Below are positions 1 to 64,000 of a DNA stretch of 64,000 nucleotides, piece by piece (the stretch's first letter is position 1; the number at the start of each line of letters is the position of its first letter). This DNA comes from Alteromonas mediterranea DE. Lineage in GTDB: Bacteria; Pseudomonadota; Gammaproteobacteria; Enterobacterales; Alteromonadaceae. Position numbers and translations under genes: made by a program. The notes below the pieces were generated by a model that saw only the letters and a list, made by a program, of their open reading frames with translations, was not told the origin of the DNA and made no database searches. The DNA is taken from contig NC_011138.3 of NCBI RefSeq assembly GCF_000020585.3, positions 1,393,191 to 1,457,190 of the forward strand, written 5' to 3'.

Positions 1-116
1 CTCGAATGATTACGCAAATGCTAAATGAGTTGAATCGTCGTGGCGGTGGTTCAGGTCTATTAACTGCGTGTGCTGCCGGTGGTCTAGGTGCCGCTATGAT
101 TGTGGAGACAGAATAA
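1..116 (+). CDS. fadI: 3-ketoacyl-CoA thiolase FadI, C-terminal end (partial)
   Basis: This is the last 37 codons of a thiolase; the gene begins before the window and is read in the frame starting at base 3. The tail [20 protein letters not shown] holds the thiolase C-terminal active-site cysteine (the CAAGG motif), which protonates the leaving acetyl-CoA in the last step of beta-oxidation. The stop lies one base before the fadJ start codon, so the two form the fadI-fadJ operon encoding the two subunits of the multienzyme complex. FadI rather than FadA is inferred from the order thiolase then alpha subunit. Confidence 0.85.
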
Positions 117-117
117 G

Positions 118-2277
118 ATGAGTCAGGAACAAGAAATGACAAATGAAGTTCAGCCAACATCTGGCGCATTCACGTTAACAAAGCAGGATAATGGCGTTGC
201 TATTCTTAGCATGGACGTGCCTGGCGAAAGTATGAATACGCTTAAAGCGGAATTCGGCGATGAAATCTCTACCATGCTCGATGATATTGAGCGTGATAGC
301 AGCATTAAAGGTGTAGTCCTTACCAGCGGTAAGCCTACCTCGTTTGTGGCAGGTGCAGATATCAGTATGCTTGCTGAGTGTAAAACTGCTGAAGACGCCA
401 CCACCATTGCTGCTGGTGGCCAAGCCATTTTCGATAGAATTGAAAACATGAAGGCGACGTTTGTTGCCGCTATTCATGGCCCTGCATTAGGCGGTGGTTT
501 AGAGCTAGCATTGGCGTGTCACTATCGTGTATGTACCGATTCACCGAGTACTCAGGTAGGTTTACCTGAAGTTCAGCTAGGCTTGCTGCCGGGCAGTGGT
601 GGTACACAGCGTCTTCCTCGTCTAATTGGCGTTCAGCAAGCAATGAAGATGATGCTTACGGGCTCTCCTGCGCGAGCCAAACAAGCCAAAAAATACGGCA
701 TTGTAGACGATGTAGTGCCGCATAGCGTGCTGTTAAAAGTGGCAGAGCAGTTTGCTCTTAAGCGCAAGCCTGAACGTGAAGCACCGCAAAAAAGCGTGAT
801 GGACAAAATGTTAGAAAAGACCGGCCCAGGCCGTAACATGATGTTCAAAAAAGCGCGCGAAGCGACCTTTGCAAAAACGAAAGGCAACTACCCTGCACCT
901 GGCCATATCATCGATGTTATCGAAACTGGTATCAACGAAGGTATGAAAGCGGGCCTTAAAGCCGAAGCAGAAGCGTTCGGTAAGCTTGTCATGACCCCTG
1001 AGTCATTCCAACTTCGCCAAATTTTCTTCGCGACAACGGAAATGAAGAAAGAAAACGGTGTTGAAGGTGTTAAACCTGAAAAGATGAAAAAGGTCGGCGT
1101 GCTTGGCGGTGGTTTAATGGGCGGTGGTATTGCCTATGTAACTTCAACGAAAGCGGGCGTACCTGTGCGTATTAAAGATGTCCGCGCTGAAGGCATCGCT
1201 AACGCAATGAAATACAGTTACGACATTTTAAACAAGAAGGTGAAGAAGCGTTTCATGCGTAACAGCGAAATGCAGAAGCAACTTGCGCTATTAACCGGAA
1301 CGTTAGATTACAGCGGTTATCAAGATGTAGATATTGTTGTAGAAGCTGTTTTTGAAGACTTAGATCTTAAGCAAAAAATGGTGGCGGATATTGAAGAAAA
1401 CTGCAAAGAAAGCACCATCTTTGCGTCTAACACTTCGTCGATCCCTATTACGCAGATCGCGGCAGAAGCAGCACGTCCAGAAAACGTGATTGGCCTACAT
1501 TACTTCTCGCCAGTAGACAAAATGCCGCTAGCTGAAGTTATTGCGCATGAGAAAACGTCAGACCAAGTAATTTCTTCAACGGTTGAGTTTGCTAAAAAAC
1601 AAGGTAAAACGCCGGTTGTAGTTAAAGACGGCGCGGGCTTCTACGTAAACCGCATTTTAGCCCCGTACATGAACGAAGCGGCAAACCTTATTCTTGACGG
1701 TGAGCCTATTGAGCATATTGATAAGTCTCTGGTTAAATTTGGCTTCCCTGTAGGGCCTGTTAAGCTTCTTGATGAAGTGGGCATTGATGTAGGTACCAAG
1801 ATCATCCCATTCCTTGTAGAGGCGTTTGGTGAGCGTTTCACTGCGCCTAGTGCCTTCGACAAAGTATTGGCCGATGGCAGAAAAGGTAAGAAGAATCAGA
1901 AAGGGTTCTATTCTTACAAGGGTAAAAAACCTGGTAAAGAAGTGGATGAGTCTATCTACGAGCTTCTTGGGCTATCACCTTCTGCTAAGCTAAGCGAAAA
2001 AGAAGTGGCTGAACGTTGTGTACTAATGATGCTAAACGAAGCAGCGCGTTGCTTGGATGAAGGCGTTATTCGTAACGCTCGTGATGGTGATATCGGCGCT
2101 ATCTTCGGTATTGGCTTCCCTCCATTTTTAGGCGGACCATTTCGCTATATGGATATGCTTGGCATTAAACATGTGGTTGCGCGCCTTAATCACTATGCAA
2201 CAGCGGTAGGCGATAAATTCGCACCGGCCGATGTGTTGGTGAACATGGCGGAAAATGATCAAACATTTTATAGTTAA
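118..2277 (+). CDS. fadJ: Fatty-acid oxidation complex alpha subunit FadJ
   Basis: This 719-residue protein should carry enoyl-CoA hydratase and 3-hydroxyacyl-CoA dehydrogenase activities. The N-terminal crotonase domain (about 1-300) shows the oxyanion-hole segment GPALGGGLELALAC and the PEVQLGLLPGSGGTQRLPRL region with a catalytic Glu. The dehydrogenase half begins near residue 325 with the Rossmann loop GGGLMGGGI and contains the HYFSPVDKMPL segment with the catalytic His. The ATG at 118 is chosen because a GGAG lies just upstream and the longer reading would need a TTG inside fadI; an ATG at 136 is also possible. It is coupled to fadI and followed by a strong terminator. Confidence 0.93.
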   Translation: MSQEQEMTNEVQPTSGAFTLTKQDNGVAILSMDVPGESMNTLKAEFGDEISTMLDDIERDSSIKGVVLTSGKPTSFVAGADISMLAECKTAEDATTIAAGGQAIFDRIENMKATFVAAIHGPALGGGLELALACHYRVCTDSPSTQVGLPEVQLGLLPGSGGTQRLPRLIGVQQAMKMMLTGSPARAKQAKKYGIVDDVVPHSVLLKVAEQFALKRKPEREAPQKSVMDKMLEKTGPGRNMMFKKAREATFAKTKGNYPAPGHIIDVIETGINEGMKAGLKAEAEAFGKLVMTPESFQLRQIFFATTEMKKENGVEGVKPEKMKKVGVLGGGLMGGGIAYVTSTKAGVPVRIKDVRAEGIANAMKYSYDILNKKVKKRFMRNSEMQKQLALLTGTLDYSGYQDVDIVVEAVFEDLDLKQKMVADIEENCKESTIFASNTSSIPITQIAAEAARPENVIGLHYFSPVDKMPLAEVIAHEKTSDQVISSTVEFAKKQGKTPVVVKDGAGFYVNRILAPYMNEAANLILDGEPIEHIDKSLVKFGFPVGPVKLLDEVGIDVGTKIIPFLVEAFGERFTAPSAFDKVLADGRKGKKNQKGFYSYKGKKPGKEVDESIYELLGLSPSAKLSEKEVAERCVLMMLNEAARCLDEGVIRNARDGDIGAIFGIGFPPFLGGPFRYMDMLGIKHVVARLNHYATAVGDKFAPADVLVNMAENDQTFYS

Positions 2278-2291
2278 GTTTATAAAATGTT

Positions 2292-2319
2292 AAAAACCGG
2301 GCTTAGCCCGGTTTTTTTG
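2292..2319 (+). terminator. Rho-independent terminator of fadIJ
   Basis: The stem AAACCGGGC / GCCCGGTTT closes on a TTA loop and runs into a T tract. It starts about 15 bases after the fadJ stop. Confidence 0.9.
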
Positions 2320-2485
2320 TGCCTGACGCCTATTTCTGCTGGTTTATTGCTCTATTTTGGGTAAAATCTGCGCGGTTAAGAATTAAACGTGTCAAATTGT
2401 TGGCGTCAATTATCAGTGGCTTAACGTGAATAATTGATAGAGACAAATAATTCTGCAAATTAAGGTTAAACAGGTTGGAGGCAGT

Positions 2486-2683
2486 GTGATTTCACTCGTA
2501 GTATTAAGCGTTATATTTTCTCTATATTTTTATGTAGAAGCGTTTAAATGGGGAATGAACGCGAAGAAGTGGGCGATTGCTGGCCTTATTCTAGGCCCTG
2601 TTCTACTGCCTATGTTCTCTATCTCTCGACATTTACACTGGCGTAATGCGGTTGGGTTTAATAACCTTTATATTGCGGCGTAG
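2486..2683 (+). CDS. Small membrane protein, 65 residues, unknown function
   Basis: I do not recognise a family. The protein starts at a GTG with a GGAGG five bases upstream, which makes the start convincing. Residues 1-20 form one hydrophobic helix and residues about 28-45 a second, joined by a short basic stretch (KWGMNAKKW), so it is probably an inner-membrane hairpin with a basic cytoplasmic loop or tail. It stands alone between two terminators. The good ribosome-binding site and its own terminator support a real gene. Confidence 0.6.
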   Translation: MISLVVLSVIFSLYFYVEAFKWGMNAKKWAIAGLILGPVLLPMFSISRHLHWRNAVGFNNLYIAA

Positions 2684-2731
2684 CTGTAGCGTTTACGTAA
2701 ACTAATAGCAGTATTTCTTATCCCCCAGATA

Positions 2732-2763
2732 TAAAAAAAGAGAGCAGAGGCTCTCTTTTTTTT
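2732..2763. terminator. Bidirectional terminator between two small genes
   Basis: A-run, GAGAGC, short loop, GCTCTC, T-run. Because the stem is flanked by A on one side and T on the other it can end transcription from the 65-residue gene on the plus strand and from the 55-residue gene on the minus strand. Confidence 0.85.
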
Positions 2764-2784
2764 GAAAATCGTTTTAACTTCAAA

Positions 2785-2952
2785 TTAGAAGCCTACGCCA
2801 CCATCACTGCCACCTGTCTTAGGTCTAATGTACTCTGGTTGAGTAACAGTTTCTTTTTGTGAGTCAGGAGCTTGTTTAGCGCCTTCTTGCTTGTCGGCAG
2901 CAACTGGGGTAGCGGTAGAAAGTACTAGTGCAACGGCGTACTCTTTTAACAT
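2785..2952 (-). CDS. Small exported peptide, 55 residues, unknown function
   Basis: This short gene reads MLKEYAVALVLSTATPVAAD at its start: a hydrophobic stretch ending in a VAA-like signal-peptidase site near residue 19. The mature part is about 35 residues, polar, with KQEGAKQ, then SQKETVTQPEYIRPKTGG and a glycine-rich end (GGSDGGVGF). An AGAGGAAA ribosome-binding site sits seven bases before the ATG, and the bidirectional terminator lies just after the stop. No family is recognised. The combination of signal sequence, ribosome-binding site and terminator makes it a likely real gene despite its size. Confidence 0.6.
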   Translation of the reverse strand: MLKEYAVALVLSTATPVAADKQEGAKQAPDSQKETVTQPEYIRPKTGGSDGGVGF

Positions 2953-3250
2953 GTTAATTTCCTCTGATTATTTTTTTGAACGAACAAACAAAGCCGATTG
3001 TTTTATATTTCTTATCGACACCAATGGTATAGCGAGTACCGTGCCAATATTAAGAAAATAATTAATGTTCATTTAAATCAATAGGTTATGGTTTGTTTTT
3101 TTTTGTGAGCTGACGGGGGATGCTTTAGCGCCATAAAGTTGGCACTAAAGTCTAATATACGAAGGGTTAAAAGGGCGTTTTTTTGCCTTGTGCTGCAAAA
3201 AGCGGAAGTCTGTAAGGAAATTTGACGCCCCTTAAGCAAGGCGCGCCATT

Positions 3251-6200
3251 CTAGAATTGCGTATTACCTAAAAGAGTATGAAGCTTTTGGTTTTCTGTTA
3301 GCAGTTTTTCAAAGCGCTCTGCGTTAAGCGGGCGGCTATATAGAAAGCCCTGCAGCATTTCACAGTCATAACGTCGCAGAATGTCGAGTTGAGACTCTTC
3401 TTCAACGCCTTCCGCCACCACTTTTAGCCCCAAGTTGTGGGCAATGTTTATGATAGCGGCGGCCATATGACGGTCGACGTTACTCTTTGCAATGTCGTCA
3501 ATAAAGGCTTTATCGATTTTTAAGGTATTTAAAGGGAAGCGTTTTAAATACGCTAGCGACGAGTAGCCTGTACCAAAATCATCTAGCGCAAGGTGAATAC
3601 CGCGCTCGCGAAGGCGAGTCATCATTTGTAGCCCGTTTTCAGGGCTTTCCATTAGCGTACCTTCGGTAATTTCACACTCCAAATGCAGCGGTGACAAACC
3701 CACATCGCTTAGTATTTTATTTATCCTGTCGTCTAAATCTGGCAACTCAAATTGCTTTGCTGAAATGTTTACGGCAACACGGCCGCTAAATAACCCTTGA
3801 TTTACCCAGCGTTTCGTATCGGCACAGGCTTTACGTAGTACCTGCTCACCAATCTCAATAATTTGACCGGTTTGTTCTGCCAACGGAATAAATTGCCCGG
3901 GGCTCACTATGCCTTTTTGCGGGTGCTCAAAACGTACCAGTGCTTCCATACTTACCAATTTACCAGAAGCGATATCCACTTTGGGCTGATAATACACAGT
4001 GAACAGATCGTCTTTAATGCCTTGGCGAATAAGGTTTTCAATTTGCAGCTGCCTAACCGCGTTTTGGTTCATTTCACCACTAAAGAATTGATAGCTATTG
4101 CCACCATTGTTTTTGGCAAAGTACATGGCTGTGTCGGCATTTTTCAGCATTTCCTGGGGGGATTCACCGTCGTCTGGGAAAAATGCAATACCAATACTGG
4201 CACCAAGGACGAACTCCTGCTTATTGATAATAAACGGGCGCGACAGGGTATCTAGTAAGTTTTGGGCGTAGTGGGTTACCGTGTGGATATCCGCATTGTC
4301 TTCCATCAATATACTAAATTCATCGCCACCTAAGCGATAACAGGTGGCGTTTTTACCCGTAATGCGCTGTAGCCGTTTGGCGATTTGTTTAATCAAGATA
4401 TCGCCAGTTTGGTGGCCTAGGGAATCGTTGATCTTTTTGAAGTTATCCATGTCTAAGCAAAGCAGGCTGTGTTGTGCTGCCTTTCGCACCAAGTTTTGGT
4501 GACTCGCCTGGAAAAACGAGCGATTGGGAAGCTCTGTGAGCGGGTCGACATTAGCGAGTTTCAATAGCTCTTTTTCAGTACTCTTACGCGAGGTTATATC
4601 GCTAAATACCCCTACGAAATGGCTAATTTTTCCGTCTTCATCGTGAACCGCATCAATATTAAGCTCCATTTCATAACGTTCGCCATTTACGCGCACGCTC
4701 TCTACTTCGCCCGACCAGTTGCTTTTAGTTTTAAGGGTTTTCTTAATTTCTTCGGTAAATGCGTCGGGGTACAAATGGAAGTGCATGTAGCTGGCTAGGG
4801 CCTGCTCGCGGGTTTCTCCCGTATAGCGGCAGTAAGCGTTATTGACACTAATAAACTTAAACTGCGTATTCGTGATGAACACCCCTTCCGAGATGTTTTC
4901 AATAGAGCGTTTAAATAGATTAAGCTGCTCTTCTGCCTCTTTAAGGTGGTGGATATTCTTAAGCGTCCCTGTCATTCGCACTGGCTGCTCGTTGTGATCG
5001 CGCTCTACTACTTTCCCGCGGTCTAATATCCAAATCCACTGATTTTTAAAGGTTTTAGCACGATAGGCAAGCTCGTAAAAATCGCTATTCCCCTCTAAAT
5101 GCTCTCGTAACGCGGTCTTTACCCGATTGATATCGTTAGGATGAATGTTGGCATCATACGCGCCGGTGGTACGAATATCGTCCTGCGGAAAATCTAAGGT
5201 GCCCCAGGTATTAGCACGGTAGACTTGCCCTCGGTATACATCCCAATCCCACAGTTCGTCGCCAGAGCTCCAAAGCGTAAGCTTTAAGCGCTCTTCAGAC
5301 TCCTTAATAGCCAATTGATTTGCTTTTCTTATCTGATATTGACGCACAATAAAGGCGAGTATGGCGAATGCGACAATGCAATAAAAAACCAGCGCTACCG
5401 CGTGAAGCCAGGGGGGGCGGTCTATTGAAATTCGTAAGTTTCGACTATCAGACCACGCTTTACCCGGCTCTTTGGCTTGAACTTCAAAGGTATAGTTGCC
5501 AAAAGAAATATTGTTGAATTGCGCGTTCCGCTCCTTATCAACATAAATCCAATCACTTTCAAAACCAGTGAGTTTATATCGGTAAGCTACTTGGTCTGGA
5601 TAAACTGGATTAACGAGTCCAAACGAAATACTAAAGCGGGTTTCGTCGTGCTTTAGCGCTAACTGTTCGTCATAAGTGATATTTTCTTTTAACGATAGAT
5701 AATTTGAAACGTCTTCACTTTCAATTTGCTTTTGTCTGGCTTTTGCCACTGAGCCAAACACGCTAACTTGATAAAGTTGCGGGGGGAGGGTTTGTTTGAC
5801 CTGGTCACTCGCGTTCATTGCTTGCTTTGAAATTTTAACAAAGCCTTTATTGCCGCCAAAATAAATAGTCTTATCAGTTGTAGTAATTACAGCGCCTTCA
5901 CCAAGAGAATTAAACTCCAACTGTGCATTGGGAATGCTGTCAGCCTCTCTTAGGGTCGGTAAGTGAACTTTATGAACCCCTTTGGCATCGGAATACCAGA
6001 TGCTATTTCCCACCGCCGTTGTTGAGGTGATAAAACCGCTTTGATTGTCCCTCTTTTGTTTATTAAGTACGGCAAAGCTTTTTTTGTCTAGCTGGATAAC
6101 GCCATCTGAACGTGTGGTTAACCACAAACCAGATGGGGTTTCATGTACGCCATAAACTAATGAGTTTATGTCATTTGATGAGTCCAGAACCTGAATGATT

Positions 6201-7807
6201 CTGCCCTCGCTAACAGAATAAATTATTATTTTTTTACCGGCTCTAAACCAAATATTACTATCGTCATCCTCATATATGGCTAGCATATCGCCCGGTTTTC
6301 CAGTCAGTGCCGTATTTAATACTTGAACATTTTGAATCTGTGCTGAAACAGAGTTAGTGTCTATTGAATAGACATGGCCGACCTCTACCTGCAGCCAAAT
6401 GGCTGAGTCACTTTTAAAGATATAATCGATAAATGAACCTTTAAAATACTTGTGGACTAACTCCAAGCCGTCTCCATTGTCCTTTAGGACGAGTAAGCCT
6501 GCAGAGGATGCAATCCAAATGTTGTCCTGGTCATCAATTTCAATATCCCAGTAGTGTATGGCTGGGTCCATTTCCTCGAAAAAGTTGTAAAAGGACACAT
6601 TTCCCGTTTCCCGAGATATTTTACCAAGCCCTTTTTGCTGAGAAACCAAATAAAGTGTCTTGTCGCTGCTTTCAGCAAAGCCCCACAAGGTAGAAAAGTT
6701 ATCGTCGCTATGGCGGTCAGAATTATAAACGGGTTGAAAATGTACGCTGGCATATTCAGGGTGATACTTGAAAGCGCCGCGATGAAAGGTTGCGGCCCAC
6801 ACTACACCGGTCCGGTCCTCAATCACTCGCATGACGATGGCAGATGGAATGCCAGTTGCGCTGTAAGTGTCTGAATTTAAATGCAAAAAGTCAGGGCGAT
6901 AATCAGGTGATATGGTGCTTTCAGCAGCATCTGACAATAAAAACAGTCCAATAAAAGTGCCGACCCAAATATCTTTACCCACTACAGAGATTGAAAGCGA
7001 GTTTACTTCTTCTTTGACCCCTAAATCATCGCTTTGAATTCGCTTTAAAATACGACCGTTAGAGGCTAAAACGATTAGACCTTCATTTGTCGCTAACCAA
7101 TAATTGCCGTTAATCACGACTATATCGTGTAGCGCGCGTATATCTAAAGAGACGCCCCAGGGGTTGACTTTGCTTGTGTCGTGAACTTCCAGCGTTTCTG
7201 TATCTATTAGGGCGGCACCAAACTTGTTGGAGCCTACCCATATACGGTTAGCTTCTTCAAAGATAACTTTTATAAAGCTTTCGTCTTTAAAAACTTGGGT
7301 GAGAACGCTTATTTGTGACGTTTGTTTCGAATATCGGTAAAGGAACTTTTTATCCGAAAAAAGTACGTCACCATTATTCGCCTCAGAAATCGCTGTGATT
7401 AAATCTGTTTTTATTACCGAGTTTTCTTTATTGAAAACTTTAAAACTGTCTGACTCTGGCTGATAGAGCGCCAAACCAGAATTGGTTCCAACCCACAATT
7501 TGCCGTCTGAATCAACAAATAATGTTTTAATGAAACCTGAAGGTAAGGAATTCGGGTCGACATCTGACGGATGATATTGCTTTACGTCATAACCTGAATA
7601 GCGATTGAGGCCATTTGACGTTGCCAGCCAAATAAAGCCCATGTGGTCTTCCACAATATCAAGTACTGCAGTGTCTGAAAGGCCGTGTTGCTTATTTAAT
7701 TCTGTAAAATGAAGATCAGAAACCTCTATCGCCTTTGCGGAAGAAAAAAGTACTCCCGACAAAGCCAACAAAAGAAGCAGCATTGAATATATTAGGGTTG
7801 AGCGCAC
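3251..7807 (-). CDS. Propeller sensor diguanylate cyclase/phosphodiesterase (Reg_prop-Y_Y_Y-PAS-PAS-GGDEF-EAL)
   Basis: A 1518-residue membrane sensor for cyclic-di-GMP control. It starts at GTG with an AAAGG upstream. Residues 1-26 are a signal peptide; about 35-670 are two-component-regulator-type propeller repeats (repeated IWLATSNGL, LWVGTNSGL, IWVGTFIGL blades), followed by a Y_Y_Y domain (AYRYKLTGFESDWIYV) and one transmembrane helix near 800-825. The cytoplasmic part has two PAS domains (about 840-1085), a GGDEF domain with an intact GGDEF near 1159 and an EAL domain with EALVRFEHP near 1287 and the DDFGTGYSSL loop. Both catalytic domains look intact, so the net direction cannot be told. 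The ligand is unknown; related propeller sensors often respond to polysaccharides. Confidence 0.9.
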   Translation of the reverse strand: MRSTLIYSMLLLLLALSGVLFSSAKAIEVSDLHFTELNKQHGLSDTAVLDIVEDHMGFIWLATSNGLNRYSGYDVKQYHPSDVDPNSLPSGFIKTLFVDSDGKLWVGTNSGLALYQPESDSFKVFNKENSVIKTDLITAISEANNGDVLFSDKKFLYRYSKQTSQISVLTQVFKDESFIKVIFEEANRIWVGSNKFGAALIDTETLEVHDTSKVNPWGVSLDIRALHDIVVINGNYWLATNEGLIVLASNGRILKRIQSDDLGVKEEVNSLSISVVGKDIWVGTFIGLFLLSDAAESTISPDYRPDFLHLNSDTYSATGIPSAIVMRVIEDRTGVVWAATFHRGAFKYHPEYASVHFQPVYNSDRHSDDNFSTLWGFAESSDKTLYLVSQQKGLGKISRETGNVSFYNFFEEMDPAIHYWDIEIDDQDNIWIASSAGLLVLKDNGDGLELVHKYFKGSFIDYIFKSDSAIWLQVEVGHVYSIDTNSVSAQIQNVQVLNTALTGKPGDMLAIYEDDDSNIWFRAGKKIIIYSVSEGRIIQVLDSSNDINSLVYGVHETPSGLWLTTRSDGVIQLDKKSFAVLNKQKRDNQSGFITSTTAVGNSIWYSDAKGVHKVHLPTLREADSIPNAQLEFNSLGEGAVITTTDKTIYFGGNKGFVKISKQAMNASDQVKQTLPPQLYQVSVFGSVAKARQKQIESEDVSNYLSLKENITYDEQLALKHDETRFSISFGLVNPVYPDQVAYRYKLTGFESDWIYVDKERNAQFNNISFGNYTFEVQAKEPGKAWSDSRNLRISIDRPPWLHAVALVFYCIVAFAILAFIVRQYQIRKANQLAIKESEERLKLTLWSSGDELWDWDVYRGQVYRANTWGTLDFPQDDIRTTGAYDANIHPNDINRVKTALREHLEGNSDFYELAYRAKTFKNQWIWILDRGKVVERDHNEQPVRMTGTLKNIHHLKEAEEQLNLFKRSIENISEGVFITNTQFKFISVNNAYCRYTGETREQALASYMHFHLYPDAFTEEIKKTLKTKSNWSGEVESVRVNGERYEMELNIDAVHDEDGKISHFVGVFSDITSRKSTEKELLKLANVDPLTELPNRSFFQASHQNLVRKAAQHSLLCLDMDNFKKINDSLGHQTGDILIKQIAKRLQRITGKNATCYRLGGDEFSILMEDNADIHTVTHYAQNLLDTLSRPFIINKQEFVLGASIGIAFFPDDGESPQEMLKNADTAMYFAKNNGGNSYQFFSGEMNQNAVRQLQIENLIRQGIKDDLFTVYYQPKVDIASGKLVSMEALVRFEHPQKGIVSPGQFIPLAEQTGQIIEIGEQVLRKACADTKRWVNQGLFSGRVAVNISAKQFELPDLDDRINKILSDVGLSPLHLECEITEGTLMESPENGLQMMTRLRERGIHLALDDFGTGYSSLAYLKRFPLNTLKIDKAFIDDIAKSNVDRHMAAAIINIAHNLGLKVVAEGVEEESQLDILRRYDCEMLQGFLYSRPLNAERFEKLLTENQKLHTLLGNTQF

Positions 7808-8025
7808 CTAAACACCTTTGGCTTACGCCATTTATTATTTTTTTATTTATTTACTGGCAGCATCCCTAACGACCAGAACAATAAATATGCCGAATTAAAA
7901 GGGTCTCTACAAGGACTTTTTGGAAATAACAATATTGGTGGGTTACTTAATAGCCAACTCGCTTTTGTAAATCGATTAAGATGTACGTTTCAATAGAGTT
8001 GGCAAAAGGTGAAGGTATTAACTTA

Positions 8026-10773
8026 TCAGTAATAAGGTATTTCCTGCTTAAACTGAGAAATACTGTTAATAGTGCGCTTTTCGTTAGTCGGTATAGTTTC
8101 AAATTTTCCTTTCGAAAACAGCACGAGCTCTCCACACCGTTCACGCTTGGCTAACTGGTGTGCGAAGTCTTGTATCTCTTCAAAGCTAAGGCTCTTCACG
8201 CGCTCTGCAAGCTTTGTGTTGCGGTTAAAACCCAAATCTTGGGTTCCCAAACTAACCCATAACCGCTGTGACTTCATAGAGAGGGTTAGGTCCCTTTCTT
8301 CTAGTTGTTTAATAAGGTTTTGTTGAATAGTAGGCCAGTAAAAGCGATAGAACTCAATTTCGTTTAGTTGCTGGAATAAAAAACCTGTCATGGCATCTAA
8401 CAACTGTTTAGGGCTGCACTGAGGGCTTTGAATGTAAAAGGCCATTCCCGGATGCTGGTTGTGGGGAACATAGCCCGTACCAACAATGTAGCCTAGCTGC
8501 TGCTCTGTCCTTAGTGAATTAAAAAATGGCGCCGCCAGCATTTGCTCCAATACCATGCAAAGGGCTGTGTCTGTTAAACTGGGCGACGGGGCTTGCAGAT
8601 AAAGCACCACTGCCGAGTCATCATGGTTGCACACCACTTCATGGTACAAAGTGCCGCCTACTGGTAACTTCGATACGGCCCGTGATAGCGGTGCACCGCC
8701 CGCGCTATCGCATTGACCTTTAAGAGAGGCTGAAAACGATTTTGCTTCATCACTGGTCCAGTTCCCATGCATAAAGGCTTCGACAAAGTATCGCTTAAAA
8801 GCCTTACTGCGGCTGGTAAGCATTTGGTCATAAGAGATGTTGTCGATCACGTCTAACAGTTCAACTGGCGCTTGCGTGTTTCTTTGAATCAGCACGCTTA
8901 ACCGGGAAAATAAACGGTTAGTAGGCTTGTTTAAAAGCGAATTATGTAAGCTTTGAATTTGAAGGGCTTTATGGTGTTCAAATGCCCGCTCGTCCGGGGT
9001 GAAACTCAACACAGCGTCAAGAAGCTGGCCGGCTAACAATGTCTGTTGATTAGTAAAGCCTCGAGTATGCAGAGTAAACCCCGCCTGATGCCCATAAATT
9101 CTATAATGTAATCCAGCAATCTCGGCGCGATAGTATTTAGCTTGTAAGTAGTCATTTAGCGCGCCTAACCAAATTCGCTTTGCCGCGACCGAGGTTAAAG
9201 AATTTGAAAAAGAGGTCGCATCAAAGGAGATATAAATATCGCCTTTTGGGCTATGAAACTGCTGGTCTTGAGCAAACCAAAAGCGATAGTGGCCGTTGTC
9301 GACAAGTTTATTGGGAATATTGAACCCTGTTTCGGGCAAAACAAGAGAATATTCTTTTGCCAAGTAAGGGTTAGGTGGAGGAAGGTTTAGTGCCGCTATT
9401 TTTTTAGGCGAAGCGAGCGAACGTAATACGCTATCGTCAATAGGCTCAACGCTATATTCCGCCTCATAAAACGCGCAAACCTGCGTGGTGTCTACATCTT
9501 TTGAAATTACCTTTAAACGGATATTGTCTGGTGTAAAGTAAGATAAAGCGTGTTCTATAACAGTTCGGTCAAAACTACCAATTGTCGAACGCAACTGGTT
9601 TAACTCGCTAGCGTCAAAGATAAACTGATGCTCGGCATACTCAGTCACTAGGCCGAGTGGCTTTACATTTTCTTCGTATTCAAGGGCTAGGGCGTTAAGC
9701 TGCGACTTCTCGTGAAAGCGCCACTCTTCTACAGAGTCGTTTCGAATTAACGCTATGTAGCTAAAGAGGGCTTCTAATACCTGCGATTTGTTTTCAAGGC
9801 CTTTCTGAGTGAGCTGAAAACTCACATTAAAGTCTTTAAATTTGTCTCCCTCAATGCCTGAGCCTGCAATCAGGTTGAGCGCCCAGTCCTTTTCTTTTAA
9901 ATAAGCAAGCAAGCTGCCTTCGCCCTCATCACCAATTAAGTGGCTGATGTAGTTTAACGGCTTTGTTTTGTAATCGTTTTGCAAAGCAGGGAGGGCGAAA
10001 GTCACAATCATTCGTTTAGCTGATTGTAACGGGTGTATATTTATCTGTATGCCCAACTCGTTTTCAGTATATAGAGGGGGCCAGTTATCGGGCGCGAGTT
10101 CGCCACTTGGCAGCGAGCCAAAGCACTGGTGTATAAGGGCTTCAAGCTGAGGAGTTGGCATAGGGCTGGCAATGCACAATCGCATATTCAAGGCGCAGTA
10201 GTAAGTTTGATGTAAAGATTTTAGCCGGTGCTTTAGTTCAGCGCATTCATGTTGTGAAAAGGTGTCGCTGTTGCCTACGGAAAATTTCGCAAAGGGGTGG
10301 TGAGGATTACAGGTTTCTTTGTGAATTTGGTACAGACGACGGAGGTCATCTTTTTTCTTAAATTCGAACTCAGCATGAATGTTTTTTATTTCGTTAGTTA
10401 ATGCGTCTTCTTCGAACAAGGGCTGTCTAAGCATATCAGCAAACGCGGGCAAAGTTTGCGCTAACGCACCGCCGCTACAGCTAAAGTGGTAGTTGGCGTA
10501 TTCAGTCCCCGTCCAGGCGTTTATTGTTCCACCGTGTTGCTCAATAAACCCATTAATTGCGTTCGGCTTGGGCAGGTGGCGACTTCCCATAAAAAGCATG
10601 TGTTCAAGTAGGTGGGCCAACCCCTGACAATCGTTAGGGTCGTAAAAATGACCCGCTCTAACCGCCATAGATACGAAAGACTCGCTGGCTTCAGGTGTAT
10701 GGCATAACATGGCACACAATCCATTGGGTAGAGTAACGTGATGCGCATTTTCTAAGTTTATGGTGTTATTCAC
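8026..10773 (-). CDS. M16 family zinc metallopeptidase (insulinase/protease III-like)
   Basis: A 915-residue protein with the inverted zinc motif HLLEH near residue 53 and the downstream glutamate region (NEIKNIHAEFEFKKKDD), which define the M16A family of insulinase and E. coli protease III. The length fits the four-domain single-chain form. I see no clear signal peptide at the chosen GTG start (MNNTINLENAHHVTLPNG), so it may be cytoplasmic, unlike E. coli PtrA. The R/Y substrate-binding region appears as FFNSLRTEQQLGYIVGTGY. It shares its upstream region with the divergent sixA. Confidence 0.88.
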   Translation of the reverse strand: MNNTINLENAHHVTLPNGLCAMLCHTPEASESFVSMAVRAGHFYDPNDCQGLAHLLEHMLFMGSRHLPKPNAINGFIEQHGGTINAWTGTEYANYHFSCSGGALAQTLPAFADMLRQPLFEEDALTNEIKNIHAEFEFKKKDDLRRLYQIHKETCNPHHPFAKFSVGNSDTFSQHECAELKHRLKSLHQTYYCALNMRLCIASPMPTPQLEALIHQCFGSLPSGELAPDNWPPLYTENELGIQINIHPLQSAKRMIVTFALPALQNDYKTKPLNYISHLIGDEGEGSLLAYLKEKDWALNLIAGSGIEGDKFKDFNVSFQLTQKGLENKSQVLEALFSYIALIRNDSVEEWRFHEKSQLNALALEYEENVKPLGLVTEYAEHQFIFDASELNQLRSTIGSFDRTVIEHALSYFTPDNIRLKVISKDVDTTQVCAFYEAEYSVEPIDDSVLRSLASPKKIAALNLPPPNPYLAKEYSLVLPETGFNIPNKLVDNGHYRFWFAQDQQFHSPKGDIYISFDATSFSNSLTSVAAKRIWLGALNDYLQAKYYRAEIAGLHYRIYGHQAGFTLHTRGFTNQQTLLAGQLLDAVLSFTPDERAFEHHKALQIQSLHNSLLNKPTNRLFSRLSVLIQRNTQAPVELLDVIDNISYDQMLTSRSKAFKRYFVEAFMHGNWTSDEAKSFSASLKGQCDSAGGAPLSRAVSKLPVGGTLYHEVVCNHDDSAVVLYLQAPSPSLTDTALCMVLEQMLAAPFFNSLRTEQQLGYIVGTGYVPHNQHPGMAFYIQSPQCSPKQLLDAMTGFLFQQLNEIEFYRFYWPTIQQNLIKQLEERDLTLSMKSQRLWVSLGTQDLGFNRNTKLAERVKSLSFEEIQDFAHQLAKRERCGELVLFSKGKFETIPTNEKRTINSISQFKQEIPYY

Positions 10774-10932
10774 ATTGTCTCGTTTTTGGTCAGGAGCACC
10801 TTACTGCTGGAGCATCTATTTAGAAGAACTTCACAAAACGTTAAATAATGTACGAAAATTCTCACTATTCGCCGTTTAGCGCTAGGCGTAGTATCAGCTC
10901 TCTGATATCGTTAGCATACATTCATTAATACT

Positions 10933-11460
10933 ATGCGCAATGTTATGTCAGGTCAAAGTAGCAACGACGACATTTATCTTTTCATTATGCGTCACGGTGA
11001 AGCCGAAGCGCCCCGACTCGATGATAAAAGCAGACAGCTTACCCCTCTAGGTAGAGAACAAGCTAAAACCGCCGCATTGTGGTTAAAAGACCAATATTGC
11101 AATACAGGCGTCGTTGATTTAGCGCTTGTTAGCCCCTACCGTCGAGCAAAGCAAACCCATGATATGGTGTCGCTAGATATTGCTGCAGGCAAAGTAGAAA
11201 GTAGTGATGATATTGTTCCAGAAGGCTCGCCGAAACTTGTGAGCGATTACATTGATGGCCTGCTACATGCCGCGGTCAACTCCAAAAAGCCGATTAAAAA
11301 GTTGTTGGTAGTAAGCCATATGCCCTTAGTTAGCTACTTAGTTGATGAGTTATGCCAGTCGTACACAACAAGTTTGTTTTCTACGGCTTCTATTGCCGTC
11401 ATTAAATACTCGCTACGCGAACACAAGGGCACGTTAGTCACTCACTATCAGGGCCTTTAA
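10933..11460 (+). CDS. sixA: Phosphohistidine phosphatase SixA
   Basis: This is a small histidine-phosphatase superfamily enzyme that removes phosphate from phosphohistidine, for example on Hpt domains or PTS proteins. The RHG signature (FIMRHGEAE) with the nucleophile His lies near residue 19, the second basic element (SPYRRAKQT) near 75, and the second catalytic His in LVVSHMPLVSYL near 137. At 175 residues it is a little longer than E. coli SixA because of an N-terminal extension; an ATG at 10945 is an equally possible start, and neither start has a clear ribosome-binding site. Confidence 0.88.
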   Translation: MRNVMSGQSSNDDIYLFIMRHGEAEAPRLDDKSRQLTPLGREQAKTAALWLKDQYCNTGVVDLALVSPYRRAKQTHDMVSLDIAAGKVESSDDIVPEGSPKLVSDYIDGLLHAAVNSKKPIKKLLVVSHMPLVSYLVDELCQSYTTSLFSTASIAVIKYSLREHKGTLVTHYQGL

Positions 11461-11581
11461 CGTTTTTATTCAGCGTCGCCGATAAATTCCAAGAATTGTT
11501 CAATTAATCGTTAAGTATCCTTTTCTCCGGTCGATAGTATCTTTGAGAGTGTCAAAGTTTATTCTATTGAAGGGTTGGGAA

Positions 11582-11782
11582 ATGGATAGCAAATCTATTC
11601 CTGAGCTCCTTAAGCGTTCATTGCAATCGCATATGGCGGAGGCGGATTTACGTGAAGATGAGGAGACGCAGGATATTATTGCCAAACTATCTGAGCTATC
11701 AGATAAAGTTGCTGCTGCGAAAGCTAGGGCACTGTCGAACCGTGAGCAGCGCCTAGCTGACGAAGCAAAAGGTGAGCTATAG
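11582..11782 (+). CDS. Small charged hypothetical protein, 66 residues
   Basis: No family is recognised. The product (from MDSKSIPELLKRSLQSH) is strongly charged and predicted to be almost all helical, with a heptad-like stretch in the second half (IIAKLSELSDKVAAAKARAL). There is no signal sequence or membrane segment. A purine-rich GGTTGGGAA precedes the ATG; upstream in-frame TTG codons could extend it by 13 residues but look less likely. It lies after sixA and converges with corB, and stops ten bases before the corB end. Confidence 0.55.
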   Translation: MDSKSIPELLKRSLQSHMAEADLREDEETQDIIAKLSELSDKVAAAKARALSNREQRLADEAKGEL

Positions 11783-11792
11783 GCAATAAACC

Positions 11793-13087
11793 TTAACCGT
11801 CATTATTTGAGTCTCTAGGGGGCACATAATATTCGGGCATGATCCGAACCGTTTTTATCATGCTTTCTGAAATATCCACAATCTCTAATGGGTATCCTGC
11901 CAAGCGCACGCTAATCTTGTTCTCAGGAATGTCTTCTAAGTACTCGAGCAATAACCCATTCAGGGTTTTCGGGCCTTCAGTGGGTAAATTCCAGTTCATC
12001 TCTTTGTTTAACTCACGTACGTTTGCACTTCCGTCAACTAACACAGATCCATCTTGCTGTACGTGCGCCTCTTTACTGTGGTCTGGCACCATGCTGGTGG
12101 TAAAGTCACCAATAATTTCTTCTAAAATATCTTCTAGCGTTACCAGGCCCATAATGTCGCCATATTCGTCCACCACAAGAGCGATTCGCTCTTTTTCCGC
12201 TTGGAACTTATACATTAGCGTGTGAAGCGGCGTTGATTCTGGCGTGTAGTAAATTTCTCGTACTGCGCGCAGTAGACTAGACTTGGTAAACTGGTCTTTT
12301 GATAGAAGACGCAGCGCATCGCGCACGTGAACGAAGCCCACTGCGTCATCAATGCTATCGCGATACAGTAAAACTCGGGTGTGCTGCGCATGAGTCAGCG
12401 CCTTTTGAATCTTCTTCCAATCGTCATTGATGTCGATGGCAAAAATCTCAGCGCGGGGCACCATAATATCTTCGGCGGTCACGCTTTCTAAATCCAAGAT
12501 ACTGACCAACATATCTTGGTGCTTTTTAGGGATCATGGTGCCGGCTTCAAATACAACCGTTCTTAATTCTTCGCGACTTAACGAGTCATCACTTCCATTA
12601 GCAGGGCTAATACGAAGTAATGCAAGGATGCCATTCGTGATGCCATTTATAGCGGCCACAAACGGGTATAGTAAGGTGAGCAAAGGCAGAAGAATAAGCG
12701 AGCTAGGAAACGCGATTTTTTCAGGGTAGAGCGCCGCCAATGTTTTAGGCGTCACTTCTGCAAAAATGAGTAACACCAAGGTTAAGCCAAACGTAGCGGC
12801 GAAAAGGCCCCAGTAATCGCCAAATAAGCGAATACACAGTATGGTTGCAAGCGAAGACGCCGCAATATTGACGAGGTTGTTACCAATAAGAATCAGACCG
12901 ATAAGGCGATCAGGCCTGTCTAAAAGCTTAGCAACCCGTATTGCAGAACGGTTGCCTTCACTTGCAAGTGCTTGAGTCGATAGCGGTTTATCGACATCAT
13001 GCCAGTTTCTGAGCTAGAGAAATACGCTGATAGTAATATGAGTACGCCGAGCGCGATAAACAGCGTACTCGTTGATATGTCGTCCAA
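11793..13087 (-). pseudogene. corB: CorB/CNNM-type transporter with CBS domains, frameshifted
   Basis: The gene encodes a DUF21 (CNNM) membrane domain, a CBS pair (EDIMVPRAEIFAI and DEYGDIMGLVTLEDILEEIIGDF) and a CorC/HlyC C-terminal domain, the family tied to magnesium/cobalt transport. It starts at TTG 13087 (LDDISTSTLFIALG), but after 43 residues the frame is lost beside base 12965 and reading runs into TAG. The remaining 400 or so residues continue cleanly in the next frame (GNRSAIRVAKLLDRPDRL, then GLILIGNNLVNI). Adding one C there restores a 431-residue protein. The break sits at the centre of the palindrome CACTTGCAAGTG. It neighbours ypjD and ffh, as in other gammaproteobacteria. The break is either a real mutation or a sequence error. 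Confidence 0.82.
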
Positions 13088-13205
13088 TTAGGGGGTCCCT
13101 GTCTATACTTAGGCTTCAAATGTATTGATTTGATGTCTGGGTTTCAAGGGGAAATTGTTGATATGCCCCTAATTGTTTAGAAAACCGCAGACATCAGTGC
13201 TTTTG

Positions 13206-13220
13206 GCTAGGTAACCTAGC
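13206..13220. repeat. 15-bp hyphenated palindrome
   Basis: GCTAGGT-A-ACCTAGC, seven-base arms around one base. It lies in the 177-bp gap between the corB start and the ypjD end. It could be an operator for corB or a small hairpin; there is no T tract, so a terminator is unlikely. Confidence 0.35.
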
Positions 13221-13264
13221 GAGGTTGGTGATGAGTCAGGTGAGCGGGGTAGCGGGTTATTTAA

Positions 13265-14062
13265 TCATGCTGACAATAAAAACTCGCGAACTAACTTGCT
13301 ACCGAAGTAAGCTAGCGACAATAGCGCAACGCCCAAAACGGTTAGTGCTATAACCTGCTTACCACGCCAACCTCGAAGCTTTTGCCCAACTAATAGAATA
13401 AGAAACACCACAAGAGCAGCAGCAGAAAGCACGGTTTTGTGTGCGTAAGTTTTATTAAACATATCTTCTAAAAACACAAAACCGCTGATTAGCGACACAG
13501 TTAATAGTGATGTTCCGGCAAGTAGAAGTTTAAATAGGATGTTTTCTACCAGCATTAATGGCGGCAACGAAGAGTGTAATAGGGCTGCGCCTTTTTGCTT
13601 TAACCTGTAAGTGATGTAAGACATTTGCAGGGCATAAAGAAATGCAATCACCAAAGTACAGTAAGCAAAAAGCGACAAACTAATATGGATAACTAACCCG
13701 GGCTGCAGCTCAATGTGCATAATGTAAGACACGGGAATGAACTGTGATGCCAACACCGTCAAACTTGCAAAACCAAAAACAACGGGAAGCAAAATAAGGT
13801 TTGGAATAGCCCGTGCAAATACCAACATGGATATGGTTATTATCCAAGAAACCAGTGACAGTACGTTAGTAACGCTCATGTCTTGGCCAGGGGCCACAAT
13901 AATAACATTGGTTAGAAATGCGATATGCGCTATTGCGCCTAGACTTGCAAGTGACAACCCTAAACGCTTATTGGGGCCGTCTTGATGTACGAATTTGCCA
14001 ATAAGCACTGCAGCAGCGAGAGCATAGAGTAGGGCAGCAGAGATGGCGAAAAGGGTGTTCAT
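13265..14062 (-). CDS. ypjD: Inner-membrane cytochrome c assembly-like protein YpjD
   Basis: This 265-residue polytopic membrane protein has about eight hydrophobic helices and two histidines in the central part (YIMHIELQPGLVIHISLSLFAYC) and another in the NKTYAHKTVLSAAA loop, as in the CcmC/CcsA-related YpjD family. Its biochemical role is not established. It lies divergently beside ffh and next to corB, which is the order found in Escherichia coli and supports the name. Confidence 0.85.
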   Translation of the reverse strand: MNTLFAISAALLYALAAAVLIGKFVHQDGPNKRLGLSLASLGAIAHIAFLTNVIIVAPGQDMSVTNVLSLVSWIITISMLVFARAIPNLILLPVVFGFASLTVLASQFIPVSYIMHIELQPGLVIHISLSLFAYCTLVIAFLYALQMSYITYRLKQKGAALLHSSLPPLMLVENILFKLLLAGTSLLTVSLISGFVFLEDMFNKTYAHKTVLSAAALVVFLILLVGQKLRGWRGKQVIALTVLGVALLSLAYFGSKLVREFLLSA

Positions 14063-14303
14063 GATGCGTCCTGTAATACGTGGGTGATGTGTTCACCGAC
14101 TGAGTCGGTATTGATACTGCAACTTGCAAGTAAATTCAACCATCTCCTTGATTTTGTTTGTTTCACACCCACTTTTAGTGTGGGTATATAGGTACCTTCT
14201 GGTGCAATTGGGTAAAAATTTAACCGTAATTGTGGGTACGTTACGGTGCGCTTTTACGTTACAATGCACGCATTACGTCTGAAATAAAAAGAAGTTTCAT
14301 ACT

Positions 14304-15740
14304 ATGTTTGAGAATTTATCAGAACGCTTAGGCCAAACATTACGAAATGTAAGTGGTAAAGGGCGTCTTACTGAAGACAATATTAAAGAGACGCTACGTG
14401 AAGTGCGCATGGCGCTGCTTGAAGCCGACGTAGCGCTGCCAGTGGTCAAAGCGTTTGTTGCTCAGGTAAAAGAGCGTGCGGTTGGTACAGAAGTTACTAA
14501 AAGCTTAAAGCCAGGCCAAGTATTCATAAAAATCGTTCAGTCTGAACTCGAGTCGGTAATGGGGGAGGCGAATGAAAAGCTTAACCTAGCCACTCAGCCT
14601 CCTGCTGTAGTGCTTATGGCTGGTTTACAAGGTGCGGGTAAAACCACCTCTGTAGGTAAACTTGCTAAGTACCTGACTGAACGTGAGAAAAAGAAAGTGA
14701 TGGTAGTCAGTGCTGACGTTTATCGTCCAGCCGCTATCAAGCAGCTTGAAACCCTAGCTGATGAAGTGAAGGTTGCGTTTCACCCATCTACTATCTTACA
14801 AAAGCCCATTGATATCGTTAACGATGCCATCGCTGAAGCGAAGAAAAACTTCTTTGATGTTCTGCTTGTAGATACAGCAGGCCGTTTGCACGTCGATAAC
14901 GACATGATGAACGAAATTACAGAGTTACACGCTGCGGTTAAGCCCATTGAGACCCTATTCGTAGTTGATGCCATGACAGGTCAAGATGCCGCTAATACAG
15001 CAAAAGCGTTTAACGACGCGCTACCACTGACCGGTGTTATTCTTACTAAGGCCGACGGTGACGCCCGCGGCGGTGCGGCATTATCTGTACGTCACATAAC
15101 AGGTAAGCCCATTAAGTTCATCGGTATGGGCGAAAAAGTGGATGCGCTTGAGCCATTCCACCCTGAGCGTATTGCTTCTCGTATCTTGGGTATGGGCGAC
15201 GTACTAAGCCTTATCGAAGAAGTTGAGCGCAAGGTCGACAAATCAAAAGCCGAAAAGCTGGCGAAAAAAGTTCAAAAAGGCAAGGGCTTTGATCTTCAAG
15301 ACTTTAAAGATCAGCTTGAGCAAATGAAGAACATGGGCGGCATGATGGGCATGCTAGATAAGCTGCCTGGCATGGGTGGTATGTCTGATAAGATTAAAGA
15401 TCAGGCAAACGACAAGCAGTTCAACCAAATGGAAGCCATTATTAATTCAATGACACCAGCTGAGCGCGCTCGCCCTGATATTATCAAAGGCTCGCGCAAG
15501 CGTCGTATCGCAGCGGGTTCAGGTACGCAAATACAAGATGTAAACCGCTTGCTTAAGCAGTTTACACAAATGCAGAAAATGATGAAAAAAATGTCTGGCG
15601 GCGGCATGAAGAAAATGATGCGCCAGATGAAAGGCATGGTGCCACCCGGTGGCGGTTTAGGTGGACCAGGCGGGCCAGGCGGCCCTGGTGGTTTTGGCGG
15701 AGGCGGCTTCGGCGGAGGCGGTGGTTTCCCTCCTCGCTAA
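14304..15740 (+). CDS. ffh: Signal recognition particle protein Ffh
   Basis: Ffh is the GTPase that, with 4.5S RNA, delivers nascent membrane proteins to FtsY and the translocon. The N domain is followed by the G domain with P-loop GLQGAGKTTS near residue 107, DTAGR near 190 and TKADGDARGG near 248. The methionine-rich M domain follows (MKNMGGMMGMLDKLPGMGG, then MQKMMKKMSGGGMKKMM). The protein is 478 residues, longer than the 453 of E. coli, because it ends in an unusual glycine/proline tail of about 30 residues after the M domain. A terminator follows 20 bases later. Confidence 0.96.
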   Translation: MFENLSERLGQTLRNVSGKGRLTEDNIKETLREVRMALLEADVALPVVKAFVAQVKERAVGTEVTKSLKPGQVFIKIVQSELESVMGEANEKLNLATQPPAVVLMAGLQGAGKTTSVGKLAKYLTEREKKKVMVVSADVYRPAAIKQLETLADEVKVAFHPSTILQKPIDIVNDAIAEAKKNFFDVLLVDTAGRLHVDNDMMNEITELHAAVKPIETLFVVDAMTGQDAANTAKAFNDALPLTGVILTKADGDARGGAALSVRHITGKPIKFIGMGEKVDALEPFHPERIASRILGMGDVLSLIEEVERKVDKSKAEKLAKKVQKGKGFDLQDFKDQLEQMKNMGGMMGMLDKLPGMGGMSDKIKDQANDKQFNQMEAIINSMTPAERARPDIIKGSRKRRIAAGSGTQIQDVNRLLKQFTQMQKMMKKMSGGGMKKMMRQMKGMVPPGGGLGGPGGPGGPGGFGGGGFGGGGGFPPR

Positions 15741-15761
15741 ATAACCACGGTTACTCTTAAT

Positions 15762-15799
15762 AAAAACCTCAACAGCAGCAATGCGTTGAGGTTTTTTTA
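15762..15799 (+). terminator. Rho-independent terminator of ffh
   Basis: AAAAACCTCAAC and GTTGAGGTTTTTTT form a nine- to twelve-base stem around an 11-base loop with a long T tract. Confidence 0.92.
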
Positions 15800-15922
15800 T
15801 TTTTGTTGCATCCAATATCAAACGTTGGTCGTTTGGCTTGTTGAACAGGACGTGAGCAGTACTTATCGCACACATTTGCGGTTGACAGCGTCTCTTCAAA
15901 TAAAACAAGTATGGAGATGATG

Positions 15923-17989
15923 ATGGAACTTAATAAAACATCGCAGCAAAAAATAAAATTGTCACTATTAGCGACGGCTATGGTTTTCGCCTTAAGCGCC
16001 TGTGATGGTGACGACGGCACTAACGGTATAGATGGCGTCGACGGCGCGCCAGGCCAAAATGGAGCACCAGGGCAAGATGGCACCCCTGGCTTTGCTGCGG
16101 CCACTTTCCTTGTTGCCAATAATGGTGATGACAACCGAAATACGGTAACCGCAATTGATCAAAACGCCAATGCGCTAAGCACGGTAACGACAGGCGCCAA
16201 TGAAGGCATCGTCTTTACGCAAAGCGGCGCGTTAGTTCAGGCAGGTGATAGTGACTTACCGTTAGTAAGAAGTTTTTGTGGTTTCGATGCTCAGTCTAAC
16301 TATATGATGAATAGAGGGCACGAGCTCACCGGTGCTGCCACAGGCCTAGTTAATCCGAAAGGGATCGCGTTTGCTGAAGAGGCGGGCCTTATCATGATCG
16401 CAGACTTTAACGGTCAGAAAATAAGTGTATTCGGCGGCCAAGCGGCGGGCGACGTAGCGCCTATTGCGGAAATTATGACGTCGGCAAAGCCATGGGACCT
16501 TGCCTATGACGAAGAAAGTGACAGACTGTATGTTGCGCTGACCGACGGCACGCTAGCAGTCTATGACGATGTGGCAAGTTCTGATTTTGCCCCGTCAGTT
16601 ATGCGCTCTGTGGTACCCTCTGATGCTGATGGAAATCAGCTATCGATAAATCTGCACGGTATCGTTTATGAGCCTATGTCCAACCGTATTGTGTTATCAG
16701 ATGTTGGTGATGCCGCGGTCGCTGACGACGGCCAAATTTTTGTTTTAGATAATGTGTCGACTGCAGACGGAGCAACAGTGCCTACCAGAGTAATTGGTGG
16801 CGCAACGACGCAGCTTGGAAATCCGGTGGATATTATCCTTACAGGGTCGGATTTGCGCGTGGCAGAGAAGTCAAATGATGCAATCTTGGTTTTCTCGAAT
16901 ATCTTTAACGGCGAAAGTGGTGATGTAGCGCCAACGTTGTCTACGCCTTCAGTAAAACCAGAATCACTTGCCGAGTTTACAGACCTTGAGACCATGGTAG
17001 ATAGCTCTGACGACGGTATCACAACAATGCCAATTAGGGGCCTTTCTGTTTCAAGCAATCCTTCAACAGACAGCGAGACCACGGGGCAGGTGGCCCAGTA
17101 CAGCGCGGTTTTATCAAGTGAACTAAGCACATTTGACAGTGGAATGAGCATTGAAAGTGCGGCTTACACAGCAAGCGGTGACGGTGTCATCACGTTTGAT
17201 AACCCCGATACATCTACCGGCGGCCTTATCGTGGTTAATCGTCTTAAAACGATGCGTGACGGTATGATGTATAGCGATAGCTATGATCATATGATTGTGG
17301 GTAATGAAACAGGGCTTATCGCGCCTAAAGGCTTAGATATATCGTCTGACAACGGCATGGTATTTGTTGCCGATGTGAACGAGACTACACCTGCGGTTAG
17401 GGTATTTTCACCGTGTGCTTCAGGTAATGTAGCGCCTTTACTCAACTTAGAGGCTGCTAACGGAGCGCGACCATGGGACGTAGATTATGACCCGTCTACT
17501 GATAGCGCTTACTTAGCGTTAACCAATGGCACCGTTGCGGTATTTGAAGAAGTCGTACGCAAGATGGAAAGTGGTCAAACGGTAATAACCGGTGAAGATA
17601 GACTGATTGTTCCGGCAAGCGACGGCACAGCGTTTGCCGCACCAACGAATATTCACGGTATCGATTACGATAGCCAAAGCGATAGTCTGGTGATTTCTGA
17701 TGTAGGTAGTGCCGCCGATGCCACCGACGGAAAGCTTTACGTGATATCAGGCGCAGGCAGTGCTGATGGGCTCGCTAATGTATCGGTTAATATTGCAGGT
17801 CCTAATTCCATGTTAGGAAACCCGGTAGACCTTATGCTGAGCAATGGACACGTTTATGTCGCTGAAAAATCAAACGGTATGATTCTTCGCTTTGATAATA
17901 TTTTGAACGCTAGCTCGGGTGATATCGACCCTACGTTTAGCATGATGTACCCTGCACCTGAATCGGTACAGGTGTTGCCAGTAAAGTAA
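15923..17989 (+). CDS. Lipoprotein with collagen-like repeats and a duplicated beta-propeller
   Basis: I recognise no named family. The start at 15923 is chosen among four clustered ATG codons because GGAG lies six bases before it. A lipobox (FALSAC) near residue 25 predicts a lipid-anchored protein. Directly after it come about nine Gly-X-Y triplets (GIDGVDGAPGQNGAPGQDG), as in collagen-like linkers. The rest consists of two homologous halves of about 300 residues with NHL/YncE-type propeller blades: for example GLVNPKGIAFAEEAGLIMIAD against GLIAPKGLDISSDNGMVFVAD, and QLGNPVDIILTG against MLGNPVDLMLSN. It is probably an exposed binding or scaffold protein; the ligand is unknown. A terminator follows. 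Confidence 0.75.
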   Translation: MELNKTSQQKIKLSLLATAMVFALSACDGDDGTNGIDGVDGAPGQNGAPGQDGTPGFAAATFLVANNGDDNRNTVTAIDQNANALSTVTTGANEGIVFTQSGALVQAGDSDLPLVRSFCGFDAQSNYMMNRGHELTGAATGLVNPKGIAFAEEAGLIMIADFNGQKISVFGGQAAGDVAPIAEIMTSAKPWDLAYDEESDRLYVALTDGTLAVYDDVASSDFAPSVMRSVVPSDADGNQLSINLHGIVYEPMSNRIVLSDVGDAAVADDGQIFVLDNVSTADGATVPTRVIGGATTQLGNPVDIILTGSDLRVAEKSNDAILVFSNIFNGESGDVAPTLSTPSVKPESLAEFTDLETMVDSSDDGITTMPIRGLSVSSNPSTDSETTGQVAQYSAVLSSELSTFDSGMSIESAAYTASGDGVITFDNPDTSTGGLIVVNRLKTMRDGMMYSDSYDHMIVGNETGLIAPKGLDISSDNGMVFVADVNETTPAVRVFSPCASGNVAPLLNLEAANGARPWDVDYDPSTDSAYLALTNGTVAVFEEVVRKMESGQTVITGEDRLIVPASDGTAFAAPTNIHGIDYDSQSDSLVISDVGSAADATDGKLYVISGAGSADGLANVSVNIAGPNSMLGNPVDLMLSNGHVYVAEKSNGMILRFDNILNASSGDIDPTFSMMYPAPESVQVLPVK

Positions 17990-18078
17990 AGTGAAAAAAA
18001 GTAAGTCATGCTGGTAGAGGCCGTTTAGCAAATGTTTCTACCGCAATCCTTACTGAGGTAAACCGATAAGCATAATAA

Positions 18079-18119
18079 GAGCGGTACGCTTTCTCTAGTA
18101 AAAGGCGTGCCGCTTTTTA
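18079..18119. terminator. Terminator after the propeller lipoprotein
   Basis: AGCGGTACGC and GCGTGCCGCT pair over ten positions with one G-U and are followed by TTTTT. The A/T content outside the stem is weak on the other side, but it may also serve the convergent gene. Confidence 0.75.
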
Positions 18120-18142
18120 ATATTAACTTTTATTTTAAGGCG

Positions 18143-18607
18143 TCAAGGCGTTCCTTTACGTATTACAAAATCCGCAAACTTCACGCGTTCCTCTTGCCCC
18201 CGTAATTTGTCTAGCTCAGCAACAGAACGGTAAATACCCCATTTAGGGCGAATAAAGTCTTCACCCGACACGCCCCGCCACATATCGCTAGATACATAGA
18301 AATACCATTCAAACTGCATGGTTTCACCTTCGAAACCCAATACCGCGCTATCGCTTTTATCGTAAGTCTTAATTTCATTGCGCTGGCGGTCATATTAAAC
18401 GCCTTTATTAAAGTCTTCGTCTCGGTGTGCAAGGAATACAATATGTGGGCCTACGGTGTTGTCAATTTCTTCAGTAATATGCGCTGTTGCGTTAGCACCG
18501 CCGCCGCAGGCAGATAACGCGCTGATGATTAACGCGATGAGTAAAAAGTAAAAAAGCACTTTAAGTACTTCTACTAAGGGGGTTTCTTTTTTGTTATTAG
18601 AAGACAT
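18143..18607 (-). pseudogene. Small lipoprotein gene interrupted by an in-frame TAA
   Basis: Reading from ATG 18607 gives a membrane segment and lipobox-like LSAC near residue 34, then ITEEIDNTVGPHIVFLAHRD and NKGV, where TAA at 18395-18397 stops it after 70 residues. The same frame continues without further interruption for 84 codons (YDRQRNEIKTYDKSDSAVLG, later FEWYFYVSSDMWRGVSG). A single C-to-T change of CAA to TAA would explain it. No family is recognised for the whole. If real, the mutation leaves only a short anchored peptide; it could also be a sequence error. Confidence 0.6.
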
Positions 18608-18969
18608 TGTGTATGCCGATTGTATTAAATTGGTTAAAAAGATGTTCTAAAATTGGTTAACCAGCAAGAGGGGGATATCAATATTTTCTATAAAAATAGC
18701 GGCTCGAGAAAAATGACTTGAAATACGGGGAATCGAATGACTATGGGAAGTGTTTAAGAAACTTCATAACAATAGCGCGCTTTATAACCAACAAATCAAC
18801 CTGCGTCTGTGCAAATTAGCGAATTCATAATACACTGACGGGCTACATCGTGCGCGTGTACTTGCTTAAATAAAAACACGCAGTTTGAGCCCTTATTGGC
18901 ATACGCAAGCGAGTACCGTTTAGTGCAGCGTGGCGTTTCGCGCGGCAGAGTTATTGATACAGGAACACT
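18608..18969. other. Divergent intergenic region before the condensin-like operon
   Basis: This 362-base stretch separates the broken lipoprotein gene from the SMC-like gene and must hold promoters for both. The only clear structure is a perfect 11-base direct repeat, AAATTGGTTAA, at 18626-18636 and 18649-18659. I see no convincing small gene and no strong sigma-70 promoter for the operon. An AGGA lies six bases before the ATG at 18970. Confidence 0.5.
18626..18659. repeat. Paired 11-bp direct repeats AAATTGGTTAA
   Basis: Two perfect copies start 23 bases apart, about two helical turns, just upstream of the lipoprotein start. This spacing is what a regulator bound to one face of the DNA would use, but no known operator is recognised. 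Confidence 0.4.
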
Positions 18970-21900
18970 ATGGCAGGCTTAAAACGTATTATTCTTATCG
19001 ACACGCATTTACCAGGCGTGGTCGAACTAAAGCTTGATGGACACACCAATATTTGTGGTACCAATGCGTCGGGTAAAACTACGCTACAGCGACTGATCCC
19101 CGTTTTTTATGGTGAATATCCTAGTCGCGTTGTACCCGCCACCAGAGACAGTTTTGAACGTTGGTATCTACCTCGCCTGTCTAGCTTTATTATTTACGAA
19201 TACACCCGCGCCGAAGGTGATCTGTGTCAAGCTGTATTAAGTTCTAACGGTACTGGCGTAAACTACCGCTTAATTGGAAAGCCGTTTGATATTAACGACT
19301 ATCTGATAGAGCAAAAGAGCGGTAAACACGCAAGCGTTAGCAGCGCCGAGCTTGCTCGCGCCATGAAGCGCAATAACGTCATGGTCACCAGCTTGCTTAA
19401 TACCAAAGACTTTCGCGCAATTATTCAAAACGATCATGGCGTGCTAAACCAAAGCAACAACGCTCGGGAACTATTAGGTTACGCCAAAATTTTTAGTCTG
19501 TGCGAGCCGTCAAAGCACATGCGCCACATCGAGAAGTTGGCAAAGGCGGTTCACTCCAAAGAAGGCAAGATGGAAACTATCAAAGCCATGATAGCGGCTA
19601 TCTTGGAAGAGGATGGCGTTACACCACCGACTTCGGGCTTAAGTCGCCACCGCGTAGATGACTGGATCAAAGAGTGTCACTTAATTAAGCAGTTCGATAA
19701 AATTCGCCCAGAGTTTTCAAAGCTCGAACAGGCTGACATGGCTTTAACGAGCACAGAGCAAGTGCTTGCTAACCTGAAACATAGCTTTGAACTTGATAAA
19801 ACTTATTTGGCTGCACGTGTTGAAACCACAAAAAATGAGCTTGATGAAAACAGCTTTCAGCGCAAGCAAACTGATAGTGAATGGGGTGATACAAGGGATC
19901 ACTTAAACCAGGTTATTTCCTCCGCCCGTGCTGATGTCGAGAAGTTCACTAGCGAGCTTGATACGGTAGAGCGTGAGTTCGACAAATGGCAAGACGAGAA
20001 CATTGAACAGCTTAAAGAAGACGTAGCAAATCTAGCCCAATGGCAAAATGAAAAAGCCATGGCCGACAGTCGCTATGTTTTACTAACCGAAAAACACCAA
20101 GATATTGAGTCTGCTTACAATAAACGTTTAGCCGAGCTAGGCGAAAAGCTGTCTATTACGCTGGAAGAAATGTCTGCTGCTCGCCAAGAAGCAGCAGAAA
20201 ATAAAGCCGAGCAGCAGCAGAGCGAACGAGAAGCTCTAAGTCGAATTCGCGAAGACTATAACGGTCAGTTAACGGCTTTGCAGAACGACTACCAAAATAG
20301 TTTAAATGAGCTGAAAGTAGCAGAAGCTGAGCTGAAGGCTTCGCTTACCAATGCAGGTTACAATGAATTCGAGCAGTCTCAACTTGATATCTTAGATGCA
20401 GCCATTAAAGAAGCGTCAATTAATGAAGATGCAGCGCGAGGTGAATTAAGACAAGCGCAGCAAGCGCATAGTAAGTCGGTAGAGTTCCGAAAAGAGTGTT
20501 CAAATGCGCTCGATAGAGCGCGCGCTGCTTTCCAACAAGAAGAGAAGGCCGTTAATAAAATTAACGGGCTACTTTACCCCGGTGAAGGTTCGCTGCTTGA
20601 GTTCTTGCGTGCTAATGTTGATGATTGGGAACTGTCGTTAGGTAAAGTGATTCGTCCAGAGTTGCTTGAACGCTCAGATTTAGCACCAGAAATGACTACC
20701 GATGCGCCGAGCGACAGCAGCAGCTTTATGGGCGTTAAGTTAGCGCTTACTGAACTCGATACCCCAGATTACGCCTTTACTGAGCAAACGCTCAAGCAGA
20801 AACTGCAAGAAGCAGAGTTGCGTCAGGCGGCAGCGCATGCCGCCCAAAACGAATGTGAGCAGCGATTAGCAAAAGCTAATGAAGAAGTGCGTAACGCAGA
20901 ATTGGTGGTAACACAAAAAGACAACGCCGTTAAAAGTGCAGAGGCGACGCGCAAGCGTGCGCAACAAGACCGCGATACCGTACTAAGTGAATATCAGCAG
21001 GCACTCTCTGCACGAAAACAAAAAGCCAAAACGAAACTTGAGGCTAACCAACAGTCACAAAAACAAGCAAAAGCACAATTTGAGCTTAGCCGAGACGAAA
21101 TAAAGGATCAGCAGCGCGAAGCCGAAACCGAACACAAGTTCCACTGGCAGCAGCTTATTTCCGATAGCGAAGCGCGTATTTCAAAAGCCGATAGCGATAT
21201 GCGTAAGGCAAAAGATAACGCGGCTCAAGATAGAAAAGACATGCAAGACTGGCTGGAAAGCGAGTTGAATAATCGCGGTGTCGACGTTGATGAAATCGGT
21301 CAGCTTAAAAAGCAAATTAATAAGCTTAAAGAAGACATTACGCGCACCGAAACCCACCGTCATAAAGTGGCCGACTACGAACGTTGGTACACCAATGTGT
21401 TTAATAAGCAAAAAGTGGTATGGCAAGAGGGCTTATCTAAGTCGCGTAAGCTGTTGGGTGAGTCAGAGCGTAATTTAGCGAGCAAGCAGGCCACGTATAA
21501 AGCTACTCGTGAACAGCTTCAAGAGCAACACGCTCAGTTAGAAGCAACCCTTAAAACTGCTAGCGACCATTTAGAGCAGGTGAAAACCTTAAGTAAATCG
21601 TTAGCTAAGCTAACGCTGCATGCAGGGGATGAAACTGCCGAGATTAAACACGATGACGTGAGTATCAGCCAGCGTATCTCAGAAGTGCAAAGTCAGCTTC
21701 AAGAGCGAGAAAACTTGCTAAGCGATATTCGCGCCTACGTAGAAAGGTTCGATCAGTTAATTGCCGCGCAAGCTGGTACAGGCCTGTCTGATACTTGGGA
21801 GCGCGCTCGTGAGGAGTGCGCCACGCTTAATGCACATGGCGTGAAAAGCTTTGACCACCGCCGTATGGTGTCGCACCTCGCTCAGCTTCTGAACGTTATT

Positions 21901-22680
21901 GTGCCTCAAAAACTTCAGGGGCTTCGTGAGCAAGGGCGTATTTTCGGTGCCGATCTTTCACAATACTATTTTGTATTAGCCGATATCGACAAGCGTATCG
22001 TGTCACAAAGCCGTCGTATCACCCAAGAAGTTGATGGTGAGCTATTCCTAGATGGCGTGTCTGACTCTGCAGTTAAAATTCGCTCACGCATTAGTGAACT
22101 TGAGTTTTGGCCTGAGTTAGAGCAGTTCAGAAAACTTTATGAGCACTGGATGGAAGAGGGGGCTAACGAATTACCGGAAGAAGAGTACGGTTTAAGCATG
22201 CGCCGTGTTCTTGATATCCTAGGTCGCGCTGCGCTTACCGGCGGTATTAGCAAGCTTCTTGATATCGAGTTGCATCTGCGTGAAGGTAATAGCGACCTTG
22301 TTATCCGTACCGACCGCCAGCTAAACGAGTCATCAAGCCACGGCATGGCTTACCTCATTTTATGTAAGTTCTTACTCGCGTTCACTCGCCTGTTGCGCGG
22401 CGATGCCGATGCGACTGTGCATTGGCCTATTGATGAGCTCGGCACGCTTCACCAAAGTAATGTGAAGAAGATTTTTGATGCCTGTCAAAATAATAACATT
22501 AGCGTAGTCGGCGCTTTCCCTAACCCTGAATCGGAAGTACTTACGCTATTTGAAAACCGTTATCTTATCGATAAGGTGACGCGTCAACTACAGGTGGTTC
22601 AGCCCAAAGCAAGTTCGATAGCAGCACGCATTAAGGCAAGAAAAGACAGTGAAGCAGCAGGTGAGGAGACATCAGCATGA
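18970..22680 (+). CDS. SMC-like ATPase of a condensin-type complex (DUF3584-like)
   Basis: A 1236-residue ATPase with SMC layout. The Walker A motif GTNASGKTT spans residues 30-38 and a YLP motif (RWYLPRLS) sits at 66-68; conserved GKT and YLP are the hallmarks I recall for Pfam DUF3584. From about 280 to 500 and 640 to 960 the chain is charged coiled coil, separated near 540-640 by a globular hinge-like part. The C-terminal head has a non-canonical signature (NESSSHGMAYLI, near 1120) and Walker B VHWPIDELGTL near 1150-1160. It overlaps the next gene by four bases (ATGA) and heads a three-gene operon with winged-helix and kleisin-like proteins. It resembles MksB/JetC but lacks the usual signature sequence. 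Confidence 0.82.
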   Translation: MAGLKRIILIDTHLPGVVELKLDGHTNICGTNASGKTTLQRLIPVFYGEYPSRVVPATRDSFERWYLPRLSSFIIYEYTRAEGDLCQAVLSSNGTGVNYRLIGKPFDINDYLIEQKSGKHASVSSAELARAMKRNNVMVTSLLNTKDFRAIIQNDHGVLNQSNNARELLGYAKIFSLCEPSKHMRHIEKLAKAVHSKEGKMETIKAMIAAILEEDGVTPPTSGLSRHRVDDWIKECHLIKQFDKIRPEFSKLEQADMALTSTEQVLANLKHSFELDKTYLAARVETTKNELDENSFQRKQTDSEWGDTRDHLNQVISSARADVEKFTSELDTVEREFDKWQDENIEQLKEDVANLAQWQNEKAMADSRYVLLTEKHQDIESAYNKRLAELGEKLSITLEEMSAARQEAAENKAEQQQSEREALSRIREDYNGQLTALQNDYQNSLNELKVAEAELKASLTNAGYNEFEQSQLDILDAAIKEASINEDAARGELRQAQQAHSKSVEFRKECSNALDRARAAFQQEEKAVNKINGLLYPGEGSLLEFLRANVDDWELSLGKVIRPELLERSDLAPEMTTDAPSDSSSFMGVKLALTELDTPDYAFTEQTLKQKLQEAELRQAAAHAAQNECEQRLAKANEEVRNAELVVTQKDNAVKSAEATRKRAQQDRDTVLSEYQQALSARKQKAKTKLEANQQSQKQAKAQFELSRDEIKDQQREAETEHKFHWQQLISDSEARISKADSDMRKAKDNAAQDRKDMQDWLESELNNRGVDVDEIGQLKKQINKLKEDITRTETHRHKVADYERWYTNVFNKQKVVWQEGLSKSRKLLGESERNLASKQATYKATREQLQEQHAQLEATLKTASDHLEQVKTLSKSLAKLTLHAGDETAEIKHDDVSISQRISEVQSQLQERENLLSDIRAYVERFDQLIAAQAGTGLSDTWERAREECATLNAHGVKSFDHRRMVSHLAQLLNVIVPQKLQGLREQGRIFGADLSQYYFVLADIDKRIVSQSRRITQEVDGELFLDGVSDSAVKIRSRISELEFWPELEQFRKLYEHWMEEGANELPEEEYGLSMRRVLDILGRAALTGGISKLLDIELHLREGNSDLVIRTDRQLNESSSHGMAYLILCKFLLAFTRLLRGDADATVHWPIDELGTLHQSNVKKIFDACQNNNISVVGAFPNPESEVLTLFENRYLIDKVTRQLQVVQPKASSIAARIKARKDSEAAGEETSA

Positions 22681-23312
22681 TGACAGAACAAGGCCGTGTA
22701 CTAAGTGCACTTTTACAAGGCGCGTTTATTTGTCAGGTCACCGATGAGGAAGCGTGGCGCTTTCTGAAAAGTAGGGATAATGCCGCGCAACTAGAGCCTC
22801 ACCTAGCTTTGCTGAACCGCACGCTTTCAACTACCGCTGAAGGGGATGTGTTTTTTGCAAGCTACCTCACCATAGGTGAGAGCGAACGCAAGGTGTTAAC
22901 GCAGCAGTTTCAAGATACGGCATCTAACTTAGTGCCGCTCGTTGAGTGGCTGCTATTGGTGCAACAGGCGAATGAGTCTGATATGCCTATTACTATGGGC
23001 AGCGCTATCCGTTTAAACGAATTGCAGACGACCATTGAAGACACACCGGCTTATGCTGAGCAACTAGAAAAAATTTCGCGCTACCGCATGTTTGGCTCAA
23101 CCAGTGTCAACCTAGACGGACAGCTAAAGCAGGTATTTAAACGCTTAACCGACATGGGCTATTTAATAAAACCAAACCCAGATAAGCAAATTTACTTGGG
23201 AACGGGAAAGGTTGAGCACCTTTATGAAATGCTGCGTTTTATCGATGAAACCGAAGCGTTGAGTTTATCTGAGCAGGCGGAGGCCGCTATTTCGCAAGGT
23301 AGCTTGATATGA
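22677..23312 (+). CDS. MksE/KITE-like condensin subunit
   Basis: A 211-residue soluble protein, second gene of the SMC operon, translated from an ATG that overlaps the SMC stop and itself overlaps the next gene by four bases. I cannot assign a family with certainty by eye. The size, the alpha-helical start (GRVLSALLQGAFICQVTDEE) and the C-terminal winged-helix-like segment (QVFKRLTDMGYLIKPNPDKQ, then IYLGTGKVEHLYEMLRF) fit the KITE-type subunit (MksE/JetB) that binds kleisin in bacterial condensins. The function is inferred mainly from the operon. Confidence 0.65.
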   Translation: MMTEQGRVLSALLQGAFICQVTDEEAWRFLKSRDNAAQLEPHLALLNRTLSTTAEGDVFFASYLTIGESERKVLTQQFQDTASNLVPLVEWLLLVQQANESDMPITMGSAIRLNELQTTIEDTPAYAEQLEKISRYRMFGSTSVNLDGQLKQVFKRLTDMGYLIKPNPDKQIYLGTGKVEHLYEMLRFIDETEALSLSEQAEAAISQGSLI

Positions 23313-24526
23313 GTCAGGTATTAATTCAGGCCGGTACTAAGCTATTAAATGCATTAGGGCGGCACAGCGACCTGATAATGCAGGCGTATGTTAACGGATC
23401 GGTAAAAGAGCGGGATTACAGCCCTAAGGTACTAGAGCAACTTGTGCAGCTAGGTGTACTGTGGCGTCCCGAAGCGCAAAGTGAACTGCGCCTTAAAAGC
23501 GCAGTGCGTACGCTTTTAGAAGGGAGCTTGCAAGACGATCGTAACCGCACTATTAATGCGAATATTGGCGCGTCATTAGCTAGCCTTAAAACCCTTACTG
23601 AACATTATAAAGAAGCGCTTCATTACAACAAATATAATGAAGCGGCTGCGCACATGAGTGATTTGACGGAACATGTTTATCAGCTCTCTGAATCGCTAAG
23701 CAATAGTGTTCGCGTGATGTTTGGCCGCATAAACAATGAGTTTGGTTACGTGTCGTCGGTTGAAGCAAAAATTCGTGAAAACGAGCTAGCTCAGGGGCAG
23801 GTAACGGATTTACTGGCGCAGCTTGAGTGTTTCCGCTTTGATGAGTTAAGCGAACTGGCGGGGTCTAACCGTGAATTACGTCATCTGCTGGTGGTATCAC
23901 TACAACAGCGCTTTGCAAAAGCGGCGCAGGAATTGTCGGTAGTTCAAGCGCGCTTACTAGACTTACTTGGTCGTTTCAGAGAGTTTCAAGGGCGTACACG
24001 TTTGCTTAAAGGCTTTTTGCTGCATATGGAGCAGCAGCCAGATTTCGCACCGGGCAACTATGCTAACCTAACCAATGTACCTGTATTGTTTAATCAGTCA
24101 GCATCTATTATTGCAACGGCAGCGCCTGATGTTAACAATGTAGAGCATGAAGCGGATTACCAACATATTGTCGCGGCGTTGTCTCACATCCATAAGCGTC
24201 AGTCGAAACACGAAGACACTAAACCCGCTGATATAGACGTTACTGCACAATCCACCGTATCGCTGGAAAAAGACCCGCTACAGAAAGCGGTAGAAGACTA
24301 CTTCTGCGATGTCATCGATTCGGGCCAACCGAAAACCGCACTCGATTATTTTGAGCAGCATGCGTTGGAGTTTGACCCGGAAGTATGGATTTACCAAGTG
24401 ATTGGCGGCTATCAAGCCTTAGATGAGCAGGATAAGCAGTTTTTTGCATTAGAACCCCACGGTAAGAACGATAAAGTCTATACCGGCAACTTCTACATAA
24501 GTGATATTACTCTAGGTCTGCGATAA
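23309..24526 (+). CDS. MksF/kleisin-like condensin subunit
   Basis: A 405-residue protein, last of the SMC operon. The N-terminal third looks like a winged-helix unit (PKVLEQLVQLGVLWRPEAQS), the centre (about 85-260) is long helices (EAAAHMSDLTEHVYQLSESL) and the C-terminal region (from about 325) is a second compact domain after a charged linker. This N-domain, helical middle, linker and C-domain plan matches a kleisin such as MksF/JetA, which bridges the two SMC heads. I recall that homologues are often labelled with unrelated enzyme names; no enzyme motif is visible here. A terminator follows. Confidence 0.62.
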   Translation: MSQVLIQAGTKLLNALGRHSDLIMQAYVNGSVKERDYSPKVLEQLVQLGVLWRPEAQSELRLKSAVRTLLEGSLQDDRNRTINANIGASLASLKTLTEHYKEALHYNKYNEAAAHMSDLTEHVYQLSESLSNSVRVMFGRINNEFGYVSSVEAKIRENELAQGQVTDLLAQLECFRFDELSELAGSNRELRHLLVVSLQQRFAKAAQELSVVQARLLDLLGRFREFQGRTRLLKGFLLHMEQQPDFAPGNYANLTNVPVLFNQSASIIATAAPDVNNVEHEADYQHIVAALSHIHKRQSKHEDTKPADIDVTAQSTVSLEKDPLQKAVEDYFCDVIDSGQPKTALDYFEQHALEFDPEVWIYQVIGGYQALDEQDKQFFALEPHGKNDKVYTGNFYISDITLGLR

Positions 24527-24560
24527 CGAAGAAGATCTTCAACTTATCAAATGTTCATCA

Positions 24561-24610
24561 CGCCCAGCGGTTTTATATGTAATGACACTGGGCGAAACTA
24601 TTTTGTTTTC
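24561..24610 (+). terminator. Probable terminator of the condensin-like operon
   Basis: CGCCCAG and CTGGGCG form a seven-base GC-rich stem with a 20-base loop, then a T-rich run (ATTTTGTTTTC). It starts 35 bases after the last stop of the operon. Confidence 0.55.
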
Positions 24611-24636
24611 TCTACCATAAAAACCAATTTAGACAC

Positions 24637-24664
24637 TTGGAACACGCCGAAAAGTACCTATAAT
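24637..24664 (+). promoter_or_regulatory. Sigma-70 promoter for the TerB-like gene
   Basis: TTGGAA, 16 bases, then a perfect TATAAT. The nearest gene downstream is the TerB-like protein. Confidence 0.55.
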
Positions 24665-24866
24665 ACAATAGGTGTTTACACTTATTTAACATAGTGAACT
24701 TAAAGATTCATGGCAGCGTAATATGTCTGTCAATCGCACGGACTATGCTTACAAACGTGCGGTGAACACTAGGTCTGGCCCACGAAAGTCGGTCTTACTG
24801 TAAGTTTCTGCAGGATGTAGAATAGGTTGTGGTACTGCCGCGTACAGTACGAAGAGGAAGAGTGTT

Positions 24867-25259
24867 ATGCAATTATCAGAACAACAAAGTTTCAATCAAG
24901 CCCTAATCAAATTATCAGTATTGCTCTATCAGGTGGACGGTATGGTCACTTTATCAGAACAAGACTACCTAAATGCGATGGTCGACTCATTAGACTGGCA
25001 AAGCCCAATATGTCCAGAAGCGTTTTTAAACGATACGATTTACCAAACGCGAAAGGCCATAGATACGGGTGATGCCATTACCTTCTTACGCAGTTTAAAA
25101 AACGATCTCGCTTTCGATGCAGAAAAGACCATGGAAGTTGCTATGGCTATTACCGGAGTAGACGGTGAAAGAAGTGATGAAGAAACGGAGTTATTGTCTC
25201 TTCTTACGCATAAACTGCTAGCAAAAGCGTTGGTTTCAAGTAACGATACGCTGCAGTAA
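24867..25259 (+). CDS. TerB-family protein
   Basis: A 130-residue all-helical acidic protein. The pattern LSVLLYQVDGMVTLSEQDYL and MAITGVDGERSDEETELLSL matches the two acidic-loop halves of the TerB fold (tellurite-resistance protein B and the DjlA N-terminus), which may bind metal through its Asp/Glu residues. A GAGGAAGAG lies before the ATG. It is preceded by an unusually long leader and followed closely by the hydrolase gene, so the two may be cotranscribed. A second TerB-like gene lies at 45306. The exact role is unknown. Confidence 0.7.
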   Translation: MQLSEQQSFNQALIKLSVLLYQVDGMVTLSEQDYLNAMVDSLDWQSPICPEAFLNDTIYQTRKAIDTGDAITFLRSLKNDLAFDAEKTMEVAMAITGVDGERSDEETELLSLLTHKLLAKALVSSNDTLQ

Positions 25260-25292
25260 GGCCTTTCTTAGCTTTTAACTTCAGCGGTCAAA

Positions 25293-26528
25293 ATGTCTAT
25301 ATTTAGTTTTTATGCGGCACGTTTGTGTGCCGCTACTGTTGCCCTAATTTCCCTTAATGGCTGTAGCGTGTCGCACAGCACACAGTTCTCTGACAGTGAC
25401 CAGCGCTTTCCTACAAGCGTAGATTCATATAGCAACTATTTAAGGGATGTTGAGGCATACCTGTACGCCCAGCGCGTTTTTATTGGTAACAATAAAGCGC
25501 AGGAAATAACAATGAATATGCCTTTTGAGTGCGCGTCACAGGTAAGTGATACCGGTATACTTTTAGTGCACGGCTTAGGCGACTCTCCCTATTTCTTTCG
25601 CGACGTGGCGCAGGCTCTATGTAATGAAGGTATTCGGGTACGAACTATCTTATTACCTGGCCACGGTTCAAAACCCGGCGATATGCTAAGCGTAAGTTAC
25701 GAGCAATGGCAAAATGAGACGAATCATCATATTCGCCTTTTCTCACGTGAAGTAGAGAATATGTATATCGGTGGATTTTCAACGGGGGCGAACCTCACCA
25801 CAATCGCTAGTTTCTCAATGGCGGAAAAATACGATGTTAAAGGGTTAATTCACTTTTCTCCCGCGTTTAAATCGCGCTTCTTTGTTTCTCGATTGGCCCC
25901 CTATATTGACCAGCTATTCCCTTGGCCTAATGTGGAAGAAGAAGACAATCCAAGCCGCTATAATTCTACGGCCATGCCAGGCTTTGCTGCCTATCAGGAA
26001 AGCGTAAATGTGCTACAAGATTTGTTTTCACAAAGCAACGAAGAAGCGCGTACCCTAAAGGTACCGGTTTTCATGGTCGTTGCGGAAAAAGACAGTGTGG
26101 TCGACACTCAAAAGATTGCCGAGCAGTTCCGTGATAATTTTACTCATGCGAAAAAGTGCCTGATTTGGCAAGGAGAGCATTCCCCTGCGCTACCTTCAAA
26201 GCTTATTGTTCAACAAACTATGAAGTTGCCGCAGCAGCGAATTAGTGCCGCTTCGCATATGAGTACACTGTTTTCCGATAAAAATTCTTTATATGGCACG
26301 CAAAGCCGTTTTCGCATTTGTGACAACGGGCAGGGTAGCGATGAAGAAGCGCGTTGCAATGCCGGCGAAGAGGTATGGTATGGCCCGTGGGGATACGAGG
26401 CTGAAGAAGAGGAAGTAGGCAATGTATACGCAAGGCTTACCTATAATCCGTACTTTGACACTATGGTAGAGCAGCTGCTCGCGTTTACAGGCAAGTCAAA
26501 AGCAAGCAGGCTTTGTGCGTCAAACTAA
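25293..26528 (+). CDS. Lipoprotein alpha/beta hydrolase
   Basis: A 411-residue alpha/beta hydrolase anchored by a lipobox (SLNGC, Cys near residue 23). The oxyanion motif GILLVHGLGDS lies near 88, the nucleophile elbow GGFSTGAN near 160, a likely acidic residue in VAEKDSVVD near 268 and a His in WQGEHSPALP near 297, so the triad appears complete. The layout resembles carboxylesterase/monoacylglycerol-lipase-type serine hydrolases. A late acidic, cysteine-containing loop (CDNGQGSDEEARC) is unusual and may form a disulphide. The substrate is unknown. Confidence 0.78.
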   Translation: MSIFSFYAARLCAATVALISLNGCSVSHSTQFSDSDQRFPTSVDSYSNYLRDVEAYLYAQRVFIGNNKAQEITMNMPFECASQVSDTGILLVHGLGDSPYFFRDVAQALCNEGIRVRTILLPGHGSKPGDMLSVSYEQWQNETNHHIRLFSREVENMYIGGFSTGANLTTIASFSMAEKYDVKGLIHFSPAFKSRFFVSRLAPYIDQLFPWPNVEEEDNPSRYNSTAMPGFAAYQESVNVLQDLFSQSNEEARTLKVPVFMVVAEKDSVVDTQKIAEQFRDNFTHAKKCLIWQGEHSPALPSKLIVQQTMKLPQQRISAASHMSTLFSDKNSLYGTQSRFRICDNGQGSDEEARCNAGEEVWYGPWGYEAEEEEVGNVYARLTYNPYFDTMVEQLLAFTGKSKASRLCASN

Positions 26529-26534
26529 AGCCAT

Positions 26535-26602
26535 AAAAAAACCTAAACCCTGGTTTCATCTATTTATAACGAGCAAATAGTGAGACATGGATTTAGGTTT
26601 TT
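26535..26602. terminator. Long bidirectional terminator hairpin
   Basis: AAAACCTAAA at the left pairs with TTTAGGTTTTT at the right, and an inner stem CTATTT/AAATAG extends it. It separates the convergent hydrolase and RND genes and has A and T tracts suited to both directions. Confidence 0.75.
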
Positions 26603-26635
26603 CTGCATAGGGCTTTTTAGCCTTATTGGCTATAG

Positions 26636-29600
26636 TTAGGAATGCTGTGCTTGAGCATCTTCCATTTCTTTTTCTAGCTTAGCGCTTTCATCAGCTCTGG
26701 GTTTTGTGAATCGCGCTAACGCTAAATAAAGTACCGGCGTGAGATAAAGGGTAAACACAACGGCAATCCCCAAGCCGCCAAAGACCACCCAACCTATAGC
26801 ATTACGGGCTTCAGCGCCTGCTCCCGTTGACAATATAAGCGGCAGGCCACCGAGTATAGTCGAAACAAGTGTCATCATAATGGGGCGAAGTCGCACTTTA
26901 CCCGCTTCAACAATGGCGTCATAAATATCAAAGCCCTTATCGCGCAATTGGTCAGCAAATTCTATTAAAAGAATGGCGTTTTTGGCCAAAAGACCAATTA
27001 ACATCACCAACCCAATCTGAGAATAAATATTAATACTCGTACCCGTTAAAAATAATGCGTAGACCGCGGCAGCAATACCGAAAGGTACGGTGAGCATGAC
27101 CACAACAGCGCTGTTAACACTTTCAAACTGCGCTGCGAGTACTAATAACACAATGATAAAAGCCAGTACGTAAGTTAGCGCGACTTGTTTGGATGTTTCT
27201 TCAAAAGTTTGCGCTTCGCCTAAAAATACAAGGCCAATACCATCAGGTAGTGTATCGAGGGCAAGCGTGCGAATTTGTTGCACCACTTCACTAAGTGCCA
27301 CGTCCTCTGGTAATTCCATTTCTACTTTTATTGCGCGGCGTTGCGCTTGACGCTCAAGCTCTGCTGCTACCCCTTCTTCAGTTATATAAGCCACGCTAGA
27401 AAGCGGTACCAAATTACCGTCAGTACTTTTCACATAAAGGCTCGTAAGTTCTGACGGGTCAAGCGTGCTGCGATTATTGGTCTGCAACATAATAGGAATG
27501 GCTTGATCGCCTACGTTCAAGTCGGCAATGTCATCGCCGTTGACCGCAGCCCGGAGTGTGCTGGCAATATCGGTAAGCGGGACGCCGAGTTCTTCGGCGC
27601 GGCGTCTGTCGATGTTTACCCGCATTTGAGGCTGGGTAGGGTCGTAACTAATACGAGGCCTGCCAAGCTCAGGCAGGGTGTCTTCTAATTGCCGGGAAAA
27701 GCGCTGTGCAGCCTTAAATATATTCTCGTACGTGTCACCGGTAAGGGCGATTTCAAGACCTCCACCTTGCCCGCGAAGGTTAAGGCTGTTACCGCCAAAT
27801 GCGTTGCCCGGCGCGCCAGGAATTTGCTGTAGTTTAGGACGAATCTCGTTAACGACGTCTTGCAGCGACGTGTCTCGTTCATCCCAATGTTTGAGCGGTG
27901 CCGTGATAAAGACGATATTAGGATCCCATGATCCAACGACCGTATAAATCGAGTCGATGGTGCCGTTTTCTACATAAGGCAGCAGCAGCTCTTCCATTTT
28001 CTCTGCTTGTCTGTCCATAAAGTTAAGTCCTGCGCCGTCAGGCCCACGGGCAAATATGCGTATGGTGCCCCTGTCTTCGCTTGGCAATAGCTCATTATCG
28101 ATGTTTTGCGCCAGAATGTAGGCACCGCCGCCGGCGGCTAAGCTCAATATGCCCACAACCCAGCCATATTTAAGCGCTTTGAGTAGCGACGCTTGGTAAA
28201 CCCTTAAACACGCGTGGCCAAAACGGCCGAACGTTTTGCTAAATAGGCCGGTTTTACTGGTTTGTTTTACCTTCAAACGGGCCGTTAATGCAGGTACAAG
28301 AGACAACGCTACAAAAGAGGAGATAACCACTGCACCCGCTAATACGCCACCAAATTCTCTAAACAAACGCCCTGCGGTCGAAGGCAAAAACGCAATAGGA
28401 ATAAATACAGAGGCAAGTACGGCTGTGGTGGCAACCACAGCAAAGAAGACTTCTCGAGTGCCTACTACGGCTGCAGCGCGCGCACCTAGTCCCATGCTTC
28501 TGCGGCGCTGAATGTTTTCAGAAACGACAATGGCGTCGTCAACTATCATTCCGGTGGCAAGCACCAAAGCGAGCAAAGTGAGTATATTTATGGAAAAACC
28601 CATTCCCCAAATAATAGCAAGTGCACCGGCAAGCGATACGGGAATAGAAAGCGCTGGGACAATGGTTGCACGCCATGAGCCAATAAATACAAGAAGGGTA
28701 ACCACCACAAGAGCTATGGTCAGGCTAAGGGATACGACCACTTCTTTAACTGAATCTCGAATGAATTCAGCATCGTCAGCGGTAACCACAATATTCATAT
28801 CCGCAAAGCGTTTATCAAGGTCTTCGACCATTGCCAACACTTCATCTGATATTTCAATAGTATTTGAACTGGCCTGGCGTATTACGCCTACACCAATAAC
28901 AGGCGTACCGTCCAAACGGACTACGCTGGTGGTGTCCGCTGGGCCAAAGTAAACACTGGCCACATCGTTAATACGTATATCACCGGTGACAACAATATTA
29001 CCTACATCTTCAGCAGATACGGAGGTGGCATCGGCCCGCACAATTAAGGCTTGCTCGGCCGATTGAATACTACCTGCAGGAACATCAAATGGCGCAAGGG
29101 CGAGAGCATCGCCAATATCACTCATCGACAAACCAAAACTGGTTAAACGAAGAGGGTCAACAGATACACGTAAAACGCGCTCTCGGTCACCATTTAGCGT
29201 TACGTCGGCAACACCTGGAATACTTAAAAACAAAGGCGCGACATCGGTATCAACACGTTCGGTTAGGGTCTCCATATCTAACGTATCGCTAGATATGGCC
29301 AAACTTACCACCGCTTGTGCGTCACTGTCAGCGCGAATAATCGCTACTTGTTCAACGTCTTCGGGAAGCTGGCGTTGAACACGGCTAACCGATTCGCGAA
29401 CCTCGTTCGCCGCATCTTCTAAATTCACGCCAGGTCGAAATTCAACCCTTACTCGGGCAGAGTTTTCTTCACTTTGTGCGTATATGTTCTTAACACCGCT
29501 TACTCGCGCAACAGCACCTTCTAGGCGCCCGGTTACCTCGGCGTCGACGGTTTCCGGTGACGCGCCAGGAAATTGCGCAGTTACCGTTACTCGCGGGGTG

Positions 29601-29752
29601 TCTACATCAGGAAGTTCACGAACTTCTAGGCCACTTAGTGCGGCAAGCCCGGCAATAGCAATAAGCAAGTTAAGTACAACGATAAGAACCGGACGTCGTA
29701 TCGACAGAGAGGGTAAATCACTTACCGAAGAAGATAGGTTTGAATCACTCAC
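26636..29752 (-). CDS. RND efflux transporter permease (HAE1-type)
   Basis: A 1038-residue inner-membrane drug/proton antiporter of the AcrB/MexB class. Helix 1 follows the SIRRPVLIVVLNLLIAIAG segment; large periplasmic loops follow, and the helix 4 region TLLALVLATGMIVDDAIVV carries the paired Asp residues of the proton relay. The second half repeats the plan (QIGLVMLIGLLAKNAILLIE). The start is set at GTG 29752 because GGAGGG lies seven bases upstream and it overlaps the adaptor stop by a few bases; longer readings would intrude into the adaptor. It forms an operon with the adaptor gene; no outer-membrane factor is adjacent, so it probably uses a TolC encoded elsewhere. Confidence 0.93.
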   Translation of the reverse strand: MSDSNLSSSVSDLPSLSIRRPVLIVVLNLLIAIAGLAALSGLEVRELPDVDTPRVTVTAQFPGASPETVDAEVTGRLEGAVARVSGVKNIYAQSEENSARVRVEFRPGVNLEDAANEVRESVSRVQRQLPEDVEQVAIIRADSDAQAVVSLAISSDTLDMETLTERVDTDVAPLFLSIPGVADVTLNGDRERVLRVSVDPLRLTSFGLSMSDIGDALALAPFDVPAGSIQSAEQALIVRADATSVSAEDVGNIVVTGDIRINDVASVYFGPADTTSVVRLDGTPVIGVGVIRQASSNTIEISDEVLAMVEDLDKRFADMNIVVTADDAEFIRDSVKEVVVSLSLTIALVVVTLLVFIGSWRATIVPALSIPVSLAGALAIIWGMGFSINILTLLALVLATGMIVDDAIVVSENIQRRRSMGLGARAAAVVGTREVFFAVVATTAVLASVFIPIAFLPSTAGRLFREFGGVLAGAVVISSFVALSLVPALTARLKVKQTSKTGLFSKTFGRFGHACLRVYQASLLKALKYGWVVGILSLAAGGGAYILAQNIDNELLPSEDRGTIRIFARGPDGAGLNFMDRQAEKMEELLLPYVENGTIDSIYTVVGSWDPNIVFITAPLKHWDERDTSLQDVVNEIRPKLQQIPGAPGNAFGGNSLNLRGQGGGLEIALTGDTYENIFKAAQRFSRQLEDTLPELGRPRISYDPTQPQMRVNIDRRRAEELGVPLTDIASTLRAAVNGDDIADLNVGDQAIPIMLQTNNRSTLDPSELTSLYVKSTDGNLVPLSSVAYITEEGVAAELERQAQRRAIKVEMELPEDVALSEVVQQIRTLALDTLPDGIGLVFLGEAQTFEETSKQVALTYVLAFIIVLLVLAAQFESVNSAVVVMLTVPFGIAAAVYALFLTGTSINIYSQIGLVMLIGLLAKNAILLIEFADQLRDKGFDIYDAIVEAGKVRLRPIMMTLVSTILGGLPLILSTGAGAEARNAIGWVVFGGLGIAVVFTLYLTPVLYLALARFTKPRADESAKLEKEMEDAQAQHS

Positions 29753-30803
29753 CTTGAGGCCCTCCGGCCAACTCGGTGGTAATTTCTTGCCCGGAACGTA
29801 AACGCTGAACACCTTCTGAAATTAGCGTGTCACCTTCTTCAATATCACCAAAAACTAAAATTGTTCCTCTTAGGCGTTGGTGAACGCTTACATCGACTTT
29901 TTTCGCTTTGCCATCTTCAGCTAACCAAATATAGGCTCCGGTTGCTCCCCACAATAATGCTGCTTCTGGAATGGCTGCAAATCGGTCGCCTTCAATACTT
30001 AAATTAACGCGGAAACTCATGCCCGGACGAAATTGATCCGATGAGTTGTCAAGCAGTGCTCGGGCGCGAAGGGTTCGGTCTGCTTCATTGATGCGAGAGT
30101 CTACTTGTGCAATTTCTGCTTTTACACGCTTCTCTTTGTCGCTCCACGGCTCAAGCGTAACATTCGGCGCATTAAGTAACACGGGTAACGCGGCTTCGGG
30201 CGCCTTAAAGTTGATGAAAAGTTTACTTCTGTTGTCTAGCGTAGTGATAACGGTTTGCTCGTTAATTCGGTCGCCAACTTCAACCTCAGTAAGCCCGACT
30301 ACGCCATCGAATGGCGCGATAATGTGTCTATCTTCTAAATCGGCTTGCGCTTCTTCAAGCGCAACTTCGGCAAGATCACGTTGCGTGCGAGCAAGGTCAA
30401 GTTCGCTAACGGGCACTGCGCCTTGTTTATAGCTAGAAGCCAAGCGTTCTACCGTACGCTGTGCATCTTCTAAGGTAAGCTTCGCGCGTTTAAGCGCTGT
30501 TTGCTGGCGTCTGTCGTCAAGACGTACTAGCACTTTCCCTTTTTCTACTGATTGGCCAGGAACAAAGTTGATTTCAGTAACTTCGTCAGAAACGGCAGGG
30601 TAGAGCACGATAGAGCGTACCGCTTCTGCACTGCCCACCGCTTCAACTTTGCGCGTTTCGTTCATAAACTCAATGGGCTTGGTAACCACGAGCTTAGCTT
30701 GTCGGTCGCCCATAAACTGCGCGTTGGCAGTGGGTATCATCACTAAAAAAAGAGCACAAAGACGTGTCCATGTCTTCATCGCATCATAGACTGAATTTTT
30801 CAT
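29745..30803 (-). CDS. RND efflux periplasmic adaptor (membrane fusion protein)
   Basis: A 352-residue adaptor that links the RND pump to an outer-membrane channel. A signal peptide ends near residue 29 (MIPTANAQ). The lipoyl/barrel-sandwich halves (VTEINFVPGQSVEKGKVLVR and DRHIIAPFDGVVGLTEVEVG) flank a coiled-coil hairpin of about 60 residues (LTLEDAQRTVERLASSYKQG). The beta-barrel and membrane-proximal domain follow. It is the first gene of the two-gene operon and is translationally coupled to the pump. An internal ATG at 30779 is an alternative start. Confidence 0.9.
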   Translation of the reverse strand: MKNSVYDAMKTWTRLCALFLVMIPTANAQFMGDRQAKLVVTKPIEFMNETRKVEAVGSAEAVRSIVLYPAVSDEVTEINFVPGQSVEKGKVLVRLDDRRQQTALKRAKLTLEDAQRTVERLASSYKQGAVPVSELDLARTQRDLAEVALEEAQADLEDRHIIAPFDGVVGLTEVEVGDRINEQTVITTLDNRSKLFINFKAPEAALPVLLNAPNVTLEPWSDKEKRVKAEIAQVDSRINEADRTLRARALLDNSSDQFRPGMSFRVNLSIEGDRFAAIPEAALLWGATGAYIWLAEDGKAKKVDVSVHQRLRGTILVFGDIEEGDTLISEGVQRLRSGQEITTELAGGPQGE

Positions 30804-30945
30804 TTTAAACCCGTAGCGTTATTAAGGCCTGTCGAACGTTGTTGTACATTTTTACAGCGGCCTCGTTTTATTGTTTTACCAAAGCGACCATTAATTAGGC
30901 GATTGGTTAACCTCGTTGTTTGTACCGTATAGCACCACAGGCGGT

Positions 30946-32730
30946 TCAGCTAAGCAATTGCAGTTCAGCGTATTCCCTGTACAAGGTATCGCTTTTCATA
31001 AGAGAAGCGTGATCGCCGCTACCTACAACTTGGCCTTGGTCCATCACTAAAATGCGATCTGCGTGCTGTACTGTTGATAGTCGGTGAGCAATCACAATGC
31101 TCGTTTTCCCTACCATCAAACGGTCAATAGCTTGCTGAACCATACGTTCACTCATGGCATCTAGAGCGCTGGTGGCTTCATCAAGCAGTAGAATAGGGCG
31201 GTCAGCTAGAATGGCACGGGCGATGGCAATCCTCTGCTTCTGACCGCCAGAGAGTTTAACGCCTCTCTCACCTAATTGCGTGTTATAGCGCTCATCTAAG
31301 TTATCGATAAACTCATGGGCAAAGGCTTTTTTGGCTGCGCTAATTACTGCCTCATCGCTAGCTTCTGGATTGCCGTAACGAATGTTTTCTAGCACGGTAT
31401 CTGCAAAGACCACGGGTTCTTGCGTGACCACCGCAATGTGGTGACGCAGGTGCTCTACTGGCATTGTATCGATGGGCGAGCCATTAAATAAAATTTGCCC
31501 GGAGGTGGGATCGTAAAAACGCATTAATAATTGAAACAGGGTAGTTTTACCCGCCCCGCTAGCGCCCACGAGGGCAAGTCGTTCCCCTTCACGAATATCA
31601 ATGTTTAGGTTATCGAAAAGAGGTTTACTATTGGGGTAGGCAAAGCTGACATTTTCTAGCTGAATTCTAGGGGCCGCTTTTGATATGTCGATGTTAGTGG
31701 CGGCAGATTTCACCGGTATTCTGGCATGGGTGTTAGCACTTTTAATCGCAGGTTCAGTGGTAAATAATTCGTACAAACGCTCACTGGCACCGACACCTCT
31801 TTGCACTTCACCAATTACTTCGCTAATGGTGGCTACACTACCCCCTGCCATCACGGCGTAGAAAAGAAAAGCGGAAAGTTCACCTACTGTCATTGTGCCG
31901 TCTAGCACTTGGCGCGCACCCACCCACGCGATAAAGATAATGGCTGTCATGCTAATGCACATAATGCAGCCAATAAGCAAAGAGCGATAGTGAATACGCT
32001 TTTTAGCCACATCCATAGCAAGCTCTACTTTTTTAGAGAAGTGCAAGCGTTCTGCATTTTCGGCGGTATAGGCCTGTACGGTCATTATTTCGTGAAGACT
32101 TTCATCGATACGGGCGCCTAAATCAGCTACTTTATCTTGGCTTTCTTTCGCGTATCGGCGTACCTGTGGTGCTAATACCTTTATTGGTACTAAAACAGCT
32201 GGAACTGCGACAATCACGCAAAACGTTAGTAATGGACTTGAAAAGGTCATTAGTATTAAAGCGCCGACAAAGGTAACCACAGAACGTAAAGTCATAGATA
32301 GACTCATACCGACAACAGTCTGAATAATCGTAGTGTCACTGGTAAATCGAGAAATGACTTCTCCGGTTCTAAGCTCTGCAAAAAACGAAGGGGGGAGAGA
32401 CAATAAATGTGAGTAAACTTGATTTCTAATATCAGCGCTTACTCGCTCGCCTAACCAGGTCATAAGGTAAAATCGAGCGTAAGTCGCCAGGCAGGCAACA
32501 ATCGTAATAGCAAGTACCATTACAGTTGCTTTATTTAATGTATCTGCCGCGTTTTCAATAAAGCCACTGTCGATGGCATACTTTATTCCTTGCCCTAAAA
32601 GTAGCCACGCAATAGCCGCGGTGAAAAGAGCAATAACCGCCCCTACAACGCGTGACTTGTAGTGAAGTAAATGTGAGCCAATCCACTGTAATACTTGTTT
32701 TGTCGATACATCAGCTAGCGGTGTTGTCAA
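30946..32730 (-). CDS. ABC exporter, fused membrane and ATPase domains (MsbA-like)
   Basis: A 594-residue half-transporter: six transmembrane helices, then a nucleotide-binding domain with Walker A GASGAGKTT, signature LSGGQKQRIAIARA, Walker B ILLLDEATSALD and the switch His in VIAHRLST. I choose TTG 32730 (reading TTPLADVSTKQ) because GAGG lies five bases before it and a TATAAT box at 32801-32806 on the same strand would lie inside any longer reading. Family members export lipids, peptides or drugs; the substrate here is not evident. It lies beside the RND operon but separated by about 140 bases. Confidence 0.87.
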   Translation of the reverse strand: MTTPLADVSTKQVLQWIGSHLLHYKSRVVGAVIALFTAAIAWLLLGQGIKYAIDSGFIENAADTLNKATVMVLAITIVACLATYARFYLMTWLGERVSADIRNQVYSHLLSLPPSFFAELRTGEVISRFTSDTTIIQTVVGMSLSMTLRSVVTFVGALILMTFSSPLLTFCVIVAVPAVLVPIKVLAPQVRRYAKESQDKVADLGARIDESLHEIMTVQAYTAENAERLHFSKKVELAMDVAKKRIHYRSLLIGCIMCISMTAIIFIAWVGARQVLDGTMTVGELSAFLFYAVMAGGSVATISEVIGEVQRGVGASERLYELFTTEPAIKSANTHARIPVKSAATNIDISKAAPRIQLENVSFAYPNSKPLFDNLNIDIREGERLALVGASGAGKTTLFQLLMRFYDPTSGQILFNGSPIDTMPVEHLRHHIAVVTQEPVVFADTVLENIRYGNPEASDEAVISAAKKAFAHEFIDNLDERYNTQLGERGVKLSGGQKQRIAIARAILADRPILLLDEATSALDAMSERMVQQAIDRLMVGKTSIVIAHRLSTVQHADRILVMDQGQVVGSGDHASLMKSDTLYREYAELQLLS

Positions 32731-32835
32731 AATTACCTCGTTGTGCGCATTACTTCTTGATAGCGGTGTGTTTACAACACCATTTAATATTGATGTTTGG
32801 ATTATACGGCAAAGTAGGTACATTAGACGTCAGCA

Positions 32836-33161
32836 ATGCGATTACAATGGCAGTATATACGCTGGGATGAAAATAGAGGGGGCTATTCATGTGCAGCTGA
32901 TGCTGTGCGTTTGCTGAAGAAATAGGGCTTGATGTCGAGAGTTTCGAATTGGATCTCAACAGTGAAAGTACAATTGAGCAATTAAATGAAGAAATGCATA
33001 TGGCTCGTAGTATAGGCGCCCAGGGCTTTCCCAGCTTAATACTCAAATCAAACAAACTTGCCAAGGCGGAAGAGACAAAATCACGAGCGCTTAAAAACGC
33101 TCAGTGGCAAAACATACCTTACGATTATAATGACGCAAGTGTAACCCTACGTCGTCTGTAA
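32836..33161 (+). pseudogene. Remnant of a DsbA/FrnE-family thioredoxin-like protein
   Basis: Only the C-terminal third of a DsbA-type oxidoreductase remains. From 32836 it reads QWQYIRWDENRGGYSCAADA, then loses frame at the TTT of 32910-32912; adding one T restores FAEEIGLDVESFELDLNSES and the cis-proline region ARSIGAQGFPSLIL, ending RRL. The N-terminal CXXC part is missing: the space upstream is taken by the promoter and start of the divergent ABC exporter. So there are two lesions, a 5' deletion and a frameshift. It is unlikely to be functional. Confidence 0.65.
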
Positions 33162-33186
33162 CCGTTATTGAAAAAAGCGCGTACTT

Positions 33187-33681
33187 TTAAACTGTGCCTT
33201 CCTTGCATTGTTCAAGGCGTAAATCTCCCACCGATTTTGGGTATTCAACACGGGTTGTAACGATGTCAGAAACAGGGACGCCAGAATCCGTATCTTGGAG
33301 CCATACTTTCATATCGTGATGGTCACGAGATTGGTTGAGCGAGTAACGCTTGCCGCCTTCTAAGTTTACATCTAGCCTAACTATCGCCTCGCGAGTGGTA
33401 CCATCAGGCAGGTCAGTGTTTACGACACTGGCTTGAACAAATAGAACATGCTCTCCCGGCACAACATCCCGAAGAACTAACGCACCGTTAGGGCGTTGGT
33501 TAAAACACATCAACTTTACGTACTCTCGCTTATTGTCAAAGGCTTCTCCGCGGTTAGCGAAAAAGTCTATACGAGCTTCATTGGGTTGGACTTCTGCTTG
33601 TTGTGTGACCATATCTGTAGCGGATGAACACGCGAAAAGTGGAGCAATTGATGTAGCGAGTATGAGTGATGATAATTTCAT
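33187..33681 (-). CDS. Small hypothetical lipoprotein
   Basis: A 164-residue exported protein starting MKLSSLILATSIAPLFACSS, with a lipobox (LFAC) at residues 15-18. AAGGA precedes the ATG by eight bases. The mature part looks like a beta-rich domain (VLRDVVPGEHVLFVQASVVN, then EAIVRLDVNLEGGKRYSLNQ) with two cysteines (MCFNQ, LEQC) that may pair. I do not recognise a named family. It converges on the DsbA remnant. Confidence 0.65.
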   Translation of the reverse strand: MKLSSLILATSIAPLFACSSATDMVTQQAEVQPNEARIDFFANRGEAFDNKREYVKLMCFNQRPNGALVLRDVVPGEHVLFVQASVVNTDLPDGTTREAIVRLDVNLEGGKRYSLNQSRDHHDMKVWLQDTDSGVPVSDIVTTRVEYPKSVGDLRLEQCKEGTV

Positions 33682-34069
33682 TCGAATAATCCTTCTTCGT
33701 GATCCATTTACTGAAGCCTTTGATTAACAAATGCGCCAGAGAAAAACTAAAACCCAGTTAACTGCCATCCTTTAAACTGCATATGGCTTAAGTTTTTTAT
33801 CCGAACTAAATCCTAGTGCTACGTTAACAATACATCACCAGATGATATTTTAAAGAAATTTGCGAAAGACCATGCATGTGTATTTGCGTTCTTAGGCCAT
33901 CGCCTACTTACGGGAGCGATATTGAACTAAACAAAGGATAAATCAGGTTTTTACTTGCATTGAACGGTGATATCCGTATAATTCGGCGGCCTTCCAATTG
34001 GCGTCTAATTTTTAGACGTTAAATGAAGGCTTAAGTTAACGGTAACGCTACAACGAGTTTGAGGCATTT
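33682..34069 (+). other. Intergenic region with the rpsP operon promoter and leader
   Basis: Most of this 388-base gap carries no recognisable gene. Its right end holds a strong promoter (33955-33982). In the leader, GCGTCTAA and TTAGACGT at about 34002-34020 form a short hairpin roughly 50 bases before the rpsP start. Confidence 0.5.
33955..33982 (+). promoter_or_regulatory. Sigma-70 promoter of rpsP-rimM-trmD-rplS
   Basis: TTGCAT, 16 bases, perfect TATAAT. The start of transcription would lie near 33989, giving a leader of about 80 bases. Confidence 0.75.
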
Positions 34070-34321
34070 ATGGTTACTATTCGTTTACAGCGTGGTGGCG
34101 CGAAAAAGCGTCCATTTTATCAACTAGTGGTTGCTGATAGCAGCCGTGCAAGAAACGGTCGTTTCATTGAAAACATCGGTTTCTTCAACCCAACTGCACA
34201 AGGTCAAGCGGAGCGTCTTCGCGTAGACCTAGAGCGTGTTGATTACTGGGTTGGCGTAGGCGCGAGCTTATCAGATCGCGTATCTAGCTTGGTAAAAGAA
34301 GCGAAAAAATCTGCAGCGTAA
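34070..34321 (+). CDS. rpsP: 30S ribosomal protein bS16
   Basis: An 83-residue protein beginning [20 protein letters not shown], with the [14 protein letters not shown] segment that marks bS16. It is needed for assembly of the 5' domain of 16S rRNA. It is first in the conserved operon with rimM, trmD and rplS. Confidence 0.97.
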
Positions 34322-34344
34322 GCTGTTATTAACTGGTGGTATAG

Positions 34345-34866
34345 ATGAGTCTAGCGTCTGACAAAGTGATTGTTGGCAAAATTGGCGCACCGTACGGTGT
34401 TAAAGGTTGGGTCAAAATCAACAGCTATACAGAAACGCCAGAAGGTATTTTCGAGTATGCGCCATGGTTTATTGGCGAAGAAAAAGAATACCAAATTGAC
34501 CAATGGCGACCGCACGGTAAAAGCCTCGTTGCAAAAATTGTGGGCGTTGATAGTCGAGACGATGCAGAGCGCATCAAAAACTTGGATATCAACATAAACG
34601 CTTCACAGCTGCCTGATTTAGGTGACGAAGGGGTTTATTGGCGTGAGCTCACCGGCATGAAAGTGGTAACAACGCAAGGTTACGACTTAGGTGTGGTGAA
34701 AGAAGTGTTTAATACAGGTGCTAACGACGTGATTCACGTTAAAGCGAATGTAGGCGATGCTTTTGGTCAAAAAGAAAGACTATTACCTTTTGTGTTCGAC
34801 GAAGTCGTACAAGAGGTGGATAAGGAAGCGAAGGTCATTAAAGTTGACTGGGACCCGGGGTTTTAA
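34345..34866 (+). CDS. rimM: 16S rRNA processing/ribosome maturation factor RimM
   Basis: A 173-residue assembly factor that binds uS19 and helps mature the 30S head. The N-terminal beta-barrel (VGKIGAPYGVKGWVKINSYT) and the C-terminal PRC-barrel (YWRELTGMKVVTTQGYDLGV) are both complete. It ends in WDPGF directly against the trmD start. Confidence 0.95.
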   Translation: MSLASDKVIVGKIGAPYGVKGWVKINSYTETPEGIFEYAPWFIGEEKEYQIDQWRPHGKSLVAKIVGVDSRDDAERIKNLDININASQLPDLGDEGVYWRELTGMKVVTTQGYDLGVVKEVFNTGANDVIHVKANVGDAFGQKERLLPFVFDEVVQEVDKEAKVIKVDWDPGF

Positions 34867-35628
34867 GTGACACCGGAAAAGTGGTTCGGCGTTGTTAGCC
34901 TGTTTCCAGATATGTTTGCCCCATTCACTCAGCAGGGTGTAATAGGGCGAGCTGTAAAGTCTGGAACCGTAATGGTTGACACGTTTAACCCCCGTGACTT
35001 TACTCATGACCGCCATCGCACAGTTGACGACCGCCCCTACGGAGGCGGCCCCGGCATGTTGATGATGGTAAAACCGCTTACCGACGCAATACAGGCTGCC
35101 AAGAAAGTTGGCGGCGAAAACAGTAAGGTGATCTACTTATCACCCCAAGGGAAACCCCTTGATCAGGCTGGCGTTCAGCGCCTAGCCAGTATCGACCGCA
35201 CAATTTTAATTTGTGGTCGATATGAAGGTATCGACGAGCGAGTAATCGAAAGCCATGTAGATGAAGAAGTCTCTATTGGTGATTACGTGCTAAGCGGCGG
35301 TGAATTACCTGCAATGGTTCTTATGGACGCAGTTGCACGGTTAGTTCCTGGCGTGTTGGGGCATAAAGCTTCAGCGGTTGAAGATTCTTTCACTGACGGT
35401 CTTTTGGATTGTCCGCACTATACGCGGCCCGAAATACTCGATGGTCAAAAGGTGCCCGAGGTGTTGTTAAGTGGTGATCATGAAAAAATTAGGCAGTGGC
35501 GATTGATGCAGTCTTTAGGTAGAACCTTGCAGCGTCGCCCTGATTTGTTAAATCACCTAGCTCTGACTGAGGAGCAACAACGTTTGCTTGATCAATATCA
35601 AGCACTGTTGCGGCAAGATGACAGTTAA
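34867..35628 (+). CDS. trmD: tRNA (guanine37-N1)-methyltransferase TrmD
   Basis: A 253-residue SPOUT methyltransferase that makes m1G37 and prevents +1 frameshifting. Trefoil-knot motifs are visible: YGGGPGMLM near 58-66, [10 protein letters not shown] near 95, [11 protein letters not shown] near 117 and [15 protein letters not shown] near 135. It starts at a GTG that abuts the rimM stop, so it is probably translationally coupled, as is common in this operon. Confidence 0.96.
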
Positions 35629-35646
35629 CTAGGACGAGAGGATATG

Positions 35647-36006
35647 ATGAGCAAAGTCAGTCAAGATATCATCAAAAAAATCGAAGAAGCACAGCTAAAA
35701 ACTGATGTTCCTGCGTTTGGTCCAGGTGACACAGTAGTTGTAAAAGTTCGCGTTACCGAAGGTGACAAAGAGCGTCTTCAGGCTTATGAAGGTGTTGTTA
35801 TCGCTAAGCGTAACCGTGGTCTGCACTCGTCTTTTACCGTGCGTAAAATTTCTAGCGGCGAAGGCGTTGAGCGTGTGTTCCAAACACACAGCCCGGCAGT
35901 TTCTTCAATTGAAGTTAAACGTCGCGGTGCGGTTCGTCGTGCTAAGCTTTACTATCTACGTGAGCGTTCAGGTAAATCTGCACGTATCAAAGAGAAGCTT
36001 AACTAA
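35647..36006 (+). CDS. rplS: 50S ribosomal protein bL19
   Basis: A 119-residue protein of the subunit interface, with the typical [20 protein letters not shown] and [20 protein letters not shown] segments. Two ATG codons are adjacent; the second (35647) is preferred because GAGAGG lies five bases before it, whereas the first is only two bases away. It is the last gene of the rpsP operon. Confidence 0.95.
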
Positions 36007-36037
36007 GATTACTAATCCTTGCGTTATTGTTAACTTC

Positions 36038-36067
36038 GAAAAAACCCGCTTCAAGCGGGTTTTTTTG
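36038..36067 (+). terminator. Terminator of the rpsP-rplS operon
   Basis: AAAAAACCCGCTT, two-base loop region, AAGCGGGTTTTTTT, a near-perfect hairpin with a seven-T tail, 30 bases after the rplS stop. Confidence 0.93.
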
Positions 36068-36135
36068 TGCTTAAAATCCGATCTTTTTTCTGTTTTATCC
36101 ATTACCTACATTAAGGTTTTTTAATAGAGAGCAGA

Positions 36136-36786
36136 ATGACTTCCGAATATTTTATCGTGCTAGGCATTATCGGTGTTGCCTTCTTCGCTATATCAGGCGC
36201 ACTGTTGGGACACGAAAAGAATATTAATGGTTTCGGTATAGTGGTTGTTGGCGTAATGACGGCATTAGGCGGCGGAACCTTAAGGGACCTATTGTTAGGT
36301 AAACCTATTTTCTGGGTAGATAGTTCTGAATACCTTTTAGCAACCTACAGCGCAATATTTGTTACCGTATTATTCATACGCTACTTCCCATCACCTTCAA
36401 ATTTTTATTTCATCTTGATTGATACAGTAGGGCTTGCCATATTCAACGTGATAGGCATAGAAAAGGCATTGATTAGCGGAACAGGAATGATTGTCGCATT
36501 AACCATGGGGATGACGACAGGCATCTTTGGCGGTTTGATGAGGGACGTTGTTTGCCGAGAGGTTCCCTATGTTATGCGTGGTGATGTTTATGCCAGCGCT
36601 TGCTTCGCCGGGGGTCTTACTTATGCTGCGCTATTTGCGCTCGATATACCTTACATATGGTGTATTTTAGGCTCTATTGGCGTTACGGTGCTATTGCGGA
36701 TTGCATCACTTCACTGGGGCGTCAATGTTGACCTGTTCAGAAAGCGAACGCCTAGACAACAGAAAAAAGAGAGTAGCACTGAATAG
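36136..36786 (+). CDS. TRIC-type cation channel family protein (UPF0126)
   Basis: A 216-residue membrane protein with seven hydrophobic segments built as two repeats. The repeat signature appears as TALGGGTLRDLLLGK near residue 44 and as TTGIFGGLMRDVVCREVP near 130, matching the bacterial TRIC/YadS-like family of trimeric cation (potassium) channels. The C-terminus is a basic tail (RKRTPRQQKK). It stands alone after the rplS terminator. Confidence 0.88.
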   Translation: MTSEYFIVLGIIGVAFFAISGALLGHEKNINGFGIVVVGVMTALGGGTLRDLLLGKPIFWVDSSEYLLATYSAIFVTVLFIRYFPSPSNFYFILIDTVGLAIFNVIGIEKALISGTGMIVALTMGMTTGIFGGLMRDVVCREVPYVMRGDVYASACFAGGLTYAALFALDIPYIWCILGSIGVTVLLRIASLHWGVNVDLFRKRTPRQQKKESSTE

Positions 36787-36810
36787 CCACTAGTGTCAGC
36801 GCTATACAAG

Positions 36811-36838
36811 GCTGTGTAAAACGCTCGCGTTACACAGC
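36811..36838. terminator. Hairpin between convergent genes, weak terminator
   Basis: GCTGTGTAA and TTACACAGC pair over nine bases around a ten-base loop. There is no T tract, so the assignment is tentative. Confidence 0.35.
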
Positions 36839-36858
36839 TTGCATGAGAAAAACGTTAT

Positions 36859-37575
36859 TTAAACCATAAGAGTAAGCGCTTCAATCATGGGTTTATTCTC
36901 TATATTAATGGTGTGGATAATATGCTTATGCAGGCGCTTTTTATGCTCGGCAAAAATACTACGCTTTTTGTCGAAGGTTTTTGCATAGTTTACTGCGCCT
37001 TCTATCAAAGACGCCTGTGAGTCATATGCTTTTTCTACAACATGGTCGTCTTCTAACTCTTTACCAGAAACACGTCTGCCAGATAACTTCATTTCGTTAA
37101 AGCGGTAGTAAGGCATTGCCTTTTTGACAAACTCAATCATGCCCGGAAGAAAAGGAATAGATAGGTCAACTTCTGGAAAACAGAAGAAACCTTTATCTGC
37201 GCGCATAAACCGGAAATCACACGCGCACGCCAATATAGCACCATTGCCAAAAGCGTGACCGTTAATTGCCGCTATCACAGGAAGTGGGTAAAGCAGGAGT
37301 GTTTTAAACACGTCGTCCATGTCATACATGAACTGCTTGATCTCTTCAGTACGAGCAGCTTTCATCGCCGGCATCAGCCAGTCAGTATCAATGCCTAAGC
37401 TAAAACATTTTTCGTCGTTTGACGTGATCACCAGTGCTTTGCAATCTTCATTGCTTTTGATGGTATCTAATGCAGACAGCATCTCTTTGGCAAAAAGCGG
37501 GTTGTGGCGGTTTTCACCATTTTTCATGGTTAACGTGGCAACGTGGTCTGTGTAGGTGATAACTAAATTATGCAT
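36859..37575 (-). CDS. Enoyl-CoA hydratase/isomerase family protein
   Basis: A 238-residue crotonase-fold protein (MHNLVITYTDHVATLTMKNG). The oxyanion-hole regions are visible as SNDEKCFSLGIDTDWL and AAINGHAFGNGAILACACDF. The usual first catalytic Glu position is occupied in LSIPFLPGMIEFVKKAMPYY without the hydratase glutamate pair, so it may act as an isomerase or have another activity. I choose the ATG at 37575; an upstream in-frame start at 37605 would add MQQRNNNEKT, which is unlike the family. Confidence 0.78.
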   Translation of the reverse strand: MHNLVITYTDHVATLTMKNGENRHNPLFAKEMLSALDTIKSNEDCKALVITSNDEKCFSLGIDTDWLMPAMKAARTEEIKQFMYDMDDVFKTLLLYPLPVIAAINGHAFGNGAILACACDFRFMRADKGFFCFPEVDLSIPFLPGMIEFVKKAMPYYRFNEMKLSGRRVSGKELEDDHVVEKAYDSQASLIEGAVNYAKTFDKKRSIFAEHKKRLHKHIIHTINIENKPMIEALTLMV

Positions 37576-37946
37576 TGTTTTCTCGTTATTATTGCGTTGT
37601 TGCAATAATACAAAATCCTTGAGAGGAATGAGAAATTTAGCTTATTTATGTTGGTTAATTATTCTAGCAGCGGTTAAATGACCGAATCCTAACTGCCGGT
37701 CATTATTTAATCGAATGCTATCGATGCTTGCCAATAAGTCACGCTGTTTTGCTACGAATCTAGCTTAGAATAAAGTATTATTCGTTATTGCTTGCGCTAT
37801 TACGCTTAAGTTGTTAAAAAGTCAATGACGTTAAAGAAATATAGAAAAAGCTGGTTGTACAACAAAGTTTACATGCCGATTGCACACTCTTTTAGCGTTT
37901 TAGTTTTCCGTTTTTTATTTGAAGTTAAGAGAGTAAGAGAGCTCCC
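37576..37946 (+). other. Regulatory region upstream of aroF
   Basis: This gap of about 370 bases contains a TyrR-box-like site (37856-37873) about 75 bases before the aroF ATG. The remaining sequence is AT-rich and I see no small gene in it. I could not settle on one clear sigma-70 promoter. Confidence 0.5.
37856..37873 (+). promoter_or_regulatory. TyrR-box-like operator before aroF-tyrA
   Basis: TGTACA, six bases, TTTACA matches the E. coli TyrR consensus TGTAAA-N6-TTTACA in 11 of 12 fixed positions. In E. coli TyrR with tyrosine represses aroF-tyrA, so both the sequence and the location fit. The presence of TyrR in this organism is not shown by the window. Confidence 0.55.
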
Positions 37947-39035
37947 ATGATCAAGGACACCGTAAATAATGTTCACGTAAGTACAGAAGATGTACTTATT
38001 ACCCCAGAAGCGTTAAGCGCTGAACTGCCTGTTTCAGACAAAGCGCTCGCCGCCATTTCTGATTCAAGAAAAATCGTTTCAGATATTATTCATCGCCGCG
38101 ACCATAGAATGCTAGTTGTGTGTGGTCCATGCTCCATTCACGATGTAGAAGCTGCGAAAGAATACGCGCTTAAGCTGAAAGAACTTCACGAGTCATGCAA
38201 AGATACACTCTTTCTTGTAATGCGCGTTTATTTTGAAAAACCGCGCACTACTACAGGTTGGAAAGGCCTAATAAATGACCCCCACATCGACGGTACGTTT
38301 GATATTGAAACGGGCTTACGTAAAGCAAGAGAACTACTGATTTGGCTAGCAGAGCTAGAGCTGCCTGTTGCAACCGAGGCGCTAGACCCAATTAGCCCAC
38401 AGTATCTGGCAGAGTTATTTAGCTGGGCGGCTATCGGAGCGCGTACATCTGAATCTCAAACTCACCGTGAAATGGCAAGTGGTCTTTCTATGCCAGTGGG
38501 TTTCAAAAATGGTACAGATGGAAGTTTAGATATTGCGATTAATGCCCTTAAATCGGCCGCATCTGGCCATCGCTTTATGGGTATTAATAAGCAAGGTCAG
38601 GTAAGCATTATTGGGACCAGCGGTAACCCAGACGGCCATATTATCCTTCGTGGTGGTAAGCAGCCTAACTATGACTCTGTGTGCGTGTCTGAGTGCGAAA
38701 TTGAACTACAAGATGCGGGCCTAACCGCGGGCTTGGTTGTTGATTGCAGCCATGCTAACTCGTCTAAAGATTATCGCCGTCAGCCGTTAGTTGCGCAAAA
38801 CGTGGTGAACCAAATTCTTGAAGGCAATCAGTCTATCATTGGCGTTATGCTAGAAAGCCACTTAAAGCCTGGTAATCAAAAAGCAGAAGGCAAAAAGCCT
38901 GAAGAACTAGAATACGGGGTTTCGATTACAGATGGTTGTATCGACTGGCAAACCACAGAAAACTTAATTACTCAAACCAGAGATAAATTAATAACTGTGC
39001 TACCCTTACGTCAAAATAAGCGCACGGTGGCTTAA
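37947..39035 (+). CDS. aroF: DAHP synthase, class I (AroF-type)
   Basis: The 362-residue enzyme condenses phosphoenolpyruvate and erythrose 4-phosphate, the first step of the shikimate pathway. Metal and substrate motifs are visible: VVCGPCSIHD near 55-64, EKPRTTTGWKGLINDP near 95, and DCSHANSSKDYRRQ near 270. It lies directly upstream of tyrA and behind a TyrR-like site, so I infer the tyrosine-sensitive isozyme. Confidence 0.93.
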   Translation: MIKDTVNNVHVSTEDVLITPEALSAELPVSDKALAAISDSRKIVSDIIHRRDHRMLVVCGPCSIHDVEAAKEYALKLKELHESCKDTLFLVMRVYFEKPRTTTGWKGLINDPHIDGTFDIETGLRKARELLIWLAELELPVATEALDPISPQYLAELFSWAAIGARTSESQTHREMASGLSMPVGFKNGTDGSLDIAINALKSAASGHRFMGINKQGQVSIIGTSGNPDGHIILRGGKQPNYDSVCVSECEIELQDAGLTAGLVVDCSHANSSKDYRRQPLVAQNVVNQILEGNQSIIGVMLESHLKPGNQKAEGKKPEELEYGVSITDGCIDWQTTENLITQTRDKLITVLPLRQNKRTVA

Positions 39036-39077
39036 GCCTATTAGCCTACGTGCCGTTTGATTCAAGGACAAGACACA

Positions 39078-40232
39078 ATGGCCGAATTTTCGCAGCAGTT
39101 AAAAAAGCTTGATACGCTGCGTGAAGGTATCGACGAGCTGGACTCTCAGCTCGTCGAGTTACTCGCAAAACGCAATCAAATAACCACTCAAGTCGGGCAA
39201 ATAAAAGCCGAAGCTGGTATGCCTGTTTACGTACCAGAGCGTGAAAAGGCGCTTATCGCCTCACGCCGTGCGCAGGCCGAAGCATTGGGTGTATCGCCTG
39301 ACTTAACCGAAGACCTGTTACGTCGCGTAATGCGAGAGTCTTACCATACTCAAAATAACAATTATCGCTGCGTTAAACCTGATGTGGATAACGTGGTTGT
39401 GATCGGCGGGGCAGGTGCCCTTGGCCGAGTATTTGTGAGTTTGTTTGAACGCAGTAATTACCAGGTTTCAATTGTTGAAAAAGAGGACTGGGAGAGCGGA
39501 AAAGCGACAGCGCGGCTAAGCGTTGCATCTTTAGTTGTTGTGGCCGTACCCATCAACTTGACCGAAGCCGTTATCGAAAAGCTCACCATGTTGCCGGACG
39601 ATTGCGTACTAGCGGATATTACCAGTATCAAAGCAAAGCCGTTAGAGGCAATGCTTACGGTGCACAAAGGCCCAGTGGTGGGGTTACACCCTATGTTCGG
39701 CCCAGACGCCCCGGGTATGATCAAGCAGGTTGTTGTGGTGTGTGAGGGACGAAGCCGCGACAAATATGCTTGGTTAATCGAGCAAATGCGCATTTGGGGA
39801 GCGACCATACATGACTCTACTGCGCAAGAGCACGACCAGGCCATGGCCTATATACAGGTTATGCGCCACTTTAACACCTTTGTGTATGGACAACACTTAA
39901 AAGGTGAAGATCCTAACTTGGAATCGTTGACCATGTTTAGCTCACCAATCTATCGGCTAGAGCTTGCAATGGTGGGTCGGTTATTTGCTCAATCACCTCA
40001 GCTCTACGCAGATATTATCTTTAATAATCCCGACAACTTTGCCCTTCTTAGACGTTTTTATGAGCGATTTGGCCTTGCGTTGTCGTTGCTTGAAAGCGGA
40101 GATAAAAAAGGGTTTGTAGAGCAGTTTATGAAGGTGGGGGCATGGTTTGGTGACTACGCGAAAAAATGCCTGGTAGACAGCAAACAAATGTTGTTAAAAG
40201 CGGATGATGGCCAACTATTACGGGATAAATAA
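39078..40232 (+). CDS. tyrA: Bifunctional chorismate mutase/prephenate dehydrogenase TyrA
   Basis: A 384-residue enzyme leading from chorismate to 4-hydroxyphenylpyruvate for tyrosine. The AroQ-type mutase domain occupies about 1-90 ([20 protein letters not shown]). The NAD-binding domain starts near 100 ([14 protein letters not shown]) and [12 protein letters not shown] near 200 holds the catalytic His. The ATG at 39078 follows AAGGACAAG; a longer TTG reading is less likely. It forms an operon with aroF and ends before a shared terminator with pheA. Confidence 0.94.
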
Positions 40233-40262
40233 GTATTCGGTATCAGCGACATAGGTAAAACG

Positions 40263-40290
40263 AAAGGCGAGCTTAAAGCTCGCCTTTTTG
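40263..40290. terminator. Bidirectional terminator between tyrA and pheA
   Basis: AAAGGCGAGCTT and AAGCTCGCCTTT form a perfect long stem with TTTTT on the plus side and A-rich flank on the other, between two convergent genes. Confidence 0.88.
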
Positions 40291-40292
40291 TA

Positions 40293-41474
40293 CTAGTCAG
40301 CTAATGCACTTGCCGCAGCTACTTTAGTCGGGCTAATTTCTTCACTTGGGTAGCATCCAAGTACTTTGATGTAGCGCGTTATGCCACGTAGTGAGTCTAG
40401 CGCATTTTGGACGGGGCCGTCCTCTACGTTGCCCTCAACATCAATATAAAACATTTCTTCCCATGGGTTACCCGGAATAGGGCGTGACTCTAGCTTAGTC
40501 ATGTTAATACTGTTTTCTCTTAGCACTAGCAGTGCTTCAACCAGCGCCCCAGGTTTTTGAATGGTCGACATCACAAGGGTGGTCTTGGCCGGCACTTGAA
40601 GTGGTACCACAACAGGGTTGCGCGCAACGACAATAAAGCGACTGTGGTTTTCTTTTTGATTAGCTAAATTACTCTTAATTGCCATCAAGCCATATAAGTT
40701 ACCGCCAGCTTCACTGCCTATTGCTGCCACATCGTCCCGTTTGAGCTCGCTCACGGTCAACATGGCAGATGACGTGCTGTCCATAGTTTTTACTTCTACA
40801 TTGCCTAGCTCCGCAAGGAAATGGCTGCACTGAGTAAAAACTTGAGGGTGGGCGTACAGCGTTTTAATTTTATCTATGCTGGTATCACTTCCCACTAAAA
40901 GAGTATGACGGATGGGGTGAGTGAGCTCGCCAATAATACTTAATTGGGTGTGCTGAAGCTGGTCGTATACTTCGTTGATACTGCCAGAAGTCGTATTTTC
41001 AATTGGTAGTACCGCATAGTCAGCTTCTGTGCTTTCCACTTTATGAATGATTTCGGCGAAACTCTGACAGCCAATTTCTAACAGCTCGCCAGGGCGACGT
41101 GAGAAGTACTTCTGTGTTGCAAGGTAAGAGTACGAGCCTTTGTCACCCAAAAACGCCACACGGTTTAACGGAAGCGTGCTACCAGGATTTGCGCGTTCAG
41201 CAAGCATTGCCTGTTGGTTTAACACCGAGTCTTCAATAATGACATGGAAAATTTGAGTCACGTAATGGGGGTCTAGTCCAATATCTTGACCTTCTTTTAT
41301 CAGTCGTACTAAGAGCTGCTCTTCGCGCTTTTGATCTCTCACAGGAATGTGATGTCTAATTTTTGTCTCAGCGACTTCATTAGTTAGCTTTCTGCGTTCT
41401 GAAAGTAAGGTAAGTAACTCACTGTCTAGTGCGGTAATTCGCTCTCTAACAGTATCTAGTGCATTGTCTGACAT
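40293..41474 (-). CDS. pheA: Bifunctional chorismate mutase/prephenate dehydratase PheA
   Basis: This 393-residue enzyme makes phenylpyruvate from chorismate. The mutase domain (about 1-85) begins MSDNALDTVRERITALDSEL; the dehydratase domain holds AFLGDKGSYSYLA and ADYAVLPIENTTSGSINEVY; the C-terminal ACT domain has KLESRPIPGNPWEEMFYIDV, the Phe-binding region. The usual TRF of the dehydratase site is SRF here (NHSRFIVVARNP), a mild change. The ATG at 41474 is chosen because upstream codons lie in the attenuator. Expression is very likely controlled by the pheL leader. Confidence 0.94.
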   Translation of the reverse strand: MSDNALDTVRERITALDSELLTLLSERRKLTNEVAETKIRHHIPVRDQKREEQLLVRLIKEGQDIGLDPHYVTQIFHVIIEDSVLNQQAMLAERANPGSTLPLNRVAFLGDKGSYSYLATQKYFSRRPGELLEIGCQSFAEIIHKVESTEADYAVLPIENTTSGSINEVYDQLQHTQLSIIGELTHPIRHTLLVGSDTSIDKIKTLYAHPQVFTQCSHFLAELGNVEVKTMDSTSSAMLTVSELKRDDVAAIGSEAGGNLYGLMAIKSNLANQKENHSRFIVVARNPVVVPLQVPAKTTLVMSTIQKPGALVEALLVLRENSINMTKLESRPIPGNPWEEMFYIDVEGNVEDGPVQNALDSLRGITRYIKVLGCYPSEEISPTKVAAASALAD

Positions 41475-41510
41475 ATCATTCCCGTGCGTATCTTGTAAGA
41501 AAATTCTGCT

Positions 41511-41540
41511 AAAAAAAAACCTCCCGGGTGGGAGGTTTTC
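41511..41540 (-). terminator. pheA attenuator (terminator and antiterminator pairing)
   Basis: On the minus strand CCTCCC (41535-41530), ACCC loop, GGGAGG (41525-41520) and nine T form an intrinsic terminator between pheL and pheA. A second GGGAGG (41561-41556), starting at the last base of the pheL stop codon, can pair with the same CCTCCC and would open the terminator. This is the classical stalled-ribosome attenuation arrangement. Confidence 0.85.
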
Positions 41541-41560
41541 ATGCATGTAGCTGCGCCTCC

Positions 41561-41620
41561 CTAATAAAAGGATGTAAACGCAAAAAAGAAAATGGCTACG
41601 TGCTTTATATTCTGTTTCAT
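41561..41620 (-). CDS. pheL: pheA leader peptide PheL
   Basis: A 19-residue peptide, MKQNIKHVAIFFFAFTSFY, with five phenylalanines and one tyrosine. AAAGGT lies directly upstream. It compares well with E. coli PheL (three plus three Phe in a row). When charged tRNA-Phe is scarce the ribosome would stall on the FFF stretch, free the antiterminator and allow pheA transcription. It is followed at the right distance by the attenuator hairpin. Confidence 0.87.
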   Translation of the reverse strand: MKQNIKHVAIFFFAFTSFY

Positions 41621-41627
41621 ACCTTTG

Positions 41628-41656
41628 AATGTATGTTGAACACCTGTTGGTGTCAA
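41628..41656 (-). promoter_or_regulatory. Candidate pheL-pheA promoter
   Basis: A perfect TTGACA is followed after 17 bases by TACATT. The box lies only seven bases before the pheL ATG, which leaves almost no room for the ribosome-binding site, so either the start of transcription is further upstream or the peptide is near-leaderless. TTGACACC and GGTGTTCAA also form an inverted repeat with one bulged base. Confidence 0.35.
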
Positions 41657-41709
41657 CCCATTTTTACAATAAGTGTTATTGTTTTTGTTATGGTGCACTT
41701 GAAAAAGTG

Positions 41710-41758
41710 ATAAAAATAAGCTCGCCGTAGCTTTGATGAGATTAATCTTCTACGGCGA
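41710..41758 (-). terminator. Terminator of the double-receiver gene
   Basis: On the minus strand TCGCCGTAG and CTACGGCGA pair over nine bases, followed by GCTTATTTTTAT. It lies about 25 bases after the gene's stop. Confidence 0.7.
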
Positions 41759-41785
41759 ACGTTTAAGGGGTGTATGAGGAAGTCA

Positions 41786-42585
41786 TTAATTCCCGAGTAG
41801 GGCAGATAGCATTTGTCTTACTTCATTTGGCTCAAATGGCTTGTCACATAGTGCATTAACACCGGTCTGCTGGATATTTGCCATATGCGCACTATCAGCT
41901 GCCTCTGAGGTCACCATAATAATAGGGATATGGGTGGTCTCGGGGTTAAAGCGTATAAACTCAGACAGCTCGCGGCCGTCCATTTCGGGCATGTTGTAAT
42001 CGGTAACTACTAAGTCAAAAGGCTCGTCTTTAATGAGCGTAAGTGCAGCGGCACCATTTTCAGCTTCTCGAATACGCTGTAGCCCCATGCCTTCAAGAAC
42101 TCGACGTATATGATTTCTTGCCAACTTACTGTCATCAACAAGCAATACGCGGACGTCGTGAACGTCGAATAAATCCAGCTCAAGTTCGTCGTGATTAATT
42201 AAATCTAAGCTTGCATTAAGCGCGCGAGACAGATGGAGAGGTTCGAAGGGTTTAGGTAGAATGGCCGCCACTCCTGCCTGTTTAAACTCTTCTAATTTGC
42301 TGAGTCTATTTTCACTGGACACAAGCATGAAAGGAATACTTTTAAACGCTTCATCTTCTTTTATGAATTTTAGCAGTTCTAAAGCGGTTCCATCCTCGTA
42401 GTACATGGCGCTCACGATAAGGTCGGCGCCGTGCGCTTTTACAGCAGAACGGGCCTCTGAAAGGGTACTGACAGGGTCAATTCCTTAACGTTTTCTTTTA
42501 ATAGCAACGTAGTAATGATTTTGCGTTGCGTATCAGATGGTTCAACCAAAATAATATGTAAATCAGAAATTGACAGCTTTTCCAT
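41786..42585 (-). pseudogene. Double receiver-domain response regulator, frameshifted
   Basis: From ATG 42585 the protein reads MEKLSISDLHIILVEPSDTQ, but the frame is lost near 42480-42485 and soon reaches TAA. One added base restores DPVSTLSEARSAVKAHGADL and joins the open remainder. The first receiver is degenerate even when repaired: EP replaces the acidic pair and LIVSAMYYEDG has no phosphorylatable Asp. The second receiver (VRVLLVDDSKLARNHIRRVL, VVTDYNMPEMDG, final KPFEP) is intact. Without repair the second receiver could still be made from internal starts. Output domain: none, so probably a CheY-like relay. Confidence 0.75.
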
Positions 42586-42644
42586 TTCAGACTCTTTTTG
42601 TTATATGTTTATGAAAAAGGGAGCTTGTGCGCTGGTGCGTTTAG

Positions 42645-42977
42645 TTAACCACCAGCAAGCTTAACTTTGTAACCTTTGTCGGTAAGCAGTGCTCTAAGTT
42701 TTTCTCTGTCATCGGTTTGTACCTCGATAACACCGTCTTTAACTGCACCGCCGCACCCACATTTCTTTTTAAGTTCTGAGCCTAGTTTCTTTAGATCGTC
42801 AGAAGGTAGGTCTAAACCTTTAATTAGAGACACGCCTTTACCCTTTCGACCTTTGGTTTCTCTGTGAATGCGAACAATGCCATCCGAAGAAACCGAGCGC
42901 TCATCTGCTTTTTGCTCAGGCTTTATTTTGCCACTCTCTGTACTGTAGACCAAAAGAGCGTCTTGCCAATCTTGCAT
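42645..42977 (-). CDS. yciH: SUI1/eIF1-like translation factor YciH
   Basis: A 110-residue protein with the SUI1 domain in its second half (KGRKGKGVSLIKGLDLPSDD, then KKKCGCGGAVKDGVIEVQTD). Members resemble eukaryotic eIF1 and may influence initiation fidelity. GAGGT precedes the ATG. It sits upstream of the double-receiver gene on the same strand, separated by about 60 bases. Confidence 0.9.
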   Translation of the reverse strand: MQDWQDALLVYSTESGKIKPEQKADERSVSSDGIVRIHRETKGRKGKGVSLIKGLDLPSDDLKKLGSELKKKCGCGGAVKDGVIEVQTDDREKLRALLTDKGYKVKLAGG

Positions 42978-43148
42978 AAATACCTCAATACGTTTTGTCT
43001 TTCCATCTTAATGACCTTATCTAAAACATAATTATACGAAAGTTTTAGATTTCACTGATGGCGATGTAGAAAAGTTCAACTAAGATAAGAATAGCAAAGA
43101 TAAAAGCATCTGATGAAGCATTTCTGCGCACAACATTAGGGAACGCAT

Positions 43149-43454
43149 ATGGAAATAAGGTCGAGCTATCAAAATCAGGGACAAACCTTGGTTATTGATG
43201 TGGGAACAAAATTTGATTTCAGCAAAGTAGAAGACTTCAGAAACGCCTACGATAAACTTGACGATGATGTTGCACATATCGCCGTGGATCTATCGCAAAC
43301 CGAATATATGGACAGTTCTGCATTAGGCATGCTGCTTAATATGCAAAAATCGTTAGCCAACAAGGAATTGTCATACAGTATCGAAAACGCCCGTCCTCAG
43401 GTTGCGAAAATTTTAAAAATATCTCGTTTCGATAAGAAATTTGACATCAAGTAA
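43149..43454 (+). CDS. STAS-domain anti-sigma-factor antagonist
   Basis: A 101-residue SpoIIAA/RsbV-like protein. The phosphorylation loop TEYMDSSALGMLLNM near residue 57 has the conserved DSS, the serine pair that is phosphorylated by the partner kinase. It lies directly upstream of a protein fusing receiver, PP2C phosphatase and ATPase domains, so the two almost certainly form a partner-switching module. Confidence 0.87.
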   Translation: MEIRSSYQNQGQTLVIDVGTKFDFSKVEDFRNAYDKLDDDVAHIAVDLSQTEYMDSSALGMLLNMQKSLANKELSYSIENARPQVAKILKISRFDKKFDIK

Positions 43455-43461
43455 CGGCGAA

Positions 43462-45147
43462 GTGACGGCTGTGAAAATCCTTATTGTTGATGACGAAGCC
43501 ATCAATCGTACATTATTGACCAATATGCTTTACAGCGCTGGTTATAAACACTGTATTGAAGCGGTAAATGGTGAAGAGGCGATACAGCATTTTATCGAAG
43601 AGCAGCCTGACTTAATTTTGCTTGATGTGGTTATGCCGGGTCTTTCAGGCTTTGACGTTGCCGTGCAAATCCGCCAACTTGCAAAAGGTCCTTACTTACC
43701 TATTCTTTTTATTACCGCTTTAGAAGATAACGAAAGTTTAGTTCGCTGTCTTGAAGTTGGCGGGAATGACTTTGCGACTAAACCCTTCGACCGTCACATT
43801 TTAACTGCCAAGATTAGAGCGCACTTAAAAATACGGGCGTTAAGTGAGCACGTAGAGCAGCAAAACCAGAGGCTGAGGTTGTTTAACCAGCGGGTTGCCC
43901 GAGAGCACGCTATCGTTGAGCACATTTTTAGCCATGCCATCGTAAATCGGCCAGAGGTGCTGTCGCATTTTGACTGCTTTTTAAAACCAGCTGAAACGTT
44001 CAATGGCGATTTGTTTCTTTGTGAAGCTAGCCCAAGTGGAGGGGTGTACTTTGTAGTTGGAGATTTTACAGGCCACGGTCTTGCCTCGGCTATAGGCGCG
44101 TTACCGGTAACACAGGCTTTTCAGGAACTCAGTCACCAAGGGGTATCCATTGCTGAAATAATCTGTGAGTTAAATCGCATCCTCATTACGTTTCTTCCAA
44201 GTGACATGTTTATGGCAGCGGTAGTAGGCGAGATCAACGCTGAAGGCAATCGCGTGAACCTTTGGCAAGGCGGTATGCCAGCTGTCATTATTCCCGCAAA
44301 AACAGATATGTCCTTGAGAACCATAACATCAAGACACATGGCGTTAGGTATAGTTGACGAACACGAACTCAATACCGATTGCGACGCCATTCGTTTAGGG
44401 CCTAACGAACAACTCATAATCTGTAGTGATGGTTTGATTGAAATTGCCAATGATAAAGGTGAGATGCTGCTTGAAGAAGGGTTGATTGATATCATTAAAG
44501 ATCAAATGCAGACCCATGAAAAAATTGAAGCCGACTCCCTTTTTCTTAGAGCGAAAGCACATTGTGGTGCAGCGTCATTCCACGACGATGTCACCTTAGT
44601 CGTATTTACTGCCAAACCTATCAATATTCCTGTTTCACAGAAATTCGATGACGGGCTACCGTCCGTTCACGACATTGCCCTAGATGCGAAGCATTTAAAG
44701 CAACCAGATATTTTACAGCGAGTGTTGCAATTGGCAGGTCAGTGTGAGGGCATACAAAGTATTCGTTCAATAATTTATACCGTATTGTCTGAGCTTTTTA
44801 ATAATGCCCTTGAACACGGTATCTTAAAACTAGACTCTAAACTCAAAGCTGATAGCTCTGGTTTTCAACAATACTACGAAAATCGCGAGGCCTCTTTGCA
44901 GGTACTAAATCAAGGGCGAATAAATATTCGGGTTGAATCTGTACCATCAGACGGCAAAGTCCTTATCTCAGTAGAGGATAGCGGTGATGGGTTTGAGTGG
45001 GGCGGGGGGCGCAAGTTCTCTACTGCTTGCACTACTCAGGAAGAAAGTTACGGGCGTGGCTTGCCGCTGATACATGCATTGTGTGAACGAATATGGTTTG
45101 AAAAAGGAGGCAGTAAAGTCGTTTGTCTTATCGACACGCAAAGTTAG
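43462..45147 (+). CDS. Fused REC-SpoIIE phosphatase-HATPase regulator (HsbR-like)
   Basis: A protein of 561 residues with three parts. The receiver (ILIVDDEAINRTLL, LILLDVVMPGLSG, KPFDR) occupies about 5-120. A short coiled linker leads to a PP2C/SpoIIE phosphatase (FNGDLFLCEA, VVGDFTGHGLASAIGA, CSDGLIEI, FHDDVTLVVF). The C-terminal RsbW-type ATPase has N-box ELFNNALEHGI, DSGDGF and SYGRGLPLIHAL. It could both phosphorylate and dephosphorylate the upstream STAS protein under control of a two-component kinase. The start is uncertain; GTG 43462 is preferred over an earlier TTG and a later GTG. Confidence 0.85.
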   Translation: MTAVKILIVDDEAINRTLLTNMLYSAGYKHCIEAVNGEEAIQHFIEEQPDLILLDVVMPGLSGFDVAVQIRQLAKGPYLPILFITALEDNESLVRCLEVGGNDFATKPFDRHILTAKIRAHLKIRALSEHVEQQNQRLRLFNQRVAREHAIVEHIFSHAIVNRPEVLSHFDCFLKPAETFNGDLFLCEASPSGGVYFVVGDFTGHGLASAIGALPVTQAFQELSHQGVSIAEIICELNRILITFLPSDMFMAAVVGEINAEGNRVNLWQGGMPAVIIPAKTDMSLRTITSRHMALGIVDEHELNTDCDAIRLGPNEQLIICSDGLIEIANDKGEMLLEEGLIDIIKDQMQTHEKIEADSLFLRAKAHCGAASFHDDVTLVVFTAKPINIPVSQKFDDGLPSVHDIALDAKHLKQPDILQRVLQLAGQCEGIQSIRSIIYTVLSELFNNALEHGILKLDSKLKADSSGFQQYYENREASLQVLNQGRINIRVESVPSDGKVLISVEDSGDGFEWGGGRKFSTACTTQEESYGRGLPLIHALCERIWFEKGGSKVVCLIDTQS

Positions 45148-45305
45148 GTCATCGCCATGCAATCTATTGCACAGGCTAAAAGTGCCTAAACTATCCAACC
45201 TATTAAGCAATTAATCGAATTTCTCTTTTTCTTAGTAAACATAATAGAAATACTCGTATCTGCGTACACCAACGCGCACAAAGGCCACCCAAACTCTGAG
45301 GATTT

Positions 45306-45749
45306 ATGCTGAAATCATTCCTTAAACTTTTTGAAGACTCTCATAAACAGAACGAACCTGCCTATACTGTGGAATTAGCGACTGCAGCTTTGCTCAGTGA
45401 AATCGTTAATGCTGATAATCAAGTTACTGAGACTGAACGGGAAGAATACGAGAAGCAGCTAAGAAAACACGTTAACGTTGATGATGATGCGATGGCGCTG
45501 CTTCTTAAAAGAGGCCAAGAAACCGCAGATGATGCCATAGACCTTGTACATTTTACGCAAGTGCTGAACAAGCATTGCAATGCTGATGAAAGAGTGCGTG
45601 TTGTAAAAAGCTTATGGTCAATCGCTTATGCTGATGAATCCCTCGCCCCGCTTGAAGAAAGCACAATCAGGCAAATTGCTGATTTATTATACGTCCCTCA
45701 CAGTCAGTACATTAAAACGAAGCTGGACGTTGTTGAAAACACTCAGTAA
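45306..45749 (+). CDS. TerB-family protein
   Basis: A 147-residue helical acidic protein. The segments LLSEIVNADNQVTETEREEY and LWSIAYADESLAPLEESTIR are the paired acidic motifs of the TerB fold. GAGGATTT precedes the ATG. It is the second TerB-like protein in the window and only distantly similar to the one at 24867. It sits alone between the partner-switch and the GGDEF-EAL genes; its role is unknown. Confidence 0.75.
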   Translation: MLKSFLKLFEDSHKQNEPAYTVELATAALLSEIVNADNQVTETEREEYEKQLRKHVNVDDDAMALLLKRGQETADDAIDLVHFTQVLNKHCNADERVRVVKSLWSIAYADESLAPLEESTIRQIADLLYVPHSQYIKTKLDVVENTQ

Positions 45750-45926
45750 CACTTGGGTTTTAACAAGCGCGCCATAGGTATTTAAAAATCCGTTTTATTT
45801 TCTTATCTCGTGCCGTACTATTGAGCGCATAATAATAATAACGAAATCGATACTGCGTAATGGTTCTTTTTACCTATTGCATATCGCCAGCTTGGCAAAG
45901 GCGAAGTAGTTCAGTAAGGCACAAAC

Positions 45927-47996
45927 GTGTTTAAAACCTTAAAAATTTCTGTCGGGTTAGTCATATCCGTTTCTATGGCTATTTTGGCCACATCAATAGC
46001 TATTGTAAATAAGTTAGAACACAGTGAGTCAGTGATGACTGTTGTCGCGGATAATACGGCCGCGCTAAGTAACTCACTTGCGTTACAGCTTTCGATTTTA
46101 ATGCAAAAAAATCCAGGTAATAATGCGTTACTTTCTTCTGTATTCCAACCTGTTAAAGAACACCCATATCTTCTTAGTGCAACCCTTTACGATAATGATT
46201 ATAGGGTTATCTCGACAGTACAACCCAAGCAATCATTAAAATTTGACGATGAGGCAGTACCTACCTCTCCAGAGAATGTACCTTTTGGTATTGCACAGTA
46301 TGAAGACGTGATCACCGCACATCAAATCATTGGCAGTAGCCTTTACCCAATGGGGCACCTGGTTATTTACGTTGATACCAATGAAGTTAAGGCTTCAAAC
46401 TCAACTCGCCAACTTATTAAGCAAGTGCCATTTATTTTAGCATTCTGGCTATTGTGTACGGGAACATGTTTCTTTATTTTCTACCGTCTTCTCTCACCTT
46501 TAGCATCGTTGGGGAAATTTACCCAAGAGGTTTATGAATCAAAAGATTACGCGCTTAGAAACTCGATAGAGTCTTCTAACGAAGTCGGTCAGCTTGCCCG
46601 TAACATCAATAGCTTGCTGGATGCTATTGAAGTGGAGCTGCTGGTTAACTTTGAACAAAAGCAAACCTTGGTGGACCAGCAAGAGACCATGTCGAGGCTG
46701 GCTAATTTTGATAGCTTAACCGGATTGCCTAACCGACAGTTCGTACTTGATAACTTGCGTTTAGAGTTAGCAAGAGCGAAAAGAAATGACGAAGACTTAT
46801 TGCTTCTATTTTTTGATTTAGATGGCTTTAAGGGGATCAATGACTCGTTAGGCCATGAAACTGGCGACCTTATTCTTATCGAAGTGGCAGATAGGGTGAA
46901 GTGTTTATTGCGTGATGGCGACCTGTTTGCTCGTTTAGGGGGCGATGAGTTTTTAGTGCTTCCTGATAGAGATGCTTCCACCGAACAAGCGCAACGTCTG
47001 GCTACCCGATTAATCACCGCTTTTGATGAGCCTTTTGAGCTTCGTGGGCTGTCATTGACCGTAGGTCTGAGCGTGGGTATAGCTACAGCGTCAGATGCAG
47101 GCTATGACCTAAGTGAGCTTATGAGCAATGCAGATTTGGCCATGTACCGGTCGAAGGCCAGGGGAAGAGGCAGTTACACGTTGTTTACGCCAGATATGGT
47201 CGAGTCTCATAAGCGTAAGCTTCATTTGGCAAACGGCATTGAACAAGGACTCTTAAACGATGAGTTTGTTGTTTACTACCAAGTTAAAGTGAGTAATGAA
47301 GGTGAGGTAGTTGGCGTTGAAGCATTAATCCGTTGGGAACACCCCGAGTTTGGGCTGGTTATGCCCAATGAGTTTATACCCATTGCAGAGCAAGGGGGCA
47401 AAATAACGGCCATAACCCGCTGGATCATCAAGCAAGTTTGTATTGATATGCCAGATTTAAAGCAATGGGCTTTAACACCATTCAGAGCGTCGATTAACTT
47501 ATCGGGGCACGACCTGAGGAGTAATCAACTTTTTGACTATATCTACAATACTTTCAATTTATATGACATAAATCCAGAAAACGTTGAGTTTGAGGTTACC
47601 GAAAGCGCTTATCTTGAAAATTTTGCTTTATCCAATAAGTTTTTCAGACGAATATCGAATATGGGGTGTGCTATCGCCCTAGATGACTTTGGTACAGGGT
47701 ATTCGTCGTTAAGTTACCTCACTCAAATTAATATCGATACATTGAAAGTAGACCGGCAATTCGTTACGGAACTTCAAACTTCCGAGCGCAGCCGACTGGT
47801 TACCGGTGCAATTATCGATCTTGCAAAGCGCCTTTCTCTTTCTGTTTGTGCTGAAGGTATAGAAAACCATGAACAGTGGGATTACCTCAGAGAACACGGG
47901 TGTGACAATGTTCAAGGCTTCCTGTTTAGCAAGCCTATCCCTCTTTCTGCGCTCGTGCGTTCTCCCTGCCGTTACGATGCCTCGGCGATGGCCTAG
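45927..47996 (+). CDS. Membrane GGDEF-EAL cyclic-di-GMP protein with HAMP domain
   Basis: A 689-residue protein starting at GTG. A transmembrane helix (about 7-28), a periplasmic domain of about 140 residues, a second helix near 170-190 and a HAMP linker lead to a GGDEF domain with intact RLGGDEF near 330 and an EAL domain (GVEALIRWEHPE near 470, LDDFGTGYSSLSYL near 585, ENHEQW near 650). Both catalytic motifs are preserved, so it may make or degrade cyclic-di-GMP. No ligand is evident for the sensor domain. Confidence 0.9.
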   Translation: MFKTLKISVGLVISVSMAILATSIAIVNKLEHSESVMTVVADNTAALSNSLALQLSILMQKNPGNNALLSSVFQPVKEHPYLLSATLYDNDYRVISTVQPKQSLKFDDEAVPTSPENVPFGIAQYEDVITAHQIIGSSLYPMGHLVIYVDTNEVKASNSTRQLIKQVPFILAFWLLCTGTCFFIFYRLLSPLASLGKFTQEVYESKDYALRNSIESSNEVGQLARNINSLLDAIEVELLVNFEQKQTLVDQQETMSRLANFDSLTGLPNRQFVLDNLRLELARAKRNDEDLLLLFFDLDGFKGINDSLGHETGDLILIEVADRVKCLLRDGDLFARLGGDEFLVLPDRDASTEQAQRLATRLITAFDEPFELRGLSLTVGLSVGIATASDAGYDLSELMSNADLAMYRSKARGRGSYTLFTPDMVESHKRKLHLANGIEQGLLNDEFVVYYQVKVSNEGEVVGVEALIRWEHPEFGLVMPNEFIPIAEQGGKITAITRWIIKQVCIDMPDLKQWALTPFRASINLSGHDLRSNQLFDYIYNTFNLYDINPENVEFEVTESAYLENFALSNKFFRRISNMGCAIALDDFGTGYSSLSYLTQINIDTLKVDRQFVTELQTSERSRLVTGAIIDLAKRLSLSVCAEGIENHEQWDYLREHGCDNVQGFLFSKPIPLSALVRSPCRYDASAMA

Positions 47997-48298
47997 CACC
48001 GCCTACTGTGAACCTTTAACAGCTATTGTTATGGTTTCACAGTAGTGTTTCTTTATTGCAACACAATTTCTTTGTTCCTTTCATTGTGAATATCTAATTT
48101 TACAAAAGCCATTGATTTATAACCTATTTTAACTGTTGGTCTGAAAATGGCATAATAAAATTCAATGCAATTATGATAGTGGTTAATTGAAGACTAGTGA
48201 TAGTATCTAGCAGCCTTTTTCTCTCTTCTTATTGTTAATGATTTGAAGCTAGTTAAGAGCGAAAGAGAAGGATTTTATAAGCATTTTGCGGAGGATTC
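47997..48298 (+). other. Intergenic region before the EF-hand gene
   Basis: After the terminator-like hairpin the sequence is AT-rich and carries no reading frame that I can support. A good ribosome-binding site GGAGG (48290-48294) ends it. I found no convincing sigma-54 or sigma-70 promoter. Confidence 0.4.
48002..48055 (+). terminator. Probable terminator after the GGDEF-EAL gene
   Basis: CTACTGTGAA and TTCACAGTAG form a ten-base perfect stem with a large partly paired loop, followed by TGTTTCTTTATT. Confidence 0.55.
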
Positions 48299-48301
48299 AT
48301 G

Positions 48302-48580
48302 ATGAAACGTCTCGAAAAAGTTTTCATAGCACTTTGTGCTGTAGCTGCAGTACAAGCCATATCCGTAGCGGATGCGCACGCAAACCCCGCGCGCACGTTA
48401 TTGCAGCAGTTAGACACAAACAAAGACGGTCTTATTTCTCTGAAAGAGTCAGTGCGCCATACTGGGCTGTTGCGTAATTTTGGGTTAATAGACGATAACG
48501 AAGATGGCAAGCTTTCTGAAGCCGAATTGGTGAAAAGTGAGTTAACGCCGGGTAATAAAAAGCTCACAGCAAGTGAGTAG
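48302..48580 (+). CDS. Small exported EF-hand protein
   Basis: A 92-residue protein with a signal peptide (cleavage near VADAHAN, about residue 26) and two EF-hand calcium loops: DTNKDGLISLKE and DDNEDGKLSEAE, both with acidic residues at positions 1, 3, 5 and 12. Two ATG codons are adjacent; the second has the better spacing from GGAGG (seven bases). It lies 50 bases before the glr operon and may be cotranscribed with it. Confidence 0.75.
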   Translation: MKRLEKVFIALCAVAAVQAISVADAHANPARTLLQQLDTNKDGLISLKESVRHTGLLRNFGLIDDNEDGKLSEAELVKSELTPGNKKLTASE

Positions 48581-48630
48581 ATAAAACACGACAAACTAAT
48601 GAGGGTAAGGTTCTGATAAACAAGGTTTCG

Positions 48631-50040
48631 TTGAGCGAGCGCTTAGTACAGCTGGGCTCGCTGAGGCAGTTAACGCTAGGTAGTTTTTTACTTGCCCTCA
48701 TTCCCCTTATTGCCTTACTTTGGCAAAGTCAAAGCGACTTGGCTAAAGTAGGTAAAATGACAACATTAGAAACCCGTTTTGTGGTAGATGTTGTTAGCGA
48801 TATGCAGCGCCTTGATAATGCCGTTGTTGACGTTGAAAGAAGCGTTCGCCAATTTGCCGTTTTGAGAAACGAACAAGTAGCATCTCTTTCCGACAACGCA
48901 ATAGAGCAATTTGCCGTAGCCGCAGATAATCTTTGTCAGGCGTTGTCGATACCCACGACCTGCTCTCGACTTTCTGAGCAGCTATCCCAATTAGCTGAAT
49001 ACCGAACTATTGAAGATCAACTGCTGTTGAATGCCTATTTAGCGTCAGTTGGCGACAGCGTCGAACTACTACGTGACGATGTTGAAGCGACAATTAACGA
49101 ACGGGTTAAGCTTCAACAAGACGACCTAAACGCAATGCAAGCGAAGCAAGCGTGGTCTACCGCCATGCTGGTCAGCGTATCGTTGCTTCTTATACTATTA
49201 GGTAGTCAACTTATTGTTAACCCTGTTAATAATCTCAAAAAAATTATAAGGATAATGGCGCGAAGTGATGGCCAGTTACCGCCGTTGTCGCGTCAGGCAC
49301 CTAGAGAGTTGATTGATGTCGAAAAAGACTTACATTGGCTTTATGACAGACTTCAGCAGCTTGAACACATAAGAACAGCACTGTTACGGCACGCCGCCCA
49401 CGAACTAAAAACCCCTTTAGCAAGCATAAAAGAAGGGTGCAGCTTACTTTCTGAAAACGTAGTAGGCGAGCTGAACAAAGGGCAGCGAGAGGTTCTCTCG
49501 CTACTTACAGCAAGTACCCAACGCTTAAACACGCTTGTTGAAAAGCTACTCGACTATAACCTTCTGTTACAGCAAGCGCAGCCTAAAATGGTAGTAAGCG
49601 ATGCCAACAAGCTAGTTTCGGCATGTTTAGAAGACTATGCATTGGCTATTCAAGATAGAGAGGTTGATGTGAATATTACCTCACCCGAGGTTAAAATAGA
49701 CGAGGAATTATTTAGAAGAGTTCTTGATAACTTGGTGTCTAATGCTGTTGCACATGGTGCAGTGGGTAGACCTATAAACATACATCTTTATAACGAAAAT
49801 GATAATCTTGTACTAGACGTGGCTAATCGCGGTAAACGCATTGCTCCAGAGTCAGTACACACCTTATTTGAACCTTTCATTCGAGGAACGGAACCGAGAA
49901 ACGATAATGTAATTGGGACTGGGTTAGGTTTATCTATTGTTGCTGATTGCGCTCGACTAATGCATGGTGATGTACGCGTGGTAGATGTAGACTATGCCGA
50001 TGTTTGCTTTAGAGTGACCATTCCGCAGCAGGAAAAGTAA
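48631..50040 (+). CDS. glrK: Sensor histidine kinase GlrK (QseE-like)
   Basis: A 469-residue membrane kinase. Two transmembrane helices (about 16-32 and 175-195) flank a helical periplasmic region; a HAMP-like linker leads to the H-box RHAAHELKTPLASIKEG near residue 255 and an ATPase domain with DNLVSNAVAHG and GTGLGLSIVADCA. In E. coli GlrK phosphorylates GlrR in the envelope-stress/glmY pathway. The TTG start has AAGG five bases before it. It heads a three-gene operon with a lipoprotein and glrR, the order known for glrK-qseG-glrR. Confidence 0.87.
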   Translation: MSERLVQLGSLRQLTLGSFLLALIPLIALLWQSQSDLAKVGKMTTLETRFVVDVVSDMQRLDNAVVDVERSVRQFAVLRNEQVASLSDNAIEQFAVAADNLCQALSIPTTCSRLSEQLSQLAEYRTIEDQLLLNAYLASVGDSVELLRDDVEATINERVKLQQDDLNAMQAKQAWSTAMLVSVSLLLILLGSQLIVNPVNNLKKIIRIMARSDGQLPPLSRQAPRELIDVEKDLHWLYDRLQQLEHIRTALLRHAAHELKTPLASIKEGCSLLSENVVGELNKGQREVLSLLTASTQRLNTLVEKLLDYNLLLQQAQPKMVVSDANKLVSACLEDYALAIQDREVDVNITSPEVKIDEELFRRVLDNLVSNAVAHGAVGRPINIHLYNENDNLVLDVANRGKRIAPESVHTLFEPFIRGTEPRNDNVIGTGLGLSIVADCARLMHGDVRVVDVDYADVCFRVTIPQQEK

Positions 50041-50042
50041 AA

Positions 50043-50627
50043 ATGAGAATAAGTGGTTTAATTGTCGCCTTACTGGTACTGACAGGATGTCAGAGTTTAA
50101 CCAGAAATAACGACAACACCAATGAGGCCGAAAAGGTCTCGCCGGTAGCAAAAGTAGAGCGCGGTTTTTGTTTGTTTGATGAACCGCCACAAACCTTTGA
50201 ACACAATTGCGATGCAACTTATTGGTTAAACAAATGGATAGACGCAGCGAACCAACCTTGGCTTAAGCGCAAGCATACGTTGAAGTCACTCAGTGATTCG
50301 GCATATGACACTTTGCACGCTTATATTCTGACGCTACCGAACGACACGCCGTATCAAGACAGGCTAAGGGCTCAACTAGCGGTGAATAACATTGCGGGTG
50401 GGTTTACGCCGGCTGCGCAAGAGTTAATTAATGTTGTTGCGGGGGCGCAGAATAACCAAGTCATGCAGCTCGAATCAGCAATGGTAGTATTAGAGCAAGA
50501 AAATACATCTCGTGGCGAGCAGCTAGAAGCGCTAAACAAAGAAGCAATAAACTTGCGCAAAAAATTAGAAGAATTGTTGCAAATTGAAGCAACACTGATG
50601 GATAAAAACAGGAGTACACAACAGTGA
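50043..50627 (+). CDS. QseG-like lipoprotein of the glr operon
   Basis: A 194-residue lipoprotein with the lipobox VLTGC at residues 12-16. A middle helical domain (WLNKWIDAANQPWLKRKHTL) contains two cysteines (FCLF, HNCDA) that may pair, and the C-terminus is a coiled coil (LEALNKEAINLRKKLEELLQ). It lies between glrK and glrR, three bases after glrK and overlapping glrR by four, as qseG does in enterobacteria, where the lipoprotein modulates the kinase. Sequence similarity to QseG is only suggestive by eye. Confidence 0.72.
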   Translation: MRISGLIVALLVLTGCQSLTRNNDNTNEAEKVSPVAKVERGFCLFDEPPQTFEHNCDATYWLNKWIDAANQPWLKRKHTLKSLSDSAYDTLHAYILTLPNDTPYQDRLRAQLAVNNIAGGFTPAAQELINVVAGAQNNQVMQLESAMVVLEQENTSRGEQLEALNKEAINLRKKLEELLQIEATLMDKNRSTQQ

Positions 50628-51964
50628 GCGAAAAGGCGAGTAGTAACCCTAACTTATTGTTGGTTGATGATGATAAAAGCTTATTGCGCTTATTAACCAT
50701 TCGCTTAGAAGGCGAAGGTTATGACGTCACGGCAGTCGAAGATGGCCAGTCTGCCCTACGCAAACTGCAAAATGACAGCTTTGATGTCGTGTTAAGCGAC
50801 CTGCGCATGCCGGGTCTTGATGGGTTAAGCCTGTTTGAAGAAATAATGGGAATTAGGAAAGATATCCCCGTTATTCTAATGACAGCTCACGGCACCATTG
50901 CCGATGCAGTGGCGGCAACGCAGCGCGGCGTTTTTGGTTTCTTACCTAAGCCTGTGGATCACGACGAACTACGCACTTTACTTCAAAAAGCGTTAAGCCA
51001 GTCTCAAGCTGCGCAGCCGGGAGACTGGGCGAAAGATATCATTACTCGTTCTCCAGAAATGCTCAATGTGTTAGACCAAGCTTTTCGTATAGCTAAACGG
51101 GAAGTGTCAGTGCTCATAAGCGGAGCTAGCGGCACGGGAAAAGAGCTGTTAGCCAATGCTATCCATAAGGCTAGCAATAGAAGCGATAAACCATTTGTAG
51201 CCATTAACTGTGGCGCATTGCCAGAAAACCTTCTTGAATCAGAATTATTTGGTCACGCAAAAGGCGCGTTCACTGGAGCCGTTGCCGCTCATCCCGGGTT
51301 ATTTAGGGAAGCCGACGGCGGCACTTTATTTTTAGACGAAATTGGCGATATGCCCATGACGCTTCAAGTGAAGTTGTTAAGAGCGCTCCAAGAACGTCAA
51401 ATACGCCCAGTGGGCAGTAGTAAACATGTCGACATCGATGTGCGTATCATTTCAGCCACCCACAAAGACCTGCACAAGGAAATGGAAGAAAGCACGTTTA
51501 GAGAAGACTTGTATTACCGCTTAAACGTGGTGAATTTAAAACTTCCGTCTCTAAAATCTCGTAGCGAAGACATTCCGCTGTTGGCGCGTTCTTTATTACA
51601 GCAAAGTGCGCAGCGCCACGGTGTTAACGTTAGTCAGTTTTCTGATGACGCTATGCAGCAGCTGGTAACTTCATCTTGGCCGGGTAACGTACGTCAATTA
51701 GTCAACGTTGTAGAGCAGTGTGTAGCATTAACGCAAACGCCGGTGATCCCACTTCACCTTGTTGAGCAGGCACTGTCTGCTACCAAGCAAAGCTGGCCAA
51801 CACTAACCGAAGCGAGAGATGCCTTCGAGCAGCAGTACCTACATAAGTTACTAAAAATGACTGACGGTAACGTAACGCGGGCCGCTGAACTGGCTGGTAG
51901 AAACCGCACAGATATGCATAAGCTTATGAAAAAACATGAGTTAGATGCGGCCGATTTCAGGTAG
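50624..51964 (+). CDS. glrR: Sigma-54-dependent response regulator GlrR
   Basis: A 446-residue NtrC-type activator. The receiver (LLVDDDKSLLR, LSDLRMPGLDG, KPVD) precedes an AAA+ domain with Walker A GASGTGKELLA near 165, GAFTGA near 215 for contact with sigma-54, and DEIGDMP in Walker B. The C-terminal Fis-type helix-turn-helix reads DGNVTRAAELAGRNRTDMHK. It starts at a GTG overlapping the lipoprotein stop. It should activate sigma-54 promoters in response to GlrK. Confidence 0.92.
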   Translation: MSEKASSNPNLLLVDDDKSLLRLLTIRLEGEGYDVTAVEDGQSALRKLQNDSFDVVLSDLRMPGLDGLSLFEEIMGIRKDIPVILMTAHGTIADAVAATQRGVFGFLPKPVDHDELRTLLQKALSQSQAAQPGDWAKDIITRSPEMLNVLDQAFRIAKREVSVLISGASGTGKELLANAIHKASNRSDKPFVAINCGALPENLLESELFGHAKGAFTGAVAAHPGLFREADGGTLFLDEIGDMPMTLQVKLLRALQERQIRPVGSSKHVDIDVRIISATHKDLHKEMEESTFREDLYYRLNVVNLKLPSLKSRSEDIPLLARSLLQQSAQRHGVNVSQFSDDAMQQLVTSSWPGNVRQLVNVVEQCVALTQTPVIPLHLVEQALSATKQSWPTLTEARDAFEQQYLHKLLKMTDGNVTRAAELAGRNRTDMHKLMKKHELDAADFR

Positions 51965-51980
51965 TTAACTTTTAATTCTT

Positions 51981-52030
51981 TAAAAACTAACGGCGCGCCA
52001 GATAGCTTAAATACCGCCGTTAGTTTTTCT
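51981..52030 (+). terminator. Terminator of the glr operon
   Basis: AAAAACTAACGGCG and CGCCGTTAGTTTTT form a long stem with a roughly 18-base loop and T tract, 20 bases after glrR. Confidence 0.85.
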
Positions 52031-52125
52031 TAATTGTTCTTTAGTATGTTTTTTGACCTGCCACGCTGATCGCCAGCCGTAATCGACTATCTTTATATAA
52101 GGTGTTATGTATATGGTGATCAACT

Positions 52126-52481
52126 ATGTTTTTGCATACCAACGTGGCAGCGCAGCAGGCCACTAATACCTTATTTGGCGTCAATAAAGGGCTTAGTCGT
52201 TCTTTCGAGCAACTTACTTCAGGGCTTCGCATCAATAACGCTAGTGATGATGCCGCTGGCTTACAAATTTCAACGCGCCTTAGTAATCAAATATTAGGTC
52301 TAAATTAGGCCGTTCTAATACAAGCGTAAACGTTGAACGAGCGAACGCGCAAGTTACACAGTCGGACTATGCCAACGTTACGTCCGAAGAAACGCGGTTT
52401 TCAATAATGCAACAAGCCAATATAAGCGTGTTATCTATGGCTAATCAAATACCACAAAACGTATTGTTTTTATTGCGTTAA
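52126..52481 (+). pseudogene. Collapsed flagellin gene (N- and C-terminal ends only)
   Basis: The first 60 codons read MFLHTNVAAQQATNTLFGVN and later TSGLRINNASDDAAGLQIST, the D0/D1 start of bacterial flagellin, and stop at TAG 52306 where GLNQAV would be expected. Immediately after, in the next frame, follows RSNTSVNVERANAQVTQSDY and later IMQQANISVLSMANQIPQNV ending LLR, the flagellin C-terminal D0 domain. The central 150 or more residues are absent. It is either a deletion remnant or a degenerate mini-flagellin; as written it cannot make a filament subunit. No flagellar gene is nearby. Confidence 0.72.
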
Positions 52482-52492
52482 CTAACACTAAA

Positions 52493-53023
52493 CTATTGCA
52501 AATGCTCTGAAAAGATAATGTTTTCAGTAATACGTGCGTACTGTTTTAATGTGTCTATGTTGTCACTAGAAAACGCTTTAGGCTCGTCATAAAGTAAACA
52601 AAGCGTACCTAATTCATAGCCATCCTTGTTACGCAATATAAATCCGGCATACGCTCTAATGTAGGGCTCACCCGTAACTAAGGGGTTATTCGCAAATATT
52701 TTGTCGGCCTTGGCATCAGGGACTATCAAATACTCTTCTTCAGCAATCGCGTAAGTACAAAAAGAGATATTACGTGGCGTTTCTGTTGCATCCATACACT
52801 GTCGAGATTTAAACCATTGGCGGTCTTCTGCCACAAGGCTAACTAGACAGGTTTTACATTTAAATTCTGTTTGTACTTGTTTCGTTAATGCATCGAGCTG
52901 TTCGCTGGGGGACGTGTCTAAAATATCTAACGATTCAAGCGCGGCAAGACGCGCCTTTTCATACTCATGGTTTATTGAAAGTCTATCGCGGTAATCTAAA
53001 TATGAAAAACTAGACCCACTAGT
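52493..53023 (-). pseudogene. GAF-domain protein with unclear or lost start
   Basis: An open frame of about 175 codons reads a full GAF domain (LAALESLDILDTSPSEQLDA, LVSLVAEDRQWFKSR, ISFCTYAI, LRNKDGYELGTLCLL). The only standard start inside it is GTG 52834, which would delete the first third of the domain and give 113 residues. Further upstream there is no ATG, GTG or TTG in frame before a stop at 53024-53026. Such short GAF proteins usually sense small molecules or support a kinase. A lost start or another one-base indel in the 5' part is likely. Confidence 0.55.
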
Positions 53024-53053
53024 TTACAGTTTAATTAGAATAATACTATGCAT

Positions 53054-53944
53054 TTAGAATAAAGGGTTTTGCTCAGGCTGGTGTTTTATCGAGAGGTTAT
53101 TAAAAGCATGTGACGAAGCTTGATAGTTATATAAATCAATAAATTGCTGGGCAAGCCAAGGGGCGTCTTTGTTATCGGGGCGATGGCAAAAGAAATACAC
53201 GTCTTTCCCGTCATTTAGCCACTGATGGACTTTCTTTACCCACGGCGTTAAGCAGCGAAGGTTATCATCGTCTACATCGTTTCCAACGAACCGAACTACA
53301 GGCGTACTGCCGGTGGCAATCACATTAACTGGCACCCTAGGCTTCTTGTCTCTTACCTCTTCAAGCAGCGCATTATTACAGGGGCCAGTAAAAAGCGCCC
53401 GAGTATCCATAATTATGCGGTTAGCGTTATGGCGAATTAAAACCTGATTTAGCGCTTTTTCTTCATCACCCTTGGCAAAAAACGCTAAATGGCGTACCTC
53501 GACCGCTACATTCAGTTCAGTGGGCAGGGCTGCGAGAAACTGTTCCAATACGCCCAGTTTATCTGGGCCAAACGATGCGGGCAATTGCAGCATCATCACG
53601 CCTAATTTGTCTTTAAGAGGGGTTAGCAGTGAAAGCTGTTGGGCAACTTCTTCCTCACAGTGCTGCAGTTGATGCACATGCGTTATATTTTGGTGAAATT
53701 TAAAGGTAAAGCGAAAGTCATCGTTCACCGAGTTAGCCCAGCGTATCACCGCGTCTTGGTGAGGTAGAGAGTAAAACGTGGTATTTCCTTCCACCGTATT
53801 ACATTCTTGGGCATAAATCGAAAGGGCGTTATCTGACTTCGGATAATTCGCGAACCACGTATTGGGCCAGTGGCTGTGTTGCCACATTGGCAAACCAATG
53901 TAGAGATTTCCGCGGGATATGGCTGAATTGTGCATATTTGTCAT
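53054..53944 (-). CDS. yecE: DUF72 family protein YecE
   Basis: A 296-residue protein of the DUF72 family, a TIM-barrel-like fold of unknown activity. Typical segments are LYIGLPMWQHSHWPNTWF, ECNTVEGNTTFYSLP, FTFKFHQNITH and VYFFCHRPDNKDAPWLAQQF. It is divergent from aspS; yecE near aspS is also seen in E. coli. Confidence 0.85.
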   Translation of the reverse strand: MTNMHNSAISRGNLYIGLPMWQHSHWPNTWFANYPKSDNALSIYAQECNTVEGNTTFYSLPHQDAVIRWANSVNDDFRFTFKFHQNITHVHQLQHCEEEVAQQLSLLTPLKDKLGVMMLQLPASFGPDKLGVLEQFLAALPTELNVAVEVRHLAFFAKGDEEKALNQVLIRHNANRIIMDTRALFTGPCNNALLEEVRDKKPRVPVNVIATGSTPVVRFVGNDVDDDNLRCLTPWVKKVHQWLNDGKDVYFFCHRPDNKDAPWLAQQFIDLYNYQASSHAFNNLSIKHQPEQNPLF

Positions 53945-54135
53945 TGGGCTTTAGCAAGCATTTGTTTATACTATGCGGCCTTTAAATCATTACATTATGC
54001 ATGTAGCTGACGGGCCAACTCACTGGCCAGAGAGTTTACGCGAAATTAGTCAAACTAATAAGCCCAAAACTCTGTTTAAAATTACGTCGAATTTACTACG
54101 TGCCGAGCAAGAGAAATTATCAGGGGTCAACGACC

Positions 54136-55896
54136 ATGCGCACAGATTACTGTGGGAATATCGATTCATCATACATTGGACAAGAAGTTACCCTTTGCGG
54201 GTGGGTTAACAAGCGTCGCGACTTAGGCGGTGTAATTTTCATCGACTTACGTGACCGTGAAGGTATCGTACAAGTGGTGTTCGACCCAGACCTACCAGAG
54301 GTGCTATCTGTTGCTAATACCCTGCGCAGCGAGTTCTGCGTTAAACTTACTGGTAAGGTGCGTGCGCGTCCTGAAGGACAAATCAATAAAGATATGCGCA
54401 CAGGTGAAATTGAGATCCTTGGCACTGGCCTTGAAGTGATCAATAAAGCTGACGTATTGCCGTTAGATTGGAACCAAGAAAACTCAGAAGAGCAGCGCCT
54501 TCGCTATCGTTACCTTGATCTTCGTCGCCCGGTAATGAGCCAGCGTTTGCAGTTTCGTGCAAAAGTAACCGGCGCAGTACGTCGTTTCCTAGAAGAAGAA
54601 GGGTTTCTTGATATCGAAACACCTATTCTTACTAAGGCTACACCAGAAGGTGCCCGTGATTACCTAGTACCGAGCCGTACCCACAAAGGTGAATTTTTCG
54701 CTCTTCCGCAATCGCCCCAGCTATTTAAACAATTGCTTATGATGTCGGGTATGGACCGCTACTATCAAATCGTTAAGTGTTTCCGAGATGAGGACTTGCG
54801 TGCTGACCGTCAGCCAGAGTTCACCCAAATCGATATCGAGACCACGTTTTTAGACGCCGATGGCGTAATGTCTATTACAGAGCGTATGATCCGCGATTTA
54901 TTCAACAAAATGCTAGATGTTGACCTTGGCGACTTCCCGCGCATGACCTATGCAGAAGCCATGAAGCGCTTTGGTAGCGATAAGCCAGACTTGCGTAACC
55001 CGTTAGAGCTAACAGACGTTGCAGACCTGCTTGCAAACGTTGACTTTAAAGTATTCAGTGGCCCAGCAAACGACCCGAAAGGTCGCGTTGCGGCTATCCG
55101 CGTACCTGGCGGCGCCTCACTATCGCGCAAGCAAATTGATGAGTACACCAAGTTTGTAGGTATTTACGGCGCGAAAGGTCTAGCTTGGATTAAAGTTAAC
55201 GATGCTGGTGCAGGTCTTGAAGGTCTGCAGTCGCCCATCCTTAAATTCCTAACTGAAGACATCACTAACGCCATACTAGAGCGCACTGGCGCACAAAGTG
55301 GCGATATTCTATTGTTCGGTGCAGACAGCTACACTGTGGTTACCGAAGCGATGGGCGCACTTCGTCTTAAGCTGGGTGAAGACTTTGAGCTTCTTGAAGG
55401 CGAGTGGAAGCCACTTTGGGTTGTTGACTTCCCAATGTTCGAAGAATTTGACGGTCAGCTACATGCTATTCACCACCCGTTTACCGCACCGCGCGGCCTA
55501 ACGCCTGATGAGCTTAAAGCCAACCCAGCTGAAGCCCTATCTGACGCCTACGACATGGTATTAAACGGTGTTGAATTAGGCGGTGGTTCTGTACGTATTC
55601 ACAACGAAGATATGCAGTCTACTGTATTTAACATTCTTGGCATTGACGATGAAGAAGCGAAGAACAAGTTTGGCTTCCTGCTTGACGCGCTGCGCTTTGG
55701 TGCGCCGCCACACGCTGGTCTTGCGTTTGGTCTAGATCGCCTAGTAATGCTTATGACTGGCGCAACCTCTATTCGCGACGTAATGGCGTTCCCGAAAACG
55801 ACCACAGCAGCTTGCCCATTAACGTCGGCACCTAGCCCTGCAAATCCTCAGCAGCTTGAAGAACTTGCTATCGCTACGGTGAAAAAGCAATCGTAA
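54136..55896 (+). CDS. aspS: Aspartyl-tRNA synthetase AspS
   Basis: A 586-residue class IIb synthetase. The anticodon-binding OB fold (about 1-105; [20 protein letters not shown]) is followed by motif 2 ([20 protein letters not shown]), the bacterial GAD insertion domain and motif 3 ([13 protein letters not shown]). The ATG at 54136 ([18 protein letters not shown]) fits the family start; AGGGG lies ten bases before it. It is the first gene of a cluster with nudB and ruvCAB. Confidence 0.96.
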
Positions 55897-55899
55897 TTT

Positions 55900-56340
55900 A
55901 TGGCGTATAAGAAGCCTGAATCTGCACTGGTAGTGTTGTTTGATCAACACTACCAAGTGCTGCTTTTACAGCGACAAGACGACCCCACCTTTTGGCAGTC
56001 GGTAACCGGCGCGTTAGAAGAGGGTGAGCTACCCATCGAAACCGCTTATCGCGAGGTGTGTGAAGAAATTGGTATTGATGCCAAAGCACACGGGTTTGTC
56101 CTTAACGACCACAAAAAACAAAATCAATATGAAATTCGTAGCCGTTGGCTACATCGCTACCCGCCAGGTACTGTGCATAACACAGAACACGTATTTTCCC
56201 TCCAGATAAACAGTGAACTACCCTTAATTTTGACTGAGCATTTGCAATATGAATGGGTGTCGAAAGAAGAAGCGTTAGCGCGTTTATGGTCCCCCTCCAA
56301 TAAAGAAGCGGTATCTTTGTTTGTACCGAGTGTGCCTTAA
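55900..56340 (+). CDS. nudB: Dihydroneopterin triphosphate diphosphatase NudB
   Basis: A 146-residue Nudix hydrolase with the Nudix box [22 protein letters not shown] near residues 37-58 and the substrate region [13 protein letters not shown] before it. NudB removes pyrophosphate from dihydroneopterin triphosphate in folate synthesis. It follows aspS by three bases and its TAA overlaps the ruvC ATG. In many relatives yebC lies between nudB and ruvC; it is absent here. Confidence 0.9.
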
Positions 56341-56858
56341 TGGTTATACTGGGTATAGATCCAGGTTCTCGGATTACAGGCTACGGTTTAATTGCGCGTA
56401 AGCAAGGTAAACTCGTGTATGTGGCTAGCGGTTGTATTCGCGTTGGTACGGCAGATTTGCCTTCTCGCCTTGCAAATATTTTTACCGGTGTTGGCGATAT
56501 TATTCGTCAATATAAACCCGACCAGTTTGCTATTGAGCAAGTATTTATGGCGAAAAACCCTGATTCAGCGCTAAAGCTTGGTCAGGCCAGAGGGGCCGCC
56601 ATTGTGGCAGCCACGCAAGCGCAACTTCCTGTTGCTGAATACAGCGCAAGGCAAATAAAGCAGTCGGTAGTTGGAAAAGGTGGCGCAGATAAAACACAAG
56701 TTCAGCATATGGTAAAGCACCTGTTGAATTTAAGTGGCACCCCACAAGCCGATGCCGCAGATGCCTTGGCCGTTGCCTTGTGTCATGCACATACCGAACA
56801 GAGCCTGATAAACATGGCAGGGCAAGCCCGAAAAACCGTTCGCGGCCGCTTGCGTTAA
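56340..56858 (+). CDS. ruvC: Holliday junction resolvase RuvC
   Basis: A 172-residue endonuclease that cuts four-way junctions. The acidic catalytic residues are visible in [14 protein letters not shown] (Asp 7), [13 protein letters not shown] (Glu near 67) and [14 protein letters not shown] (Asp pair near 140). Its ATG overlaps the nudB stop (TAATG), which suggests translational coupling. Confidence 0.95.
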
Positions 56859-56894
56859 CGCTGCCTAAAGCTAACGCTTTTACAGAGATAATTC

Positions 56895-57515
56895 ATGATA
56901 GGACGAATTCGCGGTACGTTGGCTGAAAAACAGCCACCAGAAATTCTTGTAGATGTGGCCGGTGTTGGCTACGAAATTCACATGCCTATGACGAGCTTTT
57001 ATCAGCTTCCAGCAGTGGGTGAAGAAGTCGTGGTATACACGCACTTTGTGGTTCGCGAAGACGCCCAACTGCTGTTTGGCTTTGCCGACAAAATGGAGCG
57101 AGGTTTATTTCGCGAGCTAATCAAAGCAAACGGTGTTGGTCCAAAACTTGGTTTGGCTATTTTATCCGGCATGTCGGCAGGTCAGTTCTTGGCAAGCGTG
57201 CAAAACGAAGATGTATCTGCGCTGGCGAGTTTACCCGGCATAGGTAAGAAAACGGCCGAGCGTTTAGTGGTAGAACTTAAAGACCGATTAGCTAAGTTTG
57301 GCAAAGCGCAGAGTATTGCTGTCCCGCCTCCGAGTGGCGACTTGTTATCGCCAAACACTATTGTTGAAGTTAACGACGCGCGGGAGGAAGCGCAAAGCGC
57401 ACTTATCGCGTTAGGTTATAAGCCCGCGCAGGCAAGTAAGTTAGTTGAAAGCGTTTATAGCGAGGGCATGGAAAGCGAAGCCCTTATTCGCGAAGCGCTA
57501 AAAGCGGCCATTTAA
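56895..57515 (+). CDS. ruvA: Holliday junction DNA helicase subunit RuvA
   Basis: A 206-residue junction-binding protein. The N-terminal OB fold ([20 protein letters not shown]) is followed by paired helix-hairpin-helix motifs ([36 protein letters not shown]) and a C-terminal domain that contacts RuvB ([20 protein letters not shown]). I see no convincing LexA box in the 36 bases before it. Confidence 0.95.
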
Positions 57516-57583
57516 TGGCGCACAGTGAAGGTGGCTATATCGAGAAAGGTCACTTTCGAATTACCGTTTAAAGTAGAACTATC

Positions 57584-58588
57584 ATGATTGAAGCCGACAG
57601 ACTGATTACGCCTGAAGCCAGTACCGAAGATGAAGTTATCGATCGCGCCATTCGCCCTAAGATGTTGGAAGACTACACGGGCCAGCCTCATGTTTGTGAG
57701 CAAATGGAAATATTTATTCAGGCTGCGCGCAATCGCGACGATGCCCTCGATCATTTGCTTATCTTTGGACCGCCGGGCCTAGGTAAAACCACGCTTGCTA
57801 ACATTGTAGCTAATGAAATGGGCGTGAATATTAAAACCACTTCTGGCCCTGTGCTCGAAAAAGCGGGCGACCTTGCAGCGCTGCTTACCAACCTCGAACG
57901 TAACGATGTATTGTTTATTGATGAAATACACCGTTTAAGCCCGGTAGTAGAGGAAATACTCTATCCGGCTATGGAAGACTATCAGCTTGATATCATGATA
58001 GGCGAAGGACCGGCGGCCCGTTCTATTAAATTAGATTTGCCGCCTTTTACTTTGGTGGGGGCAACCACGCGCGCAGGCTCGTTAACGTCGCCATTGCGCG
58101 ACCGTTTCGGTATTGTGCAACGCTTAGAGTTTTACAATGTTAAAGACCTCACCAGCATTGTTGCAAGAAGTGCAAGTTATCTAAACTTAGAAATGAACGA
58201 GGAGGGGGCGCAAGAAGTTGCTCGTCGTTCACGGGGTACCCCACGTATTGCCAACCGTTTACTGCGCCGTGTTCGCGACTATGCCGAAATAAAATCTGAC
58301 GGTACCGTGGGCGCTGAAACTGCAGCAAAAGCCTTAGACATGCTTGATGTAGACAAAGAAGGATTTGATTACATGGACCGCAAATTGCTTAGTGCTATTA
58401 TCGAGAAATTCGATGGGGGTCCAGTAGGCTTAGATAATTTAGCGGCAGCCATTGGTGAAGAAAAAGAAACGATTGAAGACGTGATAGAACCTTTCCTTAT
58501 TCAGCAAGGGTTTCTTCAGCGCACACCGCGCGGTCGCATAGTGTCTCAGCGCGCCTATCTTCATTTTGGTTTCACACCGTCTGAATAG
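57584..58588 (+). CDS. ruvB: Holliday junction branch-migration ATPase RuvB
   Basis: A 334-residue AAA+ motor. Walker A is [12 protein letters not shown] near 60, Walker [10 protein letters not shown] near 108, sensor region [19 protein letters not shown] near 155, with the arginine finger in [18 protein letters not shown]. The C-terminal winged helix ends in [14 protein letters not shown]. It is the last gene of the ruvCAB group and has its own terminator. Confidence 0.97.
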
Positions 58589-58626
58589 CTTCTAATCCCA
58601 GATTAAACGTGAAGACGTTCATCTTT

Positions 58627-58658
58627 TAAGCCTAGCTGGATTGCTGGGCTTTTTTTGG
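58627..58658 (+). terminator. Terminator of ruvCAB
   Basis: AAGCCTAGC and GCTGGGCTT pair with one G-U around a six-base loop, followed by seven T, 38 bases after the ruvB stop. Confidence 0.85.
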
Positions 58659-58753
58659 TATGGCCTTGCTCAGGTTGCGTTGTTTTTGAATGTTTACTGA
58701 TGTGAATATCGAGAGTTAAGCGCAAGCGAAGTTCTCTTTAACGAATGCTGAGC

Positions 58754-58887
58754 AAAAAAAAGCCCGCTCAAGTGAGCGGGCTAAAACAACAAGTGTTGAA
58801 GGAAATAAATCCAGGGAACTCATGTCTAACAGGAGAAAAACTCTTGCATGACCGTGCTAAGCACCATCACGCTCTGTACGACTGATG
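58754..58887 (-). ncRNA. Candidate small RNA of about 130 nt
   Basis: On the minus strand a perfect TATAAT (58899-58894) with a TTG-containing -35 box 16 bases away is followed about 130 bases later by AGCCCGCTCA-AG-TGAGCGGGCT and eight T, a textbook Rho-independent terminator. No gene on this strand needs that terminator, and no reading frame with a ribosome-binding site lies between. The transcript would be mostly unpaired in its middle (including AAGAGTTTTTCTCC and TTCCCTGG), as in Hfq-dependent regulators. I do not recognise a named family. Confidence 0.65.
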
Positions 58888-58893
58888 CTGTGC

Positions 58894-58921
58894 ATTATAG
58901 GGAGCACAGAAAAAAGCACAA
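58894..58921 (-). promoter_or_regulatory. Promoter of the candidate small RNA
   Basis: On the minus strand TTGTGC, 16 bases, TATAAT. The -10 box is perfect; the -35 box keeps TTG only. Confidence 0.6.
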
Positions 58922-59107
58922 TTGAGTAAAATTGTTGTTTTTCATTAGAAAAACTAATGTGTTAATTGCGTGTTTAATATTGGTATACTTTTGATTAAGG
59001 GTAAGCTTTGATAGGGGTGTGGCTCTGTTTTGTTCTGCATTTTATCGCGCAAAATAGTTGGTTTACCCTCCGTTTGGATTATTTAATTTTAAGGTGAAGG
59101 AATAGTT

Positions 59108-59506
59108 ATGCATTTACATCAGGTAAGAGTGTATTACGAAGATACCGACGCAGGCGGTATTGTGTATTATGCGAATTACCTTAAGTTTATGGAGCGAGCC
59201 CGAACTGAGTGGCTTCGCGGGCTCGGGTACGAGCAGGATACACTAATGGAACAATCCATCGCTTTCGTCGTCAAACACGTTGAAATGCATAACTATGCGC
59301 CAGCACGGTTTAATCAGCTGTTGAGTATTGAAACTCGCGTTGTAGAATTGAAAGGCGCTAGTATGACGTTTCAACAAATTATTAAAAATGAACAAGGCGT
59401 TACATTGGTATCTGGAGATATTAAGGTTGCCTGCGTCGATTTGGCTGTTATGAAGCCGAAAAGATTACCACGTACTTTGTTAGGGGAAATTTCGCGTGTC
59501 ATCTGA
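59108..59506 (+). CDS. ybgC: Tol-Pal-associated acyl-CoA thioesterase YbgC
   Basis: A 132-residue hotdog-fold thioesterase. The active-site segment [20 protein letters not shown] carries the catalytic Asp near residue 16. It acts on acyl-CoA or acyl-ACP and is linked to phospholipid metabolism. It heads the Tol-Pal operon and overlaps tolQ by 11 bases. Confidence 0.94.
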
Positions 59507-60185
59507 TCTCACTTTTATTGGCTTGTTTTTACAAGCGAGCTTTATTGTTCAATTGGTTATGCTTTTACTATTAAGCGTGTCTGTAGCCTCATGGACATTT
59601 ATCTTTCAACGCAGCAAGGCGCTCTCAGCTGCACGTAACGAGATGCGTCAGTTTGAAGACAAGTTTTGGTCAGGCGCGGATCTCAACCGCCTTTATCAAG
59701 AATTATCAGCACGAAACAACCTAACTGGAATGGGGAGTATTTTCTGTTCTGGCTTTAAAGAGTTTGTTCGTCTTCGCAAATCAAATACTGCCACCAACGG
59801 TATTGTAGATGGAACATACCGTGCTATGCGTGTTTCTATGTCTCGTCAGGTTGAAGAACTAGAAAGCCGCCTCCCGTTTTTGGCTACTGCTGGTTCTATT
59901 AGTCCATATATCGGGTTGTTTGGAACGGTGTGGGGCATCATGAACGCGTTCATAGCGCTAGGTGAAGTACAACAAGCCACATTAGCTATGGTAGCACCAG
60001 GTATTGCAGAGGCATTGATTGCAACCGCAATAGGTTTATTTGCTGCGATTCCAGCGGTTATTGCTTACAACCGCTTTAGTCACCAAGTTGAAAAGCTAGA
60101 AAATAGCTATGGCAACTTTATGGAAGAGTTCTCAGCGATTCTTCACCGCCAAGCGGTTGCTGCGCAAGCACAACAACAAGCCTAA
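59496..60185 (+). CDS. tolQ: Tol-Pal proton channel subunit TolQ
   Basis: A 229-residue inner-membrane protein of the ExbB/MotA family with three transmembrane helices (about 16-36, 135-155, 168-190). The motif [20 protein letters not shown] covers helix 2. With TolR it uses the proton gradient to energise TolA. It starts at a GTG inside ybgC. Confidence 0.95.
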
Positions 60186-60214
60186 GCGTTTACATTCCAA
60201 ACGGAGGACTTGTT

Positions 60215-60634
60215 ATGTATGTAAGAAAACGCCGCAGACCGGTATCAGAGATAAATGTAGTACCTTACATCGACGTTATGTTGGTGCTGCTTATCATCTT
60301 TATGGTAACGGCGCCGCTTATTTCTCAAGGGGTAAAAGTTGATTTGCCTAAGGCGAGCGCTAACCCTATTGAACAGGAAGATAACCCACCTATTATTGCC
60401 TCGGTCGATGTGAAAGGTCGCTATTTCCTGAACGTGGGAGACGACCAAGAATCGCCCATAAGCCAAGATGAACTAGGTGCAATTGTTAAGGCTCAACTCA
60501 CTAAAGAGCCGAACACGCCGGTGGTAGTGAAAGGCGATGGGCAAGTGGCGTACAACGAAGTAATACAGTTAATGGTATTGTTACAGCAAGCGGGCGTGCC
60601 TTCGGTAGGGTTAATGACCGATCCCGTTGAGTAA
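60215..60634 (+). CDS. tolR: Tol-Pal proton channel subunit TolR
   Basis: A 139-residue ExbD-family protein with one transmembrane helix (about 18-38, VVPYIDVMLVLLIIFMVTAP) containing the essential Asp, followed by a periplasmic domain. GGAGG precedes the ATG by eight bases. Confidence 0.95.
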   Translation: MYVRKRRRPVSEINVVPYIDVMLVLLIIFMVTAPLISQGVKVDLPKASANPIEQEDNPPIIASVDVKGRYFLNVGDDQESPISQDELGAIVKAQLTKEPNTPVVVKGDGQVAYNEVIQLMVLLQQAGVPSVGLMTDPVE

Positions 60635-60641
60635 TATAGAT

Positions 60642-61523
60642 ATGACCAAACCAGAAGTGTCGAACAGCACTGAGACTAAAAAGGCGTCTTCAAAAGATGA
60701 CGGGAGCGCGGGGGTGAAACACAAAGGTAACAAAGCAAGTAAAATAACCCCTGAGCAACTTGGTTTGTATAAGTCGTTAGGACTGCATGCAATTATTGCT
60801 GCAGTGTTGCTTATTAGCGTCAGTTTCTCGCCGGAACCGCTCCCTAATGCGCCTTCTAATGCACCTGTTATAGAGGCTACCTTTATTGATGCGCAAGCGA
60901 TAGCCGACCAGAAAAAGGCCCAAGCACAAGCCGAAGCGCAGGCGCGGGCCGAAGAGCGAGAGAAGCAAAGGAAAGCACAAGCGGCTGCTGAGAAGAAACG
61001 TCAACAACAGCTAGCAGCCAAGCGTGCTCGCGAAAAGCGAGAAGCTAAGGCCGCCGAAGCGAAGAGGCAAAAAGAGTTAGAGCGCCTTGCCGCGCAAAAG
61101 GAACAAGCGCGCAAAGAGCGGGAGGCTAAAGCCAAAGCTGAGGCTGAACGTAAGAAGAAAGAAGCGGCCGAACGTGCTGAAATGGAAAGGATCATGCAAG
61201 AGCAGCTAGCACAAGAGCAAGCGGCTCAGCAAGAACGCAGGCGAAAACAGGTACTGACTGAAGTAGAACGCTATACGGCGCTTATTCAGCAAACCATTAA
61301 ACGCAATCTGTATTCTGACGACAGCTATAAAGGTAAAACCTGTCGCTTGAATATTCGGTTAGCGACAACGGGGTTTGTAACTAGCATTCGTGTGCTTGGC
61401 GGTAACGATGCGTTGTGCAGAGCGGCCGAAAGTGCCGTACGCCGTGCAGAAAAGCTACCTGTGTCAGATGCGCCAGACGTTTACGAGCAGTTAAAAGACA
61501 TTACTTTAAAAGTGGAACTATAG
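60642..61523 (+). CDS. tolA: Envelope-spanning protein TolA
   Basis: A 293-residue protein with a charged N-terminus, one membrane helix ([18 protein letters not shown], near 48-65), a long Ala/Lys/Glu-rich helix (about 90-205) and a compact C-terminal domain ([20 protein letters not shown] onward, with paired Cys in KTCRL and ALCRA). It bridges the inner membrane to TolB/Pal. The ATG at 60642 (MTKPEVSN) is favoured over a TTG at 60627 that overlaps tolR; neither has a strong ribosome-binding site. Confidence 0.92.
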
Positions 61524-61527
61524 TGGT

Positions 61528-62883
61528 ATGAAAAAACTAGGTTTATGGATAGCGCTTATTACGATGGCATTTAGTGCCAACGTGTCTGCATCCTTAGAAA
61601 TTGTGATAACCGAGGGCGTTGATAGTGCTCGCCCCATCGGTGTTGTGCCATTTAAATGGAAAGGGCAGGGCAGTATGCCCGGCGATATTTCAAAAGTGGT
61701 GATGGCCGATTTAATGCGAAGCGGGAAGTTTAACCCGGTATCTGTCGACAAGATGCCACAGTTTCCTGAAACCGCAGAGCAAGTGTCTTACACCGCGTGG
61801 GCGACACTAGGTGTAGATACAGTATTAGTAGGTAGTATCGAACCTCAGGGCGGCGATCGTTTCCTTGTATCTTACGAACTAATTGATGTGCTTAAAGGCC
61901 AAGTAGACAACGGCCAAGCCAAAGTGCTTAAAAACGGAAGCCTAGTATCAAGTAACAACCATGTTCTTGCTGCCCGCCAAGCCGTGATTAACGGTCGCGA
62001 TTTTCGCCAGTATGCGCACCGAATTAGCGACATAGTGTACGAAAAGCTTACTGGCGTGCGTGGCGCGTTTCTTACCAAAATAGCGTACGTTATTGTTCGC
62101 GACCGCGATACGGTAGAAAAGCCGTATCAATTAGTGATTGCCGACTATGATGGTGAAAACGAAACCCGTCTGTTGTCTTCGCCTGAGCCGCTCATGTCGC
62201 CAGTGTGGTCGCCAGATGGTGAGAAGCTGGCCTACGTGAGCTTTGAGAACCGCAGACCGCAAATTTTCATCCAGGATATATACACCAGTGAACGTACGCG
62301 CATTACTGACTTTCCAGGAATAAACAGTAGCCCTACATTCTCGCCAGATGGCAAGCAACTTGCTATGGTTTTATCGAAAGATGGAAACCCTGAACTCTAT
62401 GTGATGGACTTAGCGACGAAAAACCTTCGTCGAATTACACGCAATAGAGCGATTGACACGGAGCCTGCATGGCTACCCGATGGCAGCGGTTTAATATTTA
62501 GCTCGGAACGGGGTGGTAAACCCCAGATATATAGCGTAAATTTAAATTCTGGGAAAGTAAGGCGAGTTACCTTTGTCGGGGAACAGAACCTTGGCGGCAC
62601 GCTATCCCCAGACGGTAAGCAAATGATTATGGTTAACCAAACTAATGGGAACTATCATATTGCTAAGCAGTCTTTGGATGGAGGTTCACCACAAGTACTG
62701 ACACGGACGTACTTAGATGAATCGCCTAGCGTAGCGCCGAACGGAAGCATGATTATATACAGCACCCTTCATGAGGGCACCCAAGTGTTGTCGTTGGTTT
62801 CTCTTGATGGGCGTTTTAAAGCTAGGTTACCAGCAGCCAATGGGCAAGTTAAATCGCCAAGTTGGTCACCATTTTTGTTCTAA
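61528..62883 (+). CDS. tolB: Tol-Pal periplasmic propeller protein TolB
   Basis: A 451-residue protein with a signal peptide ([20 protein letters not shown], cleavage near 22), an N-terminal alpha/beta domain and a six-bladed WD40-like propeller whose blades repeat the motif [59 protein letters not shown]. The propeller binds Pal and colicins. It follows tolA by four bases. Confidence 0.96.
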
Positions 62884-62923
62884 CAATTTAACGACTAAAC
62901 AATAAAATTTAAGGATTAGTAGG

Positions 62924-63489
62924 ATGCAAATGAATAAAGTGATGAAGAGCTTCATTATCGCATTGCCAGTAGTGACAATGATGGCATGTTCTTCAGGCCC
63001 TAGCGAAGAAGAGTTGGCAGCAGAGCGTAATCGCCTAGCACAAGAACAGGCAGCAGCTGAAGCAGAAGCGCGCGAAGCAGAAGCGCAACGCGTTAAAGCA
63101 GAAGCGGCTCAGCGCATGCAGCGTCAAGAAGAAATGGTTCAGCAAGAAATGGAAGCGCTGAAAAACGAACAAACCGTTTACTTTGACTTTGACCGCGCAA
63201 GCATCAAGCCAGAGTTCCAGCGTATTCTAGACAAGCACGCGACGTTCTTGGTGAAAAACCCAAGCATGAAGGTAACCATTGAAGGTCATACTGACAGCCG
63301 TGGTACGCCAGAGTACAACATCGCGCTTGGCGAGCGTCGTGCACAGTCTGTTGAAACTTACCTACTTAATGCTGGCGTAAGCAGCAGCCAAGTAACAGTA
63401 GTTTCATACGGTGAAGAAAAACCAGCAGTGATGGGTTCTACTGAGTACGCATTGCTCAAAACCGTCGCGGAGTGGTTGTATACCGCTAA
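62924..63489 (+). pseudogene. pal: Peptidoglycan-associated lipoprotein Pal, frameshifted near its end
   Basis: Pal has a lipobox (VTMMAC), a long Ala/Glu/Gln helix and an OmpA-type peptidoglycan-binding domain (TVYFDFDRASIKPEFQRIL, TIEGHTDSRGTPEYNIALGE). At 63449-63454 the frame slips: as written the end reads EYALLKTVAEWLYTAND and stops at 63508. One added base gives AQNRRGVVVYR and a TAA at 63487-63489 that overlaps the cpoB ATG (TAATG), the expected Pal end. As written the protein loses the conserved NRR at its C-terminus. A sequence error is the likeliest explanation for such a conserved gene. Confidence 0.87.
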
Positions 63490-64000
63490 TGACTTTTCTA
63501 GCGAATAAGACATTAAAAATGGGCGTCACGTTAAGTGCCGCCCTTGCTGTTTCTACCGCATTTGCGCAAGCACCTGTGGTAGACGCCAACGGCGGCAGTG
63601 AATTAGAGCAGCGCATTGTAGTGCTTGAGCGTATTGTAAAAAGCCGTACTGAAATGCAGCATCGACTGCAAAGTCAGCTCGACAACATGCAAATGGAAGT
63701 TGACCAGCTGCGTGGTGCGGTAGAAGTGAACACTAACGAGCTTCAAAAAGTTCTAGAGCGTCAGCGTGAGCTTTATCTGGAAATAGATAAGCGCGTAGAA
63801 GCACTCAAGCAAAGCGGGGCACTACAAGGTAGTGCAATGCCTAGCGCGGGGGTAGATTCGGGCTCTGTGAGCTCTCCAGCCGCACCTACGCCTACGCAAG
63901 CGCCTCAAGCGGGTGAAGATGAAGCCTATGAAAATGCGGTGAATCTGATCCTTAAGTCGCGTGAGTACGATAAAGCCATTCCTGCGTTTCAATCTTTCAT
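63489..64000 (+). CDS. cpoB: Cell-division coordinator CpoB (YbgF), N-terminal part
   Basis: The first 170 codons of CpoB are in the window; the gene runs past the end. A signal peptide ends near AVSTAFAQA (about residue 26). A trimerising coiled coil follows (LEQRIVVLERIVKSRTEMQH, VDQLRGAVEVNTNELQKVLE), then a Pro/Ala/Ser linker and the start of the TPR domain (DEAYENAVNLILKSREYDKA). CpoB links the Tol system to septal PBP1B. The ATG overlaps the repaired pal stop. Confidence 0.87.
   Translation, partial: MTFLANKTLKMGVTLSAALAVSTAFAQAPVVDANGGSELEQRIVVLERIVKSRTEMQHRLQSQLDNMQMEVDQLRGAVEVNTNELQKVLERQRELYLEIDKRVEALKQSGALQGSAMPSAGVDSGSVSSPAAPTPTQAPQAGEDEAYENAVNLILKSREYDKAIPAFQSF

Follow-up and report, generated by a model that had tools for sequence, protein, structure and literature searches.

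We found that a 64,000-nucleotide stretch of the Alteromonas mediterranea DE genome (the window) carries a compact three-gene operon (Table 1) that very likely encodes an SMC ATPase, a KITE subunit, and a probable kleisin, the make-up of a MksBEF/JetABC-type accessory condensin. Comparison with relatives suggests that this operon belongs to a nuclease-armed, Wadjet-like SMC family that has been disarmed repeatedly and, in the window lineage, was probably kept as an accessory condensin. Here, armed loci are those with a DUF7281 nuclease gene behind the kleisin gene, unarmed loci are those without one, and S-E-F stands for the gene order SMC-KITE-kleisin.

Table 1. Features of the operon and its surroundings, in window positions
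Feature	Position	Strand	Basis or remark
ffh, syntenic marker upstream of the operon	14304..15740	+	Open reading frame reading
SMC (MksB/JetC-like) ATPase, DUF3584 family	18970..22680	+	1236 aa; PF12128 match, motifs intact
KITE subunit (MksE-like)	22677..23312	+	211 aa; PF21980 match
Probable kleisin subunit (MukF/JetA-like)	23309..24526	+	405 aa; fold matches of AlphaFold2 model
Site of the DUF7281 nuclease gene in armed relatives, empty here	24527..24866	+	Comparison with G012
TerB-like gene	24867..25259	+	PF05099, 23.3 bits; conserved neighbor in the genus, outside the tight operon

The three open reading frames were re-read exactly as the earlier note had described them, with the same sizes and motifs and a 4-base overlap at both the SMC/KITE and the KITE/kleisin junctions. 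The SMC protein matches PF12128 (DUF3584) with 1064.7 bits (cut-off 31) over residues 8 to 1202 and profile positions 1 to 1191, and it carries Walker A (GTNASGKTT, residue 30), a YLP segment (residues 64 to 74), the C-motif NESSSHGMAYLI (residue 1119), and Walker B (WPIDELG, residue 1152). The note had taken the ABC signature to be replaced; however, NESSSHGMAYLI is not degenerate but is the conserved C-motif norm of this family: the exact string occurs in 80 of the 97 unarmed and 6 of the 33 armed relatives, with a difference in the first letter only in 15 further unarmed and 17 further armed relatives and other differences in the remaining 2 and 10, respectively. The KITE protein scores above the cut-off of the MksE family PF21980 (29.0 versus 27 bits). 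The kleisin matches no Pfam family above cut-off. Its AlphaFold2 model (pLDDT 74.8) has a JetABCD-core chain and MukF as its best fold matches, at modest Z and with STAT and CorA bundles close behind MukF in the VIA table, so that the third protein is likely, though not proven, to be a MukF/JetA-like kleisin. A phmmer search of the kleisin against PDB sequences returned nothing relevant, and hhalign gave probabilities below 1% for the kleisin family profile against a single MukF sequence or two JetA sequences and below 2% for the KITE family profile against MukE or JetB. Many kleisin relatives carry the name "phosphoenolpyruvate carboxylase" in public records. Overall, the condensin-like character proposed by the note is borne out by the PF12128 match and the MksE-type partner, with the model of the third subunit agreeing but not deciding: the second protein is MksE-like and the third, less decisively, MukF/JetA-like.

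The window lies on a 4.48-Mb contig that makes up a single-contig genome. Profile searches of this genome found a canonical Smc elsewhere (two segments, 1008 bits together) as well as ScpA; therefore, the operon represents a second condensin-like set. The next gene is TerB-like, as the note had said, its PF05099 score falling slightly below the cut-off of 24.4 bits. All 35 other same-genus loci (G012 included) have a TerB homolog downstream in the same orientation, 88 to 2882 bp past the kleisin gene, and 26 of the 35 have ffh upstream, likewise on the same strand; the other nine have no ffh call, and their fetched stretch mostly ends ~3 kb upstream. Sequences resembling promoters or terminators occurred around the operon no more often than in shuffles.

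We surveyed a sample of 60 related genomes, consisting of 36 from the same genus (its own included; the genus as grouped here is a wide one) and 24 others of the order. PF12128 was found once in each of the 36 same-genus genomes and in 8 of the 24 others, while DUF7281 exceeded its cut-off in 6 of the 60, in all six within the SMC operon and in one (G012) within the genus. Among 196 genomes of the family, PF12128 was over cut-off in 92 and DUF7281 in 26; the nuclease adjoined the SMC operon in 22 of these and did not in 4 (G591, G577, G489, and G550, with the G577 copy at the start of a contig). In the class, PF12128 was over cut-off in 10 of 369 genomes, three of them from the same family, and it is rare outside the family. 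The main set comprised the 130 fetched loci with both SMC and kleisin; left out were a contig fragment (L047), eight loci fetched for other matches, and L226, whose KITE, kleisin, and nuclease were found but whose SMC the seed model did not pick up. All 130 loci have the S-E-F order on one strand, the order that the note had read in the window. A nuclease gene stands behind the kleisin gene in 33 of the 130, with the armed share amounting to 1/35 in the same genus, 22/83 in the rest of the family, 5/7 at order level, and 5/5 at class level. Among the matches listed, the named loci (at least 10) included four armed (Stutzerimonas twice, Billgrantia, and Denitrificimonas) and six unarmed (Alteromonas twice, Salinimonas, Shewanella twice, and Idiomarina). 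DUF7281 occurs in other Shewanella.

The model of the DUF7281 protein has a predicted Toprim fold resembling MksG, topoisomerase VI A, and JetD, suggesting a Toprim-type, probably DNA-cutting nuclease. Its gene starts within 17 bases of the kleisin end in most armed loci, and 54 and 103 bases past it in two; in another two, the gene as called overlaps extensively upstream. In G012 (locus L229), the armed relative within the genus, the nuclease gene lies directly behind the kleisin gene (gap 0), and terB is found 1029 bp past the kleisin gene. In agreement with the note, no nuclease gene follows the operon in the window; positions 24481 to 24900 hold no recognizable nuclease remnant, with matches at chance level only (E of 0.1 to 1), and profile searches of the window's genome gave no match to DUF7281 or JetD_C. 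By analogy, the armed four-gene forms presumably cleave small circular DNA as Wadjet does. We found no paper on DUF7281 in the open-licence literature.

A tblastn search with the SMC protein matched 35 plasmid records and a single record from a phage, Dolichospermum phage Dfl-JY45. Several of the matching plasmids are typed as conjugative. Among the 16 of 35 plasmids that were read together with the phage, 14 carry an S-E-F operon, in every case with the nuclease, and the phage copy is armed as well; of the other two plasmids, one has a truncated SMC piece only and one (Phocaeicola) a different gene order. Two of the 14 plasmid operons have broken SMC genes (L284 and L299), and the L299 operon, on an IncC plasmid, has genes for Tn7-like transposition and a gene with a WYL domain beside it. 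The plasmid and phage copies thus look like defense cargo.

Since the plasmid and phage copies read are all armed, the family looks immune-related, and the window operon might still act against plasmids or phages, either because the SMC complex stalls, sequesters, or silences circular DNA or because it recruits an unlinked nuclease in trans. The latter would fit G591, where the DUF7281 nuclease lies on a different contig from an unarmed operon. An exchange of effectors would also fit: an HNH-type gene occupies the nuclease position in four of the seven g344 loci (L183, L185, L186, and L188), and HNH may, as a lead only, once have replaced DUF7281. Among ten unarmed loci, the gene next past the kleisin was of HNH type in one (L183), had no family above cut-off in two, and was of unrelated types in the other seven (transporters, aminotransferase, HDOD/EAL, PhoU, HlyD, and HD). 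However, neither DUF7281 nor JetD_C has a match in the window's genome, and, unlike patchy defense genes, the operon occurs exactly once in each of the 36 same-genus genomes, next to the same downstream gene. We therefore consider continued immunity in the window lineage unlikely.

The distribution of the nuclease points to a loss behind the window operon. On an SMC tree with 131 rows, of which 33 are armed and 98 unarmed (the window included), the nuclease state changes at least 12 times, compared with ~30 in shuffles, and 11 of the 12 changes are forced by well-supported branches. A second tree, built from head domains, KITE, and kleisin with seven divergent or truncated rows left out (124 rows, 27 armed), requires at least 13 changes, 11 of them forced; both are quick trees with some long branches. 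If the nuclease was never regained, the SMC tree implies 24 losses. Distances among the nucleases correlate with those on the SMC tree (rho = 0.763, n = 33; 0 of 999 permutations as high), and the nuclease tree recovers most SMC-tree groups and places the G012 nuclease beside those of its SMC neighbors, with branches differing inside one group of nine. Hence, the two trees are broadly congruent, and the nuclease was largely co-inherited with the SMC.

Traces of the lost gene were found as well. G486 retains nuclease residues 3 to 74 directly past the kleisin gene, and G441 retains residues 3 to 24 only, a remnant that also shows as 42 bases at 86% identity. In ten sister comparisons of the DNA past the kleisin gene between armed and unarmed loci, remnants were seen in two and a near-exact deletion of the nuclease in three. 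Specifically, the alignment spans 2.4 kb in L193/L191, starting 67 bases past the nuclease; it covers the nuclease's last bases and some 60 beyond in L190/L191; and it runs from the nuclease's last bases on in L053/L229, where 220 unrelated bases replace the nuclease. For L215/L210, L166/L164, and L172/L164, the flank aligns further out, and other DNA was gained or lost too, while the DNA past the kleisin gene showed no alignment in L167/L170 and L194/L192. Counts of state changes alone cannot separate gain from loss, and they would equally suit an ancestral three-gene form that captured the nuclease several times. The remnants, the deletions, and the broad congruence of the nuclease and SMC trees all argue against such captures, as do the armed state of 10 of the 12 loci outside the family (all five at class level included) and that of the 14 S-E-F plasmid operons, making this alternative very improbable. 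Consequently, it is highly likely that the window lineage descended from an armed four-gene form by loss of the nuclease.

What remained has not decayed. Between the window and eleven same-genus relatives, the core genes show dN of 0.012 to 0.171 with mostly saturated dS, and dN/dS of 0.005 to 0.03 where defined; the window core is under strong purifying selection. Core dN/dS was 0 to 0.09 in eight unarmed pairs (one from the genus) and 0.003 to 0.07 in seven armed pairs, with the nuclease evolving faster (0.09 to 0.21 in the three of seven armed pairs where it was defined). The ATPase motifs are kept across the unarmed set except in two rows, namely, G607, whose open reading frame lacks the N-terminus (SMC match in two pieces), and one row with an unread C-motif residue. 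Given the low dN/dS, the kept motifs, and the kept TerB neighbor, loss of the nuclease left the core under selection. KITE and kleisin regions were also compared between armed and unarmed pairs in search of a nuclease-docking footprint. KITE residues 1 to 25 seemed less constrained in unarmed (0.70) than in armed (0.85) pairs at 60 to 70% SMC identity, but we do not claim them as a footprint, since the effect comes from only 8 non-independent armed pairs and vanishes at 80 to 90% identity (0.94 versus 0.92).

Among known systems, MksBEF of Pseudomonas aeruginosa resembles the window operon in having an SMC, a KITE, and a probable kleisin beside Smc and ScpA, and the window KITE passes the MksE cut-off. 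The two differ in that the window order is SMC-KITE-kleisin and its SMC is of the DUF3584 family, whose relatives pair with a nuclease family of their own. The relevant excerpt of PMC10123090 gives the mks order as mksF-E-B-G, and the kleisin-KITE-SMC order of MksBEF occurs neither in the window nor in any of the 130 relatives. Like Wadjet (JetABCD/MksBEFG), the armed relatives combine an SMC complex with a protein modeled like MksG and JetD; unlike in Wadjet, the SMC gene comes first, DUF7281 has ~280 aa rather than ~400 aa, and the window copy lacks a nuclease. The JetD-type nuclease that marks Wadjet is present in armed relatives, absent from the window operon, and without a match in the genome. 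Scanned with PADLOC, the window SMC reached 21.5 bits to LmuB and 17.7 bits to JetC1, the KITE matched nothing, and the kleisin matched no Jet model, whereas a Wadjet control in the same genus (G022, L286) scored 1272.7 bits to JetC1. PADLOC-DB 2.0.0 was further applied to nine proteins of four armed loci, namely, the complete L279 set of four, three from L281, and just the nuclease from each of L042 and L214. Of the four nucleases, three match JetD weakly (≤28.7 bits) and one does not match, and none of the nine proteins matches JetA, JetB, or JetC. In the loci scanned, this database barely recognizes the family.

MukBEF shares with the operon a MukF fold among the top matches of the kleisin model and, weakly, the C-motif/Walker B region of the SMC (HHalign against MukB, E = 0.001, probability 22%), and it differs in gene order. 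MukB (PF04310) exceeded its cut-off in none of the 196 genomes of the family, which gave 4 weaker matches, and it had no match at all in the window's genome, with E. coli among the positive controls; a MukBEF replacement was rejected on these grounds. It is not Smc-ScpAB either: the window SMC scores 16.7 bits to TIGR02168 (cut-off 567.35), and the true Smc is encoded elsewhere. That the first protein is a RecN/SbcC/Rad50-like repair ATPase and the two small proteins are unrelated to it is scarcely credible, as the only echoes are that weak SMC match and one of 17.7 bits to the NCBIfam Rad50 model, below every repair-ATPase cut-off and with no repair family of Pfam reaching E ≤ 1, against the 1064.7 bits to PF12128, the MksE-type partner, the MukF/JetA-like third subunit, and the constant three-gene order. 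In the open-licence literature, we found no paper on MksB together with Alteromonas and, among the matches listed, no "Wadjet type IV" or "type IV Wadjet"; DUF3584 occurs in five papers, and the excerpt of one, PMC9674854, names it just as a domain within a plasmid "chromosome segregation ATPase."

Taken together, these comparisons suggest the following course. The ancestor would have been a four-gene SMC-KITE-kleisin-DUF7281 complex, encoded SMC first, in which a kleisin and dimers of SMC and KITE formed a ring-shaped motor binding or extruding DNA with ATP, as expected from the family, and which cleaved small circular DNA like Wadjet. The window lineage very likely then lost the nuclease gene and retained the three-gene motor, which all sampled genomes of the genus still carry and which is under strong purifying selection. 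The activity it has kept may lie in folding or segregating the chromosome next to Smc-ScpAB, as for P. aeruginosa MksBEF, to which excerpts of PMC10586767 and PMC7485682 ascribe an accessory chromosome role; we give this function of the window operon an even chance. The note had posed a separate condensin branch and a plasmid-restricting system without its nuclease as alternatives. The evidence joins them instead: the branch is distinct, and many of its members are armed, the window lineage having lost the nuclease and kept the complex.

More broadly, an SMC-first branch of nuclease-armed immunity may have been disarmed at least a dozen times in one family, with the core kept each time and an HNH swap possible once. 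Because of these repeated losses and the possible swap, the effector would be a swappable module, and plasmid immunity would be a recurrent source of chromosomal condensins, a view for and against which we see equal weight. As part of the same reading, and held no more firmly, the SMC-first, DUF7281-armed branch, which turns up on plasmids, in one phage record, and next to Tn7-like genes, would be uncatalogued. The findings point to an SMC-nuclease family on plasmids that PADLOC-DB 2.0.0 barely recognizes in the loci scanned. Its many losses on a single tree, its armed and disarmed members, its remnants, and, for several pairs, an otherwise matching locus make the family a source of matched pairs for asking which function an SMC immune complex has when it is unable to cut and whether armed complexes also organize the chromosome.

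In genus g344, the position behind the kleisin gene, which is occupied by the DUF7281 nuclease gene in one congener (locus L184), holds in four other loci an HNH-type gene that encodes 123-146 aa and lies 2-24 bp from the kleisin end. The HNH assignment comes from a Pfam scan of a single protein (L183) and, for the remaining three, from homology to it. The HNH-type gene may represent an effector replacement of the DUF7281 nuclease.

DUF7281 genes were also found away from SMC operons. Genome G591 carries an unarmed SMC operon (no DUF7281 gene behind the kleisin) and, at a separate locus, a DUF7281/DUF2399 nuclease that is possibly a trans-acting partner. In genome G489, a short DUF7281-like protein is encoded immediately after a WYL-domain protein, with no DUF3584 SMC called near the pair.

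Another unusual gene order was found in three operons, in which a Toprim/JetD-like gene is followed by genes for an SMC (~980 aa), a ~470-aa protein, and a short protein. For the one operon covered by the family scan (L255), the first product matched JetD_C, the SMC gave a C-terminal match to PF12128, and the short last protein matched MksE; the ~470-aa protein could be assigned to no clear family, and PADLOC returned one weak JetD match. The four-gene SMC-KITE-kleisin-nuclease operon is complete in a phage record, with all of its genes annotated as hypothetical.

Features identified in the window and in comparison loci
Feature	Position	Source	Evidence or context
HNH-type gene	L183:3579-4016	g344	Pfam scan
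HNH-type gene	L185:3608-4048	g344	L183 homologue
HNH-type gene	L186:3619-4053	g344	L183 homologue
HNH-type gene	L188:8537-8908	g344	L183 homologue
DUF7281/DUF2399 nuclease	L227:7425-8288	G591	no SMC operon called around gene
WYL-domain protein + short DUF7281-like protein	L230:7445-9132	G489	
Operon with Toprim/JetD-like gene first	L255:5255-11005		family scan
Operon with Toprim/JetD-like gene first	L256:1523-7272		
Operon with Toprim/JetD-like gene first	L258:3043-8774		
SMC-KITE-kleisin-nuclease operon	L278:4950-11326	Dolichospermum phage Dfl-JY45	
Wadjet-like operon with JetD_C	L286:67-5997	G022	PADLOC matches
Wadjet-like operon with JetD_C	L287:1281-8015	G033	
Collagen-like Gly-x-x/NHL-repeat protein	window 15911-17989	window	between ffh and operon

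In the window, the collagen-like stretch of the protein encoded upstream of the operon is short; among the genus loci that were retrieved first, just a subset have this protein at the corresponding position. Many relatives of the kleisin-like protein (window 23309-24526) are labelled 'phosphoenolpyruvate carboxylase' in public databases, apparently a propagated misannotation. Besides the three-gene core operon, two genomes of the window's genus (G022 and G033) each have a Wadjet-like one that includes JetD_C; the G022 copy, whose first gene is short, gave PADLOC matches. Therefore, the two systems are not mutually exclusive.
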